A stretch of 38,037 nt of DNA, taken from positions 1 through 38,037 of the IMG/VR virus record IMGVR_UViG_3300002518_000025; one strand, given 5' to 3'. The notes beneath the pieces are model-generated. The model did not search any database and was not told the origin of the DNA. It was given only the letters and a program-made list of their open reading frames with translations. The position numbers and the translations under genes are program-made. Numbering within the stretch: the stretch's first letter is position 1; every line of letters begins with the position of its first letter. Of the stretch, positions 1 to 38,037 are shown in pieces. This stretch comes from a virus.

Positions 1-144
1 ACAACACTCTATGTATTTCACGGCCTGATTGCCGCCAGCGAGACCGGGGATACGGTGCTGTCGGTGTTTGCTCCGTGGTGGGATGCGGATGAGGATGCGG
101 CTGGCACAATTCTCCCGCAAATGATGCACCATCTTTCAGGATGA
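1..144 (+). CDS. Partial hypothetical phage protein (C-terminal 47 residues)
   Basis: The frame is open from the first base of the window and stops with TGA at 142-144, so only the C-terminus is present. The visible part ends in LPQMMHHLSG. It lies 8 nt upstream of the fibre-like gene at 153 and shares its GC-rich composition, so both probably belong to the same structural module. No family is recognised. Confidence 0.55.
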   Translation, partial: TTLYVFHGLIAASETGDTVLSVFAPWWDADEDAAGTILPQMMHHLSG

Positions 145-152
145 TGTGATAT

Positions 153-1358
153 ATGGCAGCACTACTCGACATCGTCAAAAAAGGCTCGACAGATCGATCG
201 GTGACGATCCGAATTATCGATAGCTCGGACGGTACGCCCGAAACGGCGGTTGTTTGGAATACGTCGGGGATTGACCTCTGGTATCGACGAGAAGGATCTG
301 CGGTTGTCAGTATCACCGAGGCCACGTTGTCGGCACTGACCGACGCACACTCAGACGGCGGCTTCTTGCATGTGTCGCACGGCGAATACCGCTTCGACAT
401 TCCAGACGCAGCATTTGCGACGGGAGAGAATCATGTTGACATCGGCGGCACAGTGACAGACATGGTCGTAATCGGCGGGCGGGTGCGTCTGGTCGATTAC
501 GATCCCGAAGACGCGGTCCGCCTGGGACAGACGGCGTTGCCGAACGCAGCCGCAGACGCGGCGGGTGGGTTGCCGATCAGCGATGCGGGCGGGCTAGATT
601 TGGATACAATTTCAACCGACATCGCAACCGCCAAGACGCAGATCGGCACGGCGGGTGATGGCCTCACTGACTTGGGCGGCATGTCGACCGGCATGAAAGC
701 AGAAGTGCAGGCAGAAGCCGACGCATCACTAGCATCTTACGACGGGCCAACGAACAGCGAACTAGAGGCCCGCACGATTGCGGCGGCGTCTTACTTCGAC
801 CCCGCTGCCGATATTGTGGCGAACGTCACGACAGTTGCGACGACAACGACGAACAGCGACATGCGGGGCACGGATTCGGCAGCAACGGCAACAGCACTGG
901 CAACCGCACAGACGGATCTAGACACGCTAACGGGATCGGACGGGGCAACGCTGGCGACGACACAGGGCAACTATGCACCGCTTAAGCCGACAACGGCGGG
1001 CAGGACGCTTGACGTTACCTCGGGTGGGGCAGCGGGCATTGATTGGAGCAACATCGAAAACCCGACGACGTCTGTTGACCTGAGCGGAACCGATATCCAA
1101 CTGTGCGACACGGTGACAACGAACACCGACGCAATTACGGTAGCAGGCATCCTGACGACGCAGATCACGGAAGCGTACGCAGCAGACGGGGCATCGCCTA
1201 CAGTGGCACAAGCGTTGTGCATGATCCAGCAGCTATTGGGCGAATTCGCAATCAGCGGAACAACGCTCACGGTGAAGAAGATCGACGGAAGCACAACAGC
1301 GGGCACGTTCACGCTGGACGACGGAACGAGTCCAACATCGATCACGAGGGCAACGTAA
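153..1358 (+). CDS. Putative tail fibre or baseplate-type structural protein
   Basis: This 401-aa protein has an N-terminal globular part of about 115 residues, rich in beta strand, with the stretch GGTVTDMVVIGGRVRLVDYD. A long low-complexity Ala/Thr/Asp/Gly region follows, of the kind seen in phage fibre shafts. Proteins with a similar N-terminal domain recur next to head and tail modules of environmental siphophages; this is recalled, not searched. The gene is markedly richer in G+C than almost everything downstream. Its stop overlaps the next start (TAATG at 1356-1360). Receptor binding or baseplate function is inference. Confidence 0.55.
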   Translation: MAALLDIVKKGSTDRSVTIRIIDSSDGTPETAVVWNTSGIDLWYRREGSAVVSITEATLSALTDAHSDGGFLHVSHGEYRFDIPDAAFATGENHVDIGGTVTDMVVIGGRVRLVDYDPEDAVRLGQTALPNAAADAAGGLPISDAGGLDLDTISTDIATAKTQIGTAGDGLTDLGGMSTGMKAEVQAEADASLASYDGPTNSELEARTIAAASYFDPAADIVANVTTVATTTTNSDMRGTDSAATATALATAQTDLDTLTGSDGATLATTQGNYAPLKPTTAGRTLDVTSGGAAGIDWSNIENPTTSVDLSGTDIQLCDTVTTNTDAITVAGILTTQITEAYAADGASPTVAQALCMIQQLLGEFAISGTTLTVKKIDGSTTAGTFTLDDGTSPTSITRAT

Positions 1359-1603
1359 TGGCGATTCGCACTGTCGTCACTCGGGGATTCGGGAACGGGA
1401 CGTTCAGCGGGACGATCTCATTGGTTGTAGCACGCGGATATGCGACTGGTGCAGCTATTATATCCCGTACAAAAATGCCTCGGTTACAACAGGCTACTAC
1501 AAGAATCATTGGTTTAGACACATCCGCAACATCTGTTATTGGTATGAATACTCTCACAACATCTGTTATTGGTATGAATACTCTGGAACATCAGGAACGA
1601 TAA
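1358..1603 (+). CDS. Small hypothetical protein with tandem 10-residue repeats
   Basis: An 81-aa protein starts at the ATG that overlaps the preceding stop; a longer upstream reading in this frame would overlap the 401-aa gene and is not used. The N-terminus MAIRTVVTRGFGNGTF matches a type of short protein that often follows fibre-like genes in GC-rich phages. The C-terminal half holds three versions of a 10-residue unit (TSVIGMNTLT and relatives). Base composition switches from GC-rich to AT-richer inside this gene, near position 1440-1450, so the C-terminal part may be a recent replacement. Confidence 0.55.
   Translation: MAIRTVVTRGFGNGTFSGTISLVVARGYATGAAIISRTKMPRLQQATTRIIGLDTSATSVIGMNTLTTSVIGMNTLEHQER
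1527..1584 (+). repeat. Tandem 30-bp direct repeat inside a small gene
   Basis: Two copies of a 28-bp segment beginning CAACATCTGTTATTGG lie at 1527-1554 and 1557-1584 (period 30 bp). They encode two identical copies of TSVIGMNTL in frame. A third, diverged protein-level copy precedes them. This is a recent in-frame duplication. Confidence 0.85.
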
Positions 1604-1604
1604 G

Positions 1605-1970
1605 ATGGCACGAGCAACTACATTCTACGGTGAAATCTTTGAAGACGGGACTGCTCGTGTCCATGGTCTATTAACCGATGGTGATCTAGATAACACCCCT
1701 CTGTTAACCACTGACTTTGGATCAATGGATTACTGGGTAATCGATTTAGCTACCGACACTACAGTTGTTACTGAAACATCTATAACTGTGGCTAATGTAT
1801 TGAGTAATACCCTCAATAGCCACGGTAATAACTTTGATTTTACTATTCCTAGTACATCATTTGCGGCTGGCACCAGAAAATTTGAACTGCATATCCGTTT
1901 TACACTGGGTTCAGGAGACATTGGTCAAGCTTTGATTATTCTGGACGCAACTAAAATAACGGCTGCATAA
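1605..1970 (+). CDS. Hypothetical structural protein, fibre/baseplate-associated
   Basis: A 121-aa protein starts one base after the previous stop and overlaps the next gene by one base (TAATG at 1968-1972), so these genes are translationally coupled. It is predicted to be largely beta strand. Its layout resembles the N-terminal domain of the 401-aa protein: a short domain with FDFTIPSTSFAAGTRKF, comparable to FDIPDAAFATGENHV there. The two may be paralogous domains. This one has the AT-richer composition of the rest of the phage. Function unknown. Confidence 0.6.
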   Translation: MARATTFYGEIFEDGTARVHGLLTDGDLDNTPLLTTDFGSMDYWVIDLATDTTVVTETSITVANVLSNTLNSHGNNFDFTIPSTSFAAGTRKFELHIRFTLGSGDIGQALIILDATKITAA

Positions 1971-2461
1971 TGCCTAATACGCCCAAGCGGTATTCTCCGT
2001 CAAACATGGAAAAACCAACTCGAAAGCCTTGGCAGGACAACCATGCTAAGGGTTCTCGACATGAACGTGGGTATGATTATGCTTGGGTTAAATTACGTAA
2101 CGCATACATAAAGAAGAACCCTCTGTGTGAACCATGTCAACGATCTGATCATGTCACGCCTGCTACACAGGTAGACCACATTGTTTCCTTCAGAGAAAAA
2201 CAAGACATACTAAGATTACATCCTTGTAATCTTCAATCTATTTGTGACGTGTGTCACACAATAAAAACATCTAATCCTTTTAGGCATTACCAACTAGCCA
2301 TACCAGAATTTGGTGTAACTAGTTTTCAGCTTTCTCAGATTCAACAGATTGTAAAGTGTGATCCCTTGATTCGTCGGTATAAATCTAGGGATGTTCGTGA
2401 CTTGTTAGAGTGGGCAACTCAAATAGCAGGTAGTTTTGTACTTATACCCGTTGAGAGATAA
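1970..2461 (+). CDS. HNH endonuclease, packaging-associated
   Basis: This 163-aa protein carries an HNH/beta-beta-alpha-metal fold. A zinc pair CEPC sits near residue 53, the VDHI histidine core near residue 67, then the N..ICDVCH segment with the second Cys pair near 90, and a following Lys. HNH proteins beside the terminase genes are common in HK97-type phages, where they assist the terminase in cleaving DNA for packaging. The gene is immediately followed by TerS at 2464, which fits that role. A free-standing homing enzyme is possible but less likely here. Confidence 0.85.
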   Translation: MPNTPKRYSPSNMEKPTRKPWQDNHAKGSRHERGYDYAWVKLRNAYIKKNPLCEPCQRSDHVTPATQVDHIVSFREKQDILRLHPCNLQSICDVCHTIKTSNPFRHYQLAIPEFGVTSFQLSQIQQIVKCDPLIRRYKSRDVRDLLEWATQIAGSFVLIPVER

Positions 2462-2463
2462 AG

Positions 2464-2949
2464 ATGAAAAAGAATGATGGCTCAAATACTGTAACATCAA
2501 ACAGAGCTAAACTTGGTGGTTACTACGACAACAAGAAGCATGATACCGTAGATATTCCTTGTAAGATGCCTTCGATGCCAAAAGGCTTATCGCCTAAGTC
2601 TAAAGCAGCTTGGAGAGAAGTATCTGTAGTCTTGGAAGAGTATAATATTGTTTCTCTGCTCGATGGTGTAGCTTTGAGACTGCTGTGTGATTCAATTGCT
2701 CTCTACTTGAAAGCTGAAGAAAGCATTGCGGATAAAGGCTTGATGATTACCTCAATGTCTACTAAGGGAGATATTACAGAGAAATCAAATCCGGCTATTC
2801 GGATTCGAGATAATGCTTGGCAACAAATCTTTACGATGAGTAGACAGTTTGGGATGACACCACTAAGTCGTAAGCGTAACTACTCACAAGAGAATACCGA
2901 GAACAAGTCTCCGATGGATATGTTGATGAGGACTCTTAACCTGAATTGA
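2464..2949 (+). CDS. terS: Terminase small subunit, P27-like
   Basis: This 161-aa protein has the P27-type organisation: a basic N-terminus, then MPKGLSPKSKAAWRE, a helical DNA-binding region, and the C-terminal IRDNAWQQIFTMSRQFGMTP segment that typifies these subunits (residues about 118-137). It recognises phage DNA and recruits the large subunit for packaging. It is placed between the HNH gene and TerL, the canonical order. The start follows the HNH stop by two bases. Confidence 0.88.
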   Translation: MKKNDGSNTVTSNRAKLGGYYDNKKHDTVDIPCKMPSMPKGLSPKSKAAWREVSVVLEEYNIVSLLDGVALRLLCDSIALYLKAEESIADKGLMITSMSTKGDITEKSNPAIRIRDNAWQQIFTMSRQFGMTPLSRKRNYSQENTENKSPMDMLMRTLNLN

Positions 2950-2956
2950 GCAGGCA

Positions 2957-4711
2957 ATGGTAAGAAAACGTAAAGTACCGTCTGCGATTGATAAACGACT
3001 TAAAGCTCTTGACAAGTTACTCAAAGCAGACCGACCTAAAGGCCAACTTGAAACAAATCAGATACATCGTTGTATGGATGATCTGAAGAACTGTAAAAAC
3101 AAGGGGTTTGCTTGGGACGAAGATCAGGTAGAGAGAACCCTACATCTCTTTACCTTGATGAAGCATTGGAAAGGAAAGTTCGCAAACCAGAAACTAACAC
3201 TTGCTGATTGGCAGGAGCATTGTATTATTGCTCCGCTGTTTGGTTGGTATCTAGAAAAAACACGCAGTAAAGGTGGGTATCGCAGATTCCGTACTGCCGG
3301 AATTGAGATGCCTAGAAAGAATGGTAAAACTACTTTAGCTGCTGGTATAGGTCTTCAAGGATTGACAGCAGATGGGGAGCATGGAGCAGAGGTTTATTCA
3401 GCAGCTACAAAAAAAGATCAGGCTAACATTGCATTCAAGGATGCCAAGGGTTTGCTTGGTCCTGAATTAAAGCAGCTTTGCAAGGTCCATAGACATGCAA
3501 TATCTTTCCTGCCCCTGGCCGGTACTTTTCAATCTTTATCTTCTGATAGTAATTCGTTGGATGGTCTTAACATCCATCGTTGCATTGTTGATGAACTGCA
3601 TGCTCATAAGACCCGCGATTTATGGGATGTTCTGTTAACGGCTACTGGTGCTAGAGATCATCCTTTGATTCTCTGGATTTCTACCGCTGGTTATAACCGC
3701 CAATCAATCTGGTATGAACAAAGAGAGTATTGTTGTAGGATTCTTGACCCAAATGACACATTAACTAATGAATCATATTTTGTTTACATGACAGGTATTG
3801 ATGATGGGGATGATTGGCTTGATCCTAAAATCTGGTGGAAGGCCAACCCCAACATGAATATCTCTCTCAATGAAGATTACTTAGTTAATGAGTTTACCAA
3901 AGCAGAAGACTCTCCTCAGTATGAGAACAAGGTTCGTAGGCTACATCTGAATCAGGTTACGGAGCAGGCTGTTAGAGCTATTGTGATGCGTAATTGGGAT
4001 CGGTGTAATGAAGCTGCTCCTGATACAATCTCAGATACAGAAACTCTTAGGCTGTTTGAGGAACGGCTGAAAGGACAGCCATGCTGGGGTGCGATTGACT
4101 TAGCATCTACGAGAGACCTTTGTGCTTGGGCAAGAGTCTGGAGGCTAGATGGTAAGTTTTATACTCGTGTGCGTTACTATGCTCCTGAAGAAGCATCTAA
4201 CGTTAGACAAGCCTATGATTTGCAAAGCTATAATACTTGGGCACAAAAAGGATTGATTACACTGACTCCTGGGTCAGCTACAGATTACGACAGAATTCTC
4301 AGAGATATTGAGAACGACCATCAATTCTCTCCTGTTTTAACTATTGCTCTAGACCCACATAATTCATCTCAGTTTGCTCAGTCTCTGTTGAAGCTCGGAT
4401 GGATGGAAGATGATGTTGTGAATTTTCCGCAGTGGGCAAGATACTATCATGAGCCGTGGACACGATTGGTTGAACTGGTTAACTCTCAGCACCTCCAGCA
4501 TGGGGGAGATGAAGTTTTAAGATGGATGGCAGCAAATACTGTTGCAAAGGAAGACTCAAACGGTTATGTTAAACCCGATAAACAAGCAGGCCAAGATAAA
4601 ATTGATGGTATAGTTGCTCTAACAATGGCCTTAGCGATGTCTCTTAATCAAGATGATGTCTTTGTACCGTTAGGTCGATTCTATGAAGAAAATGATATTG
4701 AAGTATTTTAG
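2957..4711 (+). CDS. terL: Terminase large subunit (HK97-type)
   Basis: This 584-aa packaging motor has an ATPase with Walker A PRKNGKTT (residues 119-126) and Walker B/catalytic Glu in CIVDELHAH (about 209-217). The C-terminal nuclease has the acidic residues of GAIDLASTRD (about 377-386), LDPHNSS and DKIDGIVALTMAL near the end. Length and motif order match the Terminase_1 family. It acts at the portal to translocate and cut DNA. Its 3' end overlaps a small membrane-protein ORF starting at 4683. Confidence 0.95.
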   Translation: MVRKRKVPSAIDKRLKALDKLLKADRPKGQLETNQIHRCMDDLKNCKNKGFAWDEDQVERTLHLFTLMKHWKGKFANQKLTLADWQEHCIIAPLFGWYLEKTRSKGGYRRFRTAGIEMPRKNGKTTLAAGIGLQGLTADGEHGAEVYSAATKKDQANIAFKDAKGLLGPELKQLCKVHRHAISFLPLAGTFQSLSSDSNSLDGLNIHRCIVDELHAHKTRDLWDVLLTATGARDHPLILWISTAGYNRQSIWYEQREYCCRILDPNDTLTNESYFVYMTGIDDGDDWLDPKIWWKANPNMNISLNEDYLVNEFTKAEDSPQYENKVRRLHLNQVTEQAVRAIVMRNWDRCNEAAPDTISDTETLRLFEERLKGQPCWGAIDLASTRDLCAWARVWRLDGKFYTRVRYYAPEEASNVRQAYDLQSYNTWAQKGLITLTPGSATDYDRILRDIENDHQFSPVLTIALDPHNSSQFAQSLLKLGWMEDDVVNFPQWARYYHEPWTRLVELVNSQHLQHGGDEVLRWMAANTVAKEDSNGYVKPDKQAGQDKIDGIVALTMALAMSLNQDDVFVPLGRFYEENDIEVF

Positions 4712-4880
4712 TGAATTCATAACAACTGTTGGGTATGTAGTTTTCTGTGCGGGACTTTATCGAATTCATTTGCCCACCATGTTACTTTTTGTTGGTGCTT
4801 CATTAACAGTATTCGGTATACATCTGGAACTAAAAAATGTTCGCAAACGCAATAGCATCAGTGGTCAACGCAAGTCTTGA
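4683..4880 (+). CDS. Small two-helix membrane protein between terL and portal
   Basis: The predicted 65-aa product has two hydrophobic segments (about residues 12-27 and 31-47) and a basic tail. It starts inside terL and overlaps the portal gene by 44 bases. Small membrane-like ORFs at the terL/portal junction occur in many HK97-type phages, but their role is unknown. The long overlaps at both ends lower confidence that it is expressed. Confidence 0.4.
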   Translation: MKKMILKYFSEFITTVGYVVFCAGLYRIHLPTMLLFVGASLTVFGIHLELKNVRKRNSISGQRKS

Positions 4881-6411
4881 AAATCCAGCAATGTCGTTGA
4901 CTGACCCCTCAACATGGGATGACATCTTTTCTGGGTCTGAAGCTGCTTCTGGCGAACGCATCACCCACACATCCTCTTTAAAATCTGCCCCAGTATGGCA
5001 AGGTGTGTCTGTTATCAGCGGTGATTTAGCATCTATTCCTATTCATATTCGTAGAATAGAGACTGAGGGTGCAAATAAAGGTGATGCTGAGATTGATACT
5101 ACACATGCTGTAGAGTATCTGATTTCTGTTCAGCCTAATGACGAGATGTCTGCGGTTGATCTCTGGCGTCGACTCTTTGTCCATGCTCTGTTGTGGAATA
5201 ACGGCTATTTGTTTATCGAACGTAAAGGTCGTGCTGCATCAGGTAAGATTCTAAGCTTGGCAAACCTGCTGCCCGACAGAACCTATTCCACCAGAGATGA
5301 ACATGGTAATCTGTTTTATGTAACAGAAATAGATGGTCGTCTTGAGCCTCTACTGCCTCATGAAGTGTACCACCTTAAAGGTATCTCTATAGATACATCT
5401 GGTGGGCTTGATATGGTAGAGAATGCACGAGATGCTATTGGTCTTGCATTAGCTGCTCAGAACTTTGGATCACGATTCTTTGCTAATGGTGCTCAAGCAG
5501 GTGGTGTGCTGGAAGTTCCGGCAGACTTCTCAGCTAAGGCTACACATAACTTGGAAGTAAAATTTGGTAAGCAGTATTCTGGCAGAAACAATTGGTTCAA
5601 AACTATTGTGCTACGAGACGGAGCCAAGTTTCATCAAACCATGCTGGACGCTGAAAAGAGTCAGATGCATGAATTAAGAGAAGATCAAATTAGGGAGATT
5701 GCAAGATACTTCAATCTTCCACCTTTCAAGCTTGGTGCTAAAGAGACAGTTCAGTACAAATCTGTTGAGGATCAACAGCTTGTTTATCATACTGGTACTC
5801 TTACTCACTGGTTATCTGCAATTAAAGGTGAGGCCACAATCAAGTTCTTGACAAGTCCACAAAAGAAGCGTAGAACACATGGGGTGTGGCATGATGTAAA
5901 GACTTTGATTTCTTTGGATGCTAAGACTCAAAACACTCTACTTGATACTCAACGTAAAAGTCTTGTAATTACTGGTAACGAGTGGCGTAGAGAGATTGGC
6001 AGAAATCGATCTTCTGATCCCTTGGCTGATAAGCTTATCAATCCTAATACGCTGTCAAACGATGAGTCTAAACCAGACGATAAAGACGTTCCTGATGACA
6101 CCAGTGAAGACACAGACGGCACTACTCCTGATCAGGATGCTCAGAATATCCGAGAATTGATTATTCAAGATGCTGAATATGCTGCGAATGCTGGTCATGC
6201 TGAGTATGGTGGTTGGGTTGATGAACCCTTCTCTCAGTACTTGATGTTTGAAGATGTTGATTTATCTAGGTACAATCTTCTTAGCGTATATGTAGAAACA
6301 CTGCATGACCTGTTTCGATCTACACTTGATGCTCCATTAGATAGCTTGCTTAGTACAGTAGCGGAAGCTTGCTTAAACGCTCGTAAAATTCCTACCGGAT
6401 TTGAAGAATAA
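4837..6411 (+). CDS. Portal protein (HK97-type)
   Basis: This 524-aa protein is of typical HK97 portal length plus an acidic C-terminal tail. The N-terminus contains SLENPAMSLTDPSTWDD, followed by APVWQGVSVISGDLASIPIH, a hallmark of this family. Keeping the SLENP stretch requires the start at 4837 rather than the internal ATG at 4891. The dodecameric portal forms the DNA entry ring and head-tail joint. It is followed directly by the capsid maturation protease, as in HK97. Confidence 0.93.
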   Translation: MFANAIASVVNASLENPAMSLTDPSTWDDIFSGSEAASGERITHTSSLKSAPVWQGVSVISGDLASIPIHIRRIETEGANKGDAEIDTTHAVEYLISVQPNDEMSAVDLWRRLFVHALLWNNGYLFIERKGRAASGKILSLANLLPDRTYSTRDEHGNLFYVTEIDGRLEPLLPHEVYHLKGISIDTSGGLDMVENARDAIGLALAAQNFGSRFFANGAQAGGVLEVPADFSAKATHNLEVKFGKQYSGRNNWFKTIVLRDGAKFHQTMLDAEKSQMHELREDQIREIARYFNLPPFKLGAKETVQYKSVEDQQLVYHTGTLTHWLSAIKGEATIKFLTSPQKKRRTHGVWHDVKTLISLDAKTQNTLLDTQRKSLVITGNEWRREIGRNRSSDPLADKLINPNTLSNDESKPDDKDVPDDTSEDTDGTTPDQDAQNIRELIIQDAEYAANAGHAEYGGWVDEPFSQYLMFEDVDLSRYNLLSVYVETLHDLFRSTLDAPLDSLLSTVAEACLNARKIPTGFEE

Positions 6412-6439
6412 CCAAGCTTCCGCTTATAAGGATGTAACT

Positions 6440-7201
6440 ATGCCTAAGAAACGACTTTTTAACATTAAGCCTCTGAGTAATGATGTCATTGATAAGGCCG
6501 CTTCCCAACAAACCTTTTATCAGGTGTCTCTGTCTAAAAATAAGGAGACGGAACAAGAAATTGTTGACTTGGTAATCTTTGAACAAATTGGTCATGATCC
6601 TTGGACTGGAGAAGGTGTTGGGGCTAAAGATGTTGCTGCTTTCCTTTCTGAGAATAAAGGTAAAGAAGTAAACGTTCGTATCAATAGTCCTGGTGGCCTG
6701 GCCTTTGATGGGATTACTATTCATAACTCGCTTATTCAACATAGTGGTAACGTGAATGTCACTGTTGAAGGTATTGCTGCTTCAGCCGCTGCTATTATCA
6801 TGTTAGCTGGTGACAACGTTAGAATGTTTGACAACGCATCCACCATGTTTCATAGGGCTATGGGCTGGGCCTTTGGGAACAGGGATGAGATGGATGCAAT
6901 GATTGAAATCCTTGACTCACTTGATGAGCAGATTGCACTTACTCTTTCCCAGAGATCGACTCTGGATAAGGAAGAGGCTATGAGTCTTCTAGTTGGTAAG
7001 CACGATGGAACTACGTTAACAGCAGAAGAAGCACTAGAAGTAGGTATCATTGATAGTGTAATTACCCGGCCTAAAAAGCAGAAAAAGCAAGAAGCTGAAG
7101 ATCGCTCTAAGTCGAGTATTAGTAATATGATGAAGCGTGAATGTAGCATGAGACTTAGAAGTCTCGAATTAGATAATGACAGCATTCGGTTTGACAGCTA
7201 A
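6440..7201 (+). CDS. Capsid maturation protease, ClpP-like (S14)
   Basis: The start is ATG 6440, preceded by AAGGA at 6428-6432; the frame is open further upstream but without a ribosome site. The 253-aa product has the ClpP fold: INSPGG at residues 81-86, nucleophile Ser115 in GIAASAAA, His138 in TMFHRAMG, and an Asp near 162 completing the triad. In HK97-like phages this enzyme cleaves the capsid delta domain during head maturation. The neighbouring major capsid protein has such an N-terminal domain. Confidence 0.92.
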   Translation: MPKKRLFNIKPLSNDVIDKAASQQTFYQVSLSKNKETEQEIVDLVIFEQIGHDPWTGEGVGAKDVAAFLSENKGKEVNVRINSPGGLAFDGITIHNSLIQHSGNVNVTVEGIAASAAAIIMLAGDNVRMFDNASTMFHRAMGWAFGNRDEMDAMIEILDSLDEQIALTLSQRSTLDKEEAMSLLVGKHDGTTLTAEEALEVGIIDSVITRPKKQKKQEAEDRSKSSISNMMKRECSMRLRSLELDNDSIRFDS

Positions 7202-7219
7202 GAAAACCCGTGCTATATT
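7191..7219 (+). promoter_or_regulatory. Sigma70-type promoter for the major capsid gene
   Basis: TTGACA at 7191-7196 and TATATT at 7214-7219 are separated by 17 bp. They straddle the end of the protease gene and lie about 46 bp upstream of the capsid start. A dedicated promoter would raise capsid output above the rest of the operon. Confidence 0.6.
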
Positions 7220-7264
7220 GTTGACTTCGATGATTACAAACTTCATCCTTTTAGGAAATATGCT

Positions 7265-8647
7265 ATGGATCGTCTGAAAGAACTTCAGGAACTGCGGCTG
7301 AAGCTTCACAATGAGATTAAGGCTCACGCCGATAAGCTTCCGGCTGACGGTACTGAATCTCCTGAATGGAAGGAAACCTGGGATCAACTGAATAAAGCCT
7401 ATGACGAAAATATGGTTTCGTTGGATGCTGAAACCAAGAAGATTGCTGAGTCTCAGGCTGTTCAAAACCGGCTGTCTGCAATTGATACGCAGCTTTCCAG
7501 CATGCCGAGGTTTGAGCTTCAGAACTTCAACCAGCCGCCTCAGAATCCTCTGCCTAATAGTAACCAGCCAGTAACGTTTGAGCAGCAACAGTTGCTGGCT
7601 CTCCAAGGCTGGATGATGAACTCTTCATCCGAACACAGTCATCGGATTGAGGATCGACATCGTCAAGCTGCTCTTGCTACTGGTAACCGTCTTGACAGTA
7701 AAGATTTTGTGTTTGAGTTGAGCACTACTCAAGCCTTTAATCAATATCGTAGGGATCGTCTCCAGAATGCTCTAACAGGTGGTCAAGGTACAAAAGGTGG
7801 ATTCATCACTGGTGAATCTTTCGTAGCATCTGTTGAACGAGCCATGCTTGATTTTTCTGGTGTTGCTCAAGCTGCCGATATTATTCGTACGAATAACGGT
7901 GAACCTATTCACTACCCAACTGTGGATGACACTAGCAATACTGGTCGATTGGTTGGTGACGGTTCTGCTGTTACAGCAACTGCTGAACCTACTTTTGGTG
8001 ATGCAATTCTGTCGGCATATACCTTTACCTCTGATGAGATTAAGGTTGCACGGGCATTGCTGGAAGACTCTATGCTCGATCTGGGTAACTTGGTTGGCTC
8101 GCTCTTGGGTGAGCGGCTTGGTCGTATCCAGAATACCAACTACACTACGGGTACTGGTGCTGGTGTTGCTCCTCGTGGTGTTGTCACGGCTGCAACGGCT
8201 GGTGTAACGGCGGCTTCTACATCTGCCATCGTTTTTGACGAAGTTATTGATCTGGAGCACTCTCTCAATCCTTCTCGTCGTGTTCCTGGTCAGGGAACAG
8301 GCTACATGTTCAACGATGCTATTCTGCAAACTCTCCGTAAGCTCAAGAATGGTATGGGTGACTATCTGTGGCAATCAGGTGCTAACTCTGGTGCTCCAGA
8401 TACACTCAACACTTGGCCTTACTGGATTAACCAAGCCATGGCGTCTACGATTGCAACCACCAACATTACGATGTTGTTTGGTGCATTCCGTAACTATAAA
8501 ATTCGTCAAGTTCGTTCCATTCGTTTCCAACGTCTAGTTGAGAGGCATGCTGAAAATGATCAGGATGCTTTCTTGGCCTTTGTTCGTGGTGATGGTAATC
8601 TCGTAGATGCTGGGGATGGTGTAGTTCGTAAACTGACCCAAGCATAA
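7265..8647 (+). CDS. Major capsid protein (HK97 fold)
   Basis: This 460-aa protein has an N-terminal coiled-coil delta (scaffold) domain of about 110 residues. The HK97-fold shell domain follows: ALTGGQGTKGGFITGESFVA, then IHYPTVDDTSNTGRLVGDG, FTSDEIKVARALLEDS and ASTIATTNITMLFGAFRNYKI. The delta domain is presumably removed by the upstream protease at roughly residue 110-140; the exact site is not visible. The start has AGGA upstream (TTTTAGGAAATATGCT). Confidence 0.94.
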   Translation: MDRLKELQELRLKLHNEIKAHADKLPADGTESPEWKETWDQLNKAYDENMVSLDAETKKIAESQAVQNRLSAIDTQLSSMPRFELQNFNQPPQNPLPNSNQPVTFEQQQLLALQGWMMNSSSEHSHRIEDRHRQAALATGNRLDSKDFVFELSTTQAFNQYRRDRLQNALTGGQGTKGGFITGESFVASVERAMLDFSGVAQAADIIRTNNGEPIHYPTVDDTSNTGRLVGDGSAVTATAEPTFGDAILSAYTFTSDEIKVARALLEDSMLDLGNLVGSLLGERLGRIQNTNYTTGTGAGVAPRGVVTAATAGVTAASTSAIVFDEVIDLEHSLNPSRRVPGQGTGYMFNDAILQTLRKLKNGMGDYLWQSGANSGAPDTLNTWPYWINQAMASTIATTNITMLFGAFRNYKIRQVRSIRFQRLVERHAENDQDAFLAFVRGDGNLVDAGDGVVRKLTQA

Positions 8648-8681
8648 GTCATCTTTATAGCTCTTAACAGAAGGTAATGTA

Positions 8682-8879
8682 ATGTCAGAGCAAAAGAAGA
8701 AGCCAGAACAGCAAACACTTGTTAAACTTTTGACTTCTGTGGGATTTCACAAAACGGACACTTGTGGTAGATTGATCGGCATTAGCACTAGACATGCTGG
8801 TGACGAGGTTGAATTACCTAAGTCTGAAGCCGAAACCTTTGTTGAACGGGGATACGCCGTTTACCCTAAGAAGTCTTAA
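8682..8879 (+). CDS. Small hypothetical head-module protein
   Basis: A 65-aa, charged protein starts after AGAAGGTAATGTA (ribosome site). It has no signal or membrane segment. Its position between the capsid gene and decoration-like proteins suggests a minor head or connector role, but no family is recognised. Confidence 0.6.
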   Translation: MSEQKKKPEQQTLVKLLTSVGFHKTDTCGRLIGISTRHAGDEVELPKSEAETFVERGYAVYPKKS

Positions 8880-8900
8880 TTACATACTTTAGGAGGTATT

Positions 8901-9353
8901 ATGTTTGGAACGTCTCTGCTTGAATCGGTTCGTATTGAGCGACTGATGAATGGTGTTGTTGCTGGCACATCAGACCAAAACGGCAGTTCTGTTGATCTGG
9001 GGTCTGACTCTGGATTTGACGGCTGCTTGTTTCTTGCTCTGTTGGGTACGCTGACCGCCTCACAAGTTACTAGCATGAATATTGAAACGTCATCTGATGA
9101 TTCAACATTCAATGATCTAGAAGGTGGCAGTAGCGGTGCTTTGGCAGATTCTGATGACGACCTGATGATTGCCATCGATATTTATCGACCTTTGGAACGC
9201 TATCTGAGACCAGTCGTTAATCGTGCTACTGCTAACGCAGTCATTGATGGTGTGATTGGCATTCTTTACGGCCCCAATAGTCGAGCAATCTCACAGAGTG
9301 CTGATGTAGCTCTGTCTGAGACGCATATTAGTCCTGCTGAGGGCACTGCGTAA
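8901..9353 (+). CDS. Putative virion structural protein (decoration-like)
   Basis: This 150-aa protein has a strong ribosome site (AGGAGGT, 8891-8897), which suggests high expression. It contains the segment IDIYRPLERYLRPVVNRATA, which recurs in proteins just downstream of capsid genes in environmental siphophages, by recollection. It lies between the capsid and connector genes. A head decoration or fibre role is inferred from position and expression signals only. Confidence 0.6.
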   Translation: MFGTSLLESVRIERLMNGVVAGTSDQNGSSVDLGSDSGFDGCLFLALLGTLTASQVTSMNIETSSDDSTFNDLEGGSSGALADSDDDLMIAIDIYRPLERYLRPVVNRATANAVIDGVIGILYGPNSRAISQSADVALSETHISPAEGTA

Positions 9354-9360
9354 TCTGATT

Positions 9361-9445
9361 TAGTTCTTTTCATCAGAGAAGAACTATAGTACAATTTGCT
9401 TGTCCCGGTTGGGTCATTCCTGATATCAACTTGGGAATGACCCAA
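9361..9445 (+). terminator. Two intergenic hairpins, possible attenuating terminator
   Basis: An 8-bp stem (9361-9368 with 9379-9386) is followed by a 12-bp stem (9409-9420 with 9434-9445, 13-nt loop). The second stem is followed by AATTTACT rather than a clean T-run, so termination may be partial. It separates the highly expressed head genes from the next gene at 9466. Confidence 0.45.
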
Positions 9446-9465
9446 TTTACTATAGGAGATTTATT

Positions 9466-9933
9466 ATGGCAACGATTGAAGCTGGTCATCATGCCAGTCG
9501 TATCGTTATTGGACAAGATGGTAACCTGTGGGTTAACGGGGCTGCTATCTATAACACTAACGGTGACGATGTTTCAAGCATGCTTGGTCAAGTTCCAGTT
9601 CTGACTAAAGGTGCTGACTATACACTTACCGCAGCAGACTCTGGTAAGCTCATCATCTCTACGGCTGTAGACCTGACATTCACTCTGCCTTCAACAGCAG
9701 ATGGGTTGGTCTATACTGTCCTGGCAGGCATTGCTAGCACAACAACTGGTCTAAGCCTCTCACCGGCTGCTGCCGATCAGATTATTGGTAATGGGTTTAC
9801 TGCTGCCGACGACAAAGATGCTATCAATACCGCTGGTACTGATGTGCTTGGCGACCTGTTTCAGGTTGTTGGTGATGGCAGTGCTGGCTGGTATATTACA
9901 AACGTTATTGGTACTTGGGCACGCGAAACGTAA
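9466..9933 (+). CDS. Putative virion structural protein
   Basis: This 155-aa, mostly beta protein has the stretch LTAADSGKLIISTAVDLTF and an ending VGDGSAGWYITNVIGTWARE. Proteins with this ending are frequent in head modules of environmental phages, where they are annotated as structural; this is recalled, not searched. The ribosome site TAGGAG sits just upstream. It lies between two hairpins, so it may be expressed as its own segment. Precise role unknown. Confidence 0.6.
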   Translation: MATIEAGHHASRIVIGQDGNLWVNGAAIYNTNGDDVSSMLGQVPVLTKGADYTLTAADSGKLIISTAVDLTFTLPSTADGLVYTVLAGIASTTTGLSLSPAAADQIIGNGFTAADDKDAINTAGTDVLGDLFQVVGDGSAGWYITNVIGTWARET

Positions 9934-9945
9934 GCCATTGGACCG

Positions 9946-9990
9946 GGACACCCCTATTGTTTGCGTGCAGGACATAGGGGTGTCCTTTTT
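9946..9990 (+). terminator. Strong Rho-independent terminator
   Basis: A perfect 12-bp stem (GGACACCCCTAT, 9946-9957, with its complement at 9974-9985) is followed directly by TTTTT (9986-9990). It ends transcription from the capsid-gene promoter region. Confidence 0.88.
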
Positions 9991-10002
9991 GGGAGTAAAA
10001 AC

Positions 10003-10374
10003 ATGGGTTACGCTGAAAAGTTCTCCGTTACACCAACAACTGATGCCAGTGGAGATGCAACGTCTTACTCTGCTCCGATTACCGGCAGAATTCATTCAAT
10101 CATCTATACGAAGACTGATTATGCGTCTGGGGTCGATTTTGCTATCACTACAGAGAGCACTAATCAAGGATTGTGGACAGAATCTAATGTGGACGCTTCT
10201 GCAACTGTTGCTCCTCGACAACCAACTCATGACTTAGTTGGTGCTGCTAGTCTCTATGCTGCCGCTGGTGAGGGTGTTGAGACCGAAATTGTCTTGGTCA
10301 ATGAACGGGTAGAAATTGTGATTGCTAGTGGTGGTAATACCAAGTCTGGAACCTTCGTCATCAATGTGATTTGA
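10003..10374 (+). CDS. Putative virion structural protein
   Basis: The start at ATG 10003 is chosen because it has GGGAG at 9991-9995; upstream codons in the frame lie inside the terminator. The 123-aa product has a beta-rich pattern with GRIHSIIYTKTDYASGVDF, a type seen in structural modules next to connector genes. It is followed by the gp6-like connector with a one-base gap after the stop. Confidence 0.6.
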   Translation: MGYAEKFSVTPTTDASGDATSYSAPITGRIHSIIYTKTDYASGVDFAITTESTNQGLWTESNVDASATVAPRQPTHDLVGAASLYAAAGEGVETEIVLVNERVEIVIASGGNTKSGTFVINVI

Positions 10375-10375
10375 T

Positions 10376-10972
10376 ATGACTTACGAAATAGTTTCGCAAA
10401 ACTACACAGTTACATCAGCCGCTGCAACAGATGCAGTAACTATTGCAGATGTAAAGCGTTATCTACGCCTAGATACATCTGACGAAAATCCGCAGATGCT
10501 AGCATTGATTCCAGCAGCTACCAACTTTCTTCAGAACTTATTGAGCAGGCAGTTTGTTACTGCTACCTATGCTCAATACTTTAATGCTGTTCCTTCTAAC
10601 CCTGCTGAATTGTTCTTGGCTGTTGCTCCAGTGTCATCTATTACATCAGTTGCATATGTTGATGATGATGGGGATACACAAACATGGTCTTCTTCTAGTT
10701 ACCAAACTGACCTAGTCAGTGAACCTGCAAAGATCAAACCAGCTTGGGGTGAATCTTGGCCTACAATTAGACAGCAATACGCTGCCATTACCGTAACCTA
10801 TGTTGCTGGTTATGGTGCTCAGTCTGCTGTTCCGAAAGATATTAAACAAACTATTGCTCTGCTTGTCTCGCATTGGTACGAGAACCGTGAACCTGTAGGT
10901 AAGGGATCAGAACTGCCCTTCTCGCTCCAAAGCATGATTAACAGCTTGCGTTGGAATCCTGTAATCTCCTAG
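10376..10972 (+). CDS. Head-tail connector, gp6-like
   Basis: This 198-aa protein has the hallmark N-terminal helix of the HK97 gp6/Phage_connect family: VTIADVKRYLRLDTSDENPQ, then LALIPAATNFLQNLLSRQF. It ends with a helix DIKQTIALLVSHWYENREPV. Such proteins form the ring beneath the portal. The next gene is the head-closure protein, the expected order. Confidence 0.88.
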   Translation: MTYEIVSQNYTVTSAAATDAVTIADVKRYLRLDTSDENPQMLALIPAATNFLQNLLSRQFVTATYAQYFNAVPSNPAELFLAVAPVSSITSVAYVDDDGDTQTWSSSSYQTDLVSEPAKIKPAWGESWPTIRQQYAAITVTYVAGYGAQSAVPKDIKQTIALLVSHWYENREPVGKGSELPFSLQSMINSLRWNPVIS

Positions 10973-10997
10973 TTTTCTCCAGAAAAAGACATGGGCT

Positions 10998-11336
10998 ATG
11001 GTTAGTCAGTCTGGCAGTATGCGGTTTGTAGGTACTGTATTGAGAAGAGATGATTCTCAAAAAGATGCTGGTAATAATCCTATCATCTCTTATGATGAAG
11101 TTGCTAATCGACGATGCTCGTTGATTCCAAAAAGAGGGTTTGAGACAGCAGAAGGCAATCAAACATCTGAGATTACCTTTTATCGTATTGAGATGAGAAA
11201 TGATTCGATTACTCGGGATATTCGTTCTCGGGACCAGATCAAAATCAATCGTCGCACATTTGAAATTTCAGTAGCTTTGGATTACGGTCTGTACAACTCT
11301 GTATATACTCGTTTTGATTGTGCTGAGATACTATAA
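10998..11336 (+). CDS. Head-closure / head-tail joining protein
   Basis: This 112-aa protein resembles the HK97 gp7/SPP1 gp16-like head-tail joining family in size and position, with the ending RSRDQIKINRRTFEI typical of these small beta-barrels. It sits between the gp6-like connector and a gp10-like protein. Its stop overlaps the next start (TAATG). Confidence 0.75.
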   Translation: MVSQSGSMRFVGTVLRRDDSQKDAGNNPIISYDEVANRRCSLIPKRGFETAEGNQTSEITFYRIEMRNDSITRDIRSRDQIKINRRTFEISVALDYGLYNSVYTRFDCAEIL

Positions 11337-11923
11337 TGGCACCAAAACAAACACTTGCTGGACTTCGTATTGATGTTTTGGGTGTAAAAGAAACTCGTGA
11401 TCAATTGCTAAAGCTGCCCCCAAAGGCTTTAGTTAATGCTATGAGTGTTGCTGCATTCTTTGCTATGACGCCATTGAAACGAGTTACAGAGTTAAGAATA
11501 CCTGTTGGTCTTGGGGAAAACAGTAAAGGAAAAAAGCGTCCTCATCTACGAGATTCCATTACCAAAATTCGCCGTATTTATCGTAAAGATTTAACAGTTT
11601 GGGTTTCGGTTGGTGTTGATCGTAAAGTAGCTCCGCATATCAACATGATCGAGTTTGGTATGTCAAGTAAAGGCACCCCTATCAAGAAGCCCAGGGCTGC
11701 CGAAGCTCAAATCTTACGTAAGAGTAAAATCTGGTTACTTGGGAAGTTACGTGTGGGTCAGGTTATGCCTCACCCTGGTTTGAAGCCTCGTGCTCCTTTG
11801 CGTACGGCTTTAGCTTCAACTCGGACGCAGATTGAAAGACGTTTTATATCTAAGTTCAATCTACAGATTCCCAAGGAAGTTGCTAAACTCAACAATCCTA
11901 AGAAATCAGCTAAGCGACCATGA
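11336..11923 (+). CDS. HK97 gp10-like tail completion protein
   Basis: This 195-aa basic protein has the gp10-family layout: an N-terminal RIDVLGVKETRDQLLKLPPK, a central basic stretch with RPHLRDSITKIRR, and a C-terminal helix rich in Arg/Lys. The family joins the tail to the head or helps tail assembly. Position between head closure and the DUF3168-like gene matches. Its end overlaps the next gene by four bases. Confidence 0.82.
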   Translation: MAPKQTLAGLRIDVLGVKETRDQLLKLPPKALVNAMSVAAFFAMTPLKRVTELRIPVGLGENSKGKKRPHLRDSITKIRRIYRKDLTVWVSVGVDRKVAPHINMIEFGMSSKGTPIKKPRAAEAQILRKSKIWLLGKLRVGQVMPHPGLKPRAPLRTALASTRTQIERRFISKFNLQIPKEVAKLNNPKKSAKRP

Positions 11924-12342
11924 TTATAGATGATGCTGTTGTAGCTTGGTTAGAGACACAGAAGTCAGTGACAGATTTGCTATCTGATCCTGAAGCTATT
12001 TTTACGGATAAGGCCCCAGATGGTACGAGTCGATCATTTATTAAGGTTGAACTTGATCGCAATTCAATTGACCATACTATGGCTGGGATGCAGCAACTTA
12101 GTGAGGCAGACATCACTCTGCACTGTGAAGGCAGTACCAAGGCTGCTGGTTCTGAGATTGCTGAGAAGATTAGGCTGCTGTTTATCGACGGATATCAGGG
12201 CTTAATGGGTTTGCTAAACATTCGACATGGAACTATAATTGATATCTCAGACCGATATAGCAATACATTTGCAGGCAAAAATGAGGGTCTGCCTGCTCGC
12301 TTAGTTTCATTACGGTTACACTACTACATGCCAACCACTTAG
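11920..12342 (+). CDS. Tail completion / terminator protein, DUF3168-like
   Basis: This 140-aa protein starts at an ATGA overlap with the previous gene. It contains the TDKAPDGTSRSFIKVEL and EADITLHCEGS segments characteristic of gpU/gp17-type tail terminator proteins, with the helix AGSEIAEKIRLLF. It caps the tail tube before head joining. Order is consistent with HK97. Confidence 0.82.
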   Translation: MIIDDAVVAWLETQKSVTDLLSDPEAIFTDKAPDGTSRSFIKVELDRNSIDHTMAGMQQLSEADITLHCEGSTKAAGSEIAEKIRLLFIDGYQGLMGLLNIRHGTIIDISDRYSNTFAGKNEGLPARLVSLRLHYYMPTT

Positions 12343-12349
12343 TAATGTT

Positions 12350-12571
12350 ATGAATGACCAAGTTGTTGTAGTTAAGGCCAGAACTCAAGCTGGTATGATT
12401 CAAGAGTTTCGATGTCTAGAGATTCTTGAAATCAATGGTGTTCCTTACACAAGTTCTGATCAGTCAGAACTTGATATGCAGGCTGTTCAGGGCATGTTCA
12501 TGTCTCTTGAAGGTCGCTTAATTGCTCTAGAAAACATCCTGGGAAGGGGTTTGACAGATGACAACGGCTGA
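12350..12571 (+). CDS. Hypothetical tail-module protein
   Basis: This 73-aa protein has a small beta domain followed by a helix (MFMSLEGRLIALENILGRG). It overlaps the tail tube gene by 14 bases, indicating coupling. No family recognised. Confidence 0.55.
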   Translation: MNDQVVVVKARTQAGMIQEFRCLEILEINGVPYTSSDQSELDMQAVQGMFMSLEGRLIALENILGRGLTDDNG

Positions 12572-12971
12572 TACATTTTTTGGGGCTACACTTGCCTTTA
12601 CCACTCAATCCTCACTTGTGTTTGATATCATTAGTGGTGGTCGATCTGGTCTCACAATTGAGCGGATTGATACAACGCACGCTGGTACTTCTGGTCAACT
12701 TAAAACATCTATGGCTGCTGATCTTGCTGACGCAGGAACATATGAGTTTGAGGTTGTTCATGATCCTAACTTTGATATTGATACCTATATTGGTGTGTCG
12801 GACACAATTACAATTACCTATCCTGTACCAGCCGGAGGTAGTTCAGGAGCAATTAAAGCATTTACAGGTCATGTATCATCTTATGATGAAACATTACCTA
12901 TTGATGATCGTATGACTGCATCAATTGTGCTCAGTATTGACTCTGCAATTTCTCACACATCATCAACGTAA
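12558..12971 (+). CDS. Putative major tail tube protein
   Basis: This 137-aa protein lies between tail completion and tail assembly chaperones, the slot of the tail tube subunit. The sequence is beta-rich, with GLTIERIDTTHAGTSGQLKT, then a DAGTYEFEVVHDP segment and TITITYPVP. The pattern is shared with lambda gpV/HK97 gp6-type tube proteins, in which one loop folds over neighbouring subunits. Assigned mainly by position and pattern. Confidence 0.72.
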   Translation: MTTADTFFGATLAFTTQSSLVFDIISGGRSGLTIERIDTTHAGTSGQLKTSMAADLADAGTYEFEVVHDPNFDIDTYIGVSDTITITYPVPAGGSSGAIKAFTGHVSSYDETLPIDDRMTASIVLSIDSAISHTSST

Positions 12972-13003
12972 TTGAGTAAAAACATCTTTAGTAAGGTAGC
13001 ATA

Positions 13004-13378
13004 ATGAATCTTAAAGAACAGATGCTGGCTGTTGATCCAGACATTGTAAAGGCAGGTATTGAAGGATGGCCCGATGATCTTTACATCCGTCAAATCAAAG
13101 CTGATGAGATGGACAAGCATCGTGCTATCCTGCACGAAGATGAAAATGGTAGCTGGGTAATTCGTGCTGCATATTGGATTGCTCTCACTGCCTGCACTAA
13201 GGAAGGTGCTCATGTCTTTGTTCGAGATAACAAAGGTATGATTTTCCAAAAAGATATTGATAGGCTTATGGATATGCCTATGTATCTTGTGCGTAATCTG
13301 TCCGACAGAATCTTAGAGTGTAACAAACTGCTTGGCTCATCCCTTGAGGATTCGGTAAAAAACTCAGAGGAGACCTGA
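13004..13378 (+). CDS. Tail assembly chaperone, short form (gpG-like)
   Basis: This 124-aa protein precedes the tape measure gene and so occupies the gpG position. It stops at TGA 13376-13378, shortly after a slippery site at 13357-13363. Such proteins bind the tape measure and recruit tail tube subunits but are not in the virion. The helical IKADEMDKHRAILHED region fits chaperones of this type. Confidence 0.8.
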   Translation: MNLKEQMLAVDPDIVKAGIEGWPDDLYIRQIKADEMDKHRAILHEDENGSWVIRAAYWIALTACTKEGAHVFVRDNKGMIFQKDIDRLMDMPMYLVRNLSDRILECNKLLGSSLEDSVKNSEET

Positions 13379-13692
13379 CCGAACAATGGTGGCATAAGAT
13401 TGCCATTCATGCTTTACAATGTACTGTTGGTGAAGCGAAACGTCGGGTCTCCCTTGCAGAATTTGTTAACTACCAAGCGTACTACAAAATTGAACCTTGG
13501 GGGGATGATTGGGAAAGAACTGGAAGAACAATATCTCACCAGATCAATTGTAGTGTTGGTAAAGAAGTTGTCTCTCCAGATCATTACATCCCTTACCGTA
13601 ACCCTGAAGATGTAATTTATGCCCGCAGAAAAGATGCTGTTCGTCGTTTAGACAAAATGCGAACAGAAGAGAAAGTGCGAAAGGTTAAATAA
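13004..13692 (+). CDS. Tail assembly chaperone, frameshifted long form (gpGT-like)
   Basis: A -1 shift at A AAA AAC (13357-13363) joins the short chaperone, after SVKN, to an open -1 frame beginning LRGDLTEQWW. That frame runs to TAA at 13690-13692 and has no convincing start of its own. The fusion is 229 residues. Its second half (AEFVNYQAYYKIEPWGDDWE) is typical of gpT-like domains. The tape measure gene begins at the next base. This is the classic conserved tail frameshift; the product is inferred from sequence. Confidence 0.82.
13357..13363 (+). promoter_or_regulatory. -1 ribosomal frameshift site (A AAA AAC)
   Basis: The heptamer reads A AAA AAC in the zero frame of the short chaperone and ends 12 bases before its TGA. 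After slippage the next codon is CTC at 13363-13365. Confidence 0.85.
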
Positions 13693-15234
13693 ATGGCTGC
13701 TGGCGGTCCTGTTCATGGAATTCATATTCCGCTTACTACAACATCTAAAACTGCTGTTGCAGGTTTAAACAAAACTGCTAGGGCTGTTGGAGGAGTTGGA
13801 AAAGCAGGAAAGAAAGCATCTAAAGCTACTGATTTACATACTCGTGCTAGCCGTAGAAATACTATGGCTATGCTTGAGCTATCAAGAGGTGCTGAAGACT
13901 TTGCATCTCAAATTGGTACTACGGGTATATCTGGTGCTTTAAGAGCTTCCGCAAACAATATTTCTCAGTTTGCAACTGTTATGAGTCCAATGGCAGGTGT
14001 AATTGTTGGTGCGGGTGTTGCAGCAGCAGCAATGGTACCAATGATGCTTCGTATGAATGATGGAGTTAAGAAAAACACAGACAACTTTAACAAGTTAATT
14101 GCTAAGGTAAAACAGTTTACAGTTGTAGCTAAGGTTGCAAAAGATGTTAAAGCATTTGATTTTTCTGTTGCTGGTGCTGATGCTGCTACCGTCACACAAT
14201 CATTGGCTTCATTGAAAGAAGCTAAAGAAATACGATCAATTGAAACCAAAGATGTAGCTGGCCGACTGAAGGATTTGCAAGCAATTCAACGCATAAATCT
14301 ACAATCAAGAGCTAGGATACAAGGTAAGCCGTATGGTCAACGCTTTGCTGCTCATCGATTGACACAAATAGGGGCTATTGCTCCTGAGCAAGGCTTGATA
14401 TCTGATAAAGAGCTTGAGAAGGTTGAAGAGAATATAAACACACTTCAAAACAAACTGTCTGATCTGAGACTTGAGTCGGAAATAAGTGGTATTAAAATAG
14501 CTAAGCTAACAGGTGCTGAAGAGGCAGCTAAACAGCTTGATGCTCTGAAGATGTCTCGACAACAAGATTTGGATGTTGCTAAGCAGTCAGCAGAACTCCA
14601 AAAGAATCTAAACTCGGAAACTGTAGAAGGTATAGATAAAGTTATTGCTCAGTCTAGAGAGCGGTTGGATATTTTACGGGCTGAACAACAAAGTCTTGAG
14701 ACATCTCGTAAAGAGATTCAAAAGACTATAAGTCTTAATGTGCTTAGTAGAACTGGTGAAGCAACTAGGGCGGCATTACGTAAAGAACAAGAAACACTGG
14801 GAAAACGTCATAACGTTGTGCTTGCTGAGCAAAAACGGTTAACGAGTGATATAAATACTTTATACACTCAACGAGCATTTATTAAACCTCTAGACGATTC
14901 AAAGAAAGAGGAAGAGGCAGCAAAAAGAACACTTGATCTTGAGAGTAAAAAACTACGCCTTGCTAAACTAACCCTTTCTATTCGTCAGCGAGAACTTCAG
15001 TCTCAAACCAAAGCTGCTCAAGCCTTTGCTCAACGTGGTCAAGTAGGCATTGCTAAACGAGGATCAATTGAAGCATTTTCAGCTATTGAACAAGCTAAGA
15101 GACAAACTGTATTGAGTAAAAATCCTCAGCAGCAAGAGTTGATCAAGATCAACAACGAAATCAAAGAGATTGAGAAAAAACAACTGGAACTACAAAAGAA
15201 GCAACTTACTCGTGAAGTTGCTAGTTTTTCTTAG
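13693..15234 (+). CDS. Tape measure protein
   Basis: This 513-aa, largely helical protein starts directly after the chaperone stop. It has a basic, Ala/Gly-rich N-terminus, a hydrophobic segment near residues 90-117 (MSPMAGVIVGAGVAAAAMVP) and long coiled coils thereafter (heptads through residues 230-330 and 410-510). It sets tail length; with about 1.5 angstrom per residue, a tail near 75 nm would be expected. This is short for a siphovirus tape measure. Confidence 0.85.
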   Translation: MAAGGPVHGIHIPLTTTSKTAVAGLNKTARAVGGVGKAGKKASKATDLHTRASRRNTMAMLELSRGAEDFASQIGTTGISGALRASANNISQFATVMSPMAGVIVGAGVAAAAMVPMMLRMNDGVKKNTDNFNKLIAKVKQFTVVAKVAKDVKAFDFSVAGADAATVTQSLASLKEAKEIRSIETKDVAGRLKDLQAIQRINLQSRARIQGKPYGQRFAAHRLTQIGAIAPEQGLISDKELEKVEENINTLQNKLSDLRLESEISGIKIAKLTGAEEAAKQLDALKMSRQQDLDVAKQSAELQKNLNSETVEGIDKVIAQSRERLDILRAEQQSLETSRKEIQKTISLNVLSRTGEATRAALRKEQETLGKRHNVVLAEQKRLTSDINTLYTQRAFIKPLDDSKKEEEAAKRTLDLESKKLRLAKLTLSIRQRELQSQTKAAQAFAQRGQVGIAKRGSIEAFSAIEQAKRQTVLSKNPQQQELIKINNEIKEIEKKQLELQKKQLTREVASFS

Positions 15235-15242
15235 GGTTATTT

Positions 15243-16154
15243 ATGGCTGTAGTAACTGTTACAGAACGCTGGTATGACCGTAATGGTCTTGCCACGATTG
15301 AGGGAGAGAAGGGTGCTGTTCGCACCTTTCAAGTTGTTACAGACAGTCGTGACGATGATCACTCTGTTGTGTTAGCCAGTGCTCAGTTACCTGCTCCCGG
15401 AGCAGCACACCCAAATGACCTCTTACTCTATTGTGACAGTGTAGAAGTTGCAGTTGATTCCAGAAATGGTAAAGTCTGGGATGTTGTAGCTACCTACACA
15501 AACCGTAATAGTGGCGGTAAAGACCCTGGTGATCCAACCAATGATGCTGCTGTTCTAACATGGGGAACTGATTCTTACCAGGAAGTGGTCGAGAAGGCAA
15601 CTTTTGTAGATCACAACGATAATGATACTCTTGTACCAAACAGAGCAGTAGCAAACTCAGCCGGGGATAGATTTGATCCTCCTCTAACAATCAATGCTCC
15701 CCGTCCAACTTTGTCGGCGGTTAAGAATGTAACCTCTGTTGCCTCATTAAGTGCTTGGCTACTTACTTATCGAGGTAGTGTTAATAATTCATCATTTGTT
15801 GTAGACGGAATTACTATTGGTCCTCATGTAGCTCTGTTAGCAAGTGTGGAAATCTCAGGTCATGCTTCCCGTAACTCAGTTTCCTATCGTACAGTCTCTC
15901 TGAAATTACAATTCAATCCTGACACATGGGATGAAGAGATTGCGGATAGGGGTTTTAGGAAGCTTGATGCCAATGACAAGCCGGTCAAAATCACAAGTGA
16001 TGGGGACAAAGAGCCTATATCAACTCCGGCATTTCTTGATGGAGAAGGTGGCGTACTAGCTCATCCTGAATGGGCAGCAACACAACATGTGTTTCTCAAA
16101 TACCGAGCACGAGAAGAAAAGAACTTTAATGTTCTGCTTCCTCTCTTTCAATAG
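15243..16154 (+). CDS. Putative distal tail / tail-tip protein
   Basis: A 303-aa protein lies directly downstream of the tape measure, where distal tail proteins are found. It is predicted to be mostly beta strand, with a central segment VASLSAWLLTYRGSVNNSSF and an ending ATQHVFLKYRAREEKNFNVL. No specific motif confirms the family. Tail-tip role is inferred from position. Confidence 0.6.
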   Translation: MAVVTVTERWYDRNGLATIEGEKGAVRTFQVVTDSRDDDHSVVLASAQLPAPGAAHPNDLLLYCDSVEVAVDSRNGKVWDVVATYTNRNSGGKDPGDPTNDAAVLTWGTDSYQEVVEKATFVDHNDNDTLVPNRAVANSAGDRFDPPLTINAPRPTLSAVKNVTSVASLSAWLLTYRGSVNNSSFVVDGITIGPHVALLASVEISGHASRNSVSYRTVSLKLQFNPDTWDEEIADRGFRKLDANDKPVKITSDGDKEPISTPAFLDGEGGVLAHPEWAATQHVFLKYRAREEKNFNVLLPLFQ

Positions 16155-16166
16155 GAGCATATATAG

Positions 16167-16802
16167 ATGACAAATGTAGCCAGATTTGATGGTAATCTTT
16201 TTGTAGGCGGCACACTTACTGCTGCTGGTGGTATTGCCCCCGATATTGCTAGGTCAAACCTTGCTCAGACACCGCTGGCATCAATTGGAATTCCTTTCTA
16301 CGCTTGGAAAGTATGGAATGCTTGCCATACTAATTTGTCAGGAACAGCCGCGACTGATGATCTAGAGGTTACTACAGGTGCGTTTGGTACTGCCCCACCA
16401 TCTATTCAGACAGGCGACGTAAAGGGTGTTAGTCTTACCTCTGCTCGGTATGCTCGTACGACTGTACAACTTCCTGAGAACTATGATGATGGAGAAAGTG
16501 TAAACTTTCGTTTCAGAGCGGGCATGCTTACAACCATCGCAGATGTTTCTGCAACACTTGACCTTGAAGTCTATGAACTTGCAGGGGATAACACTGTTGG
16601 TTCTGATCTTTGTACAACTGCTGCTATTGATATTAACTCGACTACCTTAGCTAACAGAGATTTTGTGGTGACTGCAACAGGTCTTGTTGCAGGTGATTGG
16701 CTTGATATTCGTATTGGTATTATTGCTGATGATGCTGGAACAGGTACTGCTGTTATTGGTTGTGTGACACAGTCTAGGTTGCTTTGTGATGTTCGGGGCT
16801 AG
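16167..16802 (+). CDS. Putative tail fibre / virion-surface protein
   Basis: The 211-aa product begins VARFDGNLFVGGTLTAAGGI and continues with a jelly-roll-like beta pattern ending WLDIRIGIIADDAGTGTAV. This resembles structural proteins often found at tail tips of environmental siphophages. The ribosome site TAGGAG is at 16152-16157. It is adjacent to two more putative tip proteins. Function beyond structural is unknown. Confidence 0.55.
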   Translation: MTNVARFDGNLFVGGTLTAAGGIAPDIARSNLAQTPLASIGIPFYAWKVWNACHTNLSGTAATDDLEVTTGAFGTAPPSIQTGDVKGVSLTSARYARTTVQLPENYDDGESVNFRFRAGMLTTIADVSATLDLEVYELAGDNTVGSDLCTTAAIDINSTTLANRDFVVTATGLVAGDWLDIRIGIIADDAGTGTAVIGCVTQSRLLCDVRG

Positions 16803-16804
16803 GC

Positions 16805-17470
16805 ATGGGAACCGACAAACCAGCAGTCTTAGGCTCGGTGGCTATCGAGCAACTAAGAGAGGTTGTGCATAAAGTTCTGAATGAACAACCTCCAAATATT
16901 GTAAATCATCCTTCTGAGCATCGCCCCCAACCTAATCGTGTAATTCGTGTAAAGTTGGATGCTGCCCTATCTTCTGGTGCTTCTGCAACTGCTAGTCTTT
17001 ACGAATATGCATCTGATGCTTGGTCTGACACAGATATCAATGTTACAGTTAATGAAGTCCTTGGTAGCTGTGGAGACATTGCTTCAGGGACTTTTTGCTT
17101 AGCTACTAGGGTAGTAGGAATTGGTTGGTCTGTTATAGCTGCTCAATGTAGCTGTAATGAAATTCAACGAATCATCATAACTGGTATGCCTACGGGTGGT
17201 ACATACACCCTTACCTTTGATGGACAAACAACTGGCAATATTGATTACGATGCTGCCGCTGGTAATGTTCAAAATGCTCTAGAAGCCTTGTCTAACATTG
17301 GTGCTGGTAATGTAGTCTGCTTTGGCGGTCCTCATCCCGGCTCATACATTGATGTTGAGTTTGTTGGTGACCTAGCTGATACAGATGTTGCAGAAATGAC
17401 ATCTACTGACAGCCTTACTGGTGGTTCATTGCCAGCCACTGTTATCACCACGCTTAATGATGGTGGATAA
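16805..17470 (+). CDS. Putative virion structural protein with Ig-like beta domain
   Basis: This 221-aa protein has an N-terminal part with four or more Cys (residues about 80-118) and a C-terminal domain with TGMPTGGTYTLTFDGQTT and a GAGNVVCFGGPHPG stretch. That domain pattern recurs in surface and fibre proteins of phages. Its stop overlaps the next start (TAATG at 17468-17472). Confidence 0.55.
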   Translation: MGTDKPAVLGSVAIEQLREVVHKVLNEQPPNIVNHPSEHRPQPNRVIRVKLDAALSSGASATASLYEYASDAWSDTDINVTVNEVLGSCGDIASGTFCLATRVVGIGWSVIAAQCSCNEIQRIIITGMPTGGTYTLTFDGQTTGNIDYDAAAGNVQNALEALSNIGAGNVVCFGGPHPGSYIDVEFVGDLADTDVAEMTSTDSLTGGSLPATVITTLNDGG

Positions 17471-18645
17471 TGGGTCATTATCTCTATACCCCAGGATGCA
17501 ATCTTGGCAGATGTTGCACTTCTCCTCAAACAGCCTTTGATCCTGGTGTGTTTGGTAATCTTCGTAAGTGGGGGCCGGTTAGTAGCGATCCTGGTTTAGG
17601 ACAATGGGTTAAAGATTATCGCGGTAATCTTTCTCAGGTTACGTACCCTATTCATGTACCTGCTGGGCAACCTATTCACACTTTAGCATCTGATAATACA
17701 GGCGTGTATGTAGGTCTTCTTGGGGCTAGAGAAGACCTTCCTGCAACAGCTAAATATGATTTGAATGGGGTTCAATTATGGATGTCGGATAATGACAATG
17801 ACATGTCTTATGCCGGCATTGGAATTCTTGATCTGGAAATCAACAATGCTGGTCAATTGATTGAGCATGGATACCGGGATGGCATTAGCGTTGTCAGGAA
17901 GTTAAACATTTCAACAGGTGCGGAAATATGGTCAAATGAATCTGATGGTAACTACTATACTATGGGGCTAGCCATAGACAGCAGCGATAACATCTATGTC
18001 ACACAACAAGATGCTGTTCTGAAACTGAGTGATGCAGATGGATCAATTACCACAACTTATACGTCTGTACGTAATGGTGGGGCTGTAGATATTGCACACA
18101 GTGGTGGTAATTTCTATGTTGTTGGTCCATCTGAAAATCATCCTGTTAGTGGTACCCGCTCTCTCCAAAAACTCGATAGCTCGTTTACAGAATTGTGGTA
18201 TGCTGATCCTGATGGGGTTGGACTTTGGAGTGTTGTGGCAGATGGTACTGTTGTTGCTGCTCTTGGTGCTCCTGCCACTACATCTGACGGCTTAGTTGTG
18301 TACAACGATTCTGGCACATTTCAATGGCGGGGAGACGGTATCGCATTCGATTGGTTTGGATCAAGTAATCATCTTGCCTTAGATAATAGTAGCAATATAT
18401 ACACAACTGCTATAACAACTCGTGTATTTCCTGATACCATAGACCCAAGCACTATCAACTTCATTAACAAATTCAATAGCTCTGGTACCCTACAGTGGTC
18501 TAACAGTGTAGGATATGGTGTTGACATAAACTTACCTCAATACAGTAATGTGGAAGATGTAGTAACGTGTCTATCTGTAAACAACGGTATTCTTTATTCT
18601 GGTCAGCATGGTGGGTACTATTCAACATCCCAAGATAACCTGTGA
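17470..18645 (+). CDS. Putative beta-propeller tail-tip protein
   Basis: This 391-aa protein has repeated short blade-like units with the pattern hydrophobic-x-LD-x-(D/N)-G-(T/S)-x-x-W. Examples are KYDLNGVQLWMSDNDN, KLNISTGAEIWSNESD, KLDSSFTELWYADPDG and KFNSSGTLQWSNSV. Such repeats are typical of PQQ/NHL-type propellers. The N-terminus has four Cys (PGCNLGRCCTSP). A surface role in host adsorption is plausible because it ends the tail module. Confidence 0.6.
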   Translation: MGHYLYTPGCNLGRCCTSPQTAFDPGVFGNLRKWGPVSSDPGLGQWVKDYRGNLSQVTYPIHVPAGQPIHTLASDNTGVYVGLLGAREDLPATAKYDLNGVQLWMSDNDNDMSYAGIGILDLEINNAGQLIEHGYRDGISVVRKLNISTGAEIWSNESDGNYYTMGLAIDSSDNIYVTQQDAVLKLSDADGSITTTYTSVRNGGAVDIAHSGGNFYVVGPSENHPVSGTRSLQKLDSSFTELWYADPDGVGLWSVVADGTVVAALGAPATTSDGLVVYNDSGTFQWRGDGIAFDWFGSSNHLALDNSSNIYTTAITTRVFPDTIDPSTINFINKFNSSGTLQWSNSVGYGVDINLPQYSNVEDVVTCLSVNNGILYSGQHGGYYSTSQDNL

Positions 18646-18835
18646 ACATCGTAGTCCGTCTCGTATAGACATACGCAAGAACAATCTCTGTGGTTGCCCT
18701 AAAAAGTTCTTCCTCTACGCCTGCACTCTGTATGGTCAATGCAGTGAGAAAAAGCATCACAGTGAAGTCATCTCCTGCACAGAATGCAAACTGAAACAAC
18801 AGCTTGCCAATAAAAACACCCCACTAACCAAATAG
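18608..18835 (+). CDS. Small cysteine-rich protein
   Basis: This 75-aa protein has eight Cys residues, with a spacing (ITCEHR, LCGCPKKF, YACTLYGQC, ISCTECKL) that suggests metal binding. Proteins of this kind often close structural modules of environmental phages. It overlaps the propeller gene by 38 bases and stops inside the terminator hairpin at 18815-18849. Function unknown. Confidence 0.55.
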   Translation: MVGTIQHPKITCEHRSPSRIDIRKNNLCGCPKKFFLYACTLYGQCSEKKHHSEVISCTECKLKQQLANKNTPLTK

Positions 18836-18849
18836 GCTAGTGGGGTGTT
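18815..18849 (-). terminator. Rho-independent terminator between convergent operons
   Basis: A 12-bp perfect stem (18815-18826 with 18838-18849, 11-nt loop) is flanked by A's on the left. On the minus strand the stem is therefore followed by a T-run. It terminates the leftward operon and probably also blocks rightward readthrough. Confidence 0.8.
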
Positions 18850-18871
18850 CTCGTCTCCGCACATCACTCCT

Positions 18872-19900
18872 TTACACTTCGGTTAATCCTTCACCTTCTT
18901 CATCCTCTAGCGTGTCCTCATCTGGCTCAAAGACATCATCTTCATCAAACTCTTCCTCTACTTCATCAATAATTTCGACATCGTAACCGCCACACCGGGG
19001 CACTTCAAGCTTCTTCAGGACAAGCTTAGCTAAGCTCATCTTTTCACCATCAATGAAAGCATTCCAAGCTTTCACGCACCAACTAATGATCTGATCCCGT
19101 GATGGAGGACTGGGTTTTGCTCGTTCACGATTCAGACGCTCTCTCAGAGCATAGGCGGGATCGTCTTTCTTGAGTCCCGTACCTTGAGCAAACGCCAAGA
19201 CAAACTCTTCTGCCTTGTCCCAAATCTTCCCCTCACCGTCTGAGAATCCGAATAAAAACAATAGTCCACTCAAGTACCCCCGTGAAATCATAGCTGAGAC
19301 AGCCTTGTCGTCATCTTGAGCATAAACAAACTCTGTTGCGTCTCTCAATTGAGGATGCTCCTCAATAAATTCGATCATCTCAGAATGTGGAAACTTAGGT
19401 GCATCTGATACTTTTTTGCCACCCATCCGCATCCAGACCAGTCGTGCAGAGACCGCCAAATCCTTTGCTAATCTCTTAACCTCTTTGTCGTCATACTTAT
19501 CTGCATCAAATTCTTGCCGTCTATACAACACATCGCCAGCAGTTCGCTTTTGTCCAATATCAATCGTATCTGCAAACTTGTGGTCAACACCATGTACCAC
19601 GACCATGTCTACGGCGATTTGACCCCGCACACCATACTTTTCCCTGTAATACTTCGGTTGTGCCTTCCTGGTGGTCTCAGCCATCACAATTGCCTGTAGA
19701 CGATGCTGACCATCCAGCAATGTTTGGTCTGACGCAAAGATGATTGGCTCACCATTTACACGCCACTTGTTCCGCAACAACTCGTCCCTGTAGTTTCTCG
19801 CCAGAGAAGGACGTAGAGGACGATTATCTGTGTTCCTCTTCAACCATTCCTCAGCCATCTCTGCGTTGACATGTGCAACTTCGGATTTAATTGTCGCCAT
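18872..19900 (-). CDS. ParB/DGQHRL-type DNA-associated protein
   Basis: This 342-aa protein has the N-terminal ParB-like pattern IIFASDQTLLDGQHRLQAIV (residues about 53-72) and IDIGQKRTAGDVLYRR near residue 115. A helical middle and a highly acidic C-terminal tail of about 40 residues follow. Phage proteins with DGQHRL are ParB/sulfiredoxin-fold relatives of mostly unknown role. The ribosome site AAAGG lies upstream on the minus strand. It is the last gene of the leftward unit and is followed by a terminator. Confidence 0.75.
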   Translation of the reverse strand: MATIKSEVAHVNAEMAEEWLKRNTDNRPLRPSLARNYRDELLRNKWRVNGEPIIFASDQTLLDGQHRLQAIVMAETTRKAQPKYYREKYGVRGQIAVDMVVVHGVDHKFADTIDIGQKRTAGDVLYRRQEFDADKYDDKEVKRLAKDLAVSARLVWMRMGGKKVSDAPKFPHSEMIEFIEEHPQLRDATEFVYAQDDDKAVSAMISRGYLSGLLFLFGFSDGEGKIWDKAEEFVLAFAQGTGLKKDDPAYALRERLNRERAKPSPPSRDQIISWCVKAWNAFIDGEKMSLAKLVLKKLEVPRCGGYDVEIIDEVEEEFDEDDVFEPDEDTLEDEEGEGLTEV

Positions 19901-19949
19901 TACATTACACCTTTCAAAAAGTAGTTACTTTAAACTCAACACTGTTCGT

Positions 19950-20042
19950 TCATTCGTCTTTGCTGTGCGTAGTTAAATCAATCCACAGCACAATCATCAT
20001 TGCTACAACTGCAAACGATGCAAGCATCAATACTGCTTCCAT
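19950..20042 (-). CDS. 30-residue single-pass membrane peptide
   Basis: The ATG at 20042 has GGAG nine bases upstream and encodes 30 residues: a hydrophobic helix (VLMLASFAVVAMMIVLWI) and a polar tail ending THSKDE. It sits between the HTH gene and the ParB-like gene in the same direction. Candidate roles include a membrane anchor or a small lysis-related peptide, but nothing specific supports either. Confidence 0.45.
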   Translation of the reverse strand: MEAVLMLASFAVVAMMIVLWIDLTTHSKDE

Positions 20043-20068
20043 GCTTCGTATCTCCGTTTTTAGTTCCA

Positions 20069-20281
20069 CTAATTGTCGGGTAACTGCCAAGCCGCCAGAT
20101 CCTTAGCCCGTATACGCCATTGATTCCGCTTGCCATTTCGGTTTGTATCGAACGCTTTCAGTTCGCCTGATCGAATCTTGGCACGTATCACCGAATGATC
20201 GACACCGCACATTTCGGCAGCTTGTATAACGGTATAACAGACCGTCGATACACCAGCTTTTTGTTGTTGTGCTTTCTCCAC
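20069..20281 (-). CDS. Helix-turn-helix DNA-binding protein (excisionase-like)
   Basis: The 70-aa product starts at GTG 20281, with GGGAAAG upstream. It has the HTH_17/excisionase pattern: YTVIQAAEMCGVDHSVIRAK forms the helix-turn-helix (residues about 16-35), followed by the wing IRSGELKAFDT and a final WRIRAKDLAAW. It may regulate or recombine phage DNA, but no integrase is visible in this window. It lies just downstream of the helicase gene. Confidence 0.75.
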   Translation of the reverse strand: MEKAQQQKAGVSTVCYTVIQAAEMCGVDHSVIRAKIRSGELKAFDTNRNGKRNQWRIRAKDLAAWQLPDN

Positions 20282-20293
20282 GTCTTTCCCTTT

Positions 20294-21802
20294 CTAAGTT
20301 ACATAAACCAGTTCATTCTTAGCTCTTGTGATAGCTACATATATAAGGTTCTTTTCTTGTTCTTGCTGCCATGCTTTAGTTGCCATTGGATGAGGCATAG
20401 GAGCATCCTTGTGCTTGAGAATAAAGACCCTATCTGACTCAAGACCTTTTGCCTTATGCACACTGCTGAGAAGCACACCGTTCTTAACAGTGTCGGTAAA
20501 AACTTCTTCAATCTCCTTGATTGTGCCTTCGACTGTCTCCCTGTTGGCAGCAAAGATCAAAATACAGTCGTGACGATCTTGGAGATTAATTAGTCGATTT
20601 TCGTTGGGGCTTTTACGGGCACGTTCCTTCGTCTCTTCTTTCGCTAACCACGTACCAATTTTCTCGACAAGGTCAGTCGTGTCCTCTGCATTAAGTTTTT
20701 TGATTGTAGAAATCAGACCTTGTCCGATATCGCGTCCCTGGATATTTGCTGCTCGACCTTCACGCAGAAACTTAAAGCACTCACTCACAAGTGGAGCGTT
20801 CACGCGACACAAAATCATATCGCCAGCTTCAGCGTCTTCTCTGTAGCTCTTTTGTCCAGAGAAAGGCATGGAGCGTACAAGCCCGTCTGGGTTGTTCTCG
20901 TGAGCTTCAAACTCGGGTACATACTTTTGAGCCTCTTGCACAATAGCCCTACCACAGCGACGTGTAACCGTCAGAGGCAGCACTTGACAACCTCTCGTGG
21001 TTTCGGATAGACGATCATACATGTTGTCCATCGATTCAGCGTCCGCTCCTGCAAAACCATAAATTGCCTGATTCCGATCACCCACCAGAATCAATCGGCT
21101 ACCTGCTTTCAATGCCAATTCTTGTTGGCACCTATTTAAGTCCTGGCTCTCGTCAACAATAAGTAATGCATGCTTAAAGACTGGCAAATTTAGAATAATT
21201 GGTAACCAAATCATGTCGTTGAAATCAATCTCTCGGTCTTCCTCAACCTCCTTGCATGCTTCCAATACTTGCGGAACCAATTCAAATACTTCGTCGGAAC
21301 AACCATTGGTGTCAACGTCATAGTGCGAAGCCATCCCCGCCAATTCTTCTGTGTCATTTCCGCTGATCAGTGTCATCTTGCATAAACCAACTAACTTTTC
21401 TGTAATTCGAGCAATATTTGCTTTGGTCTTGTCTTGCCGTAATTCTTTAAATTCCATGCCGTACAAGCTACAGATCACATTCATTACTCGCCATTTATTG
21501 ACTTTGCAGTAACCAACAGATTGCTTAATTGATCGGAATCCCATCGAGTGCAGCGTCATCGCTTCGCATCCTGCGGGAACCTGTTGCTGTAGTACAGTGG
21601 CAATCGATTTATTGAAAGCGACAGCAGCAATCTTCTTGGCTTTAACTGACAGTGCCATGGTTTCCCAAATCTCAGCCTGTTGAGGAGAGGGAGTAAAAAT
21701 ACTTGCTTTCCCCTTCATGACTTTGAGACCTTCAACCATTGACGATGTCTTGCCGGTTCCAGCCAGTGCTTTAACGATCAAATGCTGTGGTTGACTGCTC
21801 AT
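20294..21802 (-). CDS. UvrD/Rep-like superfamily 1 DNA helicase
   Basis: The start MSSQPQHLIVKALAGTG at 21802 is chosen because GGAAGAGAG lies upstream and the longer starts overlap the promoter. The 502-aa enzyme shows motif I ALAGTGKTSSM, motif II LLIVDESQDLNRCQ, motif III LILVGDRNQAIYGFAGAD, motif IV-like LTVTRRCG, motif V LSSVHKAKGLESDRVFILK and motif VI NLIYVAITRAKNELV. It unwinds DNA 3'-5' and probably acts in phage replication or recombination. It heads the leftward operon. Confidence 0.9.
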   Translation of the reverse strand: MSSQPQHLIVKALAGTGKTSSMVEGLKVMKGKASIFTPSPQQAEIWETMALSVKAKKIAAVAFNKSIATVLQQQVPAGCEAMTLHSMGFRSIKQSVGYCKVNKWRVMNVICSLYGMEFKELRQDKTKANIARITEKLVGLCKMTLISGNDTEELAGMASHYDVDTNGCSDEVFELVPQVLEACKEVEEDREIDFNDMIWLPIILNLPVFKHALLIVDESQDLNRCQQELALKAGSRLILVGDRNQAIYGFAGADAESMDNMYDRLSETTRGCQVLPLTVTRRCGRAIVQEAQKYVPEFEAHENNPDGLVRSMPFSGQKSYREDAEAGDMILCRVNAPLVSECFKFLREGRAANIQGRDIGQGLISTIKKLNAEDTTDLVEKIGTWLAKEETKERARKSPNENRLINLQDRHDCILIFAANRETVEGTIKEIEEVFTDTVKNGVLLSSVHKAKGLESDRVFILKHKDAPMPHPMATKAWQQEQEKNLIYVAITRAKNELVYVT

Positions 21803-21860
21803 GCTTTTCGTCTCTCTTCCAAAGTATTTTGTTGTTTCGTTCCTGCCTGCCATGGCTTCC

Positions 21861-21888
21861 ATTATACCAAACTATACAACGTTGGCAA
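21861..21888 (-). promoter_or_regulatory. Leftward promoter for the helicase operon
   Basis: On the minus strand TTGCCA (21888-21883) and TATAAT (21866-21861) are separated by 16 bp, just upstream of the helicase start. It diverges from the promoter at 21976. Confidence 0.65.
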
Positions 21889-21975
21889 TCGCAAAGTTGT
21901 AAAAAAGTGAGAATCGGGTGCTCAAAATCGTCGTAAACTATTTCTACCAAAAGACATAAAACTTCATAACTGGCC

Positions 21976-22004
21976 TTGACCCCATCCTCCAAACCTGCTA
22001 CAAT
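21976..22004 (+). promoter_or_regulatory. Promoter of the repeat array / csrA / IS110-like cassette
   Basis: TTGACC (21976-21981) and TACAAT (21999-22004) are separated by 17 bp. The first repeat begins at 22022, so a transcript starting near 22011 would enter the array after only about ten bases. No open reading frame of note lies between the promoter and csrA, so the array is a long leader or a non-coding RNA. Confidence 0.7.
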
Positions 22005-22021
22005 GCCCGCCATGAAAGGCA

Positions 22022-22223
22022 GAACGCAGCCATACACGCTGATGCAGACAACAACAGGTAGGCAGAACGCAGCCATTGATTTAACCCAAGAACAGCGAAC
22101 GTAAACGTAGTCTTTCGCTTCGAGCAACCCAAATGGCAAGAACGCAGCCAATTTTGAAGGTACTTGTACAATCGAAGAACGTAGCCAAGTGAAAAGATAA
22201 TCCAGAGATTCCAAACGTTGTTT
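22022..22223 (+). repeat. Short-repeat array 1 (GAACGYAGYCA, ~37-bp period)
   Basis: Repeats start at 22022, 22065, 22103 (AAACGTAGTCT), 22140, 22177, and a decayed copy at 22213. The intervals are 43, 38, 37, 37 and 36 bp. Three copies read GAACGCAGCCA, one reads GAACGTAGCCA. Copies at 22022, 22065 and 22140 are preceded by GGCA or GGCAA. Spacers are 25-32 nt, all different and without obvious hairpins. The last unit carries the csrA ribosome site. The same repeat forms array 2 beyond the IS110-like gene and is not seen elsewhere in the window. Confidence 0.85.
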
Positions 22224-22238
22224 AATCAGGAGGATTGT

Positions 22239-22415
22239 ATGCTTGTGCTAACTCGCAAACTAAACGAGGGCATTCTGATCGGGGATGACATTTACATTGT
22301 TGTAACAAATCTTTCCTCATCAAAAGTCAACTTAGGTATCAACGCACCAAATGATGTACCTATTTTACGGGCAGAATTGGTAGAGCAGCAAGAATCTGAT
22401 AATCACGAAGATTAA
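22239..22415 (+). CDS. csrA: CsrA/RsmA carbon storage regulator homologue
   Basis: The 58-aa product starts at ATG 22239 with CAGGAGGA at 22227-22234; an upstream TTG in the frame (22218) lies in the decayed last repeat and is not used. The sequence is canonical: MLVLTRKLNEGILIGDDI, then NLGINAPNDVPILRAELVEQ, with the RNA-contacting Arg6 and Arg44 both kept. CsrA dimers bind GGA motifs in mRNA leaders and alter translation. Here it is the first protein gene of the array cassette, 19 bases before the IS110-like gene. It may act on host mRNAs, its own leader (which contains AGGAGGA), or RNAs of the cassette. Confidence 0.95.
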   Translation: MLVLTRKLNEGILIGDDIYIVVTNLSSSKVNLGINAPNDVPILRAELVEQQESDNHED

Positions 22416-22434
22416 CGAAAGGTCCAGTAGTAAT

Positions 22435-23349
22435 ATGTCCGAGTCCAAAACGCAAACGCTCGAAGCTGTTGATTATGCGGCTGTTAACTGGGAAGTTATT
22501 GACAAACTAACCAAAGAAATGATGGCGTCTGCTCTAACTCTTACTCAGAGAGAAGCCCGACATTTAGTAGGCATGTATTACTCAGTACAAAACTTCCGTA
22601 TTCATGCTGGGAACCACACCTCAGTAAAAACAGGGGCAGATGCTAATCCTGTCCTGGCTTGGGTGTTTTCTAACTGTCGCCTGATTGAGGAGAATATTAA
22701 ACGGGCACTTGGCAGGTTTGCAGCAGAATTTACAGTTGGTCAATGGTTACAGAGTATCTGCGGCATCGGTCCTGTTATCTCGGCTGGCTTCATTGCTCAC
22801 CTTGATGTTCGAGACCGACCTACCTATGGTCACTTTCACTCGTTTGCTGGTCTCAGTCCCCATATCAAATGGGAGAAAGGACAAAAAAGACCATTCAACG
22901 CTGCTCTTAAAGTCCTCTGTTACAAAGTAGGGGAGAGCTTTGTCAAAGTCCAGAACAACAAAAAGGACTACTACGGTAAGCTGTATGCTGTACACAAGGC
23001 TGGCCTAGTTCTGCGTAATGAAAGGGGTGACTTTGCTGAAGACTCTGCTCGAATTCTAACCGAAAAGAATTGGGGTAAAGACACTGATGCTTACGGGCAT
23101 TATTCGGGTGGTAGACTACCGCCCGCTCATGTCCATGCTCGTGCTCGTAGATATGTAGCCAAGCTACTTTTGTCACATCTTCATACCGTGATGTATGAAG
23201 ACTATTACAAAACCAAAGCTCCTATTCCTTACCCATTTTCTAAACATGCAAAAGAAGCTGCTATGCCTGATCATCGTCACTTGCTAGAAGTCCCTAACTG
23301 GCCGATGTTATCCTTTGGAAAAGACTTAGCCTGCCTGCTTGATTCCTAG
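22435..23349 (+). CDS. IS110-like protein lacking the DEDD domain (array-associated)
   Basis: This 304-aa protein matches the C-terminal half of IS110-family transposases: a helix-hairpin-helix SICGIGPVISAGFIAHLD (residues 107-124) and FHSFAGLSPHIKWEKGQKR (134-152), then NAALKVLCYKVGESFVK. The N-terminal 105 residues are helical and do not contain a RuvC-like DEDD nuclease. The SSG segment that carries the catalytic Ser in IS110 enzymes is replaced by WEKGQ, aligned by eye. A C-terminal extension (about 180-304) holds GKDTDAYGHYSGG and HVHARARRYVAKLLL. No terminal inverted repeats or empty-site signs surround it. It is flanked on both sides by the same repeat. A nucleic-acid-binding rather than transposing role is inferred. 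Confidence 0.8.
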   Translation: MSESKTQTLEAVDYAAVNWEVIDKLTKEMMASALTLTQREARHLVGMYYSVQNFRIHAGNHTSVKTGADANPVLAWVFSNCRLIEENIKRALGRFAAEFTVGQWLQSICGIGPVISAGFIAHLDVRDRPTYGHFHSFAGLSPHIKWEKGQKRPFNAALKVLCYKVGESFVKVQNNKKDYYGKLYAVHKAGLVLRNERGDFAEDSARILTEKNWGKDTDAYGHYSGGRLPPAHVHARARRYVAKLLLSHLHTVMYEDYYKTKAPIPYPFSKHAKEAAMPDHRHLLEVPNWPMLSFGKDLACLLDS

Positions 23350-23383
23350 CCATGGTCGCAGATGATGATAATCTAAATAAGGC

Positions 23384-23726
23384 GAACGTAGTCAACAGGA
23401 GCAATAACCCAAGTAGAATGAACGTAGTCACACAACGCTATAAACCATGCCACACGACCGCAGTTAGTGATTGAGATACTTCGCATACCCCGAGAACGTA
23501 GTCAAGGATTACGATACTTCGCACGCCCCGAGAACGTAGTTGGACTTTACAACAACTCAAATAGTAGGAACGTAGTCAGTGATTACGATACTTCGCATGC
23601 CCCGAGAACGTAGTCAATAATCCAGACATACACGTCTTCAGAACGTAGTCACAACCAGCAATTCCATACGTGTACTTTGAACGTAGTTAAAGACCAACAA
23701 TAGCCCAGATGCTTTGAACGTCTTAT
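23384..23726 (+). repeat. Short-repeat array 2 (GAACGTAGTCA, 36-38-bp period)
   Basis: Repeats start at 23384, 23420, 23456 (GACCGCAGTTA), 23494, 23532, 23568, 23606, 23641, 23679 and a truncated one at 23716. The intervals are 36, 36, 38, 38, 36, 38, 35, 38 and 37 bp. Six copies are exactly GAACGTAGTCA. Spacers are 24-27 nt. Three spacers (23467-23493, 23505-23531, 23579-23605) are near-identical variants sharing GATACTTCGCA and ending CCCCGA; the others are unrelated. No promoter of its own is evident, so it is probably transcribed with the genes upstream. The final unit contains the ribosome site of the uracil-DNA glycosylase gene. Confidence 0.92.
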
Positions 23727-23736
23727 TGGAGTATGT

Positions 23737-24309
23737 ATGACAATCTATCGACGGATTGTGGATAAGTCTATTTCTCCCGAATTCAGAAAGCTACAGCGGC
23801 AATACAAAGACTGTAAAAAATGTGCCTTGTGTAAAACTCGTAACCTTGTAATACATTATAGGGGCAATATACCCTGTGATATTGTTTTCCTTGGTGAAGC
23901 TCCAGGAGAGTCTGAAGACATTCTGGGTATTCCATTCATCGGACCAGCAGGTAAAAAACTTGATGAGGCATTAACTGAATTGCTGGCGGACATAACATTC
24001 CGGTTTGCAATTACCAACATTGTGTCTTGCATCCCTCTAGACGAGGACAATCGGATCAGATCACCAACAGCAAAAGAAGCAAAGGCGTGCCGCCCTCGAC
24101 TCAATCGATTCTTAGCTCTTGCAAAGCCTAAGTTGATTGTTACAATGGGCAAAATTGCTCAATCCTTTCTTCCAGAACAGTACAAGGATTATGCAGTGGG
24201 CGTTAAGCATCCTAGTGCTATTCTGCGTGCTCACAGTGCTCGTCAGCCACTAGAATTGCAACGTTTTGTACTGACAGTAAAATCAGCAATTGAGAAAAGA
24301 GTAGTATGA
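23737..24309 (+). CDS. Uracil-DNA glycosylase, family 4-like
   Basis: This 190-aa protein has the family 4/5 pattern: Fe-S cysteines CKKCALC (about residues 26-32) with later Cys in TNIVSC and KACRPRL, the active-site GEAPGESED (about 55-63) with GIPFIGPAGKKLD, and a C-terminal KHPSAIL. It excises uracil from DNA or acts in the related SPO1 polymerase-associated group. The gene follows array 2 directly, with TTGGAG 9 bases upstream. Its stop overlaps the RuvC-like start. Confidence 0.85.
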   Translation: MTIYRRIVDKSISPEFRKLQRQYKDCKKCALCKTRNLVIHYRGNIPCDIVFLGEAPGESEDILGIPFIGPAGKKLDEALTELLADITFRFAITNIVSCIPLDEDNRIRSPTAKEAKACRPRLNRFLALAKPKLIVTMGKIAQSFLPEQYKDYAVGVKHPSAILRAHSARQPLELQRFVLTVKSAIEKRVV

Positions 24310-24779
24310 AAATCCTTGCTCTTGATCCCGCTACAAAATGTGGCTGGTCTCACACAGACGTAGTAGGTGGCGTCTGGGACTTGTCGGTAAAGCGGGATGA
24401 ATCATCCGGTATGAGGATGATCAAACTCCGCTCTAAGCTGTATGACTTGCTAGACGCTGTTGAAATCGATCTGGTGGTGTTTGAAGCTGCTCGTCATGCT
24501 GCTCCAAAGATGCAAGGTGCTCTCGTTACTCAAGCCAAATTACAATCTGTAATTGAGATTTGGGGTGATGACCAAGGAATTCAATACCGTGGTTACTCAC
24601 CTACCGAAATTAAGAAATTTGCTACTGGTAAAGGTAATGCATCCAAAGCGATGATGATAGAAACGGCTCAAGATAAATGGGGAGACATCATCGAGGATGA
24701 CAATCATGCTGACGCCCTTTGGTTACTGGCGTTAGCTACCGACCAATATGGTCCTCGAACTAGGAGGTTTGGAAAATGA
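24306..24779 (+). CDS. RuvC-like Holliday-junction resolvase
   Basis: This 157-aa protein has the RNase H-fold acidic set: Asp in MKILALDPATKCGW, Glu in DLVVFEAARH (about residue 61), and two Asp in DDNHADALWLLAL (about 132-137). Phage RuvC-like enzymes resolve branched replication or recombination DNA before packaging. The start overlaps the previous stop by four bases (ATGA), and the end overlaps the next gene likewise, showing tight coupling. Confidence 0.85.
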   Translation: MKILALDPATKCGWSHTDVVGGVWDLSVKRDESSGMRMIKLRSKLYDLLDAVEIDLVVFEAARHAAPKMQGALVTQAKLQSVIEIWGDDQGIQYRGYSPTEIKKFATGKGNASKAMMIETAQDKWGDIIEDDNHADALWLLALATDQYGPRTRRFGK

Positions 24780-25033
24780 CCGAAATACATTGGTTCTTTC
24801 TTGGGATTGGTATGGGCTGGATTTCTCTATCTGTACTCGCTCTCTTGTTTCGTGACCCCAGTTGTTCTCCGCAATCTTCATCCCCAACAACTAGTAGTCT
24901 TGTTGTTAAAGGAGCTATGAATCATTATATTCATGATTGTAGAGATGATGATAATGATGATGATGATGATGATGATGATGATATCTTGTTGGGGACTGAT
25001 CCGAGTCAGTGGAGAACATGGGAGATGAACTAA
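24776..25033 (+). CDS. Membrane protein with poly-Asp tract
   Basis: The 85-aa product has one N-terminal hydrophobic helix (WFFLGIGMGWISLSVLALLF), then a Ser-rich linker and a run of Asp (DDDNDDDDDDDDD) encoded by a GAT tract. It lies between two nuclease genes with overlapping ends. No family is recognised. The repeat tract makes the length variable and may be slippage-prone. Confidence 0.5.
   Translation: MTEIHWFFLGIGMGWISLSVLALLFRDPSCSPQSSSPTTSSLVVKGAMNHYIHDCRDDDNDDDDDDDDDILLGTDPSQWRTWEMN
24944..24982 (+). repeat. GAT trinucleotide tract
   Basis: Thirteen GAT/AAT triplets in a row, encoding poly-Asp in frame. This is a simple repeat likely to change length by slippage. Confidence 0.9.
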
Positions 25034-25984
25034 ATGACCTGGAACCTGTATAGTGATGGTATGTCCTACTCTTCGTTATGTAAATTCATGGTTTGTCGAG
25101 AACGCTTTCGGCTATACAAAGTTGAAGGTCTCCAGGAAGAACGAGGATTCCAAGCACCTCTTGAGTATGGCAACTTCTTACATGATGCTCTTGAGATTTA
25201 TGCTCAGACTCGTAACCTGAAAAAAGCACTTGTTGCAATCGATGATCAACATTGTAAGCTGTCTGATAAGTATCCTCTGAGTCAAGAAACAATCCGAGAC
25301 TGGTACATGCTGGCTAGGGGGCAGTTTCCTCTCTATGTAGACCACTGGAAAAAGTCAGACAGAAAGCGTGAGTACATCTTTTGGGAAGAAGACTTTCAGT
25401 ATGCCTATAAACTACCTTCGGGTCGTGTAATTCCGTTGTTTGGTCGATTTGATGCTGGGTTTAGGGTTGGCAAATCAACGTACCTACAAGAGAACAAGAC
25501 AAAGGGTAATATTGATCACGAAGGTTTGATGCACTCAGCACACAAAGACCTTCAAGTCATGTACTACACAATCTGTATGAGACGACTCTACCCCAATGTT
25601 CGTGGTACGCTCTACAACATTATTAAGAGACCATTATCAGATCGCTTCCCTTTACGCCAGAAAAAGACTGAGTCTCGTAAAGAGTTTCATCAGCGTGTCT
25701 TAACTGGTATAGATGAAAATCGAGAGCAGCACTTTAGTCGGTACACTATTCCAACAACCAACCATGACGTGGAAATCTTTAAGCGGCAAACCTTTATCCC
25801 TCTGCTTGAAACAGTTGCTGATTGGTGGGATTCAATCAAAGACAATCCTCATGATCCTTGGGGTAGTTCTCACCACTGGGTTCGTCCATACGGCGTTTAT
25901 GATCCAATGACATTGGGCCGACGAGGAGACCTGTTTGGCTACTTGACAACAGGCTCTCGACAAGGTATAGTAACGTGTGAATAG
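25034..25984 (+). CDS. PD-(D/E)XK nuclease (RecB/Cas4-like exonuclease)
   Basis: This 316-aa protein has the PD-(D/E)XK pattern: a conserved N-terminal SYSSLCKFMVCRERFRLYK, the helix EYGNFLHDALEIYAQ, then the Asp of PLFGRFDAGFR (about residue 140) and QENKTKG (about 155-161) with the E-x-K core. Such phage proteins of 300-330 residues are recombination exonucleases that pair with a Sak4-like annealase, and that gene follows directly. It is not a CRISPR Cas4: no cas genes are nearby. Confidence 0.82.
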   Translation: MTWNLYSDGMSYSSLCKFMVCRERFRLYKVEGLQEERGFQAPLEYGNFLHDALEIYAQTRNLKKALVAIDDQHCKLSDKYPLSQETIRDWYMLARGQFPLYVDHWKKSDRKREYIFWEEDFQYAYKLPSGRVIPLFGRFDAGFRVGKSTYLQENKTKGNIDHEGLMHSAHKDLQVMYYTICMRRLYPNVRGTLYNIIKRPLSDRFPLRQKKTESRKEFHQRVLTGIDENREQHFSRYTIPTTNHDVEIFKRQTFIPLLETVADWWDSIKDNPHDPWGSSHHWVRPYGVYDPMTLGRRGDLFGYLTTGSRQGIVTCE

Positions 25985-26014
25985 CTTTGTATCCTCTTAG
26001 AAAGTAGTAATGTA

Positions 26015-26869
26015 ATGACTGTAAAGAAAAAGCGACGTACGAAGAAATCTGTTACTCCTGGCCTTAATCTTCCCGCCAAAAAGTCTACGCTCTCCAAAGA
26101 AATGACAGACTTTACCATCTTGGTATATGGTGCAAAAAAGGTTGGTAAAACCTCTCTGATTGCTCAGTTTCCAGATGTATTCTTTCTCTTCTGCGAGAAG
26201 AATGACGCTGTAGAGGTTTTCTGTGCTCAAGACGATAGCGGTTGTCCTATCACCCTTAGAGACTGGGATGCTATCGACAAGTGGGTACACGCTGTTGTTG
26301 AGTCAGGAAACTATTCTGCAATCTGCATCGACACTCTCAAGCCCTTCTATGAGGCAGCATTTCGCTATGTCTGCGAAGACAAAGAGATTGATCACCCAAA
26401 CGAACTAGGCTTTGGTCAAGGGTGGGATGCAATTTCAAAGCTCTGCATCGGTCTTCTACAGTATATTGAAGACTCTCCTTGTGGTCTCATTATGCTTGCT
26501 CATGATAAATGGGACACTCGTGAAGATTATGATGGCAATGAGATTGAAGTGCTGTCTGTCGGTCTCTCTGGGAAGTTTGGTGAGTATGTCAGTGGTAATG
26601 CTTCTCTATGGCTTTACTTCGGTCTCAAAGGTGATGAGCGTCGTCTATTCATCAGGGGATCACAAACCTTAGAAGCAGGCAGTAGACTCTCAGAGAATTT
26701 CCTGGACTCTAAAACATCAGTCCCACTTCGAGACATCAGTATGGGAGGATCAGCAAAAGAAGCGTATAAAAACTTGTATGCCGCATTTAACAATAACTAT
26801 CATGAAGCAAAGGAAATCCCTAAGAAGAAGAAACGTAAGAAAAAAGCAGGCTTTGGAGACGTATCTTAG
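26015..26869 (+). CDS. Sak4-like RecA-fold ATPase / single-strand annealing protein
   Basis: This 284-aa protein has Walker A GAKKVGKTS (residues 39-47) and a Walker B-like AICIDTL near residue 107, on a RecA-type AAA core. A basic tail ends KKKRKKKAG. Phage Sak4 proteins are single-strand annealing ATPases that work with an exonuclease and SSB. The neighbours (RecB-like nuclease upstream and an SSB-like acidic protein downstream) fit that recombination set. Confidence 0.82.
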   Translation: MTVKKKRRTKKSVTPGLNLPAKKSTLSKEMTDFTILVYGAKKVGKTSLIAQFPDVFFLFCEKNDAVEVFCAQDDSGCPITLRDWDAIDKWVHAVVESGNYSAICIDTLKPFYEAAFRYVCEDKEIDHPNELGFGQGWDAISKLCIGLLQYIEDSPCGLIMLAHDKWDTREDYDGNEIEVLSVGLSGKFGEYVSGNASLWLYFGLKGDERRLFIRGSQTLEAGSRLSENFLDSKTSVPLRDISMGGSAKEAYKNLYAAFNNNYHEAKEIPKKKKRKKKAGFGDVS

Positions 26870-26893
26870 CTCCCTTATTAGGAATTACGATTG

Positions 26894-27670
26894 ATGGCAA
26901 AGAAAAAAGCAGCGGACGGTTTTGATTTCCTCAAGAAGAAGATTCAGAAGCACTGGGACAAGAGTCGGAAGAAGAAAGACCCCTTTAAGTCATTTGAAGC
27001 ACCTGATGGTGTTTACATCGCTCGTCTTGCATCAGTAAAAGCTGGTGCGACTAAGAATGATGATGCCTACCTGTCTTTCCAATTCATTATCAACTCTCCC
27101 TCAGAGGTTGAAGATGTTCATACTCAAGGTCTTAGACCTTCTGTCATGCATGTCTTCAAAGCATCAGCTAAGATGTCTGAGGAGGATAAGGTAGACCGTG
27201 CTGTCTTTGATCTACAGAAACTTGGTGTTGAGACTGACGAACTTGATCTGGTAGAAATCAAGGAACTGGCAGGCAGTCTCAAAAGCAATCCTGTTTACGT
27301 TAGTCTCAAAGTGGTTAACCGAGATGGGTACTGTAACGCCAACATTCTTGGTCTAAAAAAAGACTACGATCCTGATGAAGAGGATGACCTGGATGAGGTT
27401 GAAGACGAAGATGATGAGGATAACGAAGAGACCGAGAATGAGTCTGAAGATGAAGATAACGAAGAGACTGAAGATGAGGATGAGGAGTTTGTACCTGAAA
27501 AGAAAGAGGAGTACATGTTCTCTCCTGTTACTGGTGCAAAGCAGAAGCCTTGTCGTGTAGTTAGTGTTAGCACTCGTAAAAAGACTGTCAGTGTTAAACG
27601 TCTGCACGACAATAAAATCTTTAAGGACATTACCTGGAGCAAACTGGGTGATCCTGTAGAAGAAGAGTAG
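26894..27670 (+). CDS. Putative single-stranded DNA-binding protein, acidic tail
   Basis: The start is ATG 26894; an upstream TTG in frame is less likely. The 258-aa product has a lysine-rich N-terminus and an OB-like beta region (GVYIARLASVKAGATKNDDA, LSFQFII, VYVSLKVVNRDGYCNANI). A Glu/Asp-rich stretch follows (about 160-205) and then a conserved end RVVSVSTRKKTVSVKRL. An acidic region is typical of SSBs that recruit partners. It is the natural SSB candidate beside the Sak4-like gene. No exact family is recognised beyond resemblance to DUF669-like SSBs. Confidence 0.6.
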   Translation: MAKKKAADGFDFLKKKIQKHWDKSRKKKDPFKSFEAPDGVYIARLASVKAGATKNDDAYLSFQFIINSPSEVEDVHTQGLRPSVMHVFKASAKMSEEDKVDRAVFDLQKLGVETDELDLVEIKELAGSLKSNPVYVSLKVVNRDGYCNANILGLKKDYDPDEEDDLDEVEDEDDEDNEETENESEDEDNEETEDEDEEFVPEKKEEYMFSPVTGAKQKPCRVVSVSTRKKTVSVKRLHDNKIFKDITWSKLGDPVEEE

Positions 27671-27689
27671 AAGTAGGTAGTATTTTTCA

Positions 27690-27740
27690 CCAAGAGTAGC
27701 CAATGAGGTTTCTGGGGTTGCCTGGGCTACTCTTGGTTTT
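27690..27740 (+). terminator. Rho-independent terminator
   Basis: A 12-bp perfect stem (CCAAGAGTAGCC at 27690-27701 with 27725-27736) is followed by TTTT. It ends the recombination operon. Confidence 0.85.
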
Positions 27741-27763
27741 CATTTTGTATTGAGGAGTAAAGT

Positions 27764-28150
27764 ATGCCTCCATCCCTACCAAATTGGACACTAAACCAAA
27801 CCTGTGCAATTTCTGCTCTCAACAACTGGGCAGAACAAGGTGGATTACGAGACTATACAATCGAGAAAAATCATACCTCTGGGACGTATGACATCTATAT
27901 GCATGAGGCTCGTTCGCTTGAAAACCAAGTAGCTCGTAAAGCAGAAAGACACGTAGTAATCAGTCAACCGGAAGAAGAAAAATATGGTGTCTCTTGGTTA
28001 CTGCTCAATGATGTTCTTAACATGATTCATATGTGGAACAAAGATGCTTATGCATCTCCTGTGCATCGGTCAGAAGAAAAAAATATAAGTAATGCAAAGA
28101 CTGAAGACTCAGAAGATACTGAAGGTTCAAAAGATACTGAAGACGTGTAG
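27764..28150 (+). CDS. Hypothetical protein with acidic repetitive tail
   Basis: This 128-aa protein starts after GAGGAG and is likely soluble. It ends with a repetitive acidic stretch (SEDTEGSKDTEDV) that resembles the tail of the SSB-like protein upstream. A helical core with Trp-rich segments (LNNWAEQGG, VSWLLLNDVLNMIHMW) is visible. No family recognised. Confidence 0.6.
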   Translation: MPPSLPNWTLNQTCAISALNNWAEQGGLRDYTIEKNHTSGTYDIYMHEARSLENQVARKAERHVVISQPEEEKYGVSWLLLNDVLNMIHMWNKDAYASPVHRSEEKNISNAKTEDSEDTEGSKDTEDV

Positions 28151-28291
28151 ATTGTTCTGTGGCGGAATTGGCAGACGCTGCCCCAACGAAGGGGCTGATC
28201 ATAGGGGTTAACCTTGGCTGTTCTAGCGAGACCAGAGTGTACCACTAAATAATTGTATGTTGTGCAGGTTTGAGTCCTGTCAGAACAATCT
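28149..28291 (+). ncRNA. tRNA-like element with an oversized central insertion
   Basis: An acceptor-like stem pairs TGTTCTG (28153-28159) with CAGAACA (28281-28287) and can extend to 11 bp (28149-28159 / 28281-28291). Bases 8-9 are TG, and a Leu/Ser-type D-arm GCGGAATTGGCAGACGC follows at 28162-28178. A T-arm GCAGG-TTTGAGT-CCTGT lies at 28264-28280. Between D- and T-arm there are about 85 nt instead of the usual 35-40. They begin with a GCCCC/GGGGC hairpin whose loop has only six bases, so no normal anticodon arm is clear. It may be a tRNA with an insertion, a tRNA-like structure, or a decayed tRNA. Confidence 0.55.
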
Positions 28292-28303
28292 GCATTTTGT
28301 TAT

Positions 28304-28425
28304 AGGCAGGCTTAGCAACAACTAACTATGTGATACCTCAAACGGTTTCCTAGTTAAGCATGTAGTGATGCTGTGAGGTTGTTGGCAGTAAGAACTTGTA
28401 GTTCCCTGCTTCTCTAAGCCTGCTT
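28304..28425 (+). ncRNA. Highly structured RNA candidate with pseudoknot
   Basis: A 12-bp closing stem (28304-28315 / 28414-28425; core GCAGGCTTAG) encloses nested helices: CAACAAC 28316-28322 with GTTGTTG 28378-28384, ACCTCA 28335-28340 with TGAGGT 28374-28379, GCAT/ATGC 28358-28371, GAAC-TTGTA-GTTC 28392-28404 inside GCAG/CTGC. A crossing helix pairs TAACTA 28323-28328 with TAGTTA 28351-28356, which would form a pseudoknot. The adjoining ACCTCA and CAACAAC helices compete for two bases. A T-rich stretch follows. No known RNA family is recognised. Confidence 0.5.
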
Positions 28426-28449
28426 TTCTTATTTCTCAAGGATGTATCA

Positions 28450-28650
28450 ATGTCAGAGACTCGGATTACACCAGATGCTCAGTCACGATTTAATTATCTA
28501 CTCAGTCAGAATCCTAGTTTTACAGATTATCTAGGCAGTAACGATATCAGGCTCACAGAATTCACATGTGCTCGATGTGCTATTGTAGCATCGTGTACGT
28601 CAGCCTTTGATACGTACAATCTTCATGGTGATTGTTTGGAGATGAAATGA
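28450..28650 (+). CDS. Small Cys-containing hypothetical protein
   Basis: This 66-aa protein begins after AAGGATGTATCA and has a Cys cluster (TCARCAIVASC, later GDC) that could hold a metal. Its end overlaps the next gene's start (ATGATG at 28647). No family recognised. Confidence 0.55.
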   Translation: MSETRITPDAQSRFNYLLSQNPSFTDYLGSNDIRLTEFTCARCAIVASCTSAFDTYNLHGDCLEMK

Positions 28651-28901
28651 TGAAGCGTAGAGATGCAATCAAGAGCGGTATAGCGGCAACACTAGGCTGT
28701 CTAGTTCCCTGGAAAACACCTGTTAAAGAAGCTGCATCAATTCCATGTGTAGTAGAAGATGCTCCATCCTTAACTTGGATAAACATCGTAGATGGACACT
28801 GGAATGTAACTGTACACAATGGTGATGGCACCAGCATTACTAAAACATATCCTGTGGATATTTCACAAAGTTGTACATATGGTAGTTGCTCTCGACTGTG
28901 A
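28647..28901 (+). CDS. Small exported protein with Tat-like signal
   Basis: The start is ATG 28647, with TTTGGAGATGAA upstream. The 84-aa product begins MMKRRDAIKSGIAATLGCL, a twin-arginine-like N-terminus with a short hydrophobic stretch, followed by a small beta domain with four further Cys. The RRDAIKSG pattern is typical of bacterial Tat substrates rather than of phage proteins. It overlaps the DNA polymerase gene by 23 bases. Function unknown. Confidence 0.5.
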   Translation: MMKRRDAIKSGIAATLGCLVPWKTPVKEAASIPCVVEDAPSLTWINIVDGHWNVTVHNGDGTSITKTYPVDISQSCTYGSCSRL

Positions 28902-30807
28902 AGCGAACGGAGTAGATTTAGTACACGGCTGCAAACCTTTCTTTGTAGCCATGTGCAGCGATCAGGGGAACGTCCTATACTGGCAATGGGATGTTGATCC
29001 TTTGACTCGTGAGCCTCAAATTTCTAAAGGAGAACTTGATGAAATCCAAAACGCCATTACGTTATCCTCACCCTCTCAATCCAACGAAAGAATCATCTTC
29101 CATAACGCCTTATTTGACATCAGGGCATTGTCTGTTGTCGGACTTACGCGTCCCGACTGGTTTAACATTCTTGGTGACACACTCCTCAAATCCCATTGCT
29201 ACAACTCCCTTGAGCCACATGGTCTTAAAGAATTGTGTATCCGTTACCTCGGAATCCTCGATGACGACCAGCAAAACCTCAGAAACGCAGTCAACCAAGC
29301 CAGAACAATAGCATCTAAGAAAGGATGGGACATAGCAAAGCCCCACCACCCTCACTTTCCTGCTCAGAAAAGAGCACCAAAAGAGGGATGGTGGGTTATG
29401 GACATGTGGTTACCGAGAGCAGTAGCTCAAGCTGAGAACTACGAATCCAATCACCCTTGGTGGTCAATCCTCAAGACTTACGGCATTAGAGATGTTGAAC
29501 GAACCATACTTCTTAATGAAATGTATGACCAGTTCCTCTCTGAAGAAAACCTCAAGAATCAATATGAAGAACAAAAAGCACTGCTGGAACCTGTCTACGA
29601 TATGATGGAGTTTGGAATCTCGTTAGACCTCAGAGCTATCAAATCTTCTATTGCTGAGTTTAGACAGGAGTCTGAACATCATGCTGCCCAAGCAACTAAG
29701 GCTTTGAGAAAAAACATAAATCTCAGTAGCGTACCTCAGATGCGTAAAGCTCTGTATGAAGACTTGAGAATCCCTTTAGATGGTGTACCGGCTACCAAGA
29801 CAGGACCATCAACCAAAGCTTCTGTGTTACTCGACTTGTTAGATAATGACAAGCTTTCCATTAGGCAGCAGAAATTTGTCGGTAATGTCCTCTGCTCTAA
29901 AAAGATTGCCAAATCAGGCCAGTATGTTGAGTCCTACAATTGGTTCAAGCGTGGTAACAGAGTCCATCCAAACTTTAACATTACTGGTACAGCCACCACC
30001 AGACTCTCCAGTTCGGCCCCTAACGGCACCAATATTGGCAAAGGGGCGGACCCCTTCGCTGATCAATATCCTATTCTGAAGCCTCTGGACGACGTTAACA
30101 TGTCTCTCCGTAGACTATTTTCCCCAGAAAAAAACAGGGTTTGGTACGCCATTGATTATGCTCAGCTTCAACTCCGTATTTTTGCTTACGTCTCTGATGA
30201 GGTTTCCTTAATAAAAGCATTTGATGATGGTTGGGATGCTCATGATTATATGGCTCATAGAATCTTCAAGCTTGCAGACGGCATTACACCAACATCGGGT
30301 CAAAGACGCGTTGCAAAAAACGTAAACTTCGGGTTCATTTTCGGAGCATCACCATCAAAGATCGAAGCTACTGCTCGTCGTCCTGGCCTTTGGGATGATA
30401 TTATCAAGATGTTTCCGAACGCTCATGCATTCATCAGAAAGGTTTCCAAGCAGGTACAAAAGCATGGTTGCGTTTATACCTCATCAGGCTATCGTTTAGA
30501 AGTACCCCACAAGGACGGATACAAAGGCGTCAACTATATCGTTCAGGGGGATGAAGGAATCATTGTTAAACGGGCTATGGTTACTTGTCATGCCTACCTG
30601 AAATCCCTCAAGACAATATCTGCTCACCTCACCCTTAATGTTCATGATGAGCTTCTGTTCGATTTCCCCAAATACACGCCTCTGAAGTTTGTCCGGTCTC
30701 TTAAAATGCGTATGGAAGAGGCAGGAGCATCTATTGATATGGATACTCCTGTAGAAGTAAAAAGAATTACAACCAACTGGTCTACAGGAAAGGTCGTCAC
30801 TTTATGA
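28879..30807 (+). CDS. DNA polymerase, family A
   Basis: The start is ATG 28879 (MVVALDCEANG), which places the exonuclease Asp/Glu at the N-terminus; earlier codons in the frame overlap the previous gene. The 642-aa enzyme has 3'-5' exonuclease motifs DCE and FHNALFDIRAL, and polymerase motif A AIDYAQLQLR (about 422-431), motif B RRVAKNVNFGFIFGAS (about 475-490) and motif C LNVHDELLFD (about 584-593). In motif B the usual Tyr before the last Gly is Phe (IFG), while the Phe of NFG is kept. It replicates phage DNA with the primase-helicase downstream. Confidence 0.94.
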   Translation: MVVALDCEANGVDLVHGCKPFFVAMCSDQGNVLYWQWDVDPLTREPQISKGELDEIQNAITLSSPSQSNERIIFHNALFDIRALSVVGLTRPDWFNILGDTLLKSHCYNSLEPHGLKELCIRYLGILDDDQQNLRNAVNQARTIASKKGWDIAKPHHPHFPAQKRAPKEGWWVMDMWLPRAVAQAENYESNHPWWSILKTYGIRDVERTILLNEMYDQFLSEENLKNQYEEQKALLEPVYDMMEFGISLDLRAIKSSIAEFRQESEHHAAQATKALRKNINLSSVPQMRKALYEDLRIPLDGVPATKTGPSTKASVLLDLLDNDKLSIRQQKFVGNVLCSKKIAKSGQYVESYNWFKRGNRVHPNFNITGTATTRLSSSAPNGTNIGKGADPFADQYPILKPLDDVNMSLRRLFSPEKNRVWYAIDYAQLQLRIFAYVSDEVSLIKAFDDGWDAHDYMAHRIFKLADGITPTSGQRRVAKNVNFGFIFGASPSKIEATARRPGLWDDIIKMFPNAHAFIRKVSKQVQKHGCVYTSSGYRLEVPHKDGYKGVNYIVQGDEGIIVKRAMVTCHAYLKSLKTISAHLTLNVHDELLFDFPKYTPLKFVRSLKMRMEEAGASIDMDTPVEVKRITTNWSTGKVVTL

Positions 30808-31298
30808 ATCAACCAGCTAGCCATCGTCCTGTTAGTTATAGCGGTATCAAGTTCCAAAATAGGCTATCTGCCAAATATGCAGTCCTGTTTGATAATCTAG
30901 ATATTGAATGGATCTACCGTCCTATCTTTATTAGGGATGGATCAGACTCATTTGGCTTCGATTTCCATATTCAGTTTGCAGATAAAAATAAGCATGCTCT
31001 GGTAGTTATCAAGCCATCCAATCCTTTTTCGTCTGAAATTCAGCATGTGCTATCAGGCATTGGTACTGTTCATGACATGTTTGGTGTTGTAGTAGACCCA
31101 CATACCCATACCGCCGACATTATGTTTTTGTATGGTTCGTTCCAAGGTTCTCTTAATGCTAGTCGTATTGAGCACAGTTTGGGTGGGCGAATCAATGAAG
31201 TTCAGATGCCCCTAATCAATTTCCTTCAGAGCGGTAAGCATCTTATGGTGAGTCAATTTGATACTGCGGTAGAATCTGTTAACAACTTTAGGATTTAA
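30804..31298 (+). CDS. Putative PD-(D/E)XK-like nuclease or restriction-fold protein
   Basis: The 164-aa product starts at the ATGA overlap with the polymerase. It has the pattern SGIKFQNRLSAKYAVLFDNL, a helical N-terminus that in phages precedes a restriction-type core, then GFDFHIQFADKNKHALVVIK with Asp and a Lys in PD-(D/E)XK spacing. The catalytic set is not complete by eye, so activity is uncertain. Confidence 0.5.
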   Translation: MNQPASHRPVSYSGIKFQNRLSAKYAVLFDNLDIEWIYRPIFIRDGSDSFGFDFHIQFADKNKHALVVIKPSNPFSSEIQHVLSGIGTVHDMFGVVVDPHTHTADIMFLYGSFQGSLNASRIEHSLGGRINEVQMPLINFLQSGKHLMVSQFDTAVESVNNFRI

Positions 31299-31299
31299 G

Positions 31300-31476
31300 A
31301 TGTACAAGATTGCCTACTGGCTTGCTAGGTCAGATATCCGGTACACATCAACCATTACCTCTAGCAGTGTTCTAGTTCACGAATCAGAATCTGTTGGTGA
31401 CTGCCTTTTACGTATCAGCAAAGAACTTGAAGAAGCTGGCTACACAACTAAAATTATGGATGCTTCACATGCTTAG
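31300..31476 (+). CDS. Small hypothetical protein
   Basis: This 58-aa protein starts at ATG 31300, with TTTAGGA seven bases upstream, one base after the previous stop. It is soluble-looking, with a C-terminal helix CLLRISKELEEAGY. It overlaps the next, membrane-type gene by 17 bases. No family recognised. Confidence 0.5.
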   Translation: MYKIAYWLARSDIRYTSTITSSSVLVHESESVGDCLLRISKELEEAGYTTKIMDASHA

Positions 31477-31681
31477 CTACGTATGTATGTTTGTAAAATT
31501 AAATAGCCTGTTGCTGTGTATCTACATTGGGAAGAACTATGTAGACTGGGTCATTCCTTGGGCACTAGTGCTGTTCCTGTTTGCAGTTGTTGATGTCTAC
31601 GCTAGTCGTCTTAACTTAAATAGCTTCATTGCTGAACTTAACGCCAAGATTGAAAGTGAGATCAAAAATGACCGGCTGTAA
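31460..31681 (+). CDS. Small membrane protein
   Basis: The 73-aa reading from ATG 31460 (MLHMLSYVCMFV) has two hydrophobic stretches (about residues 4-22 and 31-46) and an amphipathic C-terminal helix. Other starts in this frame lie further upstream inside the previous gene. It overlaps both neighbours. No family recognised. Confidence 0.45.
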   Translation: MLHMLSYVCMFVKLNSLLLCIYIGKNYVDWVIPWALVLFLFAVVDVYASRLNLNSFIAELNAKIESEIKNDRL

Positions 31682-31910
31682 ATACTGCTCGTCTTGGGAT
31701 GATGCTTGTGGCACCTGTAAGGGGTGCGGTAGGAACCTACTCTATAAAGCATCTCCTATTGCTGAAGTCATCTACTCAGAATACTCGCCTAGTGATGATC
31801 AACACTTTGCTAGCTGTGTTGAGCAAGGTGAAGACATTATTAAAGTCCTGTACGATCTGCTAATGCACCTCGGCATGCACAGAACAATTAAGGCCCTCCA
31901 GTCAAAGTAA
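31668..31910 (+). CDS. Small zinc-ribbon-like protein
   Basis: The start is ATG 31668, with its start overlapping the previous gene's end. The 80-aa product has CKYC and CGTCKGCG (about residues 4-23), which look like a zinc ribbon, followed by a helical C-terminus IIKVLYDLLMHLGMHRTI. It precedes the primase-helicase. Function unknown; a DNA- or protein-binding adapter is a guess. Confidence 0.6.
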   Translation: MTGCKYCSSWDDACGTCKGCGRNLLYKASPIAEVIYSEYSPSDDQHFASCVEQGEDIIKVLYDLLMHLGMHRTIKALQSK

Positions 31911-31916
31911 GAATCA

Positions 31917-34034
31917 ATGGCTAAAAAACCAATTGACTACGCAAAGACGTTTGACTTCTACGGCGTTCCACTAACAGCAACTCATGGTGATCATACAGGC
32001 CAATGTCCCTTTTGTGATAAGGAAGATCACCTAGGAGTTATCCAATCCACAGGTCAGTGGCAATGCGTAAAATGCGGCGAATCAGGCAATATCTATTCTT
32101 TTCTCAGAAAGATACATGAGCAGTGTTTAGAGACTACTATAGATGCTGAGAGAGAGCACCTGTCATCACACAGGGGCATCAGTGTTATCACTCTTAAACG
32201 TTTTGGTGTGGTCTTCTATCCTCGGTTAGATCGTTGGCTTGTTCCTGTCTACAACCAGAAAGGAAACATTACCAATCTCTATGTATGGTTTGATGGTTTA
32301 ATTTCTGGTGCTGGTCTCAAGGCAGGTCTATTCAATCTTCAATCTCTAAAGAAACAGAAGACTGTCTATATCTGTGAGGGGGAATGGGACTGCATGGCTT
32401 GGGATAAAGTCATACGTGGTTTAAAAATGGCTAAGGATGTTGCTGTTCTCGGGGTACACGGTGCTCGTAATTTCAATAAGACCTACACCAAGCTTCTAGC
32501 TGGTCGAGATGTTATTCTGCTGTTAGATAATGATGCTGATGGCATGGAAGGTCAGATACGAGCCAATAGAATTATGGCTGCTGGTCTTAAAAGGCCAGCA
32601 TCAGTACAAGCAATCGAATGGAATGGTGATTATCCTGAAGGCTTTGACATTAAAGACCTTGTTGCTGATAAGGGAGTCAAAAAGTCTTACAGCTATGTCA
32701 ACAAACATCTTATTCTTGGATCAAAGTCCAAGGTCAAAGTCTTTCATACTGACTACGGTGAGTACGAGGATAACCCCTGTACAACATTTGATGATCTAGA
32801 AGAATATTTCTCTTCTAGTCTACATTGGACTGAACCCCTGCATGACACTTTAGCTGTTATGCTGGCTACTACCCTTGGTGTGCATATGGGTGGAGATGGT
32901 CTCTGGCTTTACGTAGTCGGTCCTCCATCATCAGGTAAGACAACCCTTGCAGAATGCATCTATGCTCACAAGGAGCACACCTACGCTCTCTCATCTCTGA
33001 CAGGAATTGTTTCTGGGTACAAAGATGAGAATGGTGAGACTGTCTCTCTGTTGAAAGACTTTCAAGGCAAGACAGTTGTTATCAAAGACCTCACCTTGTT
33101 ACTGTCTCAAGCTGCAATCATGAAGGATCGTGTTTACGGTGAGCTAAGAGATGCTTACGATGGTCACTTCTCGGCACGTTATCGTAACAGCAGTGAAGAT
33201 CAAGTTTATGAAGGCGTTAATTTTGGTCTGCTAGCATGCGTAACAGACGAGATTAGAGCAGAAGGACGTAGCACATTAGGGGAACGTTTTGTAGCTGTTG
33301 AAATCTTTGACGAAGAGACAGACACTAACAAACAAATTGATGCATCTATGCATAATGTGGTCTCTGAAATTACAGCACGTATATCATCAGCATCAAACAA
33401 TGATGTCACAGAGTTCAAAGCTGTTGAAGCAGATGAGGCTAGCCGGTCCTCTGTTAAGAAAGCTCAACGTAAACAAGCCACGGCTTCATTTATTGACCAC
33501 AAGATCAATCAGGTTATGATTGGTGATGTTACTGTGCCAGCAATCAATAATCTTGCTCTGGGTAAAATTAACGCTCTGTCACAGATAGCAGCCTTTGCAA
33601 GAGCAAATGTAACAAAAAACAAGGATGGCTCGCCTACCTACAGACCTCGTGTTGAAGTAGGTAGTCGTCTTGCATCACAGCTAGTAAAGCTAAGCCTTGC
33701 ACTAGGACTTGTCTTTGACAAGCCTGTTGTTGACAAAGCCATCCTTAGAATAATCTCTAAGGTAGCCTTTGATACATGTCGTGGTATCAATCTTGAACTA
33801 CTCCAATGTCTTGCAGATGAGAAGGAGTACTCTATTGATCAGATAGCGGCCTCTCTGAATATCTCACGATCTGCGACAATCATTAGACTAAAAGACCTCC
33901 AACTCCTGAATGCTGTTGAACACGGTAAACGAGCCAACAATTCAGGATTTGGAGGTCGAGACCTACATATCTGGAGACTGACTGAACCTTTAGAAGAAGC
34001 CTTCAATCTTGTTGAGCATCACGATGAAGATTAA
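31917..34034 (+). CDS. Primase-helicase (CHC2-type zinc finger, TOPRIM, ATPase)
   Basis: This 705-aa protein has, in order: a zinc finger C-P-F-C at 30-33 with CVKC at 50-53; a TOPRIM domain with ICEGEWDCMAWD (152-163) and LLDNDADG (202-209); an ATPase with VVGPPSSGKTTLAE (about 332-345) and a later SSA/E-type region; and a C-terminal winged-helix-like segment (SIDQIAASLNISRSATIIRL). It lays primers and may unwind the fork. It is the last gene of the rightward replication operon. Confidence 0.88.
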   Translation: MAKKPIDYAKTFDFYGVPLTATHGDHTGQCPFCDKEDHLGVIQSTGQWQCVKCGESGNIYSFLRKIHEQCLETTIDAEREHLSSHRGISVITLKRFGVVFYPRLDRWLVPVYNQKGNITNLYVWFDGLISGAGLKAGLFNLQSLKKQKTVYICEGEWDCMAWDKVIRGLKMAKDVAVLGVHGARNFNKTYTKLLAGRDVILLLDNDADGMEGQIRANRIMAAGLKRPASVQAIEWNGDYPEGFDIKDLVADKGVKKSYSYVNKHLILGSKSKVKVFHTDYGEYEDNPCTTFDDLEEYFSSSLHWTEPLHDTLAVMLATTLGVHMGGDGLWLYVVGPPSSGKTTLAECIYAHKEHTYALSSLTGIVSGYKDENGETVSLLKDFQGKTVVIKDLTLLLSQAAIMKDRVYGELRDAYDGHFSARYRNSSEDQVYEGVNFGLLACVTDEIRAEGRSTLGERFVAVEIFDEETDTNKQIDASMHNVVSEITARISSASNNDVTEFKAVEADEASRSSVKKAQRKQATASFIDHKINQVMIGDVTVPAINNLALGKINALSQIAAFARANVTKNKDGSPTYRPRVEVGSRLASQLVKLSLALGLVFDKPVVDKAILRIISKVAFDTCRGINLELLQCLADEKEYSIDQIAASLNISRSATIIRLKDLQLLNAVEHGKRANNSGFGGRDLHIWRLTEPLEEAFNLVEHHDED

Positions 34035-34039
34035 GTGAT

Positions 34040-34204
34040 TCATCCCCAGAACCATCCCCACCAAAGAAGCATAATAAACATAAACATTACAAGTGTTGAG
34101 ACTGCAAGCCCAAACAGAGTCTTACTGTTTGTTGCCTGTTTCAAGTCTGTCTTGCACCAATCATTCAAGATATCGGAACTGGTGTATGCCTCCCACACTG
34201 CCAA
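34040..34204 (-). CDS. Possible minus-strand small membrane protein
   Basis: A 54-codon frame from a TTG at 34204 (open further up to 34225) ends at 34040. It has a charged half, then a convincing membrane helix (FGLAVSTLVMFMFIMLLWW) and an aromatic end. No ribosome site or ATG is evident. The opposite strand has a GTG-started frame over the same bases that looks like a shadow. The membrane helix favours a real gene, but its expression is unproven. Confidence 0.3.
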   Translation of the reverse strand: MAVWEAYTSSDILNDWCKTDLKQATNSKTLFGLAVSTLVMFMFIMLLWWGWFWG

Positions 34205-34279
34205 TGGTCGGAACTGACGTTCTGATTAGATGAGTCGATAATTTGGTACAACTCGTATTCACATTTAGGAAAAGATCCC

Positions 34280-34672
34280 ATGCAAACACTATCTTTCTTT
34301 TTTCTCATCGTGTCCACAACAACTGTCTTCGCTGATTATCCCACTGAGATCCAGTGGGAAAAACGCGAGGCTAATTGGTCTCGCTATGTCGATGATATCG
34401 AACATGTAGAAGTCAAATTGTGGGATGATACTCGCTGCGATTATGTCTCTAAGACACATGCCATTGAAATTGATTGGGCATCCAGCAGCAAGGTCTTTGA
34501 GGCGGTAGGACAAGCGGAGTATTATTCAATCGTTCTCGATAAGAAGCCGGGGATTATTTTGCTTGTTAAAGAGACTGAACGAGAAACTTCGAGAAAGTAC
34601 GTTTTCCGCTGCCAGACAGTATGTGCGAAGCTTGGGATCAAGCTCTGGGTGGAGATTGTTAAAGACGAATAG
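34280..34672 (+). CDS. Secreted small protein with PD-(D/E)XK-like pattern
   Basis: This 130-aa protein begins with a signal-peptide-like MQTLSFFFLIVSTTTVFADY. The mature part has RCDYVSKTHAIEIDWASSSK and FEAVGQAEYYSIVLDKKPGI, the conserved core of a family of short proteins likely related to PD-(D/E)XK endonucleases (recalled, not searched). The ribosome site TTAGGA lies upstream. It stands alone between the replication operon and the leftward cluster, so it is probably accessory. Confidence 0.5.
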   Translation: MQTLSFFFLIVSTTTVFADYPTEIQWEKREANWSRYVDDIEHVEVKLWDDTRCDYVSKTHAIEIDWASSSKVFEAVGQAEYYSIVLDKKPGIILLVKETERETSRKYVFRCQTVCAKLGIKLWVEIVKDE

Positions 34673-34795
34673 AGAAAGGTGGGCCTGGATGTTCGGTGAC
34701 GAATCAGTCTGCAAACGGGGCACAGCAGCAGTTCGTCATTCATTGTCTTGCTCCTTCTGCAAACACCTTATTTCCGTGCTCCAACCATACAACCT

Positions 34796-35185
34796 TCATA
34801 TCTTCTCTCTCCATGCAGAACCTAAATGTTCTAACCCGTTAATACTTCTGTTCCAAATGTAGCAGTACACATTACATATTTCATACTCCCGTTTTGTAAA
34901 CATCTCTGCTTCCAATAGCTGCCTGCCAAACATTAGTCCTCCCCCTTCGTATATGTCAATCTCCTCAAGTCTCTCTTTGGGTACTTCATACACCTCACCA
35001 ACCACTACATCAGATCCCTCTAAGCCCTCAATTCCTGCTGATAAGACTGCTACAGGAAACCCACCAGCATCAAACAATGTATGCTCCCGAATGATTGCTT
35101 TACCTAAGTATTTATCACCAGAGAGATACTTGTTATGCTGTCTACAGCCTCTCATCAGGTAGCCGTAAACAAATAGATACGCCAT
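34796..35185 (-). CDS. Gamma-glutamylcyclotransferase-like (GGCT/AIG2) protein
   Basis: This 129-aa protein has the GGCT-like start LFVYGYLMRG (family motif YGxL), the GEVYEVPKERLEEIDIYEGG segment with the conserved Glu region, and size typical of these folds. Related phage and bacterial proteins act on gamma-glutamyl amines or have antitoxin-like roles, but substrate cannot be inferred here. It is the last gene of the leftward accessory cluster; its ribosome site TAGGAAAAG is upstream on the minus strand. Confidence 0.7.
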   Translation of the reverse strand: MAYLFVYGYLMRGCRQHNKYLSGDKYLGKAIIREHTLFDAGGFPVAVLSAGIEGLEGSDVVVGEVYEVPKERLEEIDIYEGGGLMFGRQLLEAEMFTKREYEICNVYCYIWNRSINGLEHLGSAWREKI

Positions 35186-35328
35186 GTTTCTTTTCCTACC
35201 AAATGCTTCTTTTTGTAAAGCTGGGATGGACTTGTTTTGATGCTTACCCCAGATGTGCTTTTTTCGTATTCCTCTAAATATAGCAAGAAAACCCTGTAAA
35301 TATAGGATATTTCTGCGTATATACTTTT

Positions 35329-35543
35329 TTACGTTTGGCCTTTTTGATCATCCCTTAATTCAAAATCTCCGCATCCGTCAAATTGATCACCGCTTGTTAC
35401 ACTCTGTCAGCACCCTTTTTCATCTTCTGGCGTCAGATAGCATCCTCTTAATATAACTCTCGGGTGTGTAGTACAGGAGCATGTTGTTTGCACGTATTTA
35501 GGTACGCAAAAAATCTACATTCTCCACATGATGTGCTATTCAT
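35329..35543 (-). pseudogene. Small Cys-rich protein, apparently interrupted
   Basis: An intact 31-codon ORF (ATG 35543, stop 35450-35448) encodes MNSTSCGECRFFAYLNTC and KQH, a zinc-ribbon-like start. In another frame downstream, GCYLTPEDEKGC, then a TGA, then QFDGCGDFELRDDQKG follow until TAA at 35331-35329. DGCGDFEL is the kind of ending found in small phage Cys-rich proteins starting with CxxCxF. The parts look like one gene broken by a frame change and a TGA, or like two unrelated ORFs. Confidence 0.35.
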
Positions 35544-35547
35544 GAAG

Positions 35548-35847
35548 TTATTCCCAATTTCCCAATCCACCACAGATACCGCACTCAAGCTTACCGCCCC
35601 CACAACATTGATAACACTCTACTAACCCACTTCCTTTGCATTCTTCGCATTCTTTGTATTTTTCACATTCTTCGCACTCTGAGTCTGTGTTAAATACTAA
35701 TTCCTAAGCTTCTTCAATTATGCTTTGTAACTTAATACTGCATGTAGCATCCTTCCTAGCCTTACTCAGTAATGTAAATAAGTCTTTCATCACCCACTTC
35801 GGAATTTCTATGGTGGCTTTCTTCTGTGCTTTTCTTTGCTTTGACAT
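35548..35847 (-). CDS. Basic protein plus amber-separated DnaJ-type zinc-finger frame
   Basis: From ATG 35847, with GAGGAG upstream, 47 codons (MSKQRKAQKKATIEIPKW, ending SIIEEA) reach TAG at 35706-35704. The same frame continues for 51 codons to TAA at 35550-35548 without any ATG, GTG or TTG at its start. It encodes CEECEKYKECEECKGSG, CYQCCGGG and CGICGGLG, the CxxCxGxG pattern of DnaJ-like zinc fingers. Either TAG is read through to give a 99-residue protein, or the stop is a recent mutation. Elsewhere TAG ends normal genes (for example 27670 and 23349), so it is not globally recoded. Confidence 0.5.
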
Positions 35848-35849
35848 CT

Positions 35850-36302
35850 TTACTCCTCATTTAATGTGTGTCGGCACTTTGGATAATTTGTACATCCCCA
35901 AAACGTACCAAACTTTCCCTCTACTCGTCGCATGATTGCACTGCATGATGGGCATGTGTGTCCGGGAAAAAGCATTGCAAAGTCTCTTAATCTCTTACCT
36001 AGATTCTTTTTCCATGTTTTGATCCTGTTGACCCTACCACAACCACACACTCTCAATATGGTTCCTTGTTCTGTTCTGGTGAAAAGCATCACCCTAACAG
36101 CGTCAGCACCACACTCCCTACTTTCGTCTGTACCGGCATCAATTCCAGTAAAAACACGTAGGGACAATTGATGTCCTTTTACATCAACTCTCTTGGCAAA
36201 GACAATCTCGTACGTCCGCTCTACCTCTATCTGCGTAAACCCTTTGGGTTCCAAAAAGAACGTCATCTCAGCTAGTGTAATATTGTGGAATTGGTTATTC
36301 AT
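35850..36302 (-). CDS. Protein with topoisomerase-type C4 zinc finger
   Basis: This 150-aa protein has a novel N-terminal domain (about 1-105, with CGCGRVNRIKTW near 88) and a C-terminal zf-C4_Topoisom finger: CPSCSAIMRR, then FGTFWGCTNYPKCRHT (about 115-145). Such fingers bind single-stranded nucleic acid. Its stop lies within the ribosome site of the next leftward gene. Function beyond nucleic-acid binding is unknown. Confidence 0.7.
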   Translation of the reverse strand: MNNQFHNITLAEMTFFLEPKGFTQIEVERTYEIVFAKRVDVKGHQLSLRVFTGIDAGTDESRECGADAVRVMLFTRTEQGTILRVCGCGRVNRIKTWKKNLGKRLRDFAMLFPGHTCPSCSAIMRRVEGKFGTFWGCTNYPKCRHTLNEE

Positions 36303-36557
36303 TCAGTTTTGCTCTGCTTTTAAGGTTATTGCCAGATGCATCAGCTTAGCTTGTAGTTCCATCATTCTTTTGTCTGATCCTTCTGGGAGGCAATGAGTTA
36401 TTTCTGCTGCTAACGCTGATAACACTTCCGGCCCTAGATACTTGGTTAACAAAGCTACAACAGTGAAGTCAATTGAATAAAGAAACGCTATATCTTCAGG
36501 TGGTGACTTTAGTATAGCTACCTCAATTAGCCGCCTCTTGTGTTCCCAATCAATCAT
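36303..36557 (-). CDS. Hypothetical small helical protein
   Basis: This 84-aa helical protein starts inside the end of the gene before it and stops one base before the zinc-finger gene begins. It has hydrophobic stretches (FTVVALLTKYLGPEVLSALA) but no clear membrane helix. No family recognised. Confidence 0.55.
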   Translation of the reverse strand: MIDWEHKRRLIEVAILKSPPEDIAFLYSIDFTVVALLTKYLGPEVLSALAAEITHCLPEGSDKRMMELQAKLMHLAITLKAEQN

Positions 36558-36759
36558 TCTTATTCCTTTCTTGTTCTGTAATCCTGTCTAGGGTTGTCAT
36601 GCATTCTCGAATTGTCTGAATCAAGGTTGGCACCCGAGCATGCCAAGTAACCGTGTTGCTTTTGTTCTGGTTGTCTAACTGCACAAGTTCGTCATACGCT
36701 TCATACAGCCTGCCCCTGGCTTGAAGCAGCCTACGCACCCTAGTTTCGTTTACCACCAC
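36550..36759 (-). CDS. Small helical protein, first gene of the leftward cluster
   Basis: The start at GTG 36759 is preferred because GGAG lies seven bases upstream and ATGs further up overlap the transcription start region; the product is then 69 residues. It is helical (VRRLLQARGRLYEAYDELVQ). It overlaps the next gene by eight bases. No family recognised. Confidence 0.5.
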   Translation of the reverse strand: MVVNETRVRRLLQARGRLYEAYDELVQLDNQNKSNTVTWHARVPTLIQTIRECMTTLDRITEQERNKND

Positions 36760-36797
36760 TATTTTTCTCCAGGAAGAAACCCATATCATTTTGTCCC

Positions 36798-36825
36798 ATT
36801 ATACTAGCCTACATAAACTTGTCAA
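36798..36825 (-). promoter_or_regulatory. Consensus leftward promoter
   Basis: On the minus strand perfect TTGACA (36825-36820) and TATAAT (36803-36798) are 16 bp apart, about 40 bp upstream of the first leftward gene. It drives the leftward accessory cluster. Confidence 0.78.
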
Positions 36826-36865
36826 CCCTAGAATCTAGAAAATATCCAGAATCTTGTATTATCTC

Positions 36866-36893
36866 TTGACAGACCCACTATAGCTGGTATGAT
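36866..36893 (+). promoter_or_regulatory. Rightward promoter
   Basis: TTGACA (36866-36871) and TATGAT (36888-36893) are 16 bp apart, upstream of the small basic protein gene at 36955. It is divergent from the leftward promoter 40 bp away. Confidence 0.68.
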
Positions 36894-36954
36894 TATACCT
36901 GTAGATGCACAAAACATCGTGCTCGTAACTTTTTTAGTACAGGAGAGTAGACAG

Positions 36955-37188
36955 ATGGCGAAGAAAAAGAAGGCTGCAAAGAAAACCGCAAAGAGCAGGA
37001 CTACTACAAAGCTTCAGCATGCTCAGTATCGTCAAGGCTACCTTGATGATGTAGTAAAGCCATTCCTAACAAAAGAAGCTGTCTCATGGAGTGACCTTGT
37101 TCGTATTGGCGTAGCATCTGTAATTAAGAAAGGTAAGATTACTGTTACAGACCGCAAGCTGAGCACAGAGATTCGGGATTATACATAG
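36955..37188 (+). CDS. Small basic, probably DNA-binding protein
   Basis: The start ATG 36955 has CAGGAGAG upstream; an earlier ATG in the frame lies in the promoter. The 77-aa product begins with a Lys/Ala-rich tail (MAKKKKAAKKTAKS) and ends with a helical-beta domain (VSWSDLVRIGVASVIKKGKI). The composition suggests nucleic-acid binding. It lies next to the repeat-rich non-coding region and could act on it. Confidence 0.6.
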   Translation: MAKKKKAAKKTAKSRTTTKLQHAQYRQGYLDDVVKPFLTKEAVSWSDLVRIGVASVIKKGKITVTDRKLSTEIRDYT

Positions 37189-37237
37189 TCAAGTCAACCC
37201 TCCGTGCAATTTGGGTATTAACCTCGGCAAGATCGTT

Positions 37238-37457
37238 CAATCGATTTTGTCGGGGTTTCTTTATGGGTAGAAACCCCGGTAGATTTTGTTATCTGCTGGG
37301 GTTTCTTTACGTACCTGCCCCAATCGATTTTGTCGGGGGTATGTTCAATCGATTTTGTCGAGGATCACCAATCGATTTTCTTGGGGATGCAATCGATTTT
37401 GTCGGGGGTATTACCAATCGATTTTGTCGGGGGTATTACCAATCGATTTTGTCGGGG
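37238..37457 (+). repeat. Iteron-like array (CAATCGATTTTGTCGGGG)
   Basis: Copies of an 18-bp repeat begin at 37238, 37321, 37346, 37369, 37390, 37415 and 37440, plus a diverged copy at 37279. Five are exact; 37346 has GTCGAGG and 37369 has TTCTTGGGG. The last six are spaced 25, 23, 21, 25 and 25 bp, about two helical turns, so a protein could bind them along one face. Each has ATCGAT at its core. Iterons for replication initiation or a partition/regulatory site are the main options. Confidence 0.85.
37251..37278 (+). terminator. Hairpin terminator of the small basic gene
   Basis: A 10-bp perfect stem (CGGGGTTTCT 37251-37260 with AGAAACCCCG 37269-37278, 8-nt loop) is followed shortly by ATTTTGTT. 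Its left arm overlaps the first iteron-like repeat. Confidence 0.55.
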
Positions 37458-37458
37458 G

Positions 37459-37874
37459 CCTTAGTAAACAATATTCACCCCTCTTAATGCTATACGTACA
37501 CTAGCCTCTATATAAGACCTTAGTATACAATGTTCAGTAGGTATACCCTATATGGTATATTGTATCATCGGTGGTCAAAATCTGACATTGGTCAATTCTT
37601 GATCACTTGTTATAAGTCTATGTAGCATAACAAGTTACGTCTACAAAACAGCATATTCTCGCTTTGGTGGTCAATCCTTGACCGGACGATATATCATATC
37701 TTTCTGATTGTTGCATAATGCTACACATCATTGCATAACGTAAACCGTTACTACATAACGACTTATAGCAATATCTAAAATTATATCCAGAATCCTAACT
37801 TTTGGCATGCAATTTGCTAATACTTTTGGTGACGTTGGTCGATATCCTTAACATTAGATTGGAGAATTGAGTCT
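37459..37874 (+). promoter_or_regulatory. AT-rich control or origin region with direct repeats and dyads
   Basis: No gene is seen here. It holds a 19-bp direct repeat CCTTAGTA-ACAAT-TTCA (37459-37477 and 37518-37536); two sites of the form GGTGGTCAAN4TGAC (37571-37587 and 37667-37683), the second a perfect dyad GGTCAA-N3-TTGACC; a related GGTCAA-N3-TTGATC at 37590-37604; and three 10-bp boxes at 20-bp spacing (TTGCATAATG 37711, TTGCATAACG 37731, CTACATAACG 37751). The density of ordered repeats suggests an origin or operator cluster. Confidence 0.6.
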
Positions 37875-38033
37875 ATGGAATATACCATTGAAGTTGAGAC
37901 TGTACAAAATAGTCTAAATATGGATGTTGTAATATATCTTGTACGTGGTGATGATATCACGTTTGCAGAAACAAGATATATAGACATTGCTCACATGATT
38001 GTTGACGCACTACAAACGAAGGATAAAGCATGA
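37875..38033 (+). CDS. Small hypothetical protein after the control region
   Basis: A 52-aa product starts at ATG 37875, with TTGGAG upstream, and ends TGA 38031-38033, overlapping an ATG at 38030 that probably starts the next gene beyond the window. The protein is acidic (MEYTIEVETVQNSLNMDVVI). No family recognised. It appears to be the first gene of a new rightward operon. Confidence 0.6.
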   Translation: MEYTIEVETVQNSLNMDVVIYLVRGDDITFAETRYIDIAHMIVDALQTKDKA

Positions 38034-38037
38034 CATA

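What the first reader, a model, noticed from the sequence alone, without database searches (positions are those of the whole stretch)
21976..23736. Short-repeat arrays on both sides of csrA and a stripped IS110-like gene: a candidate new RNA-guided or RNA-regulated cassette
Seen: a TTGACC-N17-TACAAT promoter, then at least five copies of GAACGYAGYCA at about 37-bp period, csrA, an IS110-like gene, and ten more copies at 35-38-bp period. The repeat appears only here. Spacers are about 24-32 nt and mostly different. Known: IS110 transposases use structured guide (bridge/seek) RNAs encoded beside the gene. Inference: the arrays could yield many small RNAs bound by the IS110-like protein, a CRISPR-like layout without cas genes and with a repeat much shorter than a CRISPR repeat.
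Basis: partly seen in the sequence, partly recalled or inferred. Interest (0 to 1): 0.92.

Follow-up and report, generated by a model that had tools for sequence, protein, structure and literature searches.

The report
TIGR-TasA RNA-guide arrays around csrA
A phage carries two arrays of short guide-RNA units around a csrA gene and a small IS110-like protein; the set matches TIGR-Tas, an RNA-guided DNA-targeting system described in 2025, here in a form with no nuclease, irregular units and an unusual csrA neighbour.

Summary
GAACGYAGYCA occurs 10 times exactly, all on the + strand and all in two clusters (22022-22187 and 23384-23651), with degenerate copies filling the ~37-bp grid. That is the dual-repeat layout of TIGR-Tas (Faure et al. 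2025, PMC12045711). I found 96 viral homologues of the IS110-like protein. About three quarters carry repeat arrays at about 36 nt beside the gene. A profile of the family matches solved TasR and TasH better than IS110 transposases, and so does the predicted fold. The protein has no nuclease domain, so it is a TasA. Its supported relative L103 has the same type of edge repeat (GAGCGYAGCCA). The RNA-guided reading was therefore right, but the kind is known. Unusual here: variable loops (5-16 nt), no predicted terminator after either array, and csrA between array 1 and tasA, found in no other of 50 Tas-bearing records. Most likely it makes tigRNAs that guide a non-cleaving DNA-binding dimer. No target was found; expression is untested.

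The parts
21976..22004 (+). sigma70-like promoter TTGACC-N17-TACAAT in front of array 1, csrA and tasA
   Evidence: 10/12 consensus matches; number of such sites not above shuffles; start of transcription not measured
21861..21888 (-). divergent sigma70-like promoter for the helicase gene 20294-21862
   Evidence: 11/12 consensus matches; inferred
22022..22217 (+). TIGR array 1: five units (edge 11 nt, one expanded to 17; spacers 8+8; loops 5-16 nt), ending in a truncated edge AAACG
22239..22415 (+). csrA, 58 aa (ATG with AGGAGG in front); neighbour, probably not a part of the TIGR system
   Evidence: Pfam CsrA E=2.1e-20 (scanned from the TTG at 22218); not over the cut-off in the other 49 Tas-bearing records searched
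22435..23349 (+). tasA: 304-aa protein with no nuclease domain (IS110-like, Nop-type)
   Evidence: Pfam Transposase_20 E=3.6e-5, PHROG 4285 E=4.7e-37, profile matches to TasR 1.5e-26, TasH 9.8e-17, IS621 1.4e-5, Foldseek top hits TasR and TasH
23384..23722 (+). TIGR array 2: nine units of 35-38 nt, ending in a truncated edge GAACGTC
23456..23605 (+). within array 2: units at 23456, 23494 and 23568 share the loop GATACTTCGCA and near-identical spacers (apparent unit duplication)
23737..24309 (+). uracil-DNA glycosylase gene directly after array 2; no predicted terminator between
   Evidence: Pfam UDG E=4.1e-26; terminator scan

Best explanation
This is a TIGR-Tas locus of the TasA type. Shown by sequence: two arrays of dual-repeat units (edge GAACGYAGYCA, 8-nt spacer A, a loop that usually begins GA/AA and ends CA, 8-nt spacer B) flank csrA and a 304-aa Tas-family protein without nuclease domain. 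Inferred from the published system (PMC12045711): the arrays are transcribed with the genes, cut within the edge repeats into guide RNAs of about 36-38 nt, and bound by a TasA dimer, which opens double-stranded DNA where spacer A pairs with one strand and spacer B with the other. Having no nuclease, TasA would act by occupying or bending its targets and so blocking transcription or replication of host or rival DNA. csrA is most likely an unrelated early regulator in the same operon.
For: Array statistics and dual-repeat register: CA exactly 8 nt before the next edge in 12 of 14 units (10 of 12 after dropping two near-copies), 0 of 20,000 shuffles in each case. 96 homologues in IMG/VR at about 28-59% identity to the window protein, best segment; a repeat seed at 34-39-nt steps in 77 of the 97 loci counted with the window's (a few of these are coding repeats), clean dual arrays printed. 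Profile search of solved structures: TasR 1.5e-26, TasH 9.8e-17, IS621 1.4e-5. Predicted structure (pLDDT 85) matches TasR and TasH ahead of IS110 proteins. Clade with L103 and L128 (97/90), and L103 has edge GAGCGYAGCCA plus loops ending CCA on both sides of its tas gene. Homologues also lie in bacterial genome records, e.g. Halomonas sp. NO4 and Acidobacteriaceae KBS 96, with arrays.
Against: Loops vary in length and sequence, and some units are poor (22065 has a 5-nt loop; 22140 and 23641 lack the CA), so part of the arrays may be decayed. The tree joins long branches (window with L128), so that placement is unsure. No target was found: no excess of A-rcB matches in the phage's own contig, in the flanks of 67 other arrays or across 1.1 Mb of fetched loci. 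No expression data exist.
Confidence: 0.86

Rival explanations
1. A decaying TIGR-TasA locus: the protein is intact but the arrays have lost their loop repeats and no longer give useful guides.
For: Loops of 5-16 nt and several degenerate edges, while most arrays printed keep loops of constant length.
Against: The 8-nt spacing and the terminal CA are kept in 12 of 14 units; arrays end in truncated edges as published arrays do; the tas frame is open with conserved motifs.
Confidence: 0.12
2. A protein-binding DNA array (iterons, origin or partition site) in the replication region, with the repeats bound as DNA by a phage protein.
For: Direct repeats of about 11 bp beside helicase, resolvase, polymerase and primase genes; divergent promoters.
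Against: Homologous Tas genes in other phages carry equivalent arrays with different repeats; the second element at a fixed 8-nt distance is not expected for simple iterons; 37 bp is not a whole number of helical turns.
Confidence: 0.04
3. An IS110-type mobile element remnant whose flanking sequence was a bridge RNA.
For: Pfam and PHROG name the protein a transposase.
Against: The profile match to IS621 starts at IS621 residue 136 and ends at 240, so the N-terminal part of IS621 has no counterpart; arrays do not fold better than shuffles; TasR and TasH match far better.
Confidence: 0.02
4. An RNA regulator of CsrA: the arrays titrate or respond to CsrA.
For: csrA lies directly between array 1 and tasA.
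Against: The repeat has no GGA core, the motif known for CsrA sites (own knowledge); no csrA over the cut-off in 49 other Tas-bearing records and 14 other phage csrA loci have no Tas nearby.
Confidence: 0.03

Closest known systems
TIGR-TasA systems with dual-repeat arrays (Faure et al. 2025, PMC12045711)
   Same: Solo IS110-like Nop-type protein, arrays up- and downstream of the gene, units near 36 nt with two short spacers, repeats ending in CA/CCA, truncated last edge, carried by a phage
   Different: Loops vary in length and sequence within the locus, where the paper reports repeats conserved within a locus; csrA between array 1 and tasA; no terminator predicted after either array
TasR and TasH (9mty; 9w02-9w04, 21kl)
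   Same: Family profile and predicted fold match them best
   Different: No RuvC or HNH domain was found in the window protein
IS110 transposases with bridge RNA (IS621, 8wt6)
   Same: Weaker profile and fold similarity in the central part
   Different: No counterpart of the N-terminal part of IS621; flanking arrays instead of one structured RNA
CRISPR arrays
   Same: Repeats with variable spacers
   Different: Two alternating short elements, 8-nt spacers, no cas genes seen among the genes scanned
L103 locus (IMGVR_UViG_3300032180_000013)
   Same: Edge GAGCGYAGCCA, 8-nt spacers, arrays on both sides of the tas gene
   Different: More regular loops; tas gene carries an apparent intein; no csrA found in the record

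Membership tests
TIGR-Tas | Tas protein of the Nop/IS110-related family | tested here: met
   Profile hits to TasR 1.5e-26 and TasH 9.8e-17; Foldseek best hits 9mty, 9w02, 9w04, 21kl
TIGR-Tas | Array of two alternating repeats with two short spacers per unit, unit near 36 nt | tested here: met
   14 units, 8+8-nt spacers; 11 of 14 units 35-38 nt, the other three 32, 43 and 43 nt
TIGR-Tas | Box-like motifs shared by edge and loop | tested here: met
   Edges begin GA and end mostly YCA; loops end CA in 12 of 14 and begin GA or AA in 10 of 14. Not the UG/CCA of TasR; GA/CCA is seen in homologues
TIGR-Tas | Repeats conserved in sequence and length within the locus | tested here: inconclusive
   Edge conserved, loop 5-16 nt and variable
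TIGR-Tas | Array adjacent to tas across homologues | tested here: met
   Seed repeats in 77 of 97 loci, most with a unit within 150 nt of the gene; some of the rest are short contigs or have the gene at a contig end
TasA subtype | No RuvC or HNH domain | tested here: met
   Only Transposase_20 in Pfam; 304 aa, all-helical model
TIGR-Tas | Arrays processed into 36-nt tigRNAs bound by Tas | not testable with these tools
   Needs RNA sequencing
TIGR-Tas | RNA-guided binding of DNA through both spacers | not testable with these tools
   Needs biochemistry; no natural target found
TIGR stem-loop arrays | Palindromic sequences in place of edge repeats | tested here: not met
   Edge GAACGYAGYCA is not palindromic; arrays fold no better than shuffles
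IS110 transposase | N-terminal DEDD domain | tested here: not met
   No Pfam match other than Transposase_20; match to IS621 covers only its residues 136-240
CRISPR-Cas | Repeats of 25-36 nt and cas genes | tested here: not met
   11-nt repeat; no cas family among the genes scanned, though not every gene was scanned

The most novel reading that the evidence does not exclude
The arrays sit in the untranslated parts of one early mRNA (array 1, csrA, tasA, array 2, UDG). TasA-dependent excision of guides would then also cut the leader of csrA and the junction to UDG, so that guide production and expression of these genes are coupled, with TasA and CsrA forming a joint RNA-based takeover of the host.
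Probability: 0.08. Interest if true: 0.65.

Novelty: new member of a known kind. Interest (0 to 1): 0.4.

Why it matters
The role of nuclease-free TasA proteins and the natural targets of TIGR spacers are open questions in the 2025 paper. This locus adds a diverged TasA with variable loops and a csrA neighbour, and the homologue set collected here (96 loci, 1,065 distinct spacer pairs parsed) gives material to test targets. It also shows that generic annotation ('transposase') hides such systems.

Tried and rejected
Exact repeat pairs elsewhere in IMG/VR: only this phage showed a true array; the others I printed were coding or tandem-repeat chance matches, and not all of the 22 were printed. 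tblastn of the protein in phage records: nothing at 1e-5, only weak partial hits up to E=10; in plasmids weak IS110 hits. Rfam: nothing over threshold. Target search: in the 56-kb contig, A-rcB gave 4 matches with two and 26 with three mismatches against 1-4 and 16-23 in control orders; in the flanks of other arrays no match with at most one mismatch in one spacer; across 1.1 Mb the 10 exact A-rcB counts reduce to three independent sites once both-strand counting and related contigs are allowed for, against 0-6 raw counts in controls. The first parse had the last unit out of register and counted 11 of 14; corrected. Conservation of spacer order between related arrays was first miscounted because of differing registers and redone. 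csrA as a TIGR component: judged unlikely. The ParB-like hit of 18872-19900 is E=0.097 and no relative was found near other Tas genes, so a link to the published parB-like partner is not claimed.

Full report
What is there. The window is a virus record of 38,037 bp; the same phage is held as a 56,224-bp contig, IMGVR_UViG_3300025131_000046, identical in the parts compared except for one base in 19.2 kb. Between repeats I looked for a second conserved position. Counting back from the next edge, CA stands exactly 8 nt away in 12 of 14 intervals, or 10 of 12 after dropping two near-copies; none of 20,000 letter shuffles of the intervals reached this, in either case, with the distance left free from 5 to 12. 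The units therefore read edge (11 nt), spacer A (8), loop (5-16, usually 8-11), spacer B (8). Array 1 ends in AAACG and array 2 in GAACGTC, shortened edges.

What it is. No close relative of the protein outside this phage was found with the first searches. A degenerate DNA motif for PPAHxxARARRY, written from memory of this protein family and then tested, found 96 homologues in IMG/VR. I searched their surroundings without using the window's repeat. Repeats of about 8-10 nt at 36-nt steps stand beside the gene in most of them, with two alternating repeats and 8-9-nt spacers in the arrays printed. The seed count was 77 of 97 loci, but a few of those are coding repeats (for example L114), while L103, whose seed was also coding, does have an array when read by eye. 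As a rough control, 20 other viral loci gave a seed count of 4 or more in four cases: L019 and L027 have 12-nt tandem repeats, L018 is a low-complexity GTAGT repeat, and L022 was not inspected; these loci had been fetched for a repeat pattern, so the control is biased upward.

The layout and the protein match TIGR-Tas (Faure et al. 2025, PMC12045711). A profile of 41 homologues finds TasR (1.5e-26), TasH (9.8e-17), then IS621 (1.4e-5) and ISCro4 (1.9e-4) among solved structures. The predicted fold (pLDDT 85, pTM 0.82) matches TasR and TasH first, then IS110 proteins. The only Pfam domain is Transposase_20, so by the paper's naming it is a TasA. In a tree the window protein groups with L103 and L128 (97/90), with a warning about long branches. 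L103 has edges GAGCGYAGCCA on both sides of its tas gene, close to GAACGYAGYCA; in L128, a short contig, I saw no array.

What is unusual. Loops vary in length and sequence within the locus. csrA lies between array 1 and tasA; a CsrA model found it in this phage and over its cut-off in none of 49 other Tas-bearing records (one sub-threshold match), and a Tas model found nothing near 14 other phage csrA genes. Phage csrA genes are common in themselves (81 records). No terminator is predicted between array 1 and csrA or between array 2 and UDG, so the arrays may be parts of one mRNA; this is an inference from a consensus scan.

How it most likely works. By analogy with the published biochemistry, guides are cut from the transcript and bound by a TasA dimer that pairs spacer A with one strand and spacer B with the other. 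I derived the target form, spacer A followed by the reverse complement of spacer B, from the published 8-nt 3' overhang; the paper's text gives the cut position in two wordings, so this is my reading. No excess of such targets was found in the phage's own contig, near other arrays or across fetched loci. These tests cover little sequence and no whole host genome, and they assume 8-nt spacers in every locus.

Limits. Membership rests on sequence, layout and fold; no RNA or binding data exist for this locus. Most arrays were parsed automatically from consensus columns and not all were read by eye.

Noticed in passing
L062:102-2231 (-) and L103:3460-5526 (-): Both Tas homologues appear to be interrupted by inteins at conserved motifs. 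In L062 Pfam finds Hint and LAGLIDADG domains; in L103 it is by eye only, from the sequence.
   Followed up: partly
L112:5067-8770: In L112 a tas gene and arrays are followed by a UDG homologue (8246-8770) and further on a polA-like match, an order like that of the window.
   Followed up: no
loci L043-L134, arrays: Arrays of related phages share single spacers and neighbouring pairs in new orders. In L046/L094 pairs across the GAAAACCA repeat are kept and pairs across the other repeat are not; too few cases to generalise.
   Followed up: partly
L079, L124: Tas homologues with a 34-nt-period array about 2.6 kb from the gene.
   Followed up: no
window:24776-25033: Small ORF with a run of aspartates (DDDNDDDDDDDDD) and a hydrophobic start.
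   Followed up: no
window:34796-35185 and 35850-36302: Gamma-glutamyl cyclotransferase-like gene and a topoisomerase-type zinc-ribbon gene on the - strand.
   Followed up: no
window:18872-19900: Gene of PHROG 5931 with a sub-threshold ParB-like Pfam match (E=0.097).
   Followed up: no
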